Part shown: in pieces, positions 1 to 64,000 of the stretch
Position numbering within the stretch: position 1 is the stretch's first letter
Layout: every line of letters starts with the position of its first letter
Origin: Cherax quadricarinatus
Lineage: Eukaryota > Arthropoda > Malacostraca > Decapoda > Parastacidae
Assembly: GCF_038502225.1 (NCBI RefSeq)
Contig: NC_091303.1
Coordinates: 28,134,635-28,198,634 of the forward strand
Reading direction: 5' to 3'
DNA: 64,000 nt
Translations under genes and position numbers: made by a program
Notes under the pieces: generated by a model
The model's database searches: none
What the model saw: only the letters and a program-made list of their open reading frames with translations
What the model was told of the DNA's origin: nothing

Positions 1-596
1 TGTCACTCAGGAAGTATACAAGTGTGAGTGACCAGGTGTCACTCAGGAAGTATACAAGTGTGAGTGACCAGGTGTCACTCAGGAAGTATACAAGTGTGAG
101 TGACCAGGTGTGTCTCACTCAGGAAGTATACAAGTGTGAGTGACCAGGTGTCACTCAGGAAGTATACAAGTGTGAGTGACCAGGTGTCACTCAGGAAGTA
201 TACAAGTGTGAGTGACCAGGTGTCACTCAGGAAGTATACAAGTGTGAGTGACCAGGTGTGTCTCACTCAGGAAGTATACAAGTGTGAGTGACCAGGTGTC
301 ACTCAGGAAGTATACAAGTGTGAGTGACCAGGTGTCACTCAGGAAGTATACAAGTGTGAGTGACCAGGTGTCACTCAGGAAGTATACAAGTGTGAGTGAC
401 CAGGTGTGTCTCACTCAGGAAGTATACAAGTGTGAGTGACCAGGTGTCACTCAGGAAGTTTACAAGTGTGAGTGACCAAGTGTCACTCAGGAAGTATACA
501 AGTGTGAGTGACCAGGTTTCACTCAAGAAGTATACAAGTGTGAGTGACCAGGTGTCACTCAAGAAGTATACAAGAATGAGTGACCAGGTGTCCCTC
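1..596. repeat. 36/40-bp minisatellite with a 148-bp higher-order unit
   Basis: About 16 head-to-tail copies of a 36-bp unit; every fourth copy is 40 bp because of an extra TGTC, giving an exact 148-bp higher-order period (3 x 36 + 40) seen at about 109, 257 and 405. Each monomer has 8-bp inverted arms, GTCACTCA and TGAGTGAC, around a central GTATAC palindrome. Copies decay towards 540-596 (TCAAGAAG, AAGAATGAG variants), so the right edge is probably older. The array runs off the left edge of the window. Open frames on both strands (about 63 aa, repeating TSVSDQVSLRKY on plus) are repeat shadows. Confidence 0.97.
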
Positions 597-850
597 AGGA
601 AGACAAATCTTACAGTTTTCCGGGAGCAAAATGATGCCATAACAGCAGTGCCCCTTTAACTATCTAACCTTAATTAATCCCTCATCCTCGCCTTCAAACA
701 ACAACAACAATAATAATAATAATAATGATAATCGCTTTCTCCAGCTAGTTTTCATAGAAAAATATAGAATTATACCTTGTCAGTTGTTTGACGTATTTAC
801 CTCAGGTTAAATCCCACTACTTTAACCCCTTCATTAAGTTTACTCATCAA
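597..850. other. Spacer with a short AAT/ACA microsatellite
   Basis: Unique-looking sequence. The only feature is an impure CAA/TAA trinucleotide run at about 698-735. No gene, RNA or recognisable mobile-element part was seen. Confidence 0.6.
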
Positions 851-1215
851 GAACTACTGTTTCTTAAGTCAAATAGACCCAGTGAGGAGCAGGGAAGCGG
901 CGGGGAACACTGTATCAACATCCGGGGTCCGAGACTATTCAACATCTTACCAGATGATGTCAGAAACACGGCTGGAACAAGTGTAGAAGCCTTCAAGAGG
1001 AAACTGGACATCTTCACCAGGTGCCAGATCAACCAGGCAGTGATGAATATATGGGACAGCGGGCCTCCAGCAGCAACAGCCTGGTTGACCAGGCAAGCAC
1101 CAGACGAGCCTGGCCCATGGCCGGGCTCAGAGAGTAAACTTTCGAAACTCTTCAAAGGTATATCAAAGGTAGCGTCTGATCAGCCGGACTGTGGTGCTTA
1201 CTGTAAATTTCGTGC
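851..1215 (+). mobile_element. Type I LINE, C-terminal end of RT ORF plus 3' tail
   Basis: A frame open from 788 to 1234 encodes the typical C-terminal region of a non-LTR reverse transcriptase ORF, with GPRLFNILPDDVRNTAGTSV followed by FKRKLDIF, and then the 3' tail GAGCCTGGCCCATGG..AAACTTTCGAAACTCTTCAAAGGTATA. The same tail recurs at 2.9, 39.8, 45.4 and 56.8 kb on plus and at 37.9 and 51.9 kb on minus. It is a 5'-truncated dead copy; the RT core is absent. The start chosen is where similarity to the other copies begins, not a start codon. It is the best-preserved reading frame among the isolated type I tails. Confidence 0.85.
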
Positions 1216-1452
1216 GGATAGGGCCAAAGCCTAGATGATCAAGTCATTCATGGCGAGGTTAGGTCTTGACCAGACCCTCGGACGAAACACTTCAGGTAAA
1301 CTTCAAGGAGGTAGACTGTTTCTGCTCCAGTAATACAAACTTGTGTCGACCAGGGCCCACTTATATCTATATTAATATCACAGTGAAGAAAAAAGTTCTG
1401 AAACCATGAGAGTCATTCAGCATACTTGACCATAACTAGTGCATGACATGCC
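1216..1452. other. Unassigned spacer
   Basis: Sequence between a LINE tail and the 46-bp array. I see no gene, RNA or clear repeat in it; it may be decayed LINE 3' flank. Confidence 0.5.
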
Positions 1453-1985
1453 TGCATCACTAACATAATAAATACCAGTAGCTTCCCAGTATGAACACTG
1501 CATCACTAACATAATAAATACCAGTAGCTTCCCAGTATGAACACTGCATCACTAACATAATAAATACCAGTAGCTTCCCAGTATGAACACCGCATCACGA
1601 ACATAATAAATACCAGTAGCTTCCCAGTATGAACACTGCATCACGAACATAATAAATACCAGTAGCTTCCCAGTATGAACACTGCATCACTAACATAATA
1701 AATACCAGCAGCTTCCCAGTATGAACACTGCATCACTAACATAATAAATACCAGTAGCTTCCCAGTATGAACACCGCATCACGAACATAATAAATACCAG
1801 TAGCTTCCCAGTATGAACACTGCATCACTAACATAATAAATACCAGTAGCTTCCCAGTATGAACACTGCATCACTAACATAATAAATACCAGTAGCTTCC
1901 CAGTATGAACACTGCATCACTAACATAATAAATACCAGTAGCTTCCCAGTATGAACACTGCATCACTAACATAATAAATACCAGC
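1453..1985. repeat. 46-bp minisatellite
   Basis: About 11.6 copies of a 46-bp unit containing CATCACTAACATAATAAATA and CCAGTAGCTTCCCAGTATGA. Spacing between successive CATCAC words is exactly 46. Linked variants occur: CCGCATCACGAAC appears in two units, the fourth and eighth, and CCAGCAG in one. The pairing of CCGC with CGAAC suggests unit-level copying (gene conversion or unequal exchange) rather than independent mutation. It contains no sustained ORF. Confidence 0.96.
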
Positions 1986-2094
1986 ATTAGTAAACAGAGC
2001 AAAATACTGTATTAGCAAAGTAAAAAGTTCGGTACACTAAAGCAGGGTCTTGGTGCCTTAACTCTTTCTTATCCTTATAGCAGACACAAGCAAC

Positions 2095-3025
2095 ACTCGA
2101 CACAGTTTACTATCATACTTTGTAGATGATACTAAAATAAGAGTGATAATCACCTCGGCAGAAGACACAGAAAAATTACAATATATAAACAAAGTCTTTC
2201 AGCTGGCAGTGAAGAACAACATGACGTTCAATGGTGATAAGTTCCAGATGCTTAGATATGGAATGAAGAACCCAAAAAAGAAACTATACAAAAAGTAAGA
2301 GGATTATCAAACAGAACGAAAAGAACACGCGAAGAACTTAAGTGTAAGAATGTCAGTTCACCTTTCGTTCAAAACAAAAAAAAATCACAACAAGGAAAAT
2401 GGCGGGGTGCATCATGAGAACTTTCAAAACAAGGAAAATAGTGCCAACTGTGTCAACATTCAATTCGCTTGTGCTCTTTCGCTTAGAATACTGATCAGTG
2501 TTGACGTCTCCGTTCAAGGCAGGAGAGTGATCAGAGGTGGAACAAATTCAAAGATCATTTACAGCCTGCACAGAGTAAAAAAAAAATAAAAGTCCTAAAT
2601 ATGTGTACTCGATGGAGGAGAGAAGAGATACATAGTATAATATTTTACGAGGAGGGAACATGAGGGTCTGGCTCTGAATCTGAACACTGACATAATATTT
2701 TGGAGTGAGAGATATGGGAGAAAATGTAAAATAAAGCCAGTGAAAAGCAGGGGCGCCCTGACCACAATAACAGAATATTATATCACCTGTGGTCACAGAT
2801 TTTTTAACACCTCACCAGAAGATATCCGACACACAACTGGAACCAGTGTAGAAGTCTTCAAGAGGAACCTCCGCAATTTTCTCCATGTGCGGGATCAACC
2901 AGGCTGTGATGGCTATGTGGGCCAGTAGTAACAGCCTGGTTGACCAAACAAGCCTGGCCCAGGGCCGGACTGCGGGAGTAGGAAAACTCTCGAAACCCAT
3001 CAAACGCCTAAAGTACCTTTCTTTC
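2095..3025 (+). pseudogene. Decayed type I LINE: RT catalytic region to 3' tail
   Basis: Conceptual translation of about 2100-2290 gives FVDDTKIRVIITSAEDTEK, the degenerate FADD box (RT motif C) and its flank. It is followed by ENFQNKENSAN and by QIACAL-like thumb sequence at 2400-2500, in several frames with stops. The C-terminal module and 3' tail (GGGCCGGACTGCGGGAGTAG, then AAAACTCTCGAAACCCATCAAA) end near 3015. It matches the minus-strand type I element at 5.5-7.9 kb and the fragment at 38.9-39.8 kb. Frameshifts and stops make it a pseudogene; the region 5' of the FADD box is missing. Confidence 0.8.
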
Positions 3026-3181
3026 ATTTTAGTGTATATCATTTATATCATCCCACACCAAACAATCAAGTCAGACCAGCAAACAGAAAAATGGCTGGAA
3101 TATATCATTATTTCCATAATCAGATGAGTATAAAATGTGGAATTTTTGGAGAGAATAGTACAGGTGACACTAAAATGTTGT

Positions 3182-3199
3182 AGAGAGAGAGAGAGAGAG

Positions 3200-3280
<81 letters not shown>
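3182..3280. repeat. (GA)n(GT)n microsatellite
   Basis: About 22 bp of GA dinucleotides pass directly into about 77 bp of GT. The GT run stops exactly where the minus-strand type III LINE tail begins (ACGTACTCGCC). On the minus strand the LINE 3' end is therefore followed directly by (AC)n. Confidence 0.99.
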
Positions 3281-3283
<3 letters not shown>

Positions 3284-3978
3284 TACTCGCCTATTTGTAC
3301 TCGTCGTCAGGCCGATTTCCCTTATCCTTTCTTCATAGGACATTCCCCTTAGCTCTGGAATTAACCTTTGCACTTTCTCTAATTTCTTGACGTGCTTGAT
3401 CAAGTGCGGGTTTCAAACAGGTGCTGCATACTCCAGTATGGGCCTAACGTACACGGTGTACAGTGTCTTGAACGATTCCTTACTAAGGTATCGGAACGCT
3501 GTTCTCAGGTTTGCCAGGCGCCCATATGCTGCAGCAGTTATCTGGTTTGTGTGTGCTTCCGGAGACATGCTCGGTGTTATACTCACCCCAAGATCTTTTT
3601 CCTGGAGCGAGGTTTGCAGTCTTTGGCCACCTAGCCTATACTCCGTCTGCGGTCTTCTGTGCCCTTTCCCGATCTTCATGACCTTGCACTTGGCAGGGTT
3701 AAATTCGAGAAGCCAGTTGCTGACCCATGTGTCCAGTCTGTCCAGGTCTCTTTGAAGTACTGCCTGATCCTCATCTGATTTAATTCTCCTCATTAACTTC
3801 ACATCATCTGCGAACAGGTACACTTCTGTCTAACCCTTCCATCATATCATTCACATAAACCAAAAATAGCACTGGTCCTAGAACCGACCCCTGTGGGACC
3901 CCGCTCGTCACAGGTGCCCACTGTGATATCTCATCACGTACCATGACTTCTTGTTGTCTCCCTGTCAGGTATTCTCTG
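3281..3978 (-). mobile_element. Type III LINE: RT motifs B-C to 3' tail, 5'-truncated
   Basis: Read on the minus strand: [14 protein letters not shown], then [18 protein letters not shown] (RT motif B region), a frameshift near 3815, [13 protein letters not shown] (motif C, the FADD catalytic box), WVSNWLLEFNPAKCKVM, VRPILEYAAPV, and the C-terminal SYEERIREIGLT. An internal deletion then joins directly to the tail AGGCGAGTACGTAC and (AC)n. It lacks the endonuclease and N-terminal RT. The deletion removes roughly 300 bp that the copies at 7.9 and 48.0 kb still carry. It is non-functional as it stands. Clade is probably Jockey/CR1-like (inference from motifs only). Confidence 0.87.
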
Positions 3979-3987
3979 CATGCGTGC

Positions 3988-4068
<81 letters not shown>
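3979..4068. repeat. (GT)n microsatellite at a LINE 5' junction
   Basis: Begins as TGCGTGCGTG and becomes about 80 bp of pure GT. It separates the 5' edge of the minus-strand type III LINE from the 5' edge of the plus-strand LINE that follows. Confidence 0.99.
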
Positions 4069-4069
<1 letters not shown>

Positions 4070-4070
<1 letters not shown>

Positions 4071-5490
4071 CAGGCTGTCACCCTCCTCCCTCCCCACCTA
4101 CACTGAAGCTGAAGGTATGGTACACCAACGCTGATGGAATAACAAGTCAGTGAGAGTGGCACAAAAGAATCAAAGATGCATCACCAAACATCATAGCTCT
4201 CACCAAAACCAAGCTCGCAGGAATGATAACAGATGCCATCTTTCCAACGAGATATCAGATCTTGAGGAAAGACAGAGGGAACAGAATATGATGAGAGTAA
4301 CAGAGAGATGAATGACACACTGGCTGAAGTGGCCAGAAGGGCTCATGCGAGCAGGGCAAAGCTACTGATTGTGGATGACTTCAATCAAAAAGAAATTGAC
4401 TCGAAGAACCTGGAGCCATTTGGGGGCCCAGAAACGTGTAGGGCTAAGATGATGGAGGTGGTATTGGAAAACCTCCTGTACCAACACGCAACGGCACTAC
4501 CAGAGAGAGAAAGGAGAGGACACACCAGCAAGACTGGACCTTGTACTCACCCTGAGCAGTGCAGACATTGAGGATATCACATATGAAAGACCCCTCGGGG
4601 CCAGTGACCACGTGGTTCTGAGCTTCGAATACATAGTAGAGTTACAAGTGGAGAGGGAAGCAGGAAGGGTAGGACTAATGAAGCCAAACTACAAGAAAGG
4701 GGACTACACAGGCATGAAGAATTTCCTGCACAAGGTTCAGTGGGACAAAGCACTGGCAGAGAAGTCAGTAAATGAGATGATGGAATATGTGACAACAATA
4801 TGCAAGGAAGCTGAGGAGAGGTTTGTACCCAATGGTAACAGAAATAACGAGGCCAGGATGAGCCCTTGGTTCACTCAAAGGTGTAGAGAGGACAAAACCA
4901 AGTGTGCTAGAGAGTGGAAGAAGTATAGAAGGCACAGGGCCCAGGAGAATAAGGAGAGCAGTCATTCAGCCAGAAATGAATATGCACAGGTAAGAAGGGA
5001 GGCCCAACGACAATACAAAAACGACATCTCAGCAAAAGCCAAATCTGACCCAAAGCTGCTGTACAGCCACATTAGGAGGAAACCAATAGTCAAGGACCAG
5101 GTAATCAGGCTGAGGAAGGAAGGAAGGAGGGGAGATCACAAGAAACGACCGAGAAGTATGCAAGGAACTTAAGATGAGATTCAAAGTGCTCACAGAAGAG
5201 ACAGAAGGAACTCCAGAAAGACGGGGTAGTGGGGTACACCATCAAGTGTTGGATACAATACATACAACTGAGGAAGAAGTGAAGAGGCTGCTAAATGAGC
5301 TAGATACCTCAAAGGCGATGGGCCCAGATAACATCACTCCATGGGTCCTGAGAGAGGGAGCAGTGGCGTTATGTGTACCACTAACAACAATCTTCAACAT
5401 ATCTATCGAAACAGGGCGACTACATGAGGTATGGAAGACAGCAAATGTAGTCACAGTTGTTAAAAAAGGAGACAGACTACAGACCCAGTG
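4070..5490 (+). pseudogene. LINE 5' half: endonuclease, linker and N-terminal RT
   Basis: Plus-strand translation gives an APE-type endonuclease with WYTNADGI and IIALTKTKLAG near 4115-4220, LLIVDDFN (degenerate GDFN) near 4365, LDLVLTLSSAD near 4535 and the catalytic-type ASDHV near 4600. A basic linker follows (YAQVRREAQRQYKNDI, SDPKLLYSHIRRK). The RT N-terminus has KAMGPDNITPWVLREGA, IFNISIETGR and WKTANVVTVVKKGDR, then breaks off near 5490. Frames change near 4500 and 5172, so it is dead. Usual LINE order is endonuclease then RT, as seen here; the RT palm is missing. It could be the 5' half of the same family as 3281-3978. Confidence 0.83.
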
Positions 5491-7900
5491 GGACCCCGGA
5501 CAATACTCCGGGGGTCTGGGTTTATTTTAAACTTCCTCCCATATCTCTTACTCCAGTATGTTGTTATGACAGTGTGCAGATTTGGGACCAGGCCCTCGAG
5601 CACTTTCCAAGTGTATATTATCATGTATCTATCTCTCCTCCGCTCCAGTGAGTACATGTTCAAGATCTGAAGGCGTTCCCAGTAATTTAGGTGCTTTACT
5701 GGCTCAATGCGAGCCGTAAACGATCTCTGTATTTGTTCCAGCTCTGATATTTCTCCTGCTTTGAACGGGGCCGTCAGCACTGTTCTGAATGAGGGATCAC
5801 TAGCGATTTGAAAAGTGTCACCATCGGCATTATTTCCCTTGTTTTGAAAGTTCTCAATACCCATCCCACCATCTTCCTGACTGTCGTGATCTTTGATTTA
5901 TGTTCCTTAAAAGAAAGGTCAGCTGACATAATTATTCCCAGGTCTTTTACGTGTTCCTTTCGTTCTATTTGGTGATCCTCTTGAATGTTGCATATAGTGT
6001 TCCTTTTGAGTTCATTCTTTCCATACCTAAGACTTATCACCATTGAGCGTCATGTTGTTCTCCTCTGCCCACTGGAAAACCCTGCTAATGTCTTCCTGTA
6101 ATTTTTGCAGTGTCCTCTACTGTAGTGACTTTCATGCTTATTTTAGTGTCATCTGCAAAGATACAAAAGTGTGACGGGTGTTTTTATCTATGTCTGCTAT
6201 GAGGATGAGAAACAGCAGAGGTGCCAGGACAGTGCCTTGGGGCACTGAGCTTTTGACCTCGCTGATGCTGGATCTTGCCCTGTTCACTACCAGTTGTTGT
6301 GTTCTGTTTACCTGGAGTTTACCTGGAGAGAGTTTCGGGGGTCAACGCCCCCGCGGCCCGGTCCGTGACCAGGCCTCTGTGTGTTAGGAACCCGAAAATC
6401 CATTTGCCTACCTTTCCCGTAATGCCCATGGCCCCTCATTTTGTGAGCTATCACTCCATGATCGCATCTGTCAAACGCCTTTGCAAAATCTGTGTAAATC
6501 ACATCTGCGTTTTGGTCTTCTTCCAATGTCTCCGTAATTATGTCATAATGATTCAGCAGCTGTGACAGGCATGATCGTCCTGCTCTAAAACCATGCTGGT
6601 TCGGGTTATGCTGGTCCATGAAATTTATAATCTGCCGTCTCATCACTCTTTCGAAGATTTTTATGTGAAAAGTTAGGGCTACTGGTCTGTAATTTTTAGC
6701 TAGTGCTCTACTACCTCCCTTATGCAAATGAGCTATGTCTGCACTCTTTAAGGCCTCCGGTATTTCACCTACATCTAAGCTCTTTCTCCAAAGAATACCG
6801 AGGGCTCGTGCTAGTGGCACTTTGCACTTCTTTATAAACAGAACATTCCATGAATCTGGTCCAGGTGCTGAGTGAGTGGGCATGTTGTCCATTTCTTTTT
6901 CGAAAACTATGGGATTTGTACTGTCAGTTAGTTGGTCTGTGCGGCCTTCTGGAGTGAAAAATATTTTTGCACTTTCTACCTTGCTGTCATTTAGTGGGTT
7001 GCTGAACACCCATTTCTTGTTCATCGTCAGTATACGAATATCTTCTCAATAATGGTCCAATTCTACAGGTAATTCTTAGTTTGGATTTTCCAAAAGAAAA
7101 TAAATATTTTGGGTTTCTTGCAATATTCTGTATGGCCCTTTGTACTTCTGTTAGGTATGACATCCTGAGTTTTTGCTCTAATTCTGTGATCTCTCGGCTA
7201 AGACTATCTTTCCTCTGTTGCAACATATTTGTAACCCGTTTTCTCCTGTACTATCTCCTACACTCTCTATATCTGATGATCTGGGTTTTCTCAATGGTAC
7301 GTGCTTCATACATACCTTGTATGCTTCTATATTCAGTTTCTCTAGGCACTGGTGGAGATTTAGGGTGCTCATGACTGATTCCCAGGATATGTCTGATAAT
7401 TCTTGGTTTGTTTTTTCCCAGTCAATTCTATGGTTGTTAAAATTAAACTTACTAAACATCCCGTCTCTAACTTTAGTGGTGCAGTTCCCTAACCCTGAGT
7501 TAATATTCGTTTGAACTCCTATGATGTTGTGATCTGAATATATTGTTTTCGTAACTGTTATGTCACTGATTAGTTCCTCGTTCTTTGTGAATATCAAATC
7601 CAGGGTATTTTCATTTCTAGTGGGATCAATTATCTGTTGATTCAATGAGTACTCTTCACAAAGCCTCATTAGTTCCCTGGTATGTGCCTGTTGAGCCAGG
7701 GTGCTTCCCGGAGATATTTCTGGTATAACATTACGTTAAGCCATCTTCCATTTTACATGAGGGAGATTAAAATCTCCAAGTAAAATATTTGGTGTGGGAT
7801 TTTCTAGCCTATCCAGATAGCTACCTATCTTACTTAATTGATCTGTGAATTCCTCAGCAATTGCTGACGGTGGTTTAAATACTAGGATAATTACCAAATT
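5491..7900 (-). pseudogene. Type I LINE, most complete copy (endonuclease and RT), frameshifted
   Basis: Minus-strand reading from 7900 to 5491: NLVIILVFKPPSAIAEEF, LLGDFNLPHVKWK (endonuclease GDFN), TLDLIFTKNEELISD and YSDHNIIGV (SDH box), then a linker. RT follows: HSAPGPDSWNVLFIKK, NYRPVALT, QHGFRAGRSCLSQLLNHYD, DVIYTDFAKAFDRCDHG (motif A aspartate), VPQGTVLAPLLFLI (motif B). The FADD box is lost by frameshift near 6150. The C-terminal part has SADLSFKEHKSKI, FKSLVIPHSEQC, LNYWERLQILNMYSLERRR and YTWKVLEGLVPNL. The final 3' tail is missing at 5491, where it meets the plus-strand LINE. It is interrupted by a short nested tail at 6307-6385. Confidence 0.9.
6307..6385 (-). mobile_element. Nested type II LINE 3'-terminal scrap
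   Basis: About 78 bp beginning ACCTGGAGTTTACCTGGAG and containing CAACGCCCCCGCGGCCCGGT, the type II 3' terminus in minus orientation. It interrupts the RT frame of the surrounding type I LINE between motifs A and B; the RT reading resumes on both sides. Boundaries are approximate. A target duplication is ambiguous, with TCTGT-like words on both flanks. It shows that very short 3' ends of type II can insert. Confidence 0.8.
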
Positions 7901-8312
7901 CCAGTCCTACGGGGAAAGGTTAGGGGAAATCGACCTGACGACACTGGAGGACAGGAGAGATGGGAGGGGGGGGGGGGGTATGATAACGACATATAACATA
8001 CTGAGAGGAATTGACAAGGTGGACAAAGACAGGAAGTTACAGAGATAGGACACAACAACAAGGGGTCACAATTGGAAGTTGAAGACTCAGATGAATCACA
8101 GGGATGTTAGAAAGTATTTCTTCAGTCACAGAGTTGTCAGGAAGTGCAATAGTCTGGAAGTGATGTAGTTGAAGCAGGATTCATACATAGCTTTAAGAGG
8201 CATATGATAAAGCTCATGGAGCAGGAAGTGACCTAGTAGCGACCAGTGAAGAGGCGGGGACAGGAGCTGTGACTCGACCTCTGTAACTACAACTAGGTGA
8301 GTACACGTATGT
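7900..8312 (+). mobile_element. Type III LINE C-terminal end and 3' tail
   Basis: The plus strand begins YGERLGEIDLTTLEDRRD, followed by a G-run (GGGAGGGGG..., about 14 G) that shifts frame. It continues with ITTYNILRGIDKVDKDRK, the C-terminal region, GAGGCGGGGACAGGAGCTGT and the tail AACTAGGTGAGTACACGTA. It matches 47.9-48.35 kb over its whole length. It abuts the 5' edge of the minus-strand type I LINE. Here the tail is followed by only a few AC/GT steps, not a long microsatellite. Confidence 0.87.
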
Positions 8313-8694
8313 AGTTAGTGAAGACATCACAAGACACAAGGGTGGATCAGTCTTGACCAAGACGGACCAAGCATAAATATTTCGTAGATTAATTATTCTT
8401 TGTGTCTCCACACTAGTTGACTCACGCTGTCTTCAAGGTTCCTTAAGCCAATGGTGAATCCTTGAAGGCTGCAGGTCTACACAGTTGTATCAAGGATTCT
8501 CACAGATATACTAAAAGACATTGAAATATTTCTAACAATCTTTGTGTATACATTGACTTAAATGCTTTCAAGACTACATACCTACATTTATTTTGTATAG
8601 GAAGCACTTCATTAATAACGTGGTATATATGTTCGGAGTGTGAACAAGGTAACATTTATGAAGGGATTCACAGGAAACCGGTTTAGTCGTGGTG
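8313..8694. other. Unassigned spacer
   Basis: AT-rich single-copy-looking sequence. No gene, RNA or recognised repeat was seen. Confidence 0.5.
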
Positions 8695-8862
8695 ATGGGA
8701 AACACAATGCTTGCACTCTGAAGGAAGAGTGGGGATGATGCAGTACGGAGGGTCATCTGAGTTGTGATGTCAGCATGTTCCCTGGCAATACTCTGATTAA
8801 ACGAATGACGGTGAATGTGATTCCTCTTTGTAGGGTCGCCCTACTTCGCTGAGACACATCCG
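8695..8862 (+). repeat. Dispersed SINE-like repeat, copy 1
   Basis: Shares an ordered series of words with 31105-31262: TGCACTCTGAAGGA, GATGATGC, AGGGTCAT, TTGTGATGTC and a final GTCGCCCTACTTCGCTGAGA versus GTCACTCTACCTTGGTGAGA. I recognise the layout as a dispersed repeat common in decapods (from memory). No RT or tRNA-like box is evident, so its class is open. Confidence 0.65.
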
Positions 8863-8969
8863 GCGAGCTAAAAAAAAAAAAAAAGTTTTCCTGGCCTTTA
8901 CCTACACCGGATTAAATGGAGTGTGTAGACCAGTAAGAACAACTTGTATAACGTATCTCACACATCACT

Positions 8970-9180
8970 AACAAACATTTTTTTTTCTTCAACGAACTGG
9001 CCGTGTCCCGTAGAGGCAGTGACCTAAAATGAAACACTCAAATTTTTCTTTTTAAATTTAGCAATTTATACAGGAGAAGGGAAGTTACTAGCCCCTTGCT
9101 CCTGGGATTTTAGTCGCCTCTTACGACACGCATGGCTTACGGAGGAAGGGTTCTTCTCCACTTCCCCATGGAAGTGGAAA
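8970..9180 (-). repeat. Dispersed repeat ending in the CGGCCAGTTCGTTGAAG motif
   Basis: Plus-strand words CTTCAACGAACTGGCCGTGT, GAGGCAGTGACCTAAAA, TTAGCAATTTATACAGGAGA, CTAGCCCCTTGCTCC and TTACGACACGCATGGCTTAC form a unit I recognise as a common decapod repeat. Its minus-strand end (GGTCACTGCCTCTACGGGAC) resembles the end of the 8695-8862 repeat, so the two may be oppositely oriented members of one superfamily. Class and boundaries are uncertain. Confidence 0.6.
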
Positions 9181-9476
9181 TTTTACCATTCATGATTAAG
9201 AGATCTCAACAGTGACATGTGAAGTAATGAATATGTTGGCAACCATCTGTATTAAGAGATCTCAACAGTGACGGCTTTTGTTGAATTACCTGTAATGAAC
9301 GAGTCACAAAAAGCCTACAATAGTTCAAAGGGCATCTATTTTTGATCCTTTTAACAACACTGATAGTTTAGAGCATATACAATTTTAACGAGAATAAAGG
9401 CTATTAATTATCAGTAACTGTATTAACATGATGCTCTGAAAAGTAATTTTAAGAAAAGAATATTAACTAGTGGCTG
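9181..9476. other. AT-rich spacer with a short duplication
   Basis: ATTAAGAGATCTCAACAGTG occurs twice about 55 bp apart (near 9196 and 9250). Nothing else was identified. Confidence 0.6.
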
Positions 9477-10300
9477 TGAGGACGACACAAGACCCACTGA
9501 GTGACGACAGTGACCTGACACAAGACGGACACAAGACCCACTGAGTGACGACAGTGACCTGACACAAGACGGACGACACAACACCCACTGAGTGACGACA
9601 GTGACCTGACACAGGACGGACACAAGACCCACTGAGTGACGACAGTGACCTGACACAGGACGGACGGACACAAGACCCACTGAGTGACGACAGTGACCTG
9701 ACACAGGACGGACACAAGACCCACTGAGTGACGACAGTGACCTGACACAGGACGGACGGACACAAGACCCACTGAGTGACGACAGTGACCTGACACAGGA
9801 CGGACGGACACAAGACCCACTGAGTGACGACAGTGACCTGACACAGGACGGACGGACACAAGACCCACTGAGTGACGACAGTGACCTGACACAGGACGGA
9901 CACAAGACCCACTGAGTGACGACAGTGACCTGACACAGGACGGACGGACACAAGACCCACTGAGTGACGACAGTGACCTGACACAGGACGGACGGACACA
10001 AGACCCACTGAGTGACGACAGTGACCTGACACAGGACGGACACAAGACCCACTGAGTGACGACAGTGACCTGACACAGGACGGACACAAGACCCACTGAG
10101 TGACGACAGTGACCTGACACAGGACGGACGGACACAAGACCCACTGAGTGACGACAGTGACCTGACACAGGACGGACACAAGACCCACTGAGTGACGACA
10201 GTGACCTGACACAGGACGGACACAAGACCCACTGAGTGACGACAGTGACGTGACACAGGACGGACACAAGACCCACTGAGTGACGACAGTGACCTGACAC
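9477..10300. repeat. 44/48-bp minisatellite
   Basis: About 18 copies of a 44-bp unit (ACAAGACCCACTGAGTGACG, then ACAGTGACCTGACACAGGAC). The spacer is GGAC or doubled GGACGGAC, giving 44- or 48-bp monomers. The second half of the unit is the monomer of the next array, so the 18/22-bp array probably arose from a truncated 44-bp unit or the reverse. Together with the next array it is stop-free in all three minus frames. Confidence 0.96.
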
Positions 10301-12182
10301 AGGACAGTGACCTGACACAGGACAGTGACCTGACACAGGACAGACAGTGACCTGACACATGACGGACAGTGACCTGACACAGGACAGTGACCTGACACAG
10401 GACAGATAGTGACCTGACACAGGACAGTGACCTGACACAGGACAGTGACCTGACACAGGACAGTGACCTGACACAGGACAGACAGTGACCTGACACAGGA
10501 CAGACAGTGACCTGACAGGACAGTGACCTGACACAGGACAGTGACCTGACACAGGACAGACAGTGACCTGACACAGGACAGTGACCTGACACAGGACAGT
10601 GACCTGACACAGGACAGTGACCTGACACAGGACAGTGACCTGACACAGGACGGACAGTGACCTGACACAGGACAGACAGTGACCTGACACAGGACAGACA
10701 GTGACCTGACACAGGACAGTGACCTGACACAGGACAGTGACCTGACACAGGACAGTGACCTGACACAGGACAGTGACCTGACACAGGACAGTGACCTGAC
10801 ACAGGACAGACAGTGACCTGACACAGGACAGTGACCTGACACAGGACAGTGACCTGACACAGGACAGTGACCTGACACAGGACAGTGACCTGACACAGGA
10901 CAGACAGTGACCTGACACAGGACAGACAGTGACCTGACAGGACAGTGACCTGACACAGGACAGTGACCTGACACAGGACAGACAGTGACCTGACACAGGA
11001 CAGTGACCTGACACAGGACAGTGACCTGACACAGGACGGACAGTGACCTGACACAGGACAGTGACCTGACACAGGACAGACAGTGACCTGACACAGGACA
11101 GTGACCTGACACAGGACAGACAGTGACCTGACACAGGACAGACAGTGACCTGACACAGGACAGACAGTGACCTGACACAGGACAGACAGTGACCTGACAC
11201 AGGACAGACAGTGACCTGACACAGGACAGTGACCTGACACAGGACAGACAGTGACCTGACACAGGACAGACAGTGACCTGACACAGGACAGACAGTGACC
11301 TGACAGGACAGTGACCTGACACAGGACAGTGACCTGACACAGGACAGACAGTGACCTGACACAGGACAGTGACCTGACACAGGACAGACAGTGACCTGAC
11401 ACAGGACAGACAGTGACCTGACACAGGACAGACAGTGACCTGACACAGGACAGACAGTGACCTGACACAGGACAGTGACCTGACACAGGACAGTGACCTG
11501 ACACAGGACAGACAGTGACCTGACACAGGACAGACAGTGACCTGACACAGGACAGTGACCTGACACAGGACAGACAGTGACCTGACACAGGACAGACAGT
11601 GACCTGACACAGGACAGACAGTGACCTGACACAGGACAGACAGTGACCTGACACAGGACAGACAGTGACCTGACACAGGACAGACAGTGACCTGACAGGA
11701 CAGTGACCTGACACAGGACAGACAGTGACCTGACACAGGACAGACAGTGACCTGACACAGGACAGACAGTGACCTGACACAGGACAGACAGTGACCTGAC
11801 ACAGGACAGTGACCTGACAGGACAGTGACCTGACACAGGACAGACAGTGACCTGACACAGGACAGACAGTGACCTGACAGGACAGTGACCTGACACAGGA
11901 CAGTGACCTGACACACGACAGACAGTGACCTGACACAGGACAGACAGTGACCTGACACAGGACAGACGGTGACCTGACACAAGACAGACAGTGACCTGAC
12001 ACAGGACAGTGACCTGACACAGGACAGTGACCTGACACAGGACAGACAGTGACCTGACACAGGACAGACAGTGACCTGACACAGGACAGACAGTGACCTG
12101 ACACAGGACAGACAGTGACCTGACACAGGACAGACAGTGACCTGACACAGGACAGACAGTGACCTGACACAGGACAGACAGT
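10301..12182. repeat. 18/22-bp minisatellite
   Basis: About 95 copies of ACAGTGACCTGACACAGG (18 bp) or the same plus ACAG (22 bp), with a rarer 16-bp form lacking AC. The mix of lengths scrambles reading frame, yet no stop codon occurs on the minus strand in any frame. This produces three overlapping apparent ORFs of about 890-920 aa (SCVRSL/VLCQVT/PVSGHC). These are not credible proteins: the same peptides are read in rotated frames. Confidence 0.97.
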
Positions 12183-12331
12183 CTGCCTCACTTTTTATCC
12201 TGTGGAAGAGGAAAAGTGTGCAGATTACTGGCTACTGGTGCTAGCTGCAGGCTCAACAGCCTGGCTGATCAACCAGAGGATAATTCTGGTTACACTTCCA
12301 GTGCTCCCACGTGTTTTATAAGAGTAGAAGA
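12183..12331. other. Short spacer, possible LINE tail remnant
   Basis: This is the only substantial non-tandem sequence in a 21-kb run of arrays. CAGGCTCAACAGCCTGGCTG followed by ATCAACCAG resembles the AACAGCCTGGTTGACCAG part of type I LINE tails, but it is too short to be sure. Confidence 0.4.
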
Positions 12332-13987
12332 GAGTGGTCCAGGTTCAGAGCACTGACCACCTGGTCCAGTGGTCCAGTTTCAGAGCACTGACCACCTGGT
12401 CCAGTGGTCCAGGCTCAGAGCACTGACCACCTGGTCCAGTGGTCCAGGTTCAGAGCACTGACCACCTGGTCCAGTGGTCCAGTTTCAGAGCACTGACCAC
12501 CTGGTCCAGTGGTCCAGGCTCAGAGCACTGACCACCTGGTCCAGTGGTCCAGGTTCAGAGCACTGACCACCTGGTCCAGTGGTCCAGGTTCAGAGCACTG
12601 ACCACCTGGTCCAGTGGTCCAGGCTCAGAGCACTGACCACCTGGTCCAGTGGTCCAGGCTCAGAGCACTGACCACCTGGTCCAGTGGTCCAGGCTCAGAG
12701 CACTGACCACCTGGTCCAGTGGTCCAGGCTCAGATCACTGACCACCTGATCCAGTGGTCCAGGTTCAGAGCACTGACCACCTGGTCCAGTGGTCCAGGTT
12801 CAGAGCACTGACCACCTGGTCCAGTGGTCCAGGTTCAGATCACTGACCACCTGGTCCAGTGGTCCAGGTTCAGAGCACTGACCACCTGGTCCAGTGGTCC
12901 AGGTTCAGAGCACTGACCACCTGGTCCAGTGGTCCAGGTTCAGAGCACTGACCACCTGGTCCAGTGGTCCAGGCTCAGAGCACTGACCACCTGGTCCAGT
13001 GGTCAAGGTTCAGAGCACTGACCACCTGGTCCAGTGGTCCAGGCTCAGAGCACTGACCACCTGGTCCAGTGGTCCAGACTCAGAGCACTGACCACCTGGT
13101 CCAGTGGTCCAGGTTCAGAGCACTGACCACCTGGTCCAGTGGTCCAGGCTCAGAGCACTGACCACCTGGTCCAGTGGTCCAGGCTCAGAGCACTGACCAC
13201 CTGGTCCAGTGGTCCAGGTTCAGAGCACTGACCACCTAGTCCAGTGGTCCAGGTTCAGAGCACTGACCACCTGGTCCAGTGGTCCAGGTTCAGAGCACTG
13301 ACCACCTGGTCCAGTGGTCCAGGTTCAGAGCACTGACCACCTGGTTCAGTGGTCCAGGTTCAGAGCACTGACCACCTGGTCCAGCGGTCCAGGTTCAGAG
13401 CACTGACCACCTGGTCCAGTGGTCCAGGTTCAGAGCACTGACCACCTGGTCCAGTGGTCCAGGTTCAGAGCACTGACCACCTGGTTCAGTGGTCCAGGTT
13501 CAGAGCACTGACCACCTGGTCCAGCGGTCCAGGTTCAGAGCACTGACCATCTGGTCCAGTGGTCAAGGTTCAGAGCACTGACCACCTGGTCCAGTGGTCC
13601 AGGTTCAGAGCACTGACCACCTGGTCCAGTGGTCCAGGTTCAGAGCACTGACCACCTGGTCCAGTGGTCCAGGTTCAGAGCACTGACCACCTGGTCCAGT
13701 GGTCCAGGATCAGAGCACTGACCACCTGGTTCAGTGGTCCAGGTTCAGAGCACTGACCACCTGGTCCAGTGGTCCAGGTTCAGAGCACTGACCACCTGGT
13801 CCAGTGGTCAAGGTTCAGAGCACTGACCACCTGGTCCAGGTTCTGAGCACTGACCACCTGGTCCAGTGGTCCAGGTTCAGAGCACTGACCACCTGGTCCA
13901 GTGGTCAAGGCTCAGAGCACTGACCACCTGGTCCAGTGGTCCAGGTTCAGAGCACTGACCACCTGGTCCAGTGGTCCAGGTTCAGAG
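12332..13987. repeat. 35-bp minisatellite
   Basis: About 47 copies of a 35-bp unit (AGTGGTCCAGGTTCAGAGCA, then CTGACCACCTGGTCC). The main variant site is GGTTCAG/GGCTCAG; rarer ones are GGTTCAGTGG, GCGGTCC, GGTCAAGG and ATCAGATC. One copy near 13840 is shortened. The unit includes ACCTGG and CCAGGT arms about 9 bp apart. It changes abruptly into the 34-bp array within one monomer at about 13987. Confidence 0.97.
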
Positions 13988-16900
13988 CCACACTCCAACA
14001 CCTACCTGCACCTCAGTACTGCCACACGACAACACCTACCTGCACCTCAGTACTGCCACACTACAACACCTACCTGCACCTCAGTACCACCACACCACAA
14101 CACCTACCTGCACCTCAGTACTGCCACACTACAACACCTACCTGCACCTCAGTACTGCCACACGACAACACCTACCTGCACCTCAGTACCACCACACTAC
14201 AACACCTACCTGCACCTCAGTACTGCCACACTACAACACCTACCTGCACCTCAGTACCACCACACCACAACACCTACCTGCACCTCAGTACCACCACACC
14301 ACAACACCTACCTGCACCTCAGTACTGCCACACTCCAACACCTACCTGCACCTCAGTACTGCCACACTACAACACCTACCTGCACCTCAGTACTGCCACA
14401 CTACAACACCTACCTGCACCTCAGTACTGCCACACTACAACACCTACCTGCACCTCAGTACTGCCACACTCCAACACCTACCTGCACCTCAGTACTGCCA
14501 CACTCCAACACCTACCTGCACCTCAGTACCACCACACTACAACACCTACCTGCACCTCAGTACCACCACACTACACCTACCTGCACCTCAGTACCACCAC
14601 ACCACAACACCTACCTGCACCTCAGTACCACCACACCACAACACCTACCTGCACCTCAGTACTGCCACACTCCAACACCTACCTGCACCTCAGTACTGCC
14701 ACACTACAACACCTACCTGCACCTCAGTACCACCACACCACAACACCTACCTGCACCTCAGTACCACCACACTACAACACCTACCTGCACCTCAGTACTG
14801 CCACACTCCAACACCTACCTGCACCTCAGTACTGCCACACGACAACACCTACCTGCACCTCAGTACTGCCACACTACAACACCTACCTGCACCTCAGTAC
14901 CACCACACCACAACACCTACCTGCACCTCAGTACTGCCACACTACAACACCTACCTGCACCTCAGTACCACCACACCACAACACCTACCTGCACCTCAGT
15001 ACCACCACACTACAACACCTACCTGCACCTCAGTACTGCCACACTACAACACCTACCTGCACCTCAGTACCACCACACCACAACACCTACCTGCACCTCA
15101 GTACCACCACACTACAACACCTATCTGCACCTCAGTACCACCACACTACACCTACCTGCACCTCAGTACCACCACACCACAACACCTACCTGCACCTCAG
15201 TACCACCACACCACAACACCTACCTGCACCTCAGTACCACCACACCACAACACCTACCTGCACCTCAGTACTGCCACACTACAACACCTACCTGCACCTC
15301 AGTACCACCACACCACAACACCTACCTGCACCTCAGTACCACCACACTACAACACCTACCTGCACCTCAGTACTGCCACACTACAACACCTACCTGCACC
15401 TCAGTACTGCCACACTACAACACCTACCTGCACCTCAGTACTGCCACACCACAACACCTACCTGCACCTCAGTACTGCCACACTACAACACCTACCTGCA
15501 CCTCAGTACCACCACACCACAACACCTACCTGCACCTCAGTACCACCACACTACAACACCTACCTGCACCTCAGTACTGCCACACTACAACACCTACCTG
15601 CACCTCAGTACTGCCACACTACAACACCTACCTGCACCTCAGTACCACCACACTACAACACCTACCTGCACCTCAGTACCACCACACTACAACACCTACC
15701 TGCACCTCAGTACTGCCACACTACAACACCTACCTGCACCTCAGTACTGCCACACGACAACACCTACCTGCACCTCAGTACTGCCGCACTACAACACCTA
15801 CCTGCACCTCAGTACCACCACACTACAACACCTACCTGCACCTCAGTACCACCACACTACAACACCTACCTGCACCTCAGTACCACCACACTACAACACC
15901 TACCTGCACCTCAGTACTGCCACACTACAACACCTACCTGCACCTCAGTAGTGCCACACTACAACACCTACCTGCACCTCAGTAACGCCACACTACAACA
16001 CCTACCTGCACCTCAGTACTGCCACACTACAACACCTACCTGCACCTCAGTAGTGCCACACTACAACACCTACCTGCACCTCAGTACTGCCACACTACAA
16101 CACCTACCTGCACCTCAGTAATGCCACACTACAACACCTACCTGCACCTCAGTAACGCCACACTACAACACCTACCTGCACCTCAGTACCACCACACCAC
16201 AACACCTACCTGCACCTCAGTAACGCCACACTACAACACCTACCTGCACCTCAGTAACGCCACACTACAACACCTACCTGCACCTCAGTACCACCACACC
16301 ACAACACCTACCTGCACCTCAGTACCACCACACCACAACACCTACCTGCACCTCAGTACCACCACACCACAACACCTACCTGCACCTCAGTAACGCCACA
16401 CTACAACACCTACCTGCACCTCAGTAACGCCACACTACAACACCTACCTGCACCTCAGTACCACCACACCACAACACCTACCTGCACCTCAGTAACGCCA
16501 CACTACAACACCTACCTGCACCTCAGTAACGCCACACTACAACACCTACCTGCACCTCAGTACTGCCACACTACAACACCTACCTGCACCTCAGTACCAC
16601 CACACTACAACACCTACCTGCACCTCAGTACTGCCACACTACAACACCTACCTGCACCTCAGTACTGCCACACTACAACACCTACCTGCACCTCAGTAAC
16701 GCCACACTACAACACCTACCTGCACCTCAGTACTGCCACACTACAACACCTACCTGCACCTCAGTACTGCCACACTACAACACCTACCTGTATTGCCACA
16801 CTACAACACCTACCTGCACCTCAGTACTGCCACACTACAACACCTACCTGCACCTCAGTAACGCCACACTACAACACCTACCTGCACCTCAGTAACGCCA

Positions 16901-17682
16901 CACTACAACACCTACCTGCACCTCAGTACCACCACACCACAACACCTACCTGCACCTCAGTAACGCCACACTACAACACCTACCTGCACCTCAGTACCAC
17001 CACACCACAACACCTACCTGCACCTCAGTAACGCCACACGACAACACCTACCTGCACCTCAGTACCACCACACCACAACACCTACCTGCACCTCAGTAAC
17101 GCCACACTACAACACCTACCTGCACCTCAGTAACGCCACACTACAACACCTACCTGCACCTCAGTACCACCACACCACAACACCTACCTGCACCTCAGTA
17201 ACGCCACACTACAACACCTACCTGCACCTCAGTAACGCCACACTACAACACCAACCTGCACCTCAGTACTGCCACACTACAACACCTACCTGCACCTCAG
17301 TACCACCACACTACAACACCTACCTGCACCTCAGTACTGCCACACTACAACACCTACCTGCACCTCAGTACCACCACACTACAACACCTACCTGCACCTC
17401 AGTACTGCCACACTACAACACCTACCTGCACCTCAGTACTGCCACACTACAACACCTACCTGCACCTCAGTACTCAGTACTGCCACACTACAACACCTAC
17501 CTGCACCTCAGTACTGCCACACTACAACACCTACCTGCACCTCAGTACTGCCACACTACAACACCTACCTGCACCTCAGTACTGCCACACTACAACACCT
17601 ACCTGCACCTCAGTACTGCCACACTACAACACCTACCTGCACCTCAGTACTGCCACACTACAAACACCTACAGTACTGCAAC
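13988..17682. repeat. 34-bp minisatellite A
   Basis: About 108 copies of a 34-bp unit (CAACACCTACCTGCACCTCA plus GTACTGCCACACTA). The variable block is ACTGCC, ACCACC or AACGCC, coupled to CTACAACA or CCACAACA. The AACGCC form is confined to about 15970-17250, where runs of AACGCC, AACGCC, ACCACC recur as roughly 102-bp trimers. From 13901 to about 16100 the plus strand is open in all three frames because 34 is not a multiple of 3 and the unit has no stop word. A degenerate last unit runs into the next array. Confidence 0.97.
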
Positions 17683-17687
17683 ACCTA

Positions 17688-20600
17688 GTGTTGATGATGG
17701 GGAGGGTGTTGATGATGGTGAGGGTGTTGATGATGGTGAGGGTGTTGATGATGGTGAGGGTGTTGATGATGGTGAGGGTGTTGATGATGGGGAGGGTGTT
17801 GATGGGGAGGGTGTTGATGATGGGGAGGGTGAGTGGTGAGGGTGTTGATGATGGGGAGGGTGTTGATGATGGGGAGGGTGTTGATGATGGTGAGGGTGTT
17901 GATGATGGTGAGGGTGTTGATGATGGTGAGGGTGTTGATGATGGTGAGGGTGTTGATGATGGTGAGGGTGTTGATGATGGTGAGGGTGTTGATGATGGGG
18001 AGGGTGTTGATGATGGTGAGGGTGTTGATGATGGTGAGGGTGTTGATGATGGTGAGGGTGTTGATGATGGTGAGGGTGTTGATGATGGTGAGGGTGTTGA
18101 TGATGGTGAGGGTGTTGATGATGGTGAGGGTGTTGATGATGGTGAGGGTGTTGATGATGGTGAGGGTGTTGATGATGGTGAGGGTGTTGATGATGATGTT
18201 GGATGAGGGTGTTGATGATGGTGAGGGTGTTGATGATGGTGAGGGTGTTGATGATGGGGAGGGTGTTGATGATGGTGAGGGTGTTGATGATGGTGAGGGT
18301 GTTGATGATGGTGAGGGTGTTGATGATGAGGGTGTTGATGATGGTGAGGGTGTTGATGATGGGGAGGGTGTTGATGATGGGGAGGGTGTTGATGATGATG
18401 ATGATGGATGATGGGGAGGGTGTTGATGATGAGGGTGGTGAGGGTGTTGATTGAGGGTGTTGATGGTGAGGGTGTTGATGGTGAGGGTGTTGATGATGGG
18501 GAGGGTGTTGATGATGGGGAGGGTGTTGATGATGGGGAGGGTGTTGATGATGGTGAGGGTGTTGATGATGGGGAGGGTGTTGATGATGGGGAGGGTGTTG
18601 ATGATGGGGAGGGTGTTGATGATGGGGAGGGTGTTGATGATGGTGAGGGTGTTGATGATGGGGAGGTTGATGATTGAGGGTGTTGATGATGGGGAGGGTG
18701 TTGATGATGGTGAGGGTGTTGATGATGGGGAGGGTGTTGATGATGGTGAGGGTGTTGATGATGGTGAGGGTGTTGATGATGGGGAGGGTGTTGATGATGG
18801 GGAGGGTGTTGATGATGGTGAGGGTGTTGATGATGGTGAGGGTGTTGATGATGGTGAGGGTGTTGATGATGGTGAGGGTGTTGATGATGAGGGTGTTGGG
18901 AGGGTGTTGATGATGGTGAGGGTGTTGTTGTTGATGGTGAGGGTGTTGATGATGGGGAGGGTGTTGATGATGGTGAGGGTGTTGATGATGGTGAGGGTGT
19001 TGATGATGGTGAGGGTGTTGATGATGTTGATGGGAGGGTGTTGATGATGGTGAGGGTGTTGATGATGGTGATGATGGGGAGGGTGTTGATGATGGTGAGG
19101 GTGTTGATGATGGGGAGGGTGTTGATGATGGGGAGGGTGTTGATGATGGGGAGGGTGTTGATGATGGTGAGGGTGTTGATGATGGGGAGGGTGTTGATGA
19201 TGGTGAGGGTGTTGATGATGGTGAGGGTGTTGATGATGGTGAGGGTGTTGATGATGGGGAGGGTGTTGATGATGGGGAGGGTGTTGATGATGGTGAGGGT
19301 GTTGATGGTGAGGGTGTTGATGATGGTGAGGGTGTTGATGATGGTGAGGGTGTTGATGATGGTGAGGGTGTTGATGATGGTGAGGGTGTTGATGATGGTG
19401 AGGGTGTTGATGAGGGTGTTGATGGTGAGGGTGTTGATGATGGTGAGGGTGTTGATGGTGAGGGTGTTGATGATGGGGAGGGTGTTGATGATCGGGAGGG
19501 TGTTGATGATGGTGAGGGTGTTGATGATCGGGAGGGTGTTGATGATGGTGAGGGTGTTGATGATGGTGAGGGTGTTGATGATCGGGAGGGTGTTGATGAT
19601 GGTGAGGGTGTTGATGATCGGGAGGGTGTTGATGATGGTGAGGGTGTTGATGATGGTGAGGGTGTTGATGATGGTGAGGGTGTTGATGATGGTGAGGGTG
19701 TTGATGGTGAGGGTGTTGATGATGGTGAGGGTGTTGATGATGGTGAGGGTGTTGATGATGGTGAGGGTGTTGATGATGGTGAGGGTGTTGATGATGGGGA
19801 GGGTGTTGATGATGGTGAGGGTGTTGATGATTGATGATGGGGAGGGTGTTGATGATGGTGAGGGTGTGAGGGTGTTGATGATGGTGAGGGTGTTGATGAT
19901 GATGAGGGTGTTGATGATGGTGAGGGTGTTGATGATGGTGAGGTTGATGATGGTGAGGGTGTTGATGATGGTGAGGGTGTTGATGATGGGGAGGGTGTTG
20001 ATGATGGGGAGGGTGTTGATGATGGTGAGGGTGTTGATGATGGTGAGGGTGTTGATGGTGAGGGTGTTGATGATGGGGAGGGTGTTGATGATGGGGAGGG
20101 TGTTGATGATGGGGAGGGTGTTGATGATGGTGAGGGTGTTGATGATGGGGAGGGTGTTGATGATGGGGAGGGTGTTGATGATGGGGAGGGTGTTGATGAT
20201 TGATGATGGGGAGGGTGTTGATGATGGGGAGGGTGTTGATGATGGGGAGGGTGTGATGATGTTGATGATGGTGAGGGTGTTGATGATGGTGAGGGTGTTG
20301 ATGATGGTGAGGGTGTTGATGATGGTGAGGGTGTTGATGATGGGGAGGGTGTTGATGATGGGGAGGGTGTTGATGATGGGGAGGGTGTTGATGATGGTGA
20401 GGGTGTTGATGATGGTGAGGGTGTTGATGATGGGGAGGGTGTTGATGATGGTGAGGGTGTTGATGATGGTGAGGGTGTTGATGATGGTGAGGGTGTTGAT
20501 GATGGTGAGGGTGTTGATGATGGTGAGGGTGTTGATGATGGTGAGGGTGTTGATGATGGGGAGGGTGTTGATGATGGGGAGGGTGTTGATGATGGTGAGG

Positions 20601-23600
20601 GTGTTGATGATGAGGGTGTTGGTGAGGGTGTTGATGATGGTGAGGGTGTTGATGATGGGGAGGGTGTTGATGATGGGGAGGGTGTTGATGATGGGGAGGG
20701 TGTTGATGATGGGGAGGGTGTTGATGATGGGGAGGGTGTTGATGATGGGGAGGGTGTTGATGATGGGGAGGGTGTTGATGGATGATGATGAGGGTGTTGG
20801 TGAGGGTGTTGATGATGGTGAGGGTGTTGATGATGAGGGTGTTGATGATGGGGAGGGTGTTGATGATGGGGAGGGTGTTGATGATGGGGAGGGTGTTGAT
20901 GATGGTGAGGGTGTTGATGATGGGGAGGGTGTTGATGATGTTGAGGGTGTTGATGATGGTGAGGGTGTTGATGATGGTGAGGGTGTTGATGATGGTGAGG
21001 GTGTTGATGATGGGGAGGGTGTTGATGATGGTGAGGGTGTTGATGATGGTGAGGGTGTTGATGGTGAGGGTGTTGATGGTGAGGGTGTTGATGGGGAGGG
21101 TGTTGATGATGGTGAGGGTGTTGATGATGGTGAGGGTGTTGATGATGGTGAGGGTGTTGATGATGGTGAGGGTGTTGATGATGATGGTGAGGGTGTTGAT
21201 GATGGTGAGGGTGTTGATGATCGGGAGGGTGTTGATGATGGTGAGGGTGTTGATGATGGTGAGGGTGTTGATGATGGTGAGGGTGTTGATGATGGTGAGG
21301 GTGTTGATGATGGTGAGGGTGTTGATGATGGGGAGGGTGTTGATGATGGTGAGGGTGTTGATGATGGTGAGGGTGTTGATGATGGTGAGGGTGTTGATGA
21401 TGGTGAGGGTGTTGATGATGGTGAGGGTGTTGATGATGGTGAGGGTGTTGATGATGGTGAGGGTGTTGATGATGGTGAGGGTGTTGATGATGGTGAGGGT
21501 GTTGATGATGGTGAGGGTGTTGATGATGGTGAGGGTGTTGATGATGGTGAGGGTGTTGATGATGGTGAGGGTGTTGATGATGGGGAGGGTGTTGATGATG
21601 GTGAGGGTGTTGATGATGGTGAGGGTGTTGATGATGGTGAGGGTGTTGATGATGGGGAGGGTGTTGATGATGGGGAGGGTGTTGATGATGGTGAGGGTGT
21701 TGATGATGGTGAGGGTGTTGATGATGGTGAGGGTGTTGATGATGGTGAGGGTGTTGATGATGGTGAGGGTGTTGATGATGGTGAGGGTGTTGATGATGGT
21801 GAGGGTGTTGATGATGGTGAGGGTGTTGATGATGGTGAGGGTGTTGATGATGGTGAGGGTGTTGATGATGGGGAGGGTGTTGATGATGGGGAGGGTGTTG
21901 ATGATGGTGAGGGTGTTGATGATGGGGAGGGTGTTGATGATGGTGAGGGTGTTGATGATGGGGAGGGTGTTGATGATGGTGAGGGTGTTGATGATGGGGA
22001 GGGTGTTGATGATGGTGAGGGTGTTGATGAAGGAGAGGGTGTTGATGATGGTGAGGGTGTTGATGATGGTGAGGGTGTTGATGATGGGAGGGTGTTGATG
22101 ATGGTGAGGGTGTTGATGATGGTGAGGGTGTTGATGATGGTGAGGGTGTTGATGATGGTGAGGGTGTTGATGATGGTGAGGGTGTAGATGATGATGGATG
22201 ATGATGGTGAGGGTGTTGATGATGGTGAGGGTGTTGATGATGGTGAGGGTGTTGATGATGGTGAGGGTGTTGATGATGGTGAGGGTGTTGATGATGGTGA
22301 GGGTGTTGATGATGGGGAGGGTGTTGATGATGGTGAGGGTGTTGATGATGGTGAGGGTGTTGATGATGATGATGAGGGTGTTGATGATGGTGAGGGTGTT
22401 GATGATGGTGAGGGTGTTGATGATGGTGAGGGTGTTGGTGAGGGTGTTGATGATGGGGAGGGTGTTGATGATGGTGAGGGTGTTGATGATGGTGAGGGTG
22501 TTGATGATGGTGAGGGTGTTGATGATGGGGAGGGTGTTGATGATGGTGAGGGTGTTGATGATGGGGAGGGTGTTGATGATGGTGAGGGTGTTGATGATGG
22601 TGAGGGTGTTGATGATGGTGAGGGTGTTGATGATGGGGAGGGTGTTGATGGTGAGGGTGTTGATGATGGTGAGGGTGTTGATGATGATGATGGTGAGGGT
22701 GTTGATGATTGAGGGTGTTGATGATGAGGGTGTTGGATGAGGGTGTTGATGATGGTGAGGGTGTTGATGATGGTGAGGGTGTTGATGATGGTGAGGGTGT
22801 TGATGATGGGGAGGGTGTTGATGATGGGGAGGGTGTTGATGATGGTGAGGGTGTTGATGATGGGGAGGGTGTTGATGATGGGGAGGGTGGATGAGGGTGT
22901 TGATGATGGGGAGGGTGTTGATGATGGGGAGGGTGTTGATGATGGGGAGGGTGTTGATGATGGGGAGGGTGTTGATGATGGGGAGGGTGTTGATGATGGG
23001 GAGGGTGTTGATGATGGGGAGGGTGTTGATGATGGGGAGGGTGTTGATGATGGGGAGGGTGTTGATGATGGGGTGTTGATGATGGGGAGGGTGTTGATGA
23101 TGGGGAGGGTGTTGATGATGATGATGGGGAGGGTGTTGATGATAGGGAGGGTGTTGATGATGGGGAGGGTGTGATGATGAGGGTGTTGATGATGGGGAGG
23201 GTGTTAATGATGGGGAGGGTGTTGATGATGGTGATTGTGTTGATGATGGTGAGGGTGTTGATGATGGTGAGGGTGTTGATGATGGGGAGGGTGTTGATGA
23301 TGGGGAGGGTGTTGATGATGGGGAGGGTGTTGATGATGGGGAGGGTGTTGATGATGGGGAGGGTGTTGATGATGGTGAGGGTGTTGATGATGGTGAGGGT
23401 GTTGATGATGGTGAGGGTGTTGATGATGGTGAGGGTGTTGATGATGGTGAGGGTGTTGATGATGGTGAGGGTGTTGATGATGGGGAGGGTGTTGATGATG
23501 GGGAGGGTGTTGATGATGGTGAGGGTGTTGATGTTGATGATGGTGAGGGTGTTGATGATGGTGAGGGTGTTGATGATGGTGAGGGTGTTGATGATGGTGA

Positions 23601-26600
23601 GGGTGTTGATGATGGTGAGGGTGTTGATGATGGTGAGGGTGTTGATGATGGTGAGGGTGTTGATGATGGTGAGCGGGTTGATGATGGGGAGGGTGTTGAT
23701 GATGGGGAGGGTGTTGATGATGGGGAGGGTGTTGATGATGGGGAGGGTGTTGATGATGGGCAGGGTGTTGATGATGGGCAGGGTGTTGGTGATGGGGAGG
23801 GTGTTGATGATGATGGGGAGGGGGTTGTTGATGATGGGGAGGGTGTTGATGATGGGGAGGGTGTTGATGATGGGGAGGGTGTTGATGGGGAGGGTGTTGA
23901 TGATGGTGAGGGTGGTGATGGGGATGATGATGGTGAGGGTGTTGATGAGGGTGGATGGTGAGGGTGTTGATGATGGGGAGGGTGTTGATGATGGTGAGGG
24001 TGTTGATGATGGTGAGGGTGTTGATGATGGTGAGGGTGTTGATGATGGTGAGGGTGTTGATGGGGAGGGTGTTGATGATGGTGAGGGTGTTGATGATGGG
24101 GAGGGTGTTGATGATGGTGAGGGTGTTGATGATGGGGAGGGTGTTGATGATGGTGAGGGTGTTGATGATGGTGAGGGTGTTGATGATGGGGAGGGTGTTG
24201 ATGATGGGGAGGGTGTTGATGATGGGGAGGGTGTTGATGATGGGAGGGTGTTGATGATGGGGAGGGTGTTGATGATGGGAGAGTGGATGATGGGGAGGGT
24301 GTTGATGATGGGGAGGGTGTTGATGATGGGGAGGGTGTGATGATGATGGGGAGGGTGTTTATGATGGGGAGGGTGTTGATGATGGTGAGGGTGTTGATGG
24401 TGATGATGGGTGAGGGTGTGATGATGATGGTGAGGGTGTTGATGATGGGGAGGGTGTTGATGATGGTGAGGGTGTTGATGATGGTGAGGGTGTTGATGAT
24501 GGGGAGGGTGTTGATGATGGGAGGGTGTTGATGATGGGTGAGGGTGTTGATGATGGGGAGGGTGTTGATGATGGGGAGGGTGTTGATGATGGGGAGGGTG
24601 TTGATGGAGAGGGTGTTGATGATGGGGAGGGTGTTGATGATGGGAGGGTGTTGATGATGGGGAGGGTGTTGATGATGGGGAGGGTGTTGATGATGGGGAG
24701 GGTGTTGATGATGGGGAGGGTGTTGATGATGGGGAGGGTGTTGATGATGGTGAGGGTGTTGATGATGGGGAGGGTGTTGATGATGGGGAGGGTGTTGATG
24801 ATGGGGAGGGTGTTGATGATGGGGAGGGTGTTGATGATGGGGAGGGTGTTGATGATGGGGAGGGTGTTGATGATGGGGAGGGTGTTGATGATGGTGAGGG
24901 TGTTGATGATGGGGAGGGTGTTGATGATGATGATGAGGGTGTTGATGATGGGGAGGGTGTTGATGATGGTGAGGGTGTTGATGATGGGGAGGGTGTTGAT
25001 GATGGGTGAGGGTGTTGATGATGGGGAGGGTGTTGATGATGGGGAGGGTGTTGATGATGGGGAGGGTGTTGATGATGGGGAGGGTGTTGATGATGGGGAG
25101 GGTGTTGATGATGGGGAGGGTGTTGATGATGGGGAGGGTGTTGATGATGGTGGGAAGGTGTTGAGGGTGTTGATGGTGAGGGTGTTGATGATGGGGAGGG
25201 TGTTGATGATGTGTGAGGGTGTTGATGATGGTGAGGGTGTTGATGATGGTGAGTTGATGTGTTGATGATGGGGAGGGTGTTGTTGAGGGTGTTGATGGGA
25301 GATGATGGTGAGGGTGTTGATGATGGGAGGGTGTTGATGATGAGGGTGGATGATGGTGAGGGTGTTGATGATGGTGGGGTTGTTGTTGATGGGGAGGGTG
25401 TTGATGATGGGGAGGGTGTTGATGATGGTGAGGGTGTTGATGATGGTGAGGGTGTTGTGTTGATGATGGGGAGGGTGTTGATGATGGTGAGGGTGTTGAT
25501 GGGGAGGGTGTTGATGATGGTGGGGAGGGAGGGTGTTGATGATGGGGAGGGTGTTGATGATGGGGAGGGTGTGATGATGATGGGGAGGGTGTTGATGATG
25601 GGGAGGGTGTTGATGATGGGGAGGGTGTTGATGATGGGGAGGGTGTTGATGATGGGGAGGGTGTTGATGATGGGGAGGGTGTTGATGATGGGGAGGGTGT
25701 TGATGATGGGGAGGGTGTTGATGATGGGGAGGGTGTTGATGATGGTGAGGGTGTTGATGATGGGGAGGGTGTTGATGATGGGGAGGGTGTTGATGATGGG
25801 GAGGGTGTTGATGATGGGGAGGGTGTTGATGATGGGGAGGGTGTTGATGATGGGGAGGGTGTTGATGGGGAGGGTGTTGATGATGGAGAGGGTGTTGATG
25901 ATGGGGAGGGTGTTGATGATGGGGAGGGTGTTGATGATGGTGAGGGTGTTGATGATGGGGTGTTGATGAGGGTGTTGATGATGAGGGTGTTGATGATGGT
26001 GAGGGTGTTGATGATGGTGAGGGTGTTGATGATGGGGAGGGTGTTGATGATGGTGAGGGTGTTGATGATGGTGAGGGTGTTGATGGTGAGGGTGTTGATG
26101 ATGGGGAGGGTGTTGATGATGGGGAGGGTGTTGATGATGGTGAGGGTGTTGATGATGGTGAGGGTGTTTGATGATGAGGGTGTTGATGATGGTGAGGGTG
26201 TTGATCGGGATGGTGTTGATGATGGTGAGGGTGTTGATGATGGGGAGGGTGTTGATGATGGTGAGGGTGTTGATGATGGTGAGGGTGTTGATGATGGGGA
26301 GGGTGTTGATGATGGGGAGGGTGTTGATGATGGTGAGGGTGTTGATGATGGGGAGGGTGTTGATGATGGGGAGGGTGTTGATGATGGTGAGGGTGTTGAT
26401 GATGGTGAGGGTGTTGATGATGGGGAGGGTGTTGATGATGGTGAGGGTGTTGATGATGGGGAGGGTGTTGATGATGGGGAGGGTGTTGATGATGGGGAGG
26501 GTGTTGATGATGGGGAGGGTGTTGATGATGAGGGTGTTGATGATGAGGAGGGTGTTGATGATGGGGAGGGTGTTGATGATGGGGAGGGTGTTGATGATGG

Positions 26601-27910
26601 GGAGGGTGTTGATGATGAGGGTGGATGATGGTGAGGGTGTTGATGATGGGGAGGGTGTTGATGATGGGGAGGGTGCTGATGAGAGGGTGTTGATGATGGG
26701 GAGGGTGTTGATGATGGGGAGGGTGTTGATGATGGGGAGGGTGTTGATGATGGGGAGGGTGTTGATGATGGGGAGGGTGTTGATGATGGTGAGGGTGTTG
26801 ATGGTGAGGGTGTTGATGATGGGGAGGGTGTTGATGATGGGGAGGGTGTTGATGATGGTGAGGGTGTTGATGATGGGGAGGGTGTTGATGATGGTGAGGG
26901 TGTTGATGATGGTGAGGGTGTTGATGATGGGGAGGGTGTTGATGATGGGGAGGGTGTTGATGATGGGTGAGGGTGTTGATGATGGGGAGGGTGTTGATGA
27001 TGGATGAGAGGGTGTTGATGATGGGGAGGGGTGATTGAGGGTGTTGATGATGGTGAGGGTGTTGATGATGGGGAGGGTGTTGATGATGGTGAGGGTGTTG
27101 ATGATGGTGAGGGTGGATGATTGATGATGGTGAGGGTGTTGATGATGGTGAGGGTGTTGATGATGGATGGGGAGGGTGTTGATGATGGGGAGGGTGTTGA
27201 TGATGGGGAGGGTGTTGATGATGGTGAGGGTGTTGATGATGGTGAGGGTGTTGATGATGGTGAGGGTGTTGATGATGGTGAGGGTGTTGATGATGGTGAG
27301 GGTGTTGATGATGGTGAGGGTGTTGATGATGGTGAGGGTGTTGATGATGGTGAGGGTGTTGATGATGGTGAGGGTGTTGATGGTGAGGGTGTTGATGGTG
27401 AGGGTGTTGATGATGGTGAGGGTGTTGATGATGGGGAGGGTGTTGATGATGGTGAGGGTGTTGATGATGGGGAGGGTGTTGATGATCGGGAGGGTGTTGA
27501 TGATGGTGAGGGTGTTGATGATGGGGAGGGTGTTGATGATGGGGAGGGTGTTGATGATGGGGAGGGTGTTGATGATGGGGAGGGTGTTGATGATGGGGAG
27601 GGTGTTGATGATGGGGAGGGTGTTGATGTTGGTGAGGGTGTTGATGATGGTGAGGGTGTTGATGATGGGGAGGGTGTTGATGGTGAGGGTGTTGATGATG
27701 GTGAGGGTGTTGATGATGGGGAGGGTGATGGATGAGGGTGTTGATGATGGGGAGGGTGTTGATGGTGAGGGTGTTGATGATGGGGAGGGTGTTGATGGGG
27801 AGGGTGTTGATGATGGGGAGGGTGTTGATGATGGTGAGGGTGTTGATGATGGGGAGGGTGTTGATGATGGGGAGGGTGTTGATGATGGGGAGGGTCTTGA
27901 TGATGGGCAG
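17688..27910. repeat. 18-bp G/T/A-rich satellite, 10.2 kb
   Basis: About 560 copies of GAGGGTGTTGATGATGGT/GGG (18 bp), with scattered 12-, 14- and 15-bp forms that shift frame. The plus strand is almost free of C; exceptions are GATCGGGAG variants (for example 19493, 19529, 19583, 19619, spaced 36 and 54, so a 90-bp block is duplicated) and single CGGG, GGGCAGG and GGTGCTG forms. Because 18 is divisible by 3, very long frames appear: a 3,431-aa minus frame (HHQHPH, SSTPSP, INTLPI) and plus frames of MVRVLM or DDGEGV. Reading switches among all three peptide phases at each indel, which argues against a protein. The right edge fuses to the 62-bp array through GGCAGGTTG. Confidence 0.98.
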
Positions 27911-30637
27911 GTTGTAGACATTACGCTGGAGAGTGTAGTGTGAGGAGGGTCTAGCACCGTCACTCACAACAGGTTGTAGACATTACGCTGGAGAGTGTAG
28001 TGTGAGGAGGGTCTAACACCGTCACTCATAACAGGTTGTAGACATTACGCTGGAGAGTGTAGTGTGAGGAGGGTCTAGCACCGTCACTCACAACAGGTTG
28101 TAGACATTACGCTGTAGAGTGTAGTGTGAGGAGGGTCTAACACCGTCACTCACAACAGGTTGTAGACATTACGCTGGAGAGTGTAGTGTGAGGAGGGTCT
28201 AGCACCGTCACTCACAACAGGTTGTAGACATTACGCTGGAGAGTGTAGTGTGAGGAGGGTCTAGCACCGTCACTCACAACAGGTTGTAGACATTACGCTG
28301 GAGAGTGTAGTGTGAGGAGGGTCTAGCACCGTCACTCACAACAGGTTGTAGACATTACGCTGGAGAGTGTAGTGTGAGGAGGGTCTAGCACCGTCACTCA
28401 CAACAGGTTGTAGACATTACGCTGGAGAGTGTAGTGTGAGGAGGGTCTAGCACCGTCACTCACAACAGGTTGTAGACATTACGCTGGAGAGTGTAGTGTG
28501 AGGAGGGTCTAACACCGTCACTCATAACAGGTTGTAGACATTACGCTGGAGAGTGTAGTGTGAGGAGGGTCTAGCACCGTCACTCACAACAGGTTGTAGA
28601 CATTACGCTGGAGAGTGTAGTGTGAGGAGGGTCTAACACCGTCACTCATAACAGGTTGTAGACATTACGCTGGAGAGTGTAGTGTGAGGAGGGTCTAGCA
28701 CCGTCACTCACAACAGGTTGTAGACATTACGCTGGAGAGTGTAGTGTGAGGAGGGTCTAACACCGTCACTCACAACAGGTTGTAGACATTACGCTGGAGA
28801 GTGTAGTGTGAGGAGGGTCTAACACCGTCACTCACAACAGGTTGTAGACATTACGCTGGAGAGTGTAGTGTGAGGTGGGTCTAGCACCGTCACTCACAAC
28901 AGGTTGTAGACATTACGCTGGAGAGTGTAGTGTGAGGAGGGTCTAACACCGTCACTCACAACAGGTTGTAGACATTACGCTGGAGAGTGTAGTGTGAGGA
29001 GGGTCTAACACCGTCACTCACAACAGGTTGTAGACATTACGCTGGAGAGTGTAGTGTGAGGAGGGTCTAACACCGTCACTCACAACAGGTTGTAGACATT
29101 ACGCTGGAGAGTGTAGTGTGAGGAGGGTCTAACACCGTCACTCACAACAGGTTGTAGACATTACGCTGGAGAGTGTAGTGTGAGGAGGGTCTAACACCGT
29201 CACTCACAACAGGTTGTAGACATTACGCTGGAGAGTGTAGTGTGAGGAGGGTCTAACACCGTCACTCACAACAGGTTGTAGACATTACGCTGGAGAGTGT
29301 AGTGTGAGGAGGGTCTAACACCGTCACTCACAACAGGTTGTAGACATTACGCTGGAGAGTGTAGTGTGAGGAGGGTCTAACACCGTCACTCACAACAGGT
29401 TGTAGACATTACGCTGGAGAGTGTAGTGTGAGGAGGGTCTAACACCGTCACTCACAACAGGTTGTAGACATTACGCTGTAGAGTGTAGTGTGAGGAGGGT
29501 CTAACACCGTCACTCACAACAGGTTGTAGACATTACGCTGAAGAGTGTAGTGTGAGGAGGGTCTAACACCGTCACTCACAACAGGTTGTAGACATTACGC
29601 TGGAGAGTGTAGTGTGAGGAGGGTCTAACACCGTCACTCACAACAGGTTGTAGACATTACGCTGGAGAGTGTAGTGTGAGGAGGGTCTAACACCGTCACT
29701 CATAACAGGTTGTAGACATTACGCTGGAGAGTGTAGTGTGAGGAGGGTCTAACACCGTCACTCACAACAGGTTGTAGACATTACGCTGTAGAGTGTAGTG
29801 TGAGGAGGGTCTAACACCGTCACTCACAACAGGTTGTAGACATTACGCTGGAGAGTGTAGTGTGAGGAGGGTCTAGCACCGTCACTCACAACAGGTTGTA
29901 GACATTACGCTGGAGAGTGTAGTGTGAGGTGGGTCTAGCACCGTCACTCACAACAGGTTGTAGACATTACGCTGGAGAGTGTAGTGTGAGGAGGGTCTAA
30001 CACCGTCACTCACAACAGGTTGTAGACATTACGCTGGAGAGTGTAGTGTGAGGAGGGTCTAGCACCGTCACTCACAACAGGTTGTAGACATTACGCTGGA
30101 GAGTGTAGTGTGAGGTGGGTCTAGCACCGTCACTCACAACAGGTTGTAGACATTACGCTGGAGAGTGTAGTGTGAGGAGGGTCTAACACCGTCACTCACA
30201 ACAGGTTGTAGACATTACGCTGGAGAGTGTAGTGTGAGGAGGGTCTAACACCGTCACTCACAACAGGTTGTAGACATTACGCTGGAGAGTGTAGTGTGAG
30301 GTGGGTCTAGCACCGTCACTCACAACAGGTTGTAGACATTACGCTGGAGAGTGTAGTGTGAGGAGGGTCTAACACCGTCACTCACAACAGGTTGTAGACA
30401 TTACGCTGGAGAGTGTAGTGTGAGGAGGGTCTAACACCGTCACTCACAACAGGTTGTAGACATTACGCTGGAGAGTGTAGTGTGAGGAGGGTCTAACACC
30501 GTCACTCACAACAGGTTGTAGACATTACGCTGGAGAGTGTAGTGTGAGGAGGGTCTAACACCGTCACTCACAACAGGTTGTAGACATTACGCTGGAGAGT
30601 GTAGTGTGAGGAGGGTCTAACACCGTCACTCACAACA
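27911..30637. repeat. 62-bp satellite
   Basis: 44 copies of a 62-bp unit (GTTGTAGACATTACGCTGGA, GAGTGTAGTGTGAGGAGGGT, CTAGCACCGTCACTCACAAC, AG). Copies are very uniform. Variable sites are CTAGCACC/CTAACACC, CACAAC/CATAAC, CTGGAG/CTGTAG and GAGGAGGG/GAGGTGGG. The GAGGTGGG form recurs at 29926, 30112 and 30298, exactly 186 bp (three monomers) apart. No long ORF spans it. Confidence 0.98.
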
Positions 30638-31104
30638 TTAAAACTACGAAAAATCACTTAGAAAATTATTCACACGAGTTCCTTGTCACCCAAACCACTA
30701 AAGCGTCAAGGATGAATATAAGAAACTCAGGAGTAACAATGTAGGAAAATCTTCATTTTAAAGGTTAATTGTTACGATGGTAACTAAAAAAATGATAGGA
30801 TGGATAAGAGGAAGCTTTCAAACAAGAGGAGTCAACACCATGATGATACTCTTCAAAACACTATCTACTGAAATATTCCACCATATTAACGTGCCTCTTT
30901 ACCTCTAGTTCTTTCAGATACATCCGATTTAACCTCCCCCCTCCCACTTAACTTTGTTACGTGTAGTGTCTGAATATCCAGCGTATTTTCATTCAGAAAA
31001 TTAACATTTAGTTATTTCTTCTCATCTGTACTACGCCTACGCACATTCAAATAAACCAACTTGCTAAAAATGGTTAGTTAGACTTGAGTCCTGGAGGCGG
31101 GATC
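30638..31104 (+). mobile_element. Spacer containing a type I LINE RT fragment (about 30780-30890)
   Basis: Plus-strand translation at 30785-30880 gives KMIGWIRGSFQTRGVNTMMI then LFKTL, which matches RKMVGWVLRTFKTREIMPMV and TLFKSL in the type I copy at 5.8-6.0 kb. The remainder of the interval is AT-rich with no recognised feature. It is a small dead fragment in the RT C-terminal region. Confidence 0.6.
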
Positions 31105-31262
31105 CGGTACAGTGCATGCACTCTGAAGGACGGGATAACGATGATGCGGGTTGCAGGGTCATTTGAATTGTGATGTCTGCGCATTTCTGGCTGATATCTG
31201 CGGATTTCTCATGTTCAGTGCGCTTCCTTTTTCTTGAGTCACTCTACCTTGGTGAGAGAAGG
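31105..31262 (+). repeat. Dispersed SINE-like repeat, copy 2
   Basis: Second copy of the 8695-8862 repeat: TGCACTCTGAAGGACGGGAT, GATGATGCGGGTTGCAGGGT, AATTGTGATGTCTGCGCATT and a final GAGTCACTCTACCTTGGTGA. The two copies are strongly diverged, so the family is old here. Confidence 0.65.
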
Positions 31263-31421
31263 TCAGTGTTAAAAAGAAATAAGCCTATTTAATGCAGGTG
31301 AAATCACAGATCTGAAAAATACGAAGCTTTCACTGCCTGTAACATTTCCAACCCTTCAACTCTTGGAAAGTTTCTCAGACTATATTACCTGGAACATGCG
31401 AGATGCTTGGTAAACTGTACT

Positions 31422-31463
31422 GGGTGATCACAAACTGTTCCTCCGGACAGGTTGTGATCACCC
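31422..31463. repeat. Perfect 12-bp inverted repeat (hairpin)
   Basis: GGGTGATCACAA (31422-31433) and TTGTGATCACCC (31452-31463) are exact reverse complements with an 18-bp spacer. It lies just left of the next, longer inverted repeat. No T-tract follows. Function unknown. Confidence 0.85.
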
Positions 31464-31480
31464 AGGCTGTAGGATATATA

Positions 31481-31574
31481 CAAATAACCCGCACATAGAA
31501 GAGGAAGCTTACGACGACGTTTCGGTCTGACTTGGACCATTTACAGTCACATTTTTCTATGTGCGGGTTATTTG
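31481..31574 (-). mobile_element. Long stem enclosing a degenerate hammerhead-like core
   Basis: Perfect 20-bp arms CAAATAACCCGCACATAGAA (31481-31500) and its complement (31555-31574) enclose about 54 bp. Read on minus, the interior has CTGTAAA, a stem-forming GGTC..GACC, then GAAACGTCGTC. A hammerhead ribozyme has CUGANGA, stem II, GAAA, short stem III and a UH cleavage site. Here GAAAC-GTC-GTC fits a 2-bp stem III with GUC cleavage, but CTGTAAA deviates from CUGANGA, so activity is doubtful. Hammerheads in this arrangement occur in Penelope-like elements and animal retrozymes (family knowledge). Probably a remnant. Confidence 0.5.
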
Positions 31575-31724
31575 TGTATCGTTCCAGTCACGGTATTGAG
31601 CCTTGTCGTTGTTGTCTGTAGTGTATATGTACAAAGGCCTCAGATTTTACTCTCCTTATTTAAGGCTTTTATAAAGTCAACTGTATTACATCGACATTTT
31701 TTTATTTAATTACAGTTTCAGTTC

Positions 31725-31925
31725 GTGATCAGTCGAGGTGGTTGAGACAAACCTGGCCCGGGGTCTGATGTGGGAGCAGCAAAATTCTCGAAATCTGTTA
31801 AAGTTAAAGATATACGTGTTTGACTGCGTACTGCTAAAACCAAATGCCTGACTGATCAGGCTATGAACCAAGAGGCTTGATCTTGGACTGAACCACTGGG
31901 AAGATAAACCAAGACCGGACATGTA
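31725..31925 (+). mobile_element. Decayed LINE 3' tail (type I, then type II-like words)
   Basis: GACAAACCTGGCCCGGGGTC, then GGGAGCAGCAAAATTCTCGA and AAATCTGTTAAAG, follow the type I tail pattern and end near 31825. Beyond it, GATCAGGCTATGAACCAAGA and GGCTTGATCTTGGACTGAAC resemble the pre-terminal region of type II. Strongly diverged; boundaries approximate. Confidence 0.55.
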
Positions 31926-32338
31926 AGCAACAGTAGGCAGGTGTGAACACCCAATCGGTAGGGTTTAAGCAGTTGTGTGAAGCAAGAATATATATTTTAT
32001 TAAGCTGTTTTGTGCTGAGTTGTGTAAGTGTTTCATATTTTACCATCATGTTATATCTTAACATTGTCTCAGCGGTGTTTGATGCCACTGTTGTGTGCCT
32101 ATACACATGTTGTGGCACTGTCTTCATTAGTTTACGAAGTAAGATTATTTCAGTACTTTATGGTTGTGTCAGACAGGTGAGTCACCTCGCCAAGCTTATT
32201 ACAACTTAACCAAGATGCGTATATCTCACTTAATATATTACATATTAAGCTAAATGTAAAATTGACTTTATATTCTTACCGCTGAATTTTACTGTATTTA
32301 CAACAATAATATAAAAAAAAATAATATTCTTTATTTCT
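31926..32338. other. Unassigned AT-rich spacer
   Basis: Short open frames of up to 88 aa exist on both strands but show no recognisable domain and overlap one another. I see nothing that supports a gene. Confidence 0.5.
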
Positions 32339-32451
32339 ACAAGTACATGTACAAGTACATGTACAAGTACATGTACAAGTACATGTACAAGTACATGTAC
32401 AAATACATGTACAAGTACATGTACAAATACATGTACAAGTACATGTACAAG
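32339..32451. repeat. 12-bp palindromic tandem repeat
   Basis: About nine copies of AAGTACATGTAC, with two AAATACATGTAC variants. Each contains the perfect 10-bp palindrome GTACATGTAC, so either strand can form nested hairpins or cruciforms. It gives a VLVHVLVH shadow frame on minus. Confidence 0.95.
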
Positions 32452-32773
32452 TCCCTTGTTATGTAGAGCACAACAAGGAGCTTCATGTATACCATGTGAC
32501 CCACACCAGGCCACTAAAACCCAGGTGCCATTTTACTGATGGCTGAACATTGGACAGCAGGTGACTTATGGAAACACGTCCTAATGTTTTCCAGCAGTAC
32601 CGGGGAATCGATTCCCCGAGAGCTGTGTGCAATTCTATTACATGTACATCTATAATGATAAAGTTATATTTCTTACGCATAACTGTCAAGAAAGATAACT
32701 TAATAATGGAAGATTGTATTGACAACTATATGGAGTGATCAAAATAATTATGTACCGTATTGTCTACTTGATT
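32452..32773. other. Unassigned spacer
   Basis: No gene or repeat was recognised between the palindromic repeat and the 34-bp satellite. Confidence 0.5.
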
Positions 32774-35700
32774 ATTGTGAGAGTACCATGTACTTGTGAG
32801 AGTACATGGTATGGTAGTACCCATCACTTGTGAGAGTACATGGTATGATAGTACCCATCACTTGTGAGAGTACATGGTATGATAGTACCCATCACTTGTG
32901 AGAGTACATGGTATGATAGTACCCATCACTTGTGAGAGTACATGGTATGGCAGTACCTATCACTTGTGAGAGTACATGGTATGATAGTACCCATCACTTG
33001 TGAGAGTACATGGTATGATAGTACCCATCACTTGTGAGAGTACATGGTATGGTAGTACCCATCACTTGTGAGAGTACATGGTATGATAGTACCCATCACT
33101 TGTGAGAGTACATGGTATGATAGTACCCATCACTTGTGAGAGTACATGGTATGGCAGTACCTATCACTTGTGAGAGTACATGGTATGATAGTACCCATCA
33201 CTTGTGAGAGTACATGGTATGATAGTACCCATCACTTGTGAGAGTACATGGTATGGTAGTACCCATCACTTGTGAGAGTACATGGTATGGTAGTACCCAT
33301 CACTTGTGAGAGTACATGGTATGATAGTACCCATCACTTGTGAGAGTACATGGTATGGTAGTACCCATCACTTGTGAGAGTACATGGTATGGTAGTACCC
33401 ATCACTTGTGAGAGTACATGGTATGATAGTACCCATCACTTGTGAGAGTACATGGTATGATAGTACCCATCACTTGTGAGAGTACATGGTATGATAGTAC
33501 CCATCACTTGTGAGAGTACATGGTATGGTAGTACCCATCACTTGTGAGAGTACATGGTATGGTAGTACCCATCACTTGTGAGAGTACATGGTATGATAGT
33601 ACCCATCACTTGTGAGAGTACATGGTATGGCAGTACCCATCACTTGTGAGAGTACATGGTATGGTAGTACCCATCACTTGTGAGAGTACATGGTATGGTA
33701 GTACCTATCACTTGTGAGAGCACATGGTATGGTAGTACCCATCACTTGTGAGAGTACATGGTATGATAGTACCCATCACTTGTGAGAGTACATGGTATGG
33801 CAGTACCCATCACTTGTGAGAGTACATGGTATGGCAGTACCCATCACTTGTGAGAGTACATGGTATGGCAGTACCCATCACTTGTGAGAGTACATGGTAT
33901 GGTAGTACCCATCACTTGTGAGAGTACATGGTATGGTAGTACCTATCACTTGTGAGAGCACATGGTAAGGTAGTACCCATCACTTGTGAGAGTACATGGT
34001 ATGGTAGTACCCATCACTTATGAGAGTACATGGTTTGGTAGTACCCATCACTTGTGAGAGTACATGGTATGGTAGTACCCATCATTTGTGAGAGTACATG
34101 GTATGGTAGTACCCATCACTTGTGAGAGTACATGGTATGGTAGTACCCATCACTTGTGAGAGTACATGGTATGGCATTACCCATTACTTGTGAGAGTACA
34201 TGGTATGGCAGTACCTATCACTTGTGATAGTATATGGTATGGCAGTACCTATCACTTGTGAGAGCACTTGGTATGGCTGTACCTATCACTTGTGAGAGTA
34301 CATGGTATGGCAGTACCTATCACTTGTGAGAGTACATGGTATGGTAGTACCTATCACTTGTGAGAGTACATGGTATTGTAGTACCCATCACTTGTGAGAG
34401 TATATGGTATGGCATTACCCATCGCTTGTGAGAGTACATGGAATGGCATTACCAATCACTTGTGAGAGTACATTTTATAGCATTACCAATCACTTGTGAG
34501 AGTACATGGTATGGCAGTACCCATCACTTGTGAGAGTACATGGTATGGTAGTACCCATCACTTGTGAGAGTACATGGTATGGTAGTACCCATCACTTGTG
34601 AGAGTACATGGTATGGCAGTACCCATCACTTGTGAGAGTACATGGTATGGTAGTACCTACCACTTGTGAGAGTACATGGTATGGTAGTACCCATCACTTG
34701 TGAGAGTACATGGTATGGTAGTACCCATCACTTGTGAGAGTACATGGTATGGTAGTACCCATCACTTGTGAGAGTACATGGTATGGTAGTACCTATCACT
34801 TGTGAGAGTACATGGTATGGCAGTACCCATCACTTGTGAGAGTACATGGTATGGCAGTACCTATCACTTGTGAGAGTACATGGTATGGCAGTACCCATCA
34901 CTTGTGAGAGTACATGGTATGGCAGTACCCATCACTTGTGAGAGTACATGGTATGGTAGTAGCCATCACTTGTGAGAGTACATGGTATGGTAGTACCCAT
35001 CACTTGTGAGAGTACATGGTATGATAGTACCCATCACTTGTGAGAGTACATGTTATGGTAGTACCCATCACTCGTGAGAGTACATGGTATGGTAGTACCC
35101 ATCACTTGTGAGAGTACATGGTATGGTAGTACCCATCACTTGTGAGAGTACGTGGTATGGTAGTACCCATCACTTGTGAGAGTACATGGTAAGGTAGTAC
35201 CCATCACTTGTGAGAGTACATGGTATGGTAGTACCCATCACTTATGAGAGTACATGGTTTGGTAGTACCCATCACTTGTGAGAGTACATGGTATGGTAGT
35301 ACCCATCATTTGTGAGAGTACATGGTATGGTAGTACCCATCACTTGTGAGAGTACATGGTATGGTAGTACCCATCACTTGTGAGAGTACATGGTATGACA
35401 TTACCCATTACTTGTGAGAGTACATGGTATGGCAGTACCTATCACTTGTGATAGTATATGGTATGGCAGTACCTATCACTTGTGAGAGCACTTGGTATGG
35501 CTGTACCTATCACTTGTGAGAGTACATGGTATGGCAGTACCTATCACTTGTGAGAGTACATGGTATGGTAGTACCTATCACTTGTGAGAGTACATGGTAT
35601 TGTAGTACCCATCACTTGTGAGAGTATATGGTATGGCATTACCCATCGCTTGTGAGAGTACATGGAATGGCATTACCAATCACTTGTGAGAGTACATTTT

Positions 35701-36560
35701 ATAGCATTACCAATCACTTGTGAGAGTACATGGTATGGCAGTACCCATCACTTGTGAGAGTACATGGTATGGTAGTACCCATCACTTGTGAGAGTACATG
35801 GTATGGTAGTACCCATCACTTGTGAGAGTACATGGTATGGCAGTACCCATCACTTGTGAGAGTACATGGTATGGTAGTACCTACCACTTGTGAGAGTACA
35901 TGGTATGGTAGTACCCATCATTTGTGAGAGTACATGGTATGGTAGTACCCATCACTTGTGAGAGTACGTGGTATGGTAGTACCCATCATTTGTGAGAGAC
36001 CATGGTATGGTAGTACCTATCACTTGTGAGAGTACATGGTATGGCAGTACCTATCACTTGTGAGAGTACATGGTATGGCAGTACCTATCACTTGTGAGAG
36101 TACATGGTATGGTAGTATCTCTCACTTGTGAAAGTACATGGTATGGTAGTACCCATCACTTTTGAGAGTACACGGTATGGTAGTACCTATCACTTGTGAG
36201 AGTACATGGTATGGCAGTACCTATCACTTGTGAGAGTACATGGTATGGCAGTACCTATCACTTGTGAGAGTACATGGTATGGCAGTACCTATCACTTGTG
36301 AGAGTACATGGTATGGCAGTACCCATCACTTGTGAGAGTACATGGTATGGTAGTACCCATCACTTGTGAGAGTACATGGTATGGCAGTACCTATCACTTG
36401 TGAGAGTACATGGTATGGCAGTACCCATCACTTGTGAGAATACATGGTATGGCAGTACCCATCACTTGTGAGAGTACCTGGTATGGCAGTACCCATCACT
36501 TGTGAGAGTACATGGTATGGCAGTACCCACCACTTGTGAGAGTACATGGTATGGTAGTAC
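32774..36560. repeat. 34-bp satellite B, left part
   Basis: About 111 copies of a 34-bp unit (CACTTGTGAGAGTACATGGT plus ATGGTAGTACCCAT). Variable sites are GATAG, GGTAG or GGCAG and CCCATC/CCTATC. The first unit has TACCATGTAC opposite GTACATGGTA (32784-32811), a perfect inverted repeat not present in later units. A block of distinctive variants at about 33960-34670 reappears at 35184-35894, exactly 1,224 bp (36 monomers) downstream. The sequence is unrelated to the 34-bp array at 14-17.7 kb despite the equal period. Confidence 0.98.
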
Positions 36561-36811
36561 CTGGAGGTTACCTGGAGGTTATTCCGGGGATCAACGCCCC
36601 CGCGGCCCGGTCCATGACCATGCCTCCCGATGGATCAGGGCCTGATCAACTAGGCTGTTACTGCTGGCCGCACGCAGTCCAACGTACGAGCCACAACCCG
36701 GCTGATCCGGCACTGACTTTAGGTATCTGTCCAGCTCTCTCTTGAAGGTAGCCAGGGGTTTATTGGTAATTCCCCTAATGCTTGATGGGAGGCTGTTGAA
36801 CAGTTTTGGGC
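36561..36811 (-). mobile_element. Type II LINE 3' end inserted in satellite B
   Basis: The terminus CTGGAGGTTACCTGGAGG is followed by CAACGCCCCCGCGGCCCGGT and GATCAGGGCCTGATCAACTA. The minus reading gives the RT C-terminus FNSLPSSIRGITNKPLATFK and SVPDQPGCGSYVG. The satellite on the left ends TATGGTAGTACC and resumes on the right with TATGGCAGTACC, so about 12 bp of the 34-bp phase is repeated across the element, as expected for a target-site duplication. The copy is 5'-truncated to about 250 bp. Confidence 0.92.
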
Positions 36812-37868
36812 AGTATGGCAGTACCCATCACTTGTGAGAGTACATGGTATGGCAGTACCCATCACTTGTGAGAGTACATGGTATGGCAGTACCCATCACT
36901 TGTGAGAGTACATGGTATGGCAGTACCCATCACTTGTGAGAGTACATGGTATGGCAGTACCCATCACTTGTGAGAGTACATGGTATGGCAGTACCCATCA
37001 CTTGTGAGAGTAGATGGTATGGCAGTACCCATCACTTGTGAGAGTACATGGTATGGCAGTACCCATCACTTGTGAGAGTAGATGGTATGGCAGTACCCAT
37101 CACTTGTGAGAGTAGATGGTATGGCAGTACCCATCACTTGTGAGAGTACATGGTATGGTAGTACCCATCACTTGTGAGAGTACATGGTATGGTAGTACCC
37201 ATCACTTGTGAGAGTACATGGTATGGCAGTACCCATCACTTGTGAGAGTACATGGTATGGCAGTACCCATCACTTGTGAGAGTAGATGGTATGGCAGTAC
37301 CCATCACTTGTGAGAGTACATGGTATGGCAGTACCCATCACTTGTGAGAGTACATGGTATGGCAGTACCCATCACTTGTGAGAGTACATGGTATGGCAGT
37401 ACCCATCACTTGTGAGAGTACATGGTATGGCAGTACCCATCACTTGTGAGAGTAGATGGTATGGCAGTACCCATCACTTGTGAGAGTACATGGTATGGCA
37501 GTACCCATCACTTGTGAGAGTAGATGGTATGGCAGTACCCATCACTTGTGAGAGTAGATGGTATGGCAGTACCCATCACTTGTGAGAATACATGGTATGG
37601 CAGTACCCATCACTTGTGAGAGTACATGGTATGGCAGTACCCATCACTTGTGAGAGTACATGGTATGGCAGTACCCATCACTTGTGAGAGTACATGGTAT
37701 GGCAGTACCCATCACTTGTGAGAGTACATGGTATGGCAGTACCCATCACTTGTGAGAGTACATGGTATGGTAGTACCCATCACTTGTGAGAGTACATGGT
37801 ATGGTAGTACCCATCACTTGTGAGAGTACATGGTATGGTAGTACCCATCACTTGTGAGAGTACATGGT
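36812..37868. repeat. 34-bp satellite B, right part
   Basis: About 31 further copies of the same monomer, more uniform than the left part. Most are the GGCAG..CCCATC form, with a local GTAGATGG variant (for AGTACATGG) absent left of the LINE. It ends abruptly at a minus-strand type I LINE. Confidence 0.97.
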
Positions 37869-38140
37869 AACAATTTTTGCGAGGCGGTCGGTGATGACTT
37901 CCAAGTGTTTTCTACTCCCGGAGCCCGGTCATGGGCCAGGCTTCTCTGGTGCATGCCTGGTCAACCAGGCTGTTACTGCTGGTGGTCCGCTGCCTCACAT
38001 ATCCATGACAGCCTGGTTGATCTGGCACCTAGTTAAGATACTTGTCCAGTTTCCTCCTGAAGATTTCTAAACTTGTCTCAGCAGTGCATCTGATATCTTT
38101 TTGGTAAGATGTTGAATAGTCTGGGACCATGGAATTAAAT
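37869..38140 (-). mobile_element. Type I LINE 3' end
   Basis: The plus strand reads CGGAGCCCGGTCATGGGCCA, GCTTCTCTGGTGCATGCCTG and GTCAACCAGGCTGTTACTGC, then the complement of the LINE C-terminus (LVSYQKDIRCTAETSLEIFR-like on minus). It is the reverse complement of the 851-1215 type. It directly borders satellite B. Confidence 0.85.
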
Positions 38141-38875
38141 ATTACATGATAAGGTGCGTTGCACGCTGACGTTGTAGTCATGTCCTGACGCCCTGTAACT
38201 AGAACCAGCAGAGGTGTTGGATTAGGGGGGAGGGTTAGAGGTATGGAGGGGTAATTAGGGTGGTGGTAAAGGTGAGGGCGAGTAAGCATGATAGCGTCAT
38301 GAGAGGGATGGGAGGGGGAAAGGGAAAGCGGCAGGTGAGGGGTCTATATGTCCAGGTTTCCCTCGATCAATACTTGGGGAGCACGACGCGTCCACCCCAG
38401 CCAAACACTAAGCGCTCTAGCCAACACTACACGCGCCCTCCCTCAGGCTACGCTTCTTGTGGTTATAACCTCACCACAACACTGATAACCATGAGTACAT
38501 ACCATTATTAATACTACTATCACCACAACCACTCCTAGAACATCCAAGTAAAGTAGAAAATTCAAGGAAGTTCCCATGATTTTTTTAAACTACCTTACTG
38601 AAAATTGCTAGGAGCCCCTTTCACAGTCCAACACACAAAGAATCATACCCAACAAAATGTGTGTATTACCGTATTATGTAAAGTCAAAAGTAACTAAGTT
38701 TGGAAGAATCTTGGGCCATTATCGAGGGATAACCGAGAGAAAATGCAGAGGATAAACAGAGAAGACCAGACGACAGGTAGGAAAAAGGTGGTGGCTGGGT
38801 AGTGGTGGTTGGTTGTGAGTGGTCGATTGTGGTTGTTTGGTTGGTGGGTGGTAATACTAGAATTACTATATTAAT
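38141..38875. other. Unassigned spacer
   Basis: G-rich at 38220-38340 and GT-rich at about 38785-38850. No gene, RNA or recognisable element. Confidence 0.5.
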
Positions 38876-38879
38876 TATT

Positions 38880-39430
38880 TCTCCACAGTTTCGTAACATT
38901 ATTTACGGATGACAAAATCAGGATGAAAATTACCCCGGCAGAAGGCAGGTAAAAACTGCGAAATATAAACAAAGTGTTTGACAAAAGCAGTAGAGAATAA
39001 CATAACGTTCTATGGTGACAAGTTAGAAATGTAATGATTGGAGAACTTTTAAGAGATACTCTATGTAAATCCCAAAGGGATTAAAAAAATAGAAAGAAAA
39101 TAATATGTGAAGAAAGTGGATGTAATAAGGTCAGCTGACCTTTCTTTCAAAGAATACAATAAAACAAATGTCAAGACAGCCAGGAGAAATGAGGTCGTTA
39201 ACGAGAACCTTCAGAACAAGGCAAACAGTGCCAATGGTGACAGTATTCAAATAGCTTGTGCTCTCTTGCTTAAAGTATTGTTCAGTGTTGACGGCCCCGT
39301 CCAGGGAAGGGGAGATAACGCTGGAAAAGGCAAGATCATTAACGGTCTGCACAGAAGAAATAAAACATTTAAATTATCAGAAATGCCTCAATTCCTAAAT
39401 ATGTACTTACTGGAGCAGAGGAGAGAGAGA

Positions 39431-39486
<56 letters not shown>

Positions 39487-39845
39487 CACATAATATATAC
39501 GTGGAAGATACTTGAGGGTCGTGGCTTGGAGTGAAAGAAAGCATAAAATAAACGCAGTGAAAAGGAGAGGTGGGCAAAATAAGAGAACATTACATCAACA
39601 TCCGTGGTCCAGACTATTCAACATTTTACCATAAGAAACACTGCTGGGATATGCGTAGAAGTCCTCAAGAGGAGACTCGTTAAGTCTATACCTGCGGCAA
39701 GTGCCTGATCAACCCGGCTGTGATAGACATGTGAGTTAGCGGGCTACCAGCAACAATAGTCTGGTTGATCAGACAGACCTGGGCCAGAGCTGGGCTGCGG
39801 GAGAAGGAAAACTCTGGAAACCCATCAAAGGTATAAAAATGTAAC
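38880..39845 (+). pseudogene. Decayed type I LINE: RT motif C to 3' tail
   Basis: Opens with LTDDKIRMKITPAEG, a damaged FADDTKI box with one residue lost, then INKVF. ADLSFKEYNKTNVKTARRNE and ENLQNKANSANGDSIQIACA match the C-terminal RT region of 5.8 kb, and LNMYLLEQRRER follows at 39400. A GA microsatellite interrupts it here. The tail GGGCTGCGGGAGAAGGAAAA then CTCTGGAAACCCATCAAAGG ends near 39835. Several frames, many stops; dead. Confidence 0.82.
39421..39484. repeat. (GA)n microsatellite inside a LINE remnant
   Basis: About 60 bp of GA with one AAGG interruption. It sits at the RRERRDRYMI-like, naturally GA-rich arginine-codon stretch of the LINE ORF, from which it probably expanded. Confidence 0.97.
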
Positions 39846-40169
39846 GTAATATTGCTACCACCATCTTATTCCCCTCTCCCCAACCTGTCTTTGGTATTTC
39901 TGGTTGAGTTAAGACTATACAACAGATCAAGAGTTTAGAGCTTCTTCTCTCATTGTGATTTATTTCTTAATTATTTCAGCCCCGGAATTGTGACTTTCGT
40001 TCTCCATGGTATGTAAACATCTTTGATATTCAGAATTTATTAAAAATACGGATTTTATATTTTAAAATCTGCAGTAATAATATCGTGGCTGCTATGGTGA
40101 GCAACTAGACTGTTAGTGCTGTCCACAGAAAATATTTGATTCTTATGAGGAGTGACAGAAAGACACAGT
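39846..40169. other. Unassigned AT-rich spacer
   Basis: No gene, RNA or recognised repeat was seen. Confidence 0.5.
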
Positions 40170-40285
40170 GAGTGTGTGTACTCACCTAATTGTGGTTGCA
40201 GGGCTCGAGACTCGGCTCCTGGCTCCGCCTCTTCACTGAGTGCTACTAGGTCCTCGCTCTCCCTGCTCCATACCTCATACCTCAG
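40170..40285 (-). mobile_element. Type III LINE 3' tail
   Basis: The plus strand reads GTGTGTGTACTCACCTAATT then GTGGTTGCAGGGCTCGAGAC and GGCTCCGCCTCTTCACTGAG, the reverse complement of the type III 3' end (compare 48240-48350). A few GT steps lie beyond its 3' end. Its 5' break is followed at once by the GT-rich minisatellite. Confidence 0.85.
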
Positions 40286-43271
40286 GTGGTGTTGGTGGTG
40301 GCAGGGTGTGTTGGTGGTGGCAGGGTGTGTTGGTGGTGGCAGGGTGTGTTGGTGGTGGCAGGGTGTGTTGGTGGTGGCAGAATGTGTTGGTGGTGGCAGG
40401 GTGTGTTGATGGTGGCAGGGTGTGTTGGTGGTGGCAGGGTGTGTTGGTGGTGGCAGAGTGTGTTGGTGGTGGCAGGGTGTGTTGGTGGTGGCAGGGTGTG
40501 TTGGTGGTGGCAGAGTGTGTTGGTGGTGGCAGGGTGTGTTGGTGGTGGCAGAATGTGTTGGTGGTGGCAGGGTGTGTTGGTGGTGGCAGGGTGTGTTGGT
40601 GGTGGCAGGGTGTGTTGGTGGTGGCAGGGTGTGTTGGTGGCAGGGTGTGTTGGTGGTGGCAGGGTGTGTTGGTGGTGGCAGAGTGTGTTGGTGGTGGCAG
40701 GGTGTGTTGGTGGTGGCAGTGTTGGTGGCAGGGTGTGTTGGTGGTGGCAGAATGTGTTGGTGGTGGCAGGGTGTGTTGGTGGTGGCAGGGTGTGTTGGTG
40801 GTGGCAGGGTGTGTTGGTGGTGGCAGGGTGTGTTGGTGGTGGCAGGGTGTGTTGGTGGCAGGGTGTGTTGGTGGTGGCAGGGTGTGTTGGTGGTGGCAGA
40901 GTGTGTTGGTGGTGGCAGAGTGTGTTGGTGGTGGCAGGGTGTGTTGGTGGCAGGGTGTGTTGGTGGTGGCAGGGTGTGTTGGTGGTGGCAGAATGTGTTG
41001 GTGGTGGCAGGGTGTGTTGATGGTGGCAGGGTGTGTTGATGGTGGCAGGGTGTGTTGGTGGTGGCAGGGTGTGTTGGTGGTGGCAGGGTGTGTTGGTGGT
41101 GGCAGGGTGTGTTGGTGGGGGTAGGTGGTGTTGGTGGTGGCAGGGTGTGTTGGCGGTGGCAGGGTGTGTTGGTGGTGGCAGGGTGTGTCGGTGGTGCAGG
41201 GTGTATTGGTGGTGGCAGGGTGTGTTGGTGGTGGCAGGGTGTGTTGGTGGTGGCAGAATGTGTTGGTGGTGGCAGAATGTGTTGGTGGTGGCAGAATGTG
41301 TTGGTGGTGGCAGGGTGTGTTGATGGTGGCAGGGTGTGTTGGTGGTGGCAGGGTGTGTTGGTGGTGGCAGGGTGTGTTGGTGGTGGCAGGGTGTGTTGGT
41401 GGGGGTAGGTGGTGTTGGTGGTGGCAGGGTGTGCTGGTGGGGGTAGGGTGTGTTGGTGGTGGCAGGGTGTGTTGGTGGGGGTAGGTGGTGTTGGTGGTGG
41501 CAGGGTGTGTTGGTGGTGGCAGGGTGTGTTGGTGGTGGCAGGGTGTGTTGGTGGTGGCAGGGTGTGTTGGTGGTGGCAGGGTGTGTTGGTGGTTGCAGGG
41601 TGTGTTGGTGGCAGGGTGTGTTGGTGGTGGCAGGGAGTGTTGGTGGGGGAGGTGGTGTTGGTGGGGGAGGTGGTGTTGGTGGTGGCAGGGTGTGTTGGTG
41701 GAGGTAGGGTGTGTTGGTGGTGGCAGGGTGTGTTGGTGGTGGCAGGGTGTGTTGGTGGGGGTAGGTGGTGGTGGTGATAGGTGGTGTTGGTGATGGTAGT
41801 TGGTGTTGGTGGGGGTAGTTGGTGTTGGTGGGGGTAGTTGGTGTTGGTGGGGGTGGGTGGTGTTGGTGGTGGTAATTGGTGTTGGTGATGGTAGTTGGTG
41901 TTGGTAGTTGGTGTTGGTGGGGGTAGTTGGTGTTGGTGGGGGTAGTTGGTGTTGGTTGGGTAGATGTTGGTGGGGGTAGGTGGTGTTGATGGAGGTAGGT
42001 GGTGTTGGTAGTGGTAGGTGGTGTTGGTGTGGGTAGGTGGTGTTGGTGGGGGTGGGTGGTGTTGATAGGAGTAGGTGGTACTGATGTGGGTAAGTGGTGT
42101 TAGTGGTGTTGGTGGGGGTAGGTGGTGTTGGTGGGGGTAGGTGGTGTTGGTGGGGGTAGGTGGCGTTGGTGGGGGTAAGTGGTGTTGGTAGGTGGTGTTG
42201 GTGTTGGTAGGTGGTGTTGGTAGGTGGTGTTGGTAGTGGTAGGTGGTGTTGGTAGTGGTAGGTGGTGTTGGTGGTGGTAGGTGGTGTTGGTGGTGGCAGG
42301 GTGTATTGGTGGGGTAGGTGGTGGTGGTGGTGGGGGTAGGTGGTGGTAGGTGGTGTTGGTGGTGGTAGGTGGTGTTGGTGGTGCTAGGTGGTGTTGGTGG
42401 GGGTAAGTGGTGTTGGTAGGTGGTGTTGGTGTTGGTAGGTGGTGTTGGTGTTGGTAGGTGGTGTTGGTAGTGGTAGGTGGTGTTGGTAGTGGTAGGTGGT
42501 GTTGGTGGTGGTAGGTGGTGTTGGTGGGGGTAGGTGGTGTTGGTAGTGGTAGGTGGTGTTGGTAGTGGTAGGTGGTGTTGGTGGTGGTAGGTGGTGTTGG
42601 TAGTGGTAGGTGGTGTTGGTAGTGGTAGGTGGTGTTGGTGGTGGTAGGTGGTGTTGGTGGTGGTAGGTGGTGTTGGTGGTGGCAGGGTGTATTGGTGGGG
42701 TAGGTTGTGGTGGTGGTGGGGGTAGGTGGTGGTAGGTGGTGTTGGTGGTGGTAGGTGGTGTTGGTGGGGGTAGGTGGCGTTGGTGGGGGTAAGTGGTGTT
42801 GGTAGGTGGTGTTGGTGTTGGTAGGTGGTGTTGGTGTTGGTAGGTGGTGTTGGTAGTGGTAGGTGGTGTTGGTAGTGGTAGGTGGTGTTGGTGGTGGTAG
42901 GTGGTGTTGGTGGTGGCCGGGGGTATTGGTGGGGTAGGTGGTGGTGGTGGTGGGGGTAGGTGGTGGTAGGTGGTGTTGGTGGTGGTAGGTGGTGTTGGTG
43001 GTGCTAGGTGGTGTTGGTGAGGGCAGGGTGTATTTGTGGGGGTAGTTGGTGTTGGTGGGGGTAGGTGGTGTTGGTTGGGGTAGGTGGTATTGGTGGTGGT
43101 AGGTGGTATTGGTGGTGGTAGGTGGTGTTAGTGGGGGTAGGTGGTGTTGGTGGGGGTAGGTGGTGTTGGGTGGGAGGGTAGGTGTTGGTGGGGGTAGGTA
43201 GTGTCGGTGGGGGTAGGTGGTGTTGGTGGTGGTAGGTAGTTTCTGTGGGAGGTAGATAGTGTTGGTGGGGG
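40286..43271. repeat. 19-bp GT-rich minisatellite, left part
   Basis: Units of TTGGTGGTGGCAGGGTGTG (19 bp) dominate 40286-41770; variants are AGAATGTG, AGAGTGTG and TTGATGG. From about 41770 the unit becomes TAGGTGGTGTTGGTGGGGG with many length variants. A roughly 480-bp segment with GGCAGGGTGTATTGGTGGGG recurs at about 42290, 42680 and, as GGCCGGGGGTATTGG, at 42910, implying segmental duplication. The plus strand has little C. Apparent ORFs (CVGGGRVCWWWQGVLV) are repeat shadows in three frames. Confidence 0.95.
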
Positions 43272-43552
43272 TTACCTGGAGGTTATTCCGGGGATCAACG
43301 CCCCCGCGGCCCGGTCCACGACCAGGCCTCCCGATGGATCAGGGCCTGATCAACTAGGCTGTTACTGCTGGCCGCACGCAGTCCGACGTACGAGCCACAG
43401 CCCGGCTGATCCGGCACTGACTTTAGGTATCTGTCCAGCTCTCTCTTGAAGGCAGCCAGGGGTTTATTGGCAATTCCCCTAATGCTTGATGGGAGGCTGT
43501 TGAACAGTTTTGGGCCCCGGACACTTATGGTGTTTTCTCTTAGTGTACCAAT
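43272..43552 (-). mobile_element. Type II LINE 3' end inserted in the 19-bp minisatellite
   Basis: TTACCTGGAGGTTATTCCGG then CAACGCCCCCGCGGCCCGGT and CCGCACGCAGTCCGACGTAC, nearly identical to 36561-36811 but about 30 bp longer at its 5' end (GGACACTTATGGTGTTTTCT). The minisatellite continues on both sides. The target duplication cannot be resolved because the flanks are repetitive. Confidence 0.92.
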
Positions 43553-43800
43553 GGTAGGTGTTAGTAGGTAGTGTTGGTGGGGGTAGGTGGTGTTGGTGGA
43601 GGTAGGTGGTGTTGGTGGAGGTAGGTGGTGTTGGTGGTGGTAGGTAGTTTCGGTGGGAGGTAGATAGTGTTGGTGGGGGTAGGTGGTATTGGTGGGGGTA
43701 GGTGGAGTTGGTTGGGGTGGTAGGTGTTAGTAGGTAGTGTCGGTGGGAGGTAGTGTTGGTGGGGGTAGGTGGTGTTGGTTGAGGGGGTAGGTGTTGAGGA
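43553..43800. repeat. 19-bp GT-rich minisatellite, right part
   Basis: Continuation of the TAGGTGGTGTTGGTGGGGG family with TTAGTAGGTAGTG variants. It fades out at GAGGGGGTAGGTGTTGAGGA. Confidence 0.9.
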
Positions 43801-44030
43801 GGTCAAGACAACAGTGCTCAAGGCGCCTCCTCACTCAACAACCTCCAGGGAAGTGAAACTAAGTGAGCCTCAACTCCTGGTTTACATGTCAACACAACCT
43901 TCAACTCCACAACACTGTCACTCAACTTTGTTATTGTGTCTACTTACCTACCTAGTGTGTAGCTGTTTATGATTCAACTGATTACCGGCTCCTCTTCCCC
44001 CCCCCCAAACACAAACAAACACACATCTCG
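43801..44030. other. Unassigned spacer
   Basis: No gene or repeat recognised, apart from a C-run at 43996-44006 and short ACA repeats before the hairpin. Confidence 0.5.
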
Positions 44031-44107
44031 GTAGTACCAGTACCAGTAACCAGTGTCAGTGGTAGCGAGTCACTACTACTGACACTGGTAACTGGTACTG
44101 GTACTAC
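44031..44107. repeat. 30-bp-arm inverted repeat
   Basis: The left arm 44031-44060 begins GTAGTACCAGTACCAGT and the right arm 44078-44107 ends ACTGGTACTGGTACTAC. They pair over 30 bp with one mismatch, around a 17-bp spacer. The arms are built from CCAGTA-like steps. A related unpaired stretch (GTAACCAGTTACCAGTAACC) stands at about 47174. Confidence 0.93.
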
Positions 44108-44312
44108 TGAGATTTTGTTATTCACTGTTACAGCTGACCTTAGAATGTTTGGAGCGCCGCTCACCCCTAGGAACCATCTCGTGAGTCAGTCGTACAGATA
44201 GGGAGCAGAGAGGCAGGTCAGGCTGGGCGCTTGCCATATATTCCGTTTTAATTATACTCCATTATTGCCTATGTGAGTATCATTTACCCAATCCACGTAA
44301 CCGAACCCAAGG
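44108..44312. repeat. Possible dispersed repeat, copy 1
   Basis: Downstream of the hairpin, AATTATACTCCATTATTGCC, TATGTGAGTATCATTTACCC and AATCCACGTAACCGAACCC align in order with 47360-47420 (CCTACGTGAGTATTTCTTAC, CTAATCCACGTGTCGAACTC). Both loci start with CCAGTAACCAGTGT. No coding capacity or known class. Confidence 0.45.
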
Positions 44313-44699
44313 GGACACACACACACACTGCCCAATATGGGACTAGGCCCCCTTGGTCGAGTGCCTGATCGACTAGGCTGATGTATCATTTGTTTCATGA
44401 ATTGGACTAATTTTTCATTTGAAAACTTCTGCCTTACTGGAGTCAAATCTCTCAGTCTGCTTGTAGAAGACTAAACTCTTGGACAACAGGATTGTATTAT
44501 TATATGGTTATATCAGTAAATATTTACAAAAACATTTAATGGCATGTTGTTCGTGTTTAAGTTGAAATAGCCGATGTTGTAGAAAAACTTTCAATTTGTC
44601 ATTTTTTTTTCTTCATCTCGTTCAATAATTCGTCAGACGTGAATAGCTATACAATAATTTCCGTAGTCACGTGAATATTCAAGCAGGTTCAATCGGCTA
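44313..44699. other. Spacer with weak LINE-tail words
   Basis: GTGCCTGATCGACTAGGCTG at about 44360 resembles the GATCAACTAGGCTGT part of type II tails. The rest is AT-rich with no recognised feature. Confidence 0.4.
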
Positions 44700-44785
44700 G
44701 TTTCTTCACCTTCACCTGGTCATGGACTGGGTCAGTGGGGGCGTTGACCCCAGAACACCCTCCAGGTAGGTAAACCTGTCTACAG
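44700..44785 (+). mobile_element. Type II LINE 3'-terminal scrap
   Basis: TGGTCATGGACTGGGTCAGT then GGGGGCGTTGACCCCAGAAC and CCTCCAGGTAGGTAAAC: the sense-strand type II terminus, about 80 bp. It is another very short 3' end. Confidence 0.75.
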
Positions 44786-44829
44786 TGTAGTCTGTGTCAA
44801 AGCATTCTTTCTTATTTAGTGATTCATGA

Positions 44830-45425
44830 CGTATTTGGTCATAATAATGGAAACAGTGCCAATGGTGACACTTCAAATCACTCGTGCTCTATTATTTGGA
44901 GCATACTGCTCATTGTTGACGGTCCCGTTCAGATATAAGAGAGATCAAGCTGGAACAGATATAGACAGTATAGCATTTAATTTACTGGGAACGACTTAAG
45001 TCCTAAATGTGTTCAGTGTAGCGGAGGAGTTGTATGATATGTACTTGGAAAGTACCTGAGGGCCTTGTCCCAAAACTGCACACTGTCATAACAACATATT
45101 GGAGGGAGAGATATGGGAGGAAGCGCAAAATACACCCCGTGAAAAGCAGGGGGGGGGGCCGTGGGCACAGCAAGAGAACATGGTATCAACATCCGTGGTT
45201 CCAGACTATTCAACATCTTACCAGAAGATATCAGAAATACTGCTGTGACAAGTGTATTAGTCTTCAAGAGGAACTGGACAAGTATCTTCACCAGGAGTCA
45301 GATCAACCAGGCTGTGTTGGATATGTAGGCTAGCGGGCCACCAGCAGCAACAGCCTGGTTGACGAGGCTAGCACTAGACGAGCCTGGCTCTGGGAGTAGT
45401 TAAACTTTTCATAATTCATCACAAG
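44830..45425 (+). pseudogene. Type I LINE, C-terminal RT region and 3' tail
   Basis: GGAAACAGTGCCAATGGTGA, then CTCATTGTTGACGGTCCCGT, matches the thumb region. Translation of 45034 on gives MICTWKVPEGLVPKLHTVIT and TYWRERYGRKRKIHPVKSRG, then the NTAVTSVLVFKRNWTS-like C-terminus and GESDQPGCVGYVG. The tail AGCAACAGCCTGGTTGACGA follows, ending near 45425. A G-run (GGGGGGGG at 45151) shifts the frame. Clearly a dead copy. Confidence 0.83.
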
Positions 45426-45539
45426 TATATTAAAGATAAAAATACGGAATGTTTCACTAACTCCACTTACATTTGGTCTTACACAACAACTTGTATTTCC
45501 GTGTACTTGACTGTCTTTGAAAGGTGTTTCCGGTCTAAA

Positions 45540-45755
45540 TAGAGAGTGCAATAGCGACTTAGATGTCAGGAGGGAACTGAACAAGTTCCTCAAATTAGTT
45601 CCTGCTCAGCCAGGGTACGATTCATACGTTGCACAGCATGTTGCAAGCAGTAATAGTCTGGTTGATCAGGTTTCGATCTACCAGGGCTTGTATGGGACCG
45701 GGTCACAGGAGCTCTAACCCCCGGGAACACCCTCAGGCTGCGTTGAGACTTGGAA
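45540..45755 (+). mobile_element. Type II LINE C-terminal end and tail
   Basis: A frame from 45517 gives RRELNKFLKLVPAQPGYDSY then VASSNSLVDQVSIYQGLYG, the type II C-terminus (compare the minus reading of 36561-36811). It is followed by AACCCCCGGGAACACCCTCA. The final CCAGGTAAAC terminus is degraded. Confidence 0.78.
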
Positions 45756-45833
45756 AGGAAGTTGGGAGGGAAGGAGGTAGGGAAAGGGCGAGAGGGAGGG
45801 AAAGGGAGAGAGGAATGGAAAAGAGAGCGAGCG

Positions 45834-45837
<4 letters not shown>

Positions 45838-45925
<88 letters not shown>
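45838..45925. repeat. (GA)n microsatellite
   Basis: About 85 bp of GA in a broader purine-rich tract (45750-45970) with GGGAAGG and GCGAGCGA interruptions. It gives RERERE/SLSLSL shadow frames. Confidence 0.98.
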
Positions 45926-45932
<7 letters not shown>

Positions 45933-46287
45933 GTGAGAGTGAAGAGTGAGGAGAGGGAGTGGAGTTTGGGGTCAAAGTGAAGTATGAGGGAACAATACAT
46001 GTTAAAGGGATGTGGTGAAGGTAAGTAACCATGCGTAGGTGGATCAGGAATGACTAGTGGTAGATCAGGAGGGACGATGGTGGTAGAGATGGCTGTGGAA
46101 CAGGGAAGGTGGTAGGGGGTAGTTAAAAGTAAGTTACATACTTGTGACCATCACTCAGTGTATCATCTCCAGGGTGAGGGAATGAAGCAGTATCAGAGGT
46201 AAACTTCACCGTCAGATGTTCCCTCTGGTGAAGCTGACACCTCTCTCCCTCAACCGCTCCTCTCCCCTCCTTAGCGTTGATTACATC
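45926..46287. other. Unassigned spacer
   Basis: Purine-rich at the left, otherwise unremarkable. No gene or known repeat. Confidence 0.5.
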
Positions 46288-46362
46288 TGACAAAGAAGTG
46301 TGCCCTCAGACTGGGCTGCGGGAGTAAGACTCCGAAAACAAGTCGCAGGTATATCACTGGTC
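46288..46362 (+). mobile_element. Short type I LINE 3' tail scrap
   Basis: CAGACTGGGCTGCGGGAGTA then AGACTCCGAAAACAAGTCGC and AGGTATATC follow the type I terminal pattern. About 70 bp and diverged. Confidence 0.55.
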
Positions 46363-47164
46363 TATCTTGTAGCAGATTAGCTTATTGTCACAACTCAGGT
46401 CCCTGGTATCAGCTTTACCAAAGAGAAATCAGAAGGGGCAGTTTGTGCCTGCCACATACACACTGACCCGCATCAATCCATTAATCTCATCCTCTGCTTC
46501 ACTTGCTTCCTGTCCTGATTTCTACATAATACAATCTGGCCATTGCTTCCGTGTTGCACCACCCCCTGTGAACTCTCCCTCACATGTGTGTGCTTCACAT
46601 AACCCAGTTCCCCTTCACTACCATCTCCTGGCTCACCTTACCGTGTCTCCCTCCCTCTCTGGCTAATCCCACCTCCTTAATTAGCCCATCATATCTTCTT
46701 TCAGCATCTCTGCTAGTAAGGTTCTCCCTCCCTCCTTGCTGACTCTTTCATGGCCTTTAGTTCCTCTTGCCTCCGCTTTTATTTCCCATAAGTTTTCTCC
46801 ATTTTTTCTATTATTTTTTGCTTGTTTATTTCAGCAACTGCTTCATCTTAGAATCTTATTTCCTCTTCATATACCTTCTAGCTATTATATTTGAGTAATG
46901 AGAGTCAGTATTGTGTTTATTGTAATTAATAAAAGAAATCCCTAATCGTTTATCCCCCCTCCCCACACGTTTTCCTCATTTGTCTCAATGTTAAGAGAGA
47001 TATAACCGAGCAAACTAAAATAAATAAGCCTGAAGTCGATGTATAAACCATGTAAGTGAAGACAGAAAACACTGCGTAATATGGACACGATAGACAAATA
47101 CTAAAGTTTGATATATGAGAGACCAGGACGTTGTTATATGGAAACAAACGAAGCAAGTCAATGT
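46363..47164. other. Unassigned pyrimidine-rich spacer
   Basis: C/T-rich at 46570-46850, AT-rich after. Frames of up to 93 aa show no domain. Nothing supports a gene. Confidence 0.5.
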
Positions 47165-47430
47165 CTCAGTAGTAGTAACCAGTTACCAGTAACCAGTGTA
47201 CCGTGGACTCAACGACCAACCGTCTCTCTGAGTCACTGTCTATTCATATTGCGCTGACCTGGCATTATTCAAAGACCCTCTATGGGTACGTGGCCAGCCA
47301 GTCAGTCAGTGTTACGAGTGTGAGCAAGGAGATAGGTACGGCTGCAAGGGCGTTACACACATTATCTGTAATTATACGTAATAACAGCCTACGTGAGTAT
47401 TTCTTACCTAATCCACGTGTCGAACTCCCA
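47165..47430. repeat. Possible dispersed repeat, copy 2
   Basis: Begins AGTAGTAGTAACCAGTTACC, without the pairing arm found at 44031. It ends with CCTACGTGAGTATTTCTTAC and CTAATCCACGTGTCGAACTC, matching 44108-44312 in order. The middle is poorly conserved. Confidence 0.45.
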
Positions 47431-47683
47431 CATGATAAATGATCCACAGAAGTGTTATAAAGAATGAATGATTTGTATGATTAGTGAAGTATTGACATGC
47501 ACAAGATAACCCACAAGTCAAGGTGTTTAATGATCAACTGTACCAAACAACTCAACAACCTCAACTAATTAAAGCACAGATAGTTGATTATGCAAACCCC
47601 CTCCTCTCCCTTCCACCTATCCCATTTCTTTACCCACTCTCCCTCTTCCTACCCACCCACCTTCACTGTCATTCACCTTTCTA

Positions 47684-47689
<6 letters not shown>
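47431..47689. other. Unassigned spacer
   Basis: AT-rich, then pyrimidine-rich (CCCTCCTCTCCCTTCC). No recognised feature. Confidence 0.5.
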
Positions 47690-47720
<31 letters not shown>

Positions 47721-47728
47721 CACACACG
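47685..47728. repeat. (TC)n(AC)n microsatellite 5' of a LINE
   Basis: CTCTCTCTCTCT is followed by CACACAAACACACACACACA and TACACACACG. It lies immediately upstream of the plus-strand type III LINE. Confidence 0.95.
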
Positions 47729-47739
47729 TCTCCTGAGGC

Positions 47740-48346
47740 ACACATCAATCAAATAACTGCTGCAGCATATGGACGCTTCGCAAACCTGAGATTAGCATTT
47801 AGACATCTGAGTAAGGAGTCATTCACGACATTGTACACCCTGTATGTCAGGCCTATACTGGAGTACACAGCACCAGTATAGAACCCACACCTAGTCAAAC
47901 ACGTCACGAAATTGGAGAAAGTGCAAAAATTTGCAAAAGATTAGTCCAGGAACTGAGGGATATGTCTTATGAGGAGAGGTTAAAGGAACTCAACCTGATA
48001 ACACTAGAGGATAGGAGGGATAGGGACATGATAACGACGTATAAAATACTGAGAGTAATTAACAGAACTCGAATGTTCCAGAGATGGGATTCATTAACAA
48101 GGGGCCACAACTGGAAACTGAAAACCCAGATGAGTCATAGGGATGTTAGGAAGCATTTCTTTAGCCTTTAGAATTGTCATGAAGTGGAATAATCTGGAGA
48201 GTGCAGCAGTGGAAGCAAGTTCAATACATAGCTTTAAGAAGAGGAACGATAAAGCTCATGGAGCAGGGAGAGAGTGACTTAGTATCGACTAGTGAAGAGG
48301 CGAGGCCAGGAGCTATGACTCGACCCCTGCAACCACATATAGGTGA
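47740..48346 (+). pseudogene. Type III LINE, C-terminal RT region and 3' tail
   Basis: AAYGRFANLRLAFRHLSKES-like reading from about 47757, then TLYTLYVRPILEYTAPV, matches the YGRLANLRTAFRYLSKESF of 3.5 kb. A stop follows at TATAG. The frame from 47962 gives MSYEERLKELNLITLEDRRD and MITTYKILRVINRTRMFQRW. The 3' UTR has GAAGAGGCGAGGCCAGGAGC, and the tail CATATAGGTGAGCGCGCGCA runs straight into a long (AC)n. It is 5'-truncated. Confidence 0.87.
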
Positions 48347-48490
<144 letters not shown>

Positions 48491-48611
48491 CCCTTGCACA
48501 GAAATAAGTGACTTTGCATCAAGGTCGCAATGTCTTTATCATTAAAGATAATGGCCGGATATGTTAGAAAATTGGGTTTTGACGGTTGTGTACCATCAAG
48601 GTGCACACAGG

Positions 48612-51155
48612 TAAGTAGGAGGGAAGGTATACTGGTAGGTAGGAGGGAAGGTATACTGGTAGGTAGGAGGGAAGGTATACTGGTAGGTAGGAGGGAAGGT
48701 ATACTGGTAAGTAGGAGGGAAGGTATATTGGTAAGTAGGAGGGAAGGTATATTGGTAAGTAGGAGGGAAGGTATATTGGTAAGTAGGAGGGAAGGTATAT
48801 TGGTAAGTAGGAGGGAAGGTATATTGGTAAGTAGGAGGGAAGGTATATTGGTAAGTAGGAGGGAAGGTATACAGGTAAGTAGGAGGGAAGGTATACTGGT
48901 AAGTAGGAGGGAAGGTATACTGGTAAGTAGGAGGGAAGGTATACTGGTAAGTAGGAGGGAAGGTATATTGGTAAGTAGGAGGGAAGGTATATTGGTAAGT
49001 AGGAGGGAAGGTATATTGGTAAGTAGGAGGGAAGGTATAAAGGTAAGTAGGAGGGAAGGTATACTGGTAAGTAGGAGGGAAGGTATATTGGTAAGTAGGA
49101 GGGAAGGTATATTGGTAAGTAGGAGGGAAGGTATATTGGTAAGTAGGAGGGAAGGTATATTGGTAAGTAGGAGGGAAGGTATATTGGTAAGTAGGAGGGA
49201 AGGTATACAGGTAAGTAGGAGGGAAGGTATACAGGTAGGTAGGAGGGAAGGTATACTGGTAGGTAGGAGGGAAGGTATACTGGTAGGTAGGAGGGAAGGT
49301 ATATTGGTAAGTAAGAGGGAAGGTATATTGGTAAGTAGGAGGGAAGGTATACAGGTAAGTAGGAGGGAAGGTATACTGGTAGGTAGGAGGGAAGGTATAT
49401 TGGTAGGTAGGAGGGAAGGTATATTGGTAGGTAGGAGGGAAGGTATACTGGTAGGTAGGAGGGAAGGTATACTGGTAGGTAGGAGGGAAGGTATATTGGT
49501 AGGTAGGAGGGAAGGTATATTGGTAGGTAGGAGGGAAGGTATACTGGTAGGTAGGAGGGAAGGTATACTGGTAGGTAGGAGGGAAGGTATACAGGTAAGT
49601 AGGGGGGAAGGTATATTGGTAGGTAGGAGGGAAGGTATATTGGTAGGTAGGAGGGAAGGTATACTGGTAGGTAGGAGGGAAGGTATACAGGTAAGTAGGA
49701 GGGAAGGTATACAGGTAGGTAGGAGGGAAGGTATACTGGTAGGTAGGAGGGAAGGTATACTGGTAGGTAGGAGGGAAGGTATACTGGTAGGTAGGAGGGA
49801 AGGTATACTGGTAGGTAGGAGGGAAGGTATACAGGTAAGTAGGAGGGAAGGTATACAGGTAAGTAGGAGGGAAGGTATACTGGTAGGTAGGAGGGAAGGT
49901 ATACAGGTAAGTAGGAGGGAAGGTATACTGGTAGGTAGGAGGGAAGGTATACAGGTAAGTAGGAGGGAAGGTATACAGGTAAGTAGGAGGGAAGGTATAC
50001 AGGTAAGTAGGAGGGAAGGTATACTGGTAGGTAGGAGGGAAGGTATACAGGTAAGTAGGAGGGAAGGTATACTGGTAGGTAGGAGGGAAGGTATACAGGT
50101 AAGTAGGAGGGAAGGTATACAGGTAAGTAGGAGGGAAGGTATACAGGTAAGTAGGAGGGAAGGTATACTGGTAGGTAGGAGGGAAGGTATACAGGTAAGT
50201 AGGAGGGAAGGTATACAGGTAAGTAGGAGGGAAGGTATACAGGTAAGTAGGAGGGAAGGTATACAGGTAAGTAGGAGGGAAGGTATACAGGTAAGTAGGA
50301 GGGAAGGTATACAGGTAAGTAGGAGGGAAGGTATACAGGTAAGTAGGAGGGAAGGTATACAGGTAAGTAGGAGGGAAGGTATATTGGTAGGTAGGAGGGA
50401 AGGTATAGAGGTAAGTAGGAGGGAAGGTATAGAGGTAAGTAGGAGGGAAGGTATAGAGGTAAGTAGGAGGGAAGGTATAGAGGTAAGTAGGAGGGAAGGT
50501 ATAGAGGTAAGTAGGAGGGAAGGTATAAAGGTAAGTAGGAGGGAAGGTATAGAGGTAAGTAGGAGGAAAGGTATAGAGGTAAGTAGGAGGGAAGGTATAG
50601 AGGTAAGTAGGAGGGAAGGTATAGAGGTAAGTAGGAGGGAAGGTATAGAGGTAAGTAGGAGGGAAGGTATAGAGGTAAGTAGGAGGGAAGGTATAGAGGT
50701 AAGTAGGAGGGAAGGTATAGAGGTAAGTAGGAGGGAAGGTATAGAGGTAAGTAGGAGGGAAGGTATAAAGGTAAGTAGGAGGGAAGGTATAGAGGTAAGT
50801 AGGAGGGAAGGTATAGAGGTAAGTAGGAGGGAAGGTATAGAGGTAAGTAGGAGGGAAGGTATAAAGGTAAGTAGGAGGGAAGGTATAGAGGTAAGTAGGA
50901 GGGAAGGTATAGAGGTAAGTAGGAGGGAAGGTATAGAGGTAAGTAGGAGGGAAGGTATACAGGTAAGTAGGAGGGAAGGTATAGAGGTAAGTAGGAGGGA
51001 AGGTATAGAGGTAAGTAGGAGGGAAGGTATAGAGGTAAGTAGGAGGGAAGGTATAGAGGTAAGTAGGAGGGAAGGTATAGAGGTAAGTAGGAGGGAAGGT
51101 ATAGAGGTAAGTAGGAGGAGGGAAGGTATAGAGGTAAGTAGGAGGGAAGAAGGTA
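48612..51155. repeat. 24-bp minisatellite
   Basis: About 106 copies of GGTAAGTAGGAGGGAAGGTA plus TA and a variable triplet. The unit is eight codons and has no stop, so frames of about 870 aa run on both strands (SRREGILV on plus, PSYLPLYL on minus). The variable triplet is zoned: ACTG/ATTG at the left, ACAG in the middle, AGAG at the right, with AAAG rare. AAGT/AGGT variants also cluster. On plus each AAGT unit has GGTAAGTA, and ACAG or AGAG units give AG|GTAAGT, a consensus 5' splice site. One irregular 27-bp unit lies near 51115. Confidence 0.97.
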
Positions 51156-51730
<575 letters not shown>

Positions 51731-51894
51731 GGGTGCGTGTGAGTGTGAGTGTGAGATAGAAATTAAAATCAAAACACCGTCAAAATATGGGTAAATGTCT
51801 GGCCCAGTTTAGGTATCCCGGTTATAAATCATGGTAGTGTTAATCTACCAGCTGGATACGCCGGTTTAACATTTTGATTTTACCTTTAGTGAAT

Positions 51895-52365
51895 TCCTAT
51901 GGGTTTTTCTATTCTCGGAGCCCCGCCCTAGGCCAGATTCGTCTGGTGTCTGGCTGGTCAACCAGGCTGTTGCTGTTGTCCGCCGACCCACATATTCATC
52001 ACAGCCTGGCTGATCTGGCACCTGGTGAAGATACTTGTTCAATTACCTCTTGAAGACTTCTACACTTGCACCAGCAGTGTTTGTGATATCTTCTGGTAAG
52101 ATGTTGAATAGTCTGGGTCCATGCATGTTGAACATTAAAATGGTATAAAATACCGACAGGTTGTTATGTTGCATATGTGTCTTACCTAACTCCATGCATG
52201 TTGATACATGGCCACCGCACCCCTGCTTTTTAATGGTTTATTTTGCACTTCCTCCCATATCTCTCACTCCAATATATTGTTATGGCAGTGTGCAGGTTTG
52301 GGGTAAAACCCTCAGGTACTTTCCAGGTATAAATTATCATGTCTCTCTCTCTCCTCCTCTCCAGT
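51895..52365 (-). pseudogene. Type I LINE 3' region
   Basis: Minus reading: LEERRERDMIIYTWKVPEGF then PNLHTAITIYWSERYGRKCK, then INMHGPRLFN, the LPEDITNTAGAS-like C-terminus and the tail GAGCCCCGCCCTAGGCCAGA (plus-strand words) at 51915. It is split by a 59-bp insertion at 52132-52190. The plus-strand type IV LINE starts at its 5' edge, 52366. Confidence 0.82.
52132..52190. mobile_element. 59-bp insertion with a 14-bp target duplication
   Basis: TCCATGCATGTTGA occurs exactly on both sides (52118-52131 and 52191-52204), inside the type I LINE where other copies have a single version. The insert joins ATTAAAATGGTATAAAATAC and CCGACAGGTTGTTA to TGTTGCATATGTGTCTTACC TAAC. Both pieces occur in the 403-bp element at 54.1-55.1 kb, but the second is inverted relative to the first. 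It is therefore a tiny rearranged end of that element. Confidence 0.85.
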
Positions 52366-53515
52366 CACTAGTGGCGTTCCACAAGGATCAGTTTTAGGCC
52401 CTCTCTTGTTCATAATTTACATTAATGACCTTGATGAAGGGATTACGAGTGACATGAGTAAGTTTGCTGATGATACAAAGATACGCCGTATAATTCACTC
52501 TGAGGAGGATATCAATGAACTCCAGGACGATTTGGACAAATTAATGTCTTGGTCTGAAAAATGGCAGATGAAGTTCAATGTGGGTAAGTGTAAGGTACTT
52601 GCCCTTGGTAATGAAAATAACCCTCGAAGCTATAATCTGGGTGAAGTAGAGCTTGATCATACAGAATGTGAAAAAGACTTGGGAGTCATGGTAAGCAGAA
52701 ATCTAAAGCCAAGACAGCAGTGCCTTAGTGTGCGCAACAAGGCCAACAGATTACTTGGATTTATATCAAGAAGTATAAGTAACAGAAGTCCAAAAGTTAT
52801 TTTACAGCTCTATACATCACTAGTGAGGCCTCATTTAGATTATGCTGCTCAGTTTTGGTCCCCTTACTACAGGATGGATATAGACTCATTAGAGAACATA
52901 CAGAGAAGAATGACTAAAATGATTTACTGTGTAAGGAACCTCCCGTATGAAGATAGACTCAAAGCCTTAAATCTCCACTCTCTGGAGAGGCGTAGAATGA
53001 TGGGAGATATCATTGAAGTGTATAAGTGGATGACGGGCATAAACAAGGGAGATGATTGAGACACTTATGCAGCATATGGGAATCGTTTCCTGAATAAAGA
53101 TTCCCATATGCTGCATAAGTGTCTCAATCTTCAACATGTCGGTTTTTCAAACCATTCATCACAACAAGGGAGATATTAATAAAGTACTGATGGTGTCGAA
53201 CCAGGTAAGAACCAGGATTAATGGATTTAAGTTGGATAAATTTAGATTTAGAAAGGACATAGGTAAGTACTGGTTTTCTAACAGAGTTGTAGATACGTGG
53301 AACAGTCTTCCCAGTGGGGTGATAGAGGCTAGGTTTATACCAGCTTTAAGAAGAGACTGGACAAATATATGAGTGGGAGGGGCTGGGTTTGATTGGTGTC
53401 ATTGGGTACGGGAGTTATTTCTTGGGAAGCTTTAGGTAGATGTCGTTTTGATAAGGACCTGCCTCACATGGGCCAGTAGGCCTTCTGCAGTGTTCCTCCA
53501 TTCTTATGTTCTTAC
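52366..53515 (+). pseudogene. Type IV (CR1-like) LINE, RT motif B to 3' tail
   Basis: Starts [20 protein letters not shown] (motif B), then KFADDTKIRRIIHSEEDI (FADD catalytic box), WSEKWQMKFNVGKCKVLALG, CEKDLGVMVSRNLKPRQQC, LYTSLVRPHLDYAAQFWSPY, LHSLERRRMMGDIIEVYKWM. The frame is open from 52406 to 53059, unusually well kept. A 109-bp insertion at 53054-53162 ends it; the RT C-terminus (FRFRKDIGKYWFSNRVVDTW) resumes to 53372. The 3' UTR ends GGGCCAGTAGGCCTTCTGCA and CATTCTTATGTTCTTA. It is younger-looking than the type I copies. The endonuclease and N-terminal RT are absent. Confidence 0.9.
53054..53162. mobile_element. 109-bp foldback insertion with a 12-bp target duplication
   Basis: AACAAGGGAGAT flanks the insert at 53042-53053 and 53163-53174; the LINE reading frame continues on either side. 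The insert consists of perfect 31-bp inverted arms (53054-53084 and 53099-53129; outer end GATTGAGACACTTATGCAGC) around a 14-bp loop GTTTCCTGAATAAA, plus a 33-bp tail with CAACATGTCGGTTTTTC. The CGTTTCC..AATAAAGAT core resembles CGTTTCG..AATAAAGAT next to the hammerhead-like motif at 55.04 kb, so it is probably a related family. No ORF. Confidence 0.9.
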
Positions 53516-54074
53516 ATGTTTAAGACTTTAAGCGGGAGTACAGAAATTTTGTCGTAAGGAATCCTTGCCCAACAGATGCAACCGACATGAAAACAGTAAG
53601 AGGTCCTGGAAACAGCCGGCACCTCGCCTTGTTTCCTCTATAACATCACAAAGGTTTGCTCACACAATAATGGTAGGTAGCAAAAATTATCAAATGGCTC
53701 GAGAAAACCTTATTCATCACCATTTTAATATCTTGTATGTTCTGCATTTTGTCAATAAAAGAGCCACAGTAAATAAAAACTTGCTAGAATTAATTAATCG
53801 ACTGCAACATTTTAACGTAAACTTGGGTTGTACTGGACATATGTTAGACGTAGCTGTAGTGAGGTCAAAGACGATGTGTTACAATTACTGGTAACTTTGA
53901 AATTTGATAAGACAAAGTACAGTATATAAAGAAGTTGGGAAGAATCAAGAGAACAGGAAATAACAGGGAACATAACAAAGAGGACAGACCAACCCATTCT
54001 ACAAAGAAGGAAGTGAAGCTCCTAAAAAACAGGAGAGTAAAAACCACAGGAGGTGAGAGCACATCCTCAAGATA
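53516..54074. other. Unassigned spacer
   Basis: AT-rich sequence with frames of up to 109 aa on plus and 80 aa on minus, none with a recognisable motif. No repeat seen. Confidence 0.5.
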
Positions 54075-54170
54075 CACAAGGGTATCTTGGTACAGACCTG
54101 CAATCATTACCTAACAACCTGTCGGTAGGTAAGACACATATGCAACAGTTAGGTATCTTTATTTCGAAAC

Positions 54171-54198
54171 GTTTCGCCTACACAGTAGGCTTCTTCAG
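54171..54198 (-). ncRNA. Hammerhead-like core, unit 1
   Basis: On minus: CTGAAGA, A, stem GCCTAC-TGT-GTAGGC, then GAAAC. This matches CUGANGA, stem II and GAAA of a hammerhead ribozyme, apart from one extra A before stem II. I could not place stem III and the UH cleavage site convincingly in CGTTTCGAAATAAAG. Possibly active, possibly only reminiscent. Confidence 0.45.
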
Positions 54199-54573
54199 TC
54201 GAGTACAGAAAAGTTGATAGAAGCGGAAGATACTTGAAGACGATGTAATCAGTCCATCACCCTTAAAGCTTTGAGGTGGTCAGTCCCTCAGTCTGGAGAA
54301 GAGCATTGTTCCGTTGTCTGAAACAATATGAAGTTGAAGTGACAGAATGGGGCTTTATATAGTGCCAGGAGGTGAGACGTAGGTTGCTTTGGGAGGGCAG
54401 GTCCTTCTCAAACCCAGCCGTTCTCACTAGTAGAGGTTGTCGAAGTTGATGGTCTGTACCAAGATACCCTTGTGTTGCAGTGTCTGACAGAATGAACATT
54501 AAAATGGTATAAAATACCGACAGATTGTTAGGTAAGACACATATGCAACAGTTAGGTATCTTTATTTCGAAAC

Positions 54574-54601
54574 GTTTCGCCTACACAGTAGGCTTCTTCA
54601 G
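54574..54601 (-). ncRNA. Hammerhead-like core, unit 2
   Basis: Identical to the unit 1 core, 403 bp downstream. Two such cores in tandem would release a unit-length (about 403-nt) RNA if both cleaved. Confidence 0.45.
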
Positions 54602-55020
54602 TCGAGTACAGAAAAGTTGATAGAAGCGGAAGATACTTGAAGACGATGTAATCAGTCCATCACCCTTAAAGTTTTGAGGTGGTCAGTCCCTCAGTCTGGA
54701 GAAGAGCATTGTTCCGTTGTCTGAAACAATATGAAGTTGAAGTGACAGAATGGGGCTTTATATAGTGCCAGGAGGTGAGACGTAGGTTGCTTTGGGAGGG
54801 CAGGTCCTTCTCAAACCCAGCCGTTCTCACTAGTAGAGGTTGTCGAAGTTGATGGTCTGTACCAAGATACCCTTGTGTTGCAGTGTCTGACAGAATGATC
54901 ATTAAAATGGTATAAAATACCGACAGATTGTTAGGTAAGACACATATGCAACAGTTAGGTATCTTTATTTCGAAACTTTTCGCCTACACAGTAGGCTTCT
55001 ATCAACTTTTCTGTACTCGA

Positions 55021-55048
55021 CTGAAGAAGCCTACTGTGTAGGCGAAAC
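55021..55048 (+). ncRNA. Hammerhead-like core, inverted copy
   Basis: The same core on the plus strand, in the right arm region of the foldback. The opposing left-arm copy is truncated at GTAGGCTTCT and carries CGAAACTTTTCG instead of CGAAACGTTTCG. Confidence 0.45.
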
Positions 55049-55170
55049 GTTTCGAAATAAAGATACCTAACTGTTGCATATGTGTCTTACCTAACAATCT
55101 GTCGGTATTTTATACCATTTTAATGTTCAACCTGTCGGTATTTTATACCATTTTAATGTTCAATCTCAAG

Positions 55171-56639
55171 AGTACTGCTGAAACACCCACCACTGCATCA
55201 CCATACAAATATCATCTTCAAAAATTTGCTTCAGATGGGACAACTGACACATAACTGTGTAATATAATGTTTTGTAATGTTACATCAGTTATTAGCAGAA
55301 ATATGTATAATGCATTTTTAAATATATGTAAGTAATAATGGGTAAAACAGAACCTTGCAGTTTACTTTTTACCTATTCAATCCTGATCAAGCCCAGGGCA
55401 CAAGTTATAAGGTACAGTACTGAACTTCAATAATCATTATAACATATGAATTATTACAATAGCACTATTCCTTACATGTGTCTTCCCCTAATAAATATGA
55501 AGAATTGTGAATGCTGCATCATCAGCTGGAGTTGACACAATCAACAATGCCACCACACACATCGACCTAACTTAATTTTAACGAAGTCCAACTCTAACTT
55601 GTGCATATGTTGCATTAATTAAGATCAGCCAATGTTATTTTGTTGACCTGAGTCCATCCTAATTCATCTCTAGGTTCAACTTATTGCCCATATCCTATTT
55701 TGTTAGGTAAGACACATATCCTATTTTGTTTACTCGTACGATTTTCTCGTTCTCAAACTATTTATATTAAGTACCTTTATTTTCTGTTTCTTCATAGTTG
55801 CTATTATTGAAATATTTCTTTTCGTTTTCGATGCAAGTTGCTTGACCGTCATTGGTGCCGCAGGAACTATGATCCCACAAAAATACAGAGAGATGTGAAC
55901 CTTATAAGTAGAGAGATAAAGACACGTAACCATAAAGACAAACCCACAAATATCAAACTTTTTCTATGACACGAAGGTAGCCTGAGTGCTTCAACCCAAG
56001 GACAAGAACCGCCACAACAAACATCCACAAAAGAAAAAGAGTAAGCATCACACCTGAACAAATCCAAACTATTGGACCCTGCAGGCCGCGTCACTAACTA
56101 TGCAACACTGACTCACCCAGGTAGGAAACATTAAGTACAGATTTCCCCGTCACAACCTGAAGGAAAAAAACATCACTCACCTGAACGAAAAAGCTTCCTG
56201 GAAATGGGAACAGGTGCTCAAGAAGAGCAAAACTATTACCCGCGTTTAATTAAACTTCAATAGAAATCAACAACAAAAAAAAGCAGTCATGCTACACAGC
56301 AGAGATGGAACTGGATCCTATCAACGTGCCCAGAGTCTTGAAACCTAAGCGATGCACGAGCAATCACAACAATCATGGCAAAGGACAACAAGTCATGATT
56401 CAGTACGTGGATCAGTTACAGTCAGGTCCGACATACCTGAACCTACCTGTTACCTACGTCTACTCGTTGCACCTCTGCCTTTCATTAGGGGTATTATGCA
56501 TTATCTGCAGACTCCCGTTCTCAAGAGTGATTTCAGTATACAGATTTAGTATAGATTATGATTTGCCTTTTTCCGTCTGCGTTCCAGGGAATACAATTTC
56601 AGAACCTCGGGGCTTTTCTAATAATACAAGCGTTTGAGT
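55171..56639. other. Unassigned sequence
   Basis: AT-rich, apparently low-repeat. Frames of up to 110 aa (56305-56637 on plus) lack recognisable motifs. A minus frame at 55730-55933 ends KIKVLNINSLRTRKSYE, which recalls the start of a LINE endonuclease, but too little is present. One micro-insertion at 55705 is listed separately. Confidence 0.5.
55705..55714. mobile_element. Possible 10-bp terminal micro-insertion with a 16-bp duplication
   Basis: CATATCCTATTTTGTT is present at 55689-55704 and again at 55715-55730, separated by AGGTAAGACA. With flanking bases the centre reads GTTAGGTAAGACACATAT, which equals the terminus of the 403-bp element (54528-54545). It may be a minimal insertion of that end with microhomology, or a chance duplication. 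Confidence 0.4.
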
Positions 56640-56807
56640 GAATTGATATACATGGTGACAGTTCTCTGTATACTAGCCAGATCTGCACTGTCATCACCTT
56701 TAAATGGCCCTGTTGGTGAGCAGCAATATTCTAGGTAAGACAGTAGAAGCTCCTTGAGGCGTATTGCCATTAAATTATCACTTCTAGTTTTAAAGGTTCT
56801 TATTATC

Positions 56808-56878
56808 CACGAGCCTGGCCCATAGCCGGGCACCGATAGTAAAACTCTCGAAACTCTTCAAAGGTATATCTTTACGGT
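56808..56878 (+). mobile_element. Nested type I 3'-terminal scrap
   Basis: CACGAGCCTGGCCCATAGCC, then GGGCACCGATAGTAAAACTC and TCGAAACTCTTCAAAGGTAT: the last 70 bp of type I, inserted in opposite orientation into a minus-strand LINE. It is very close to the tail at 1105-1165, suggesting the same subfamily. Confidence 0.8.
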
Positions 56879-57844
56879 TGTGATAGTAACACTGTTGTGA
56901 TCCTTGAACGAGCCTCCAACTTTATTACAAGGTCTCTTACATGCCCTTACCTATTTGAAAAAAAATCGGAGTCACTGTTTCTCTAGCCAGTCCCAGACAA
57001 GGCTTCCTGGTTGTTGGCTTAATTAATGAGGCTGTTGGTATTAGCAGCATAGTCCAGCATAGGTACCAGCACCACAACCCGGTTGATCAGTTGCTGACTT
57101 GACCTTGTAACGTTCCCTCTTGAAGATAGCCAGGGATCTACTGATAATTTCCCTTATGTATGAAGAGAGCCGATTGAAAAGTGTTGATCGCGTACACCTA
57201 GTAAAGGGCACGCTGCACCATCTGCCAAATCTCTTGCTTTCATAGGGAGTGATTTCGGTGTACAGATTTGGGATAAAATCCAGAATTTTCAAGGTGTAAA
57301 TTATAATGCAGCCTTCTCACTTATATTCCAGCGAGTACACGTAGGAGGGCTTCAAATGTTCCCAGTAATTTAGGTGCTTTACTGAATTTATATTTGCAGT
57401 GAAGGTTCACTGTACATCACTAGGTCTGCAATTTCCCTCGCCTTGAAAGGGGCTATTAGTATATAACAGTATTTAAGTTGTGGTAACTATACTGTTGTAA
57501 TTCTTGAACGTGGCACTATCTGACATTATCCCTCTTAAGTCCTGTGCATAACTTTTTCTCTCTACTGTGTAGGTGGAGTTAGTTTTATACTCCGTTCTAG
57601 TTTTTATTTCCTCCAATTTTTCCACAACCGAGTAACTGAAATTTGTTCTTGTTGAACATCACACTGTTTTCTGTCGACCACTGGAAAACTTAGTTTATAT
57701 CGGCTTGGAGATTTGATACTTTCTCAATGCATGACACTCTCATGCACACACTAGTATCATCTGCAAAGGACGATTCAGTGCTATGGTTTGTCCCTGTATA
57801 TGTCTATGTCTACTTTTCAGTCATTCTCTTAGCATGCATTTTGT

Positions 57845-58125
57845 TTGTTATCTACCCGGAGGTTGTTCTGGGAGTCAACGCCCCCGCGGCCGGGTCCTCA
57901 ACCAGGCCTCCCGGTGGATCAGGACTTGATCAACCAGTCTGTTACTGCTGGCCACAGGAAATCCAACATGTGACAGCCCGGTTGATCGGGCAATGACTTT
58001 AGGTATATGTCCAGTTTACTACAGAAGGCAGCCATGGGGTCTATTGGTAATCCCCGTTATGTATCATGAGAGGCTGTTGAACAGTCTTGGGCTCCGGACA
58101 CGTAGTGTTTTCTCTTAGTGTACCC
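57845..58125 (-). mobile_element. Nested type II LINE 3' end
   Basis: GTTATCTACCCGGAGGTTGT then CAACGCCCCCGCGGCCGGGT, GATCAGGACTTGATCAACCA and CACGTAGTGTTTTCTCTTAG. Same extent as the copy at 43272-43552 but clearly more diverged. It splits the RT between motifs A and C. Confidence 0.88.
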
Positions 58126-58164
58126 ATGACACTCATTATCGAAAGCTTTTGCAAAGTCTGTGTA

Positions 58165-58286
58165 CACGCGGCCAACAGTAACAGCCTGGCCGATCACACA
58201 CTGATCCACCACGAGGCCTGGTCTCAGACCGAGCCGCGTGGGCATTGCCCCCCGAAGCCCTCTCCAGGTAAACTCCAGGTAAACAC
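58165..58286 (+). mobile_element. Nested type II LINE 3' end, opposite orientation
   Basis: GCGGCCAACAGTAACAGCCT, CACTGATCCACCACGAGGCC, CCGCGTGGGCATTGCCCCCC and the terminus CTCCAGGTAAACTCCAGGTA. It splits the minus-strand motif A region a few codons from DFAKAF. ACAC stands on both sides and may be a short target duplication. Confidence 0.85.
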
Positions 58287-58500
58287 TAAATCTTCATTTT
58301 GTTTATCTTGCAGTGGATCCAAGATCATGTCACAATGGTCCAGCCACTGCAAGATGCAATTTGTTGCACAATTGTTGTAGATGCGTCTGTTTAGCAACCT
58401 TGCTTTCTAAAATTCTTTTGAATACGTACTATGATAATGTGGGACATCGGTGTTGTCCATCTAGAGCTTCTGTCGATTGCATCCATTTTTTTTTCATCGC

Positions 58501-58685
58501 AAGGAAAACTGAAATTCGTTTTCGTTGAACATCTCATTTGTGTGGTTCACTTGAAGATGTTTTCAATGAGATAAAGCTCTAAGAGGTCCTTGATGAATTA
58601 CAATATGAAACGGATTTTAGTATTGTCTGCAAAAGATGATACAGTGTTATTATTTTTGTGTAAGGTGAGAACGAGAAAGATAATC
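58501..58685 (-). mobile_element. LINE RT fragment (motif C)
   Basis: Minus translation near 58640-58610 gives SSFADNTKIRFI, a FADD-like box. The following sequence is stop-ridden. Its relation to the neighbouring minus LINE is unclear, since that one has its own motif C near 57760. Confidence 0.55.
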
Positions 58686-58800
58686 GGAACATAAGAAAGG
58701 AGGAACACTGCAGGAGGCCTGCTGGCCCATACTAGGCAGGTCCTTTACAATTCATCCCACTAACAAAACATTTGCCCAACCCAATTTTCATTAGGCACAA
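58686..58800 (-). mobile_element. Type IV LINE 3' tail
   Basis: Plus-strand GGAACATAAGAAAGGAGGAA, CACTGCAGGAGGCCTGCTGG and CCCATACTAGGCAGGTCC are the reverse complement of the tail at 53455-53515 (GACCTGCCT..GGCCAGTAGGCC..CATTCTTATGTTC). The upstream part is not recognisable. Confidence 0.82.
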
Positions 58801-58815
58801 TTCCTGTGCCTAATG
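58789..58815. repeat. 11-bp perfect inverted repeat
   Basis: CATTAGGCACA and TGTGCCTAATG pair perfectly around ATTCC. It lies at the boundary between the type IV tail and the open frame that follows. Confidence 0.85.
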
Positions 58816-61019
58816 AAAGGGAGCTTTATACCGTGGAGGCTTTTGAGAAGTTGCTGCAAAAGTACGGAGATCATGAGAGTAGATGGCAATGTGAATCTAG
58901 CTGCGGTGTGCGCGCTCCTCACAAGACAATGGTGTGTGTAGACAAACAAGTGAGAGAAACCACCACTCCCTCCTCCAACCGCAGGAAAAATGAACTCATG
59001 GAACTTCCAATGTTCCGAACGCTGGCTCCGTGCTACAGCAACGCTGAAGGCACCGACAGCGCCTACAGTGCCGATAACACCTGCAGTACCGTTAACATGT
59101 ATCTAAACCATCATCAGTATCTACTCAGCAGCGACGCAAGAAACAATTATACACAGCACCAGGGCCCCAGTCATAACATCCGAAGGTGTTTTTCCTCTGC
59201 GACCAACAAGAAATCCCCCAAGTTGTCAACAAGACGAAGCCACAGAAGACAACAGCAGCCTGCGGCCATCACCCCAAAACAACCATTGCTGCAAAACAGC
59301 AACCTCCAATCCATGCCCTCCAACAACAAACCTCCAATCCATGCACTCCAACAACAAACCTCCAATCCATGCACTCCAACAACAAACCTCCAATCCATGC
59401 ACTCCAACAACAAACCTCCAATCCATGCCCTCCAACAACCTCCAATCCATGCACTCCAACAACAAACCTCCAATCCATGCACTCCAACAACAAACCTCCA
59501 ATCCATGCACTCCAACAACAAACCTCCAATCCATGCCCTCCAACAACAAACCTCCAATCCATGCACTCCAACAACAAACCTCCAATCCATACACTCCAAC
59601 AACAAACCTCCAATCCATGCCCTCCAACAACAAACCTCCAATCCATGCACTCCAACAACAAACCTCCAATCCATGCACTCCAACAACAAACCTCCAATCC
59701 ATGCCCTCCAACAACAAACCTCCAATCCATGCACTCCAACAACAAACCTCCAATCCATGCCCTCCAACAACCTCCAATCCATGCACTCCAACAACAAACC
59801 TCCAATCCATGCACTCCAACAACAAACCTCCAATCCATGCCCTCCAACAACCTCCAATCCATGCACTCCAACAACAAACCTCCAATCCATGCACTCCAAC
59901 AACAAACCTCCAATCCATGCACTCCAACAACAAACCTCCAATCCATGCCCTCCAACAACAAACCTCCAATCCATGCCCTCCAACAACAAACCTCCAATCC
60001 ATGCCCTCCAACAACAAACCTCCAATCCATGCCCTCCAACAACAAACCTCCAATCCATGCCCTCCAACAACAAACCTCCAATCCATGCCCTCCAACAACA
60101 AACCTCCAATCCATGCCCTCCAACAACAAACCTCCAATCCATGCCCTCCAACAACAAACCTCCAATCCATGCCCTCCAACAACAAACCTCCAATCCATGC
60201 CCTCCAACAACAAACCTCCAATCCATGCCCTCCAACAACAAACCTCCAATCCATGCCCTCCAACAACAAACCTCCAATCCATGCCCTCCAACAACAAACC
60301 TCCAATCCATGCCCTCCAACAACAAACCTCCAATCCATGCCCTCCAACAACAAACCTCCAATCCATGCCCTCCAACAACAAACCTCCAATCCATGCCCTC
60401 CAACAACAAACCTCCAATCCATGCCCTCCAACAACAAACCTCCAATCCATGCCCTCCAACAACAAACCTCCAATCCATGCCCTCCAACAACAAACCTCCA
60501 ATCCATGCCCTCCAACAACAAACCTCCAATCCATGCACTCCAACAACAAACCTCCAATCCATGCCCTCCAACAACCTCCAATCCATGCACTCCAACAACA
60601 AACCTCCAATCCATGCACTCCAACAACAAACCTCCAATCCATGCCCTCCAACAACCTCCAATCCATGCACTCCAACAACAAACCTCCAATCCATGCACTC
60701 CAACAACAAACCTCCAATCCATGCACTCCAACAACAAACCTCCAATCCATGCACTCCAACAACAAACCTCCAATCCATGCACTCCAACAACAAACCTCCA
60801 ATCCATGCCCTCCAACAACAAACCTCCAATCCATGCACTCCAACAACAAACCTCCAATCCATGCACTCCAACAACAAATCTCCTTCACAAGTGCCACTTG
60901 TGATGGAGGAAAACCTGACACGGAGAAAAGTAACAGAAGGAAAATGCGAAGACAAAATCTCACGAGAAAATCTCAAGATCCAGAGATATGATAACTTTAC
61001 AATCATGCTCCAGAGATAG
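58806..61019 (+). CDS. Unrecognised open frame entering the 28-bp array (doubtful gene)
   Basis: The frame is open for about 165 codons of non-repetitive sequence (58806-59300) before the tandem array. It opens at GTG; the first in-frame ATG is at 58929 (MVCVDKQVRETTTPSSNRRK). The N-part includes YTVEAFEKLLQKYGDHESRW and DSAYSADNTCSTVNMYLNHH, with a basic, Gln-rich stretch (RRSHRRQQQ) before the array. The repeat then encodes NLQSMPSNNKPPIHALQQQT in rotated frames because the 28-bp unit is not a multiple of 3. I do not recognise any domain. No promoter, intron or polyA signal was identified. It could be an exon of a gene, part of a mobile element, or chance. Confidence 0.25.
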   Translation: MPNERELYTVEAFEKLLQKYGDHESRWQCESSCGVRAPHKTMVCVDKQVRETTTPSSNRRKNELMELPMFRTLAPCYSNAEGTDSAYSADNTCSTVNMYLNHHQYLLSSDARNNYTQHQGPSHNIRRCFSSATNKKSPKLSTRRSHRRQQQPAAITPKQPLLQNSNLQSMPSNNKPPIHALQQQTSNPCTPTTNLQSMHSNNKPPIHALQQPPIHALQQQTSNPCTPTTNLQSMHSNNKPPIHALQQQTSNPCTPTTNLQSIHSNNKPPIHALQQQTSNPCTPTTNLQSMHSNNKPPIHALQQQTSNPCTPTTNLQSMPSNNLQSMHSNNKPPIHALQQQTSNPCPPTTSNPCTPTTNLQSMHSNNKPPIHALQQQTSNPCPPTTNLQSMPSNNKPPIHALQQQTSNPCPPTTNLQSMPSNNKPPIHALQQQTSNPCPPTTNLQSMPSNNKPPIHALQQQTSNPCPPTTNLQSMPSNNKPPIHALQQQTSNPCPPTTNLQSMPSNNKPPIHALQQQTSNPCPPTTNLQSMPSNNKPPIHALQQQTSNPCPPTTNLQSMPSNNKPPIHALQQQTSNPCTPTTNLQSMPSNNLQSMHSNNKPPIHALQQQTSNPCPPTTSNPCTPTTNLQSMHSNNKPPIHALQQQTSNPCTPTTNLQSMHSNNKPPIHALQQQTSNPCTPTTNLQSMHSNNKSPSQVPLVMEENLTRRKVTEGKCEDKISRENLKIQRYDNFTIMLQR
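59300..60890. repeat. 28-bp minisatellite
   Basis: About 57 copies of AACCTCCAATCCATGCCCTC plus CAACAACA. CCATGCCC/CCATGCAC is the main variant. A 22-bp form (CAACAACCTCC, six bases short) recurs at 59430, 59765, 59845, 60570 and 60650. The segment 59939-60531 consists of about 21 identical CCCTCC units, while both flanks mix variants. The flanking arrangements around the 22-bp forms look alike, suggesting a flank duplication with a homogenised centre. Stop-free frames on both strands are repeat shadows. Confidence 0.97.
60891..61004. other. Short spacer between two arrays
   Basis: Unique sequence (TTGTGATGGAGGAAAACCTG, AAGTAACAGAAGGAAAATGC). Its end, CAAGATCCAGAGATATGATA, resembles one decayed monomer of the next array. 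Confidence 0.6.
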
Positions 61020-62178
61020 ACCGGTGTAACAACCATGCTCCAGAGATAGACCGGTGTAACAACCATGCTCCAGAGATAGACTGGTGTAACAACCATGCTC
61101 CAGAGATAGACCGGTGTAACAACCATGCTCCAGAGATAGACCGGTGTAACAACCATGCTCCAGAGATAGACCGGTGTAACAACCATGCTCCAGAGATAGA
61201 CCGGTGTAACAACCATGCTCCAGAGATAGACCGGTGTAACAACCATGCTCCAGAGATAGACCGGTGTAACAACCATGCTCCAGAGATAGACCAGTGTAAC
61301 AACCATGCTCCAGAGATAGACCGGTGTAACAACCATGCTCCAGAGATAGACCGGTGTAACAACCATGCTCCAGAGATAGACCGGTGTAACAACCATGCTC
61401 CAGAGATAGACCGGTGTAACAACCATGCTCCAGAGATAGACCGGTGTAACAACCATGCTCCAGAGATAGACCGGTGTAACAACCATGCTCCAGAGATAGA
61501 CCGGTGTAACAACCATGCTCCAGAGATAGACCGGTGTAACAACCATGCTCCAGAGATAGACCGGTGTAACAACCATGCTCCAGAGATAGACCGGTGTAAC
61601 AACCATGCTCCAGAGATAGACTGGTGTAACAACCATGCTCCAGAGATAGACCAGTGTAACAACCATGCTCCAGAGATAGACCGGTGTAACAACCATGCTC
61701 CAGAGATAGACCGGTGTAACAACCATGCTCCAGAGATAGACCGGTGTAACAACCATGCTCCAGAGATAGACTGGTGTAACAACCATGCTCCAGAGATAGA
61801 CCGGTGTAACAACCATGCTCCAGAGATAGACCGGTGTAACAACCATGCTCCAGAGATAGACCGGTGTAACAACCATGCTCCAGAGATAGACCGGTGTAAC
61901 AACCATGCTCCAGAGATAGACTGGTGTAACAACCATGCTCCAGAGATAGACCAGTGTAACAACCATGCTCCAGAGATAGACCGGTGTAACAACCATGCTC
62001 CAGAGATAGACCGGTGTAACAACCATGCTCCAGAGATAGACCGGTGTAACAACCATGCTCCAGAGATAGACTGGTGTAACAACCATGCTCCAGAGATAGA
62101 CCGGTGTAACAACCATGCTCCAGAGATAGACCGGTGTAACAACCATGCTCCAGAGATAGACCGGTGTAGCAACCATGC
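61005..62178. repeat. 30-bp minisatellite
   Basis: About 39 copies of CAACCATGCTCCAGAGATAG plus ACCGGTGTAA, with no length variation. Variants CTGGTGTAAC fall at 61081, 61621, 61771, 61921 and 62071 (150-bp spacing in the right half). CCAGTGTAAC falls at 61291, 61651 and 61951 (300-bp spacing). This gives a 5- or 10-monomer higher-order unit on the right. As 30 is a multiple of 3 it gives clean minus frames (MVVTPVYLWS; SISGAWLLHR), which are repeat shadows. Confidence 0.98.
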
Positions 62179-62455
62179 CTCAGATGAATCCCAAGCTATC
62201 ACAGCCTACCCTGACGCACCATAGTCTAATCTAACCAAGAAATTTGTTACTCTTAACCTAACCTAACACAACTAATAACTATACACTAACACACAATCTA
62301 GTATATCCTAACACAACCTAGTATACCCTAATACAACCTAAAATATAGTACACCCTAACACAATAAAATACTAGGATATACAGGTCTGGGTGTAACATTA
62401 ACATTAGCTATTTAGAATATTTAAAGAAAACATTACTCTCTCTTGCGGAAACTGA
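62179..62455. other. AT-rich spacer with irregular CCTAA-containing words
   Basis: TTAACCTAACCTAACACAAC, ATATCCTAACACAACCTAGT and ATACCCTAATACAACCTAAA form a loose, decayed tandem pattern at 62255-62375. CCTAA is the arthropod telomere word, but copies are irregular, so I do not call it telomeric. Confidence 0.5.
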
Positions 62456-62460
62456 CATTG

Positions 62461-62660
62461 CTTTGTCCGGGTGGCAACGCACTCACCCCAATACTGAGTG
62501 ACCGTGGTTCGATCTCCGGCATGGGTGAAAACGAGGGGCATGTGTCCTTACACCTGCCCCTATTCACCTAGCAGTAATTACCTGGGTGTTAGTCGACTGC
62601 TGTGGGTCGCATCCTCAAGATGATAGTAAACCTTAGCTACGGCTGGGAATTGAAATGATC
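62461..62660 (+). mobile_element. tRNA-derived SINE
   Basis: An A-box-like TGGCAACGCACTC (about 62472-62484) and a B box GGTTCGATCTCC (62506-62517) are spaced as in a tRNA gene, followed by a non-tRNA body (CACCTAGCAGTAATTACCTG, GTGTTAGTCGACTGCTGTGG, GTCGCATCCT). I recognise this body as a common decapod SINE (from memory). The tRNA part would not fold as an intact tRNA. RNA polymerase III internal promoters drive such elements (family knowledge). Confidence 0.8.
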
Positions 62661-64000
62661 CGAGGTAGAATAATAGCACTTAGCCTGAAAAACTGATATA
62701 CGTGTAATAAATATCAGTAACCCACGAAGAAGACAGCTAGGGAAGAACCTCTTTTAATGGACACAGTTAATAGCAATACTTAACAACCTTCAGTCATGTA
62801 ATATTCTGGCGTCTCAGTAAAACTAGCCAGCGGCCACAATACTGAGCAGCAAGTCTCCCCCTTGCTGGAAACTAGGAAAGAAGTAGGTAGCACACGTGTC
62901 GCGCAGTTACCAGACGGAGGATAGAGCCTCTTTGCGCTGAATGATCAAATGGTGTTATCACTAAAAAGAGAATGAACGTAGCTTGCTGAAAGCCACAATG
63001 TTAGGGGGAGATATATCAGAGGAAACCACAACCCCCTGCCCCACCCAGACCGCCAACGTGACAGGAAATGCGGCAGTCCAACTCTTGTGTGTTCCTCAGC
63101 TCAGATCATACAATGGAAAGCTCAGGGCTTCAGGAATAAAACTCGTCTGATAAAAAAAATCATCATCTCTGTCGGAATCATATTCTGTGCCTCATCATAG
63201 CTGGCTGAGAACCATGGCCATTGATGAGGAAATTTTTTTGAACATTTGACAACAGCTAGGAAAAAGAACCTATATGAGAGAATCAAACTGTCATACTGTG
63301 CGCCCCGAGAAAAAAATACATATCCATAATTCAATCTACTGCTACAAAACGAATTAAGTATATATATAGACCCTGTCAAAGACAAAGAGTGCCGTGAATC
63401 TAGGTAAGAAGCGCACAGCATCTTGACTCCGTAACAATGGACATCCCACAGATGAAGAGTTGCTGATCACTACAATACTGGTGAGTCTAGCAGCTCATGC
63501 TACACAACAGATTAGGCAACACGTTGCTCTTCACAGACTCCTTGGCTGGTCCCCAGTCACTCGAACACAACCACAGCACAACATAAGACTAATCACCTCG
63601 ATCTTAACCAAATTACAAGTTCTAAATATACGGCGAAACAAAAGCACTCTAAAATAAATGTTAGGGAATGATGCAGGAACAGATGCAAAATTAGCCACCA
63701 GGGAGGAGAAAGAACTTTTCCACACACCAATTAACCTACAACAGACTAGACACATGACTCAACATTGTACGACAAATACATAAGACCCTTAACCACGCAC
63801 CATCATCAGAATACTGGAATAAGATGATGTCGCAGCTACAACACACGCTTGCATGCAGATATTTATTAGCTTCACCTTTGATACTTCACCAGAAAACGAA
63901 AATGAACGAAAATGTTGAAGAACAATGTCAGCAATGCAGAGCAACAATATAAATATTGTCACCACCACCACCACCTGAGAGAGTGTCAGAGACGCGTCAC
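62661..64000. other. Unassigned sequence to window end
   Basis: No tandem array, LINE motif or gene recognised. The longest frame is 99 aa on minus (63122-63421), without known motifs. A plus frame at 63460-63657 contains ILTKLQVLNIRRNKSTL, faintly like the first strand of LINE endonucleases; too little to call. Confidence 0.5.

Follow-up and report, generated by a model that had tools for sequence, protein, structure and literature searches.

The DNA at positions 54075-55170 of the window (the whole 64,000-nucleotide stretch of Cherax quadricarinatus that was analysed) raises the question of what kind of mobile element a tandem, protein-less repeat with hammerhead-like motifs is, and how it enters the genome. 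The initial annotation had read it as a candidate retrozyme. The question is of wider interest, since both the mode of integration of Penelope-like elements (PLEs) and the mobiliser of retrozymes are left open in PMC7229834 and PMC11167929 (here and below, citations by accession refer to the available sections of a paper).

Anatomy of the array and of neighbouring insertions

Analysis of the window showed that the core of the locus is a fold-back tandem array at 54126-55129, in which two units of 403 bp are followed by 69 bp of another unit and then by an inverted arm. The two direct copies and the truncated third reported initially (54126-54528, 54529-54931 and 54932-55000) were thereby confirmed, and so was the 99-bp fold-back, which is an exact inverted match between 54126-54224 and 54995-55093. 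In an alternative register the inverted match covers 142 nt at 99% (54486-54627 against 54995-55136). The two arms are joined via a 6-bp microhomology, GCTTCT, at 54995-55000. The parts of the array are as follows, S and L denoting the short and the long end site described below.

54126-54528, sense strand minus: 403-bp unit 1
54529-54931, sense strand minus: 403-bp unit 2, 99.5% to unit 1 (two differences)
54932-55000, minus: partial third unit, 69 bp, where the arm starting at S has its inner end
54995-55129, sense strand plus: inverted arm starting at the long (L) site
54355-54361, with a second copy at 54758-54764, minus: TATA-box-like TATATAA of the sense strand, sense position 210
55056-55061, plus: AATAAA directly 3' of stem I of the hammerhead motif, upstream of the S and L sites; coding PLE ends also have AATAAA
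55094-55129, plus: "tail" between the S and L end sites, as defined in PMC11167929
55104-55116, plus: conserved hairpin GGTATTTTATACC inside the tail
54115-54125 (left) and 55128-55138 (right): target site duplication flanking the array, CAACCTGTCGG, of which 9 bp are unambiguous

The frames of the unit (two of 105 and one of 70 amino acids) gave no Pfam match at E ≤ 1, in agreement with the initial view that no credible protein is present, and the telomerase-like reverse transcriptase (RT) and the GIY-YIG endonuclease are by this search not encoded in the 403-bp unit. It is for this reason that we speak of a satellite of PLEs and not of a PLE in the strict sense.

The span 54075-55170 had been taken as one element. 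Only the part at 54126-55129 is the array, while the pieces surrounding it probably belong to an older small relative, in whose tail the array would be nested; the nested duplications suggest the boundaries listed below. The 33-bp repeat at 55095-55163 would be explained by this position of the array inside the tail of the older relative. Two more insertions with both ends lie nearby.

54073-54125, plus: putative left part of the older relative, from the nested duplications
55130-55164, plus: putative right part of the older relative, extending to the L site of that element, from the nested duplications
54066-54072 (left) and 55165-55171 (right): 7-bp duplication CTCAAGA of the older relative
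52129-52190: 62-bp insertion of the same kind with two ends, L on the left and S on the right
52118-52128 and 52191-52201: its 11-bp duplication TCCATGCATGT
53054-53163: 110-bp two-ended insertion (S plus L) of a related family, splitting a LINE-type RT frame
53043-53053 and 53164-53174: its duplication ACAAGGGAGAT

The LINE-type RT frame (RVT_1) that is interrupted by the 110-bp PLE-type insertion lies at 52307-53372, and when 53054-53163 is removed together with one repeat, the empty site so reconstructed restores an unbroken LINE frame of 314 amino acids. The 62-bp insertion is the smallest complete one of its kind that we observed.

End sites, target duplications and arm orientation

Copies of the array end at two fixed sites around the conserved hairpin, and not at ribozyme cuts. 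The outer end at S falls after ...GTGTCTTACCTA plus 0-5 nt, and the outer end at L approximately 36 nt beyond S, after ...CTGTCGGTATTTTATACCATTTTAATGTTCA. In the window array the S end is at 54126 and the L end at 55129, and the duplication reads (CA)ACCTGTCGG. The 21-mer TGTCGGTATTTTATACCATTT around the hairpin is identical in the 403 family and in the PLEs coding for GIY-YIG, and it has 32,716 matches in the genome against none for the control. The tail of the coding PLE, TTGTGTCGGTATTTTATACCATTTATTTCCA, has 21 consecutive bases in common with the tail of the 403-bp repeat. By eye, the hairpin is changed on both sides in other families, namely to GGTTTttcAAACC (53141-53153), GGTAattcTACC (L046) and GGTTCtctGAACC (L109). 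We take the hairpin region flanked by S and L to be the region where reverse transcription would start.

Frangieh and colleagues (PMC11167929) have described a lizard PLE protein that cuts and extends both strands in vitro. Reverse transcription begins there at two adjacent internal sites, between which the tail lies, and the top and bottom strands did not evidently differ in the site used; the tail structure is reported for "most" genomic copies. The S and L ends appear, from their sequence positions, to correspond to these two start sites. In rotifers, Arkhipova and colleagues (PMC3846280) have described inverted pLTRs, duplications and a tail that is optionally present on one inverted pLTR. 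The tail is termed optional in both papers.

A DNA search with one unit gave at least 186 matches in the genome (a 3.95-Gb assembly of 7,334 contigs), coming from 40 scored of 612 candidates. For a scan of the ends we used the window, the loci L031-L051, L072 and L073, and 12 pairs of end pieces, with anchors beyond which no further unit was found; every inverted pair of ends within 7.5 kb was tested, and a duplication was counted from 9 bp upwards. Of 37 inverted end pairs, 29 were of type LS, six of type LL and two of type SS, and the 21 pairs with a duplication were all LS (21/29, against 0/6 LL and 0/2 SS), leaving eight LS pairs without a duplication of at least 9 bp. If duplications were blind to type, the chance that all 21 fall on LS pairs would be 3e-4, where pairs from nested loci are not fully independent. 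Pairing ends across loci gave duplications in only 5 of 1502 cases (LS 3/731, LL 2/512, SS 0/259). The duplications are about 9-15 bp long. Genome copies with flanking duplications, a check suggested by the initial annotation, are indeed found.

Three more S plus L insertions with duplications lie beyond the result of the script: L062/L063, the inner one in L073, and 53054-53163. The first of these was missed since its S end resembles a unit, and it was found by eye and then checked. Seven of the 12 end-piece pairs (those beginning at L054, L058, L060, L064, L066, L074 and L076) continue into more units at one side or at both, and no clean second end could be seen by eye, yet they were scanned by the script. 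L049 has S plus L but by script no duplication. Among one-sided or irregular copies, judged by eye, L032, L034, L035 and L041 have one S end and L040 and L045 one L end; L032 and L045 are without a clean second S or L end. L072/L073 had been guessed to be a coding copy, and the fetched pieces hold only ORF-less insertions.

The coding elements that were sampled show the same pairing of ends. A search of the genome with the GIY-YIG profile gave 14,992 candidates, 150 of which were scored, and in L051 a frame of 787 amino acids carries both RVT_1 and GIY-YIG. Among the 120 listed of 316 protein relatives of the coding PLE, five carry an organism name, and these come from Cherax, Amphibalanus, Penaeus (two) and Oratosquilla. 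One S and one L end were found in all ten coding insertions analysed (L051 and nine inverted GIY-YIG pairs), a sample that is biased towards two-sided insertions by the choice of inverted pairs and that seems to represent a single lineage. Eight of the ten have a duplication of 10-14 bp; the script found none in C19 and C2, the latter having one of about 7 bp by eye. In the cross-pair control none of 90 pairs reached 9 bp, and two had 7-8 bp. The sampled 403 copies do not form portions of a single larger coding element, the finding that would have spoken for an ordinary protein-coding transposon; they have their end sites and tail in common with the coding PLEs. By eye, a 403-bp array has also inserted into the GIY-YIG coding region of a PLE copy in L046.

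In 14 of 21 loci (20 larger loci and the window) plus hits lie on the left and minus hits on the right, the array having two arms with the sense 3' ends pointing outward and the heads joined in the centre, and in the remaining seven (L034, L035, L038-L041 and L045) the units run in a single direction; the two-armed form is therefore usual, not universal. Neighbouring motifs less than 1 kb apart were minus-plus in 28 cases, plus-minus in one and on the same strand in 15 among the first 100 genome matches listed, and GIY-YIG neighbours less than 8 kb apart were minus-then-plus in 27 of 27 cases among the 150 scored. We entered 15 centre junctions from 14 loci by hand, excluding L040 and the 428-bp array of L044 as nested or diverged. 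On average 2.3 bp are common to both arms at these junctions, compared with 0.67 bp expected for random joins, and this mean was not reached in any of 200,000 simulations. An insert is present at two junctions, of 1 base at one and of 13 at the other. Both arms stop at the same unit position in L033b; at the remaining 14 of the 15 junctions the positions differ. A frame of 599 amino acids in L040 that starts in the repeat has no Pfam match and looks by eye like a LINE ORF1 that was entered by the repeat.

The hammerhead motif in ORF-less and coding copies

The motifs proposed initially, CTGAAGA, a 6-bp stem II and GAAAC, are present three times, at 54171-54198 (minus), 54574-54601 (minus) and 55021-55048 (plus), with an A between CTGAAGA and stem II. 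A relaxed descriptor (CTGANGA and GAAAC separated by 9-24 nt that contain a stem of 3 bp or more) found exactly these three and no other in the 64 kb. The Rfam models, which had been suggested along with the descriptor, gave nothing at the gathering threshold across the 64 kb, and at E ≤ 10 they gave 24 matches to miRNA and other RNA families within 53900-55300, none of them a hammerhead. We regard these weak matches as artefacts of the palindrome, most of them being on the fold-back around 54950-55070. With stem I included, the minimal hammerheads are:

54164-54202, minus: unit 1, predicted cleavage between 54168 and 54167
54567-54605, minus: unit 2, predicted cleavage between 54571 and 54570
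55017-55055, plus: inverted arm, predicted cleavage between 55051 and 55052

On the sense strand the motif reads UCGA-CUGAAGA-A-GCCUAC-UGU-GUAGGC-GAAAC-GUU-UCGA. Folding of the 55-nt core gave only stem I (UCGA/UCGA) and stem II, with a 3-nt loop II and no stem III, an arrangement that we read as type I with an open-ended stem I. Reviews describe PLE repeats as carrying such minimal type I hammerheads without helix III, in the sections considered here. Cleavage is predicted by this model at GAAACGUU^UCGA, unit position 42/43. When two copies of the motif were folded jointly, a different and longer pairing, GAAACGUUUC, was obtained, and a dimer model is therefore not claimed.

The exact motif pattern of the family has 33,108 matches in the genome (16,366 + 16,742) while the reversed pattern has none, and the exact 39-nt motif is kept in 129 of the 136 sampled 403-type units that cover it. 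Two doubts had been attached to the motif. The extra base before stem II is largely explained, as an A follows A9 in 171 of 172 motif instances in the loci searched with a pattern that does not demand it, the remaining instance having a G; the unclear cleavage site is largely accounted for by the predicted site and stem I given above. Stem I covaries between families in the fetched loci (UCGA/UCGA, GGA/UCC, UGGC/GCCA, AGGA/UCCU and UGA/UCA). The table behind this statement has 31 rows, three of which are the same instances matched twice; stem I has at most 2 bp in six rows and stem II is absent from three. Its pattern demanded AATAAA and the extra A, so it lends no support to the conservation of these two, and it did not match the CTTGAAAAA lineage.

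That the third copy breaks inside the motif had been taken as the end of a self-cleaved RNA. The break, however, lies in the CUGAAGA strand at unit position 64-69, which is 22-27 nt away from where cleavage is predicted, and in the 15 junctions 3 of 30 breaks fall in the motif, where 2.9 are expected. The position of this break in the motif thus looks like coincidence, and the interpretation is not upheld.

The sampled coding PLEs have a changed core. The motif was found in 14 of 20 coding 3' flanks, as CTTGAAAAAGC in 13 and as CTTGAGAAAGC in one, and six flanks are without it; the ends with the motif are L097-L101, L103-L105, L110, L111 and L113-L116, and 13 of the 14 have the core CTTGAAAAA. 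The core CTGANGA, including CUGAAGA, occurs in none of the 20 coding 3' flanks searched, which were drawn from the 150 scored of 14,992 candidates and are dominated by one lineage. In most of the sampled coding copies the position that we take to be G8 is altered. The coding copies L046 and L031 carry TTGATAAA. The 403 family, unlike the sampled coding copies, retains the CTGAAGA core, and we regard this difference between ORF-less units and coding copies as a lead only.

Mode of insertion and relation to known systems

Polymorphisms of the units give some information about the template. The left arm of L042 carries 262A but not 280C, its right arm 280C but not 262A; the outer units of L034 and L036 have 100A, which their inner units lack; and in L049 the two outermost units of each arm have 262T, which the inner ones lack. 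The differences within L034, L036 and L042 are polymorphisms known from other loci. These mixtures favour multimeric or mixed RNA templates at the four loci, and a multimeric template is probably used at least sometimes, while the homogeneous runs in L035 and in the right arm of L042 (12 identical full units) would fit a circular template equally well. In L043 both arms have the rare variants 106A and 322A, which also occur in part of L040, and in L044 both have the private variants 166T and 207T, as from one source. Because AATAAA lies before S and L, the templates would have to read through it.

Judged from these sequence features, the 403-bp repeat is probably a non-autonomous, ORF-less PLE satellite that inserts by two-sided target-primed reverse transcription, starting at S on one strand and at L on the other. 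The templates would be read-through transcripts of arrays, or circles derived from them, and the RT/GIY-YIG protein of a coding PLE would act in trans by binding the satellite RNA. This protein would cut the target in a staggered fashion, giving rise to duplications of about 9-15 bp, and both exposed 3' ends would prime cDNA, one from S and the other from L. Each cDNA would be extended through part of a unit or through several units, until the two meet head to head and are joined by a few bases of microhomology. The ribozyme may have a role in these steps; in the in vitro system (PMC11167929) it is dispensable for insertion and cleaves only with protein.

Three other explanations have to be weighed against this one. 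If the repeat were a canonical metazoan retrozyme, the hammerhead would cut multimers to 403-nt monomers, the circles of which would template rolling-circle cDNA. The unit size, the tandem form, the lack of protein and duplications above 4 bp agree with that class (PMC7229834), and the identical units of L042 and L035 and the frequent preservation of the exact 39-nt motif point in the same direction. The motif without stem III does not match the canonical type I motifs of the class, which have helix III and loop contacts, however, the insertions end at S and L instead of at the cut site, and the mixed polymorphisms of L034, L036, L042 and L049 are impossible from one monomer circle without template switching, so we consider this explanation unlikely. 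Of the retrozyme reading there remains a protein-less tandem hammerhead retroelement with Penelope-like ends and target duplications.

The palindromic arms could also result from self-priming, in which a single cDNA or antisense transcript snaps back on itself and is copied into inverted arms, as proposed for rotifer Penelope on an antisense template (PMC3846280). This would suit the variants that both arms have in common in L043 and L044 as well as the equal arm ends of L033b. A copied arm should nevertheless repeat the outer end, while the pairs with duplications have one S and one L, matching the positions of the two in vitro start sites (PMC11167929); the arms moreover end at different unit positions in all other junctions, and they differ in their variants in L042 and L036. 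The pairing of S with L favours two-sided target-primed synthesis, and snap-back copying appears quite improbable to us. An ordinary satellite that owes its dispersal to unequal exchange and segmental duplication, and whose motifs are meaningless, would account for C853 (L038/L039), where more than 25 units are arrayed in one direction, but hardly for precise ends with target duplications at dispersed sites, for the empty site at 53054-53163 or for covarying stems, and we give it very little credence. The long array of C853, with its variable short stretch near unit position 221-230, may reflect satellite expansion after insertion.

Small PLE hammerhead variants reportedly cleave as dimers, work that is said to go back to Lunse 2017 and to Cervera and de la Pena 2014. 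As described in the available sections of reviews, these variants resemble the present motif in being minimal, without stem III and in very many copies.

The closest likeness is to the GIY-YIG PLEs, Poseidon of Anolis (PAc) and Penelope of Adineta vaga, which have a tail of about 30-40 nt, target duplications and inverted pLTR arms, PAc also having a hammerhead in its repeat (PMC11167929, PMC3846280). The 403 satellite differs from them in being ORF-less and in repeating its units at least 12 times in one insertion (L042), and from the sampled coding PLEs of the same genome in its CUGAAGA core. With the metazoan non-LTR retrozymes (Cervera and de la Pena 2020, PMC7229834) it has in common protein-less tandem hammerhead units in the 150-450 bp range and duplications above 4 bp, whereas its minimal hammerhead without stem III, TATA-like box, AATAAA and inverted S/L-ended arms set it apart; the same paper separates minimal hammerheads of the PLE kind from the canonical type I hammerheads of retrozymes. 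Plant LTR retrozymes are also non-autonomous and hammerhead-bearing, but have a type III hammerhead, LTR/PBS/PPT and 4-bp duplications (PMC7229834), in contrast to the type I-like motif and 9-15 bp duplications found here.

A more general proposal, about which we are evenly divided, is that PLE insertion is obligately two-sided and site-paired, with two reverse transcriptases at one staggered cut and S and L used one per strand. The "optional" tail would then be the signature of the L strand, present once per complete insertion, and tandem ribozyme satellites would ride this machinery and be the ones to keep an intact hammerhead core, rather than the coding elements. The rule of one S and one L is not stated in the considered sections of PMC7229834, PMC7761336, PMC6155905, PMC11167929, PMC10454600, PMC3846280, PMC8490949, PMC8969392 and PMC12910113, and in the in vitro work as given in those sections of PMC11167929 we found no test of S/L pairing within a single insertion. 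The rule makes a countable prediction for any PLE-rich genome as well as for the in vitro system already established. The tail that ORF-less hammerhead arrays have in common with coding PLEs is evidence, at the level of sequence, for the proposed link between PLEs and retrozymes.

Apart from the elements described above, other short-period tandem arrays fill roughly half of the window or slightly more. An array of about 10 kb with an 18-bp G-rich unit extends over 17688-27906, and the GC skew is near 1 over 18-28 kb.
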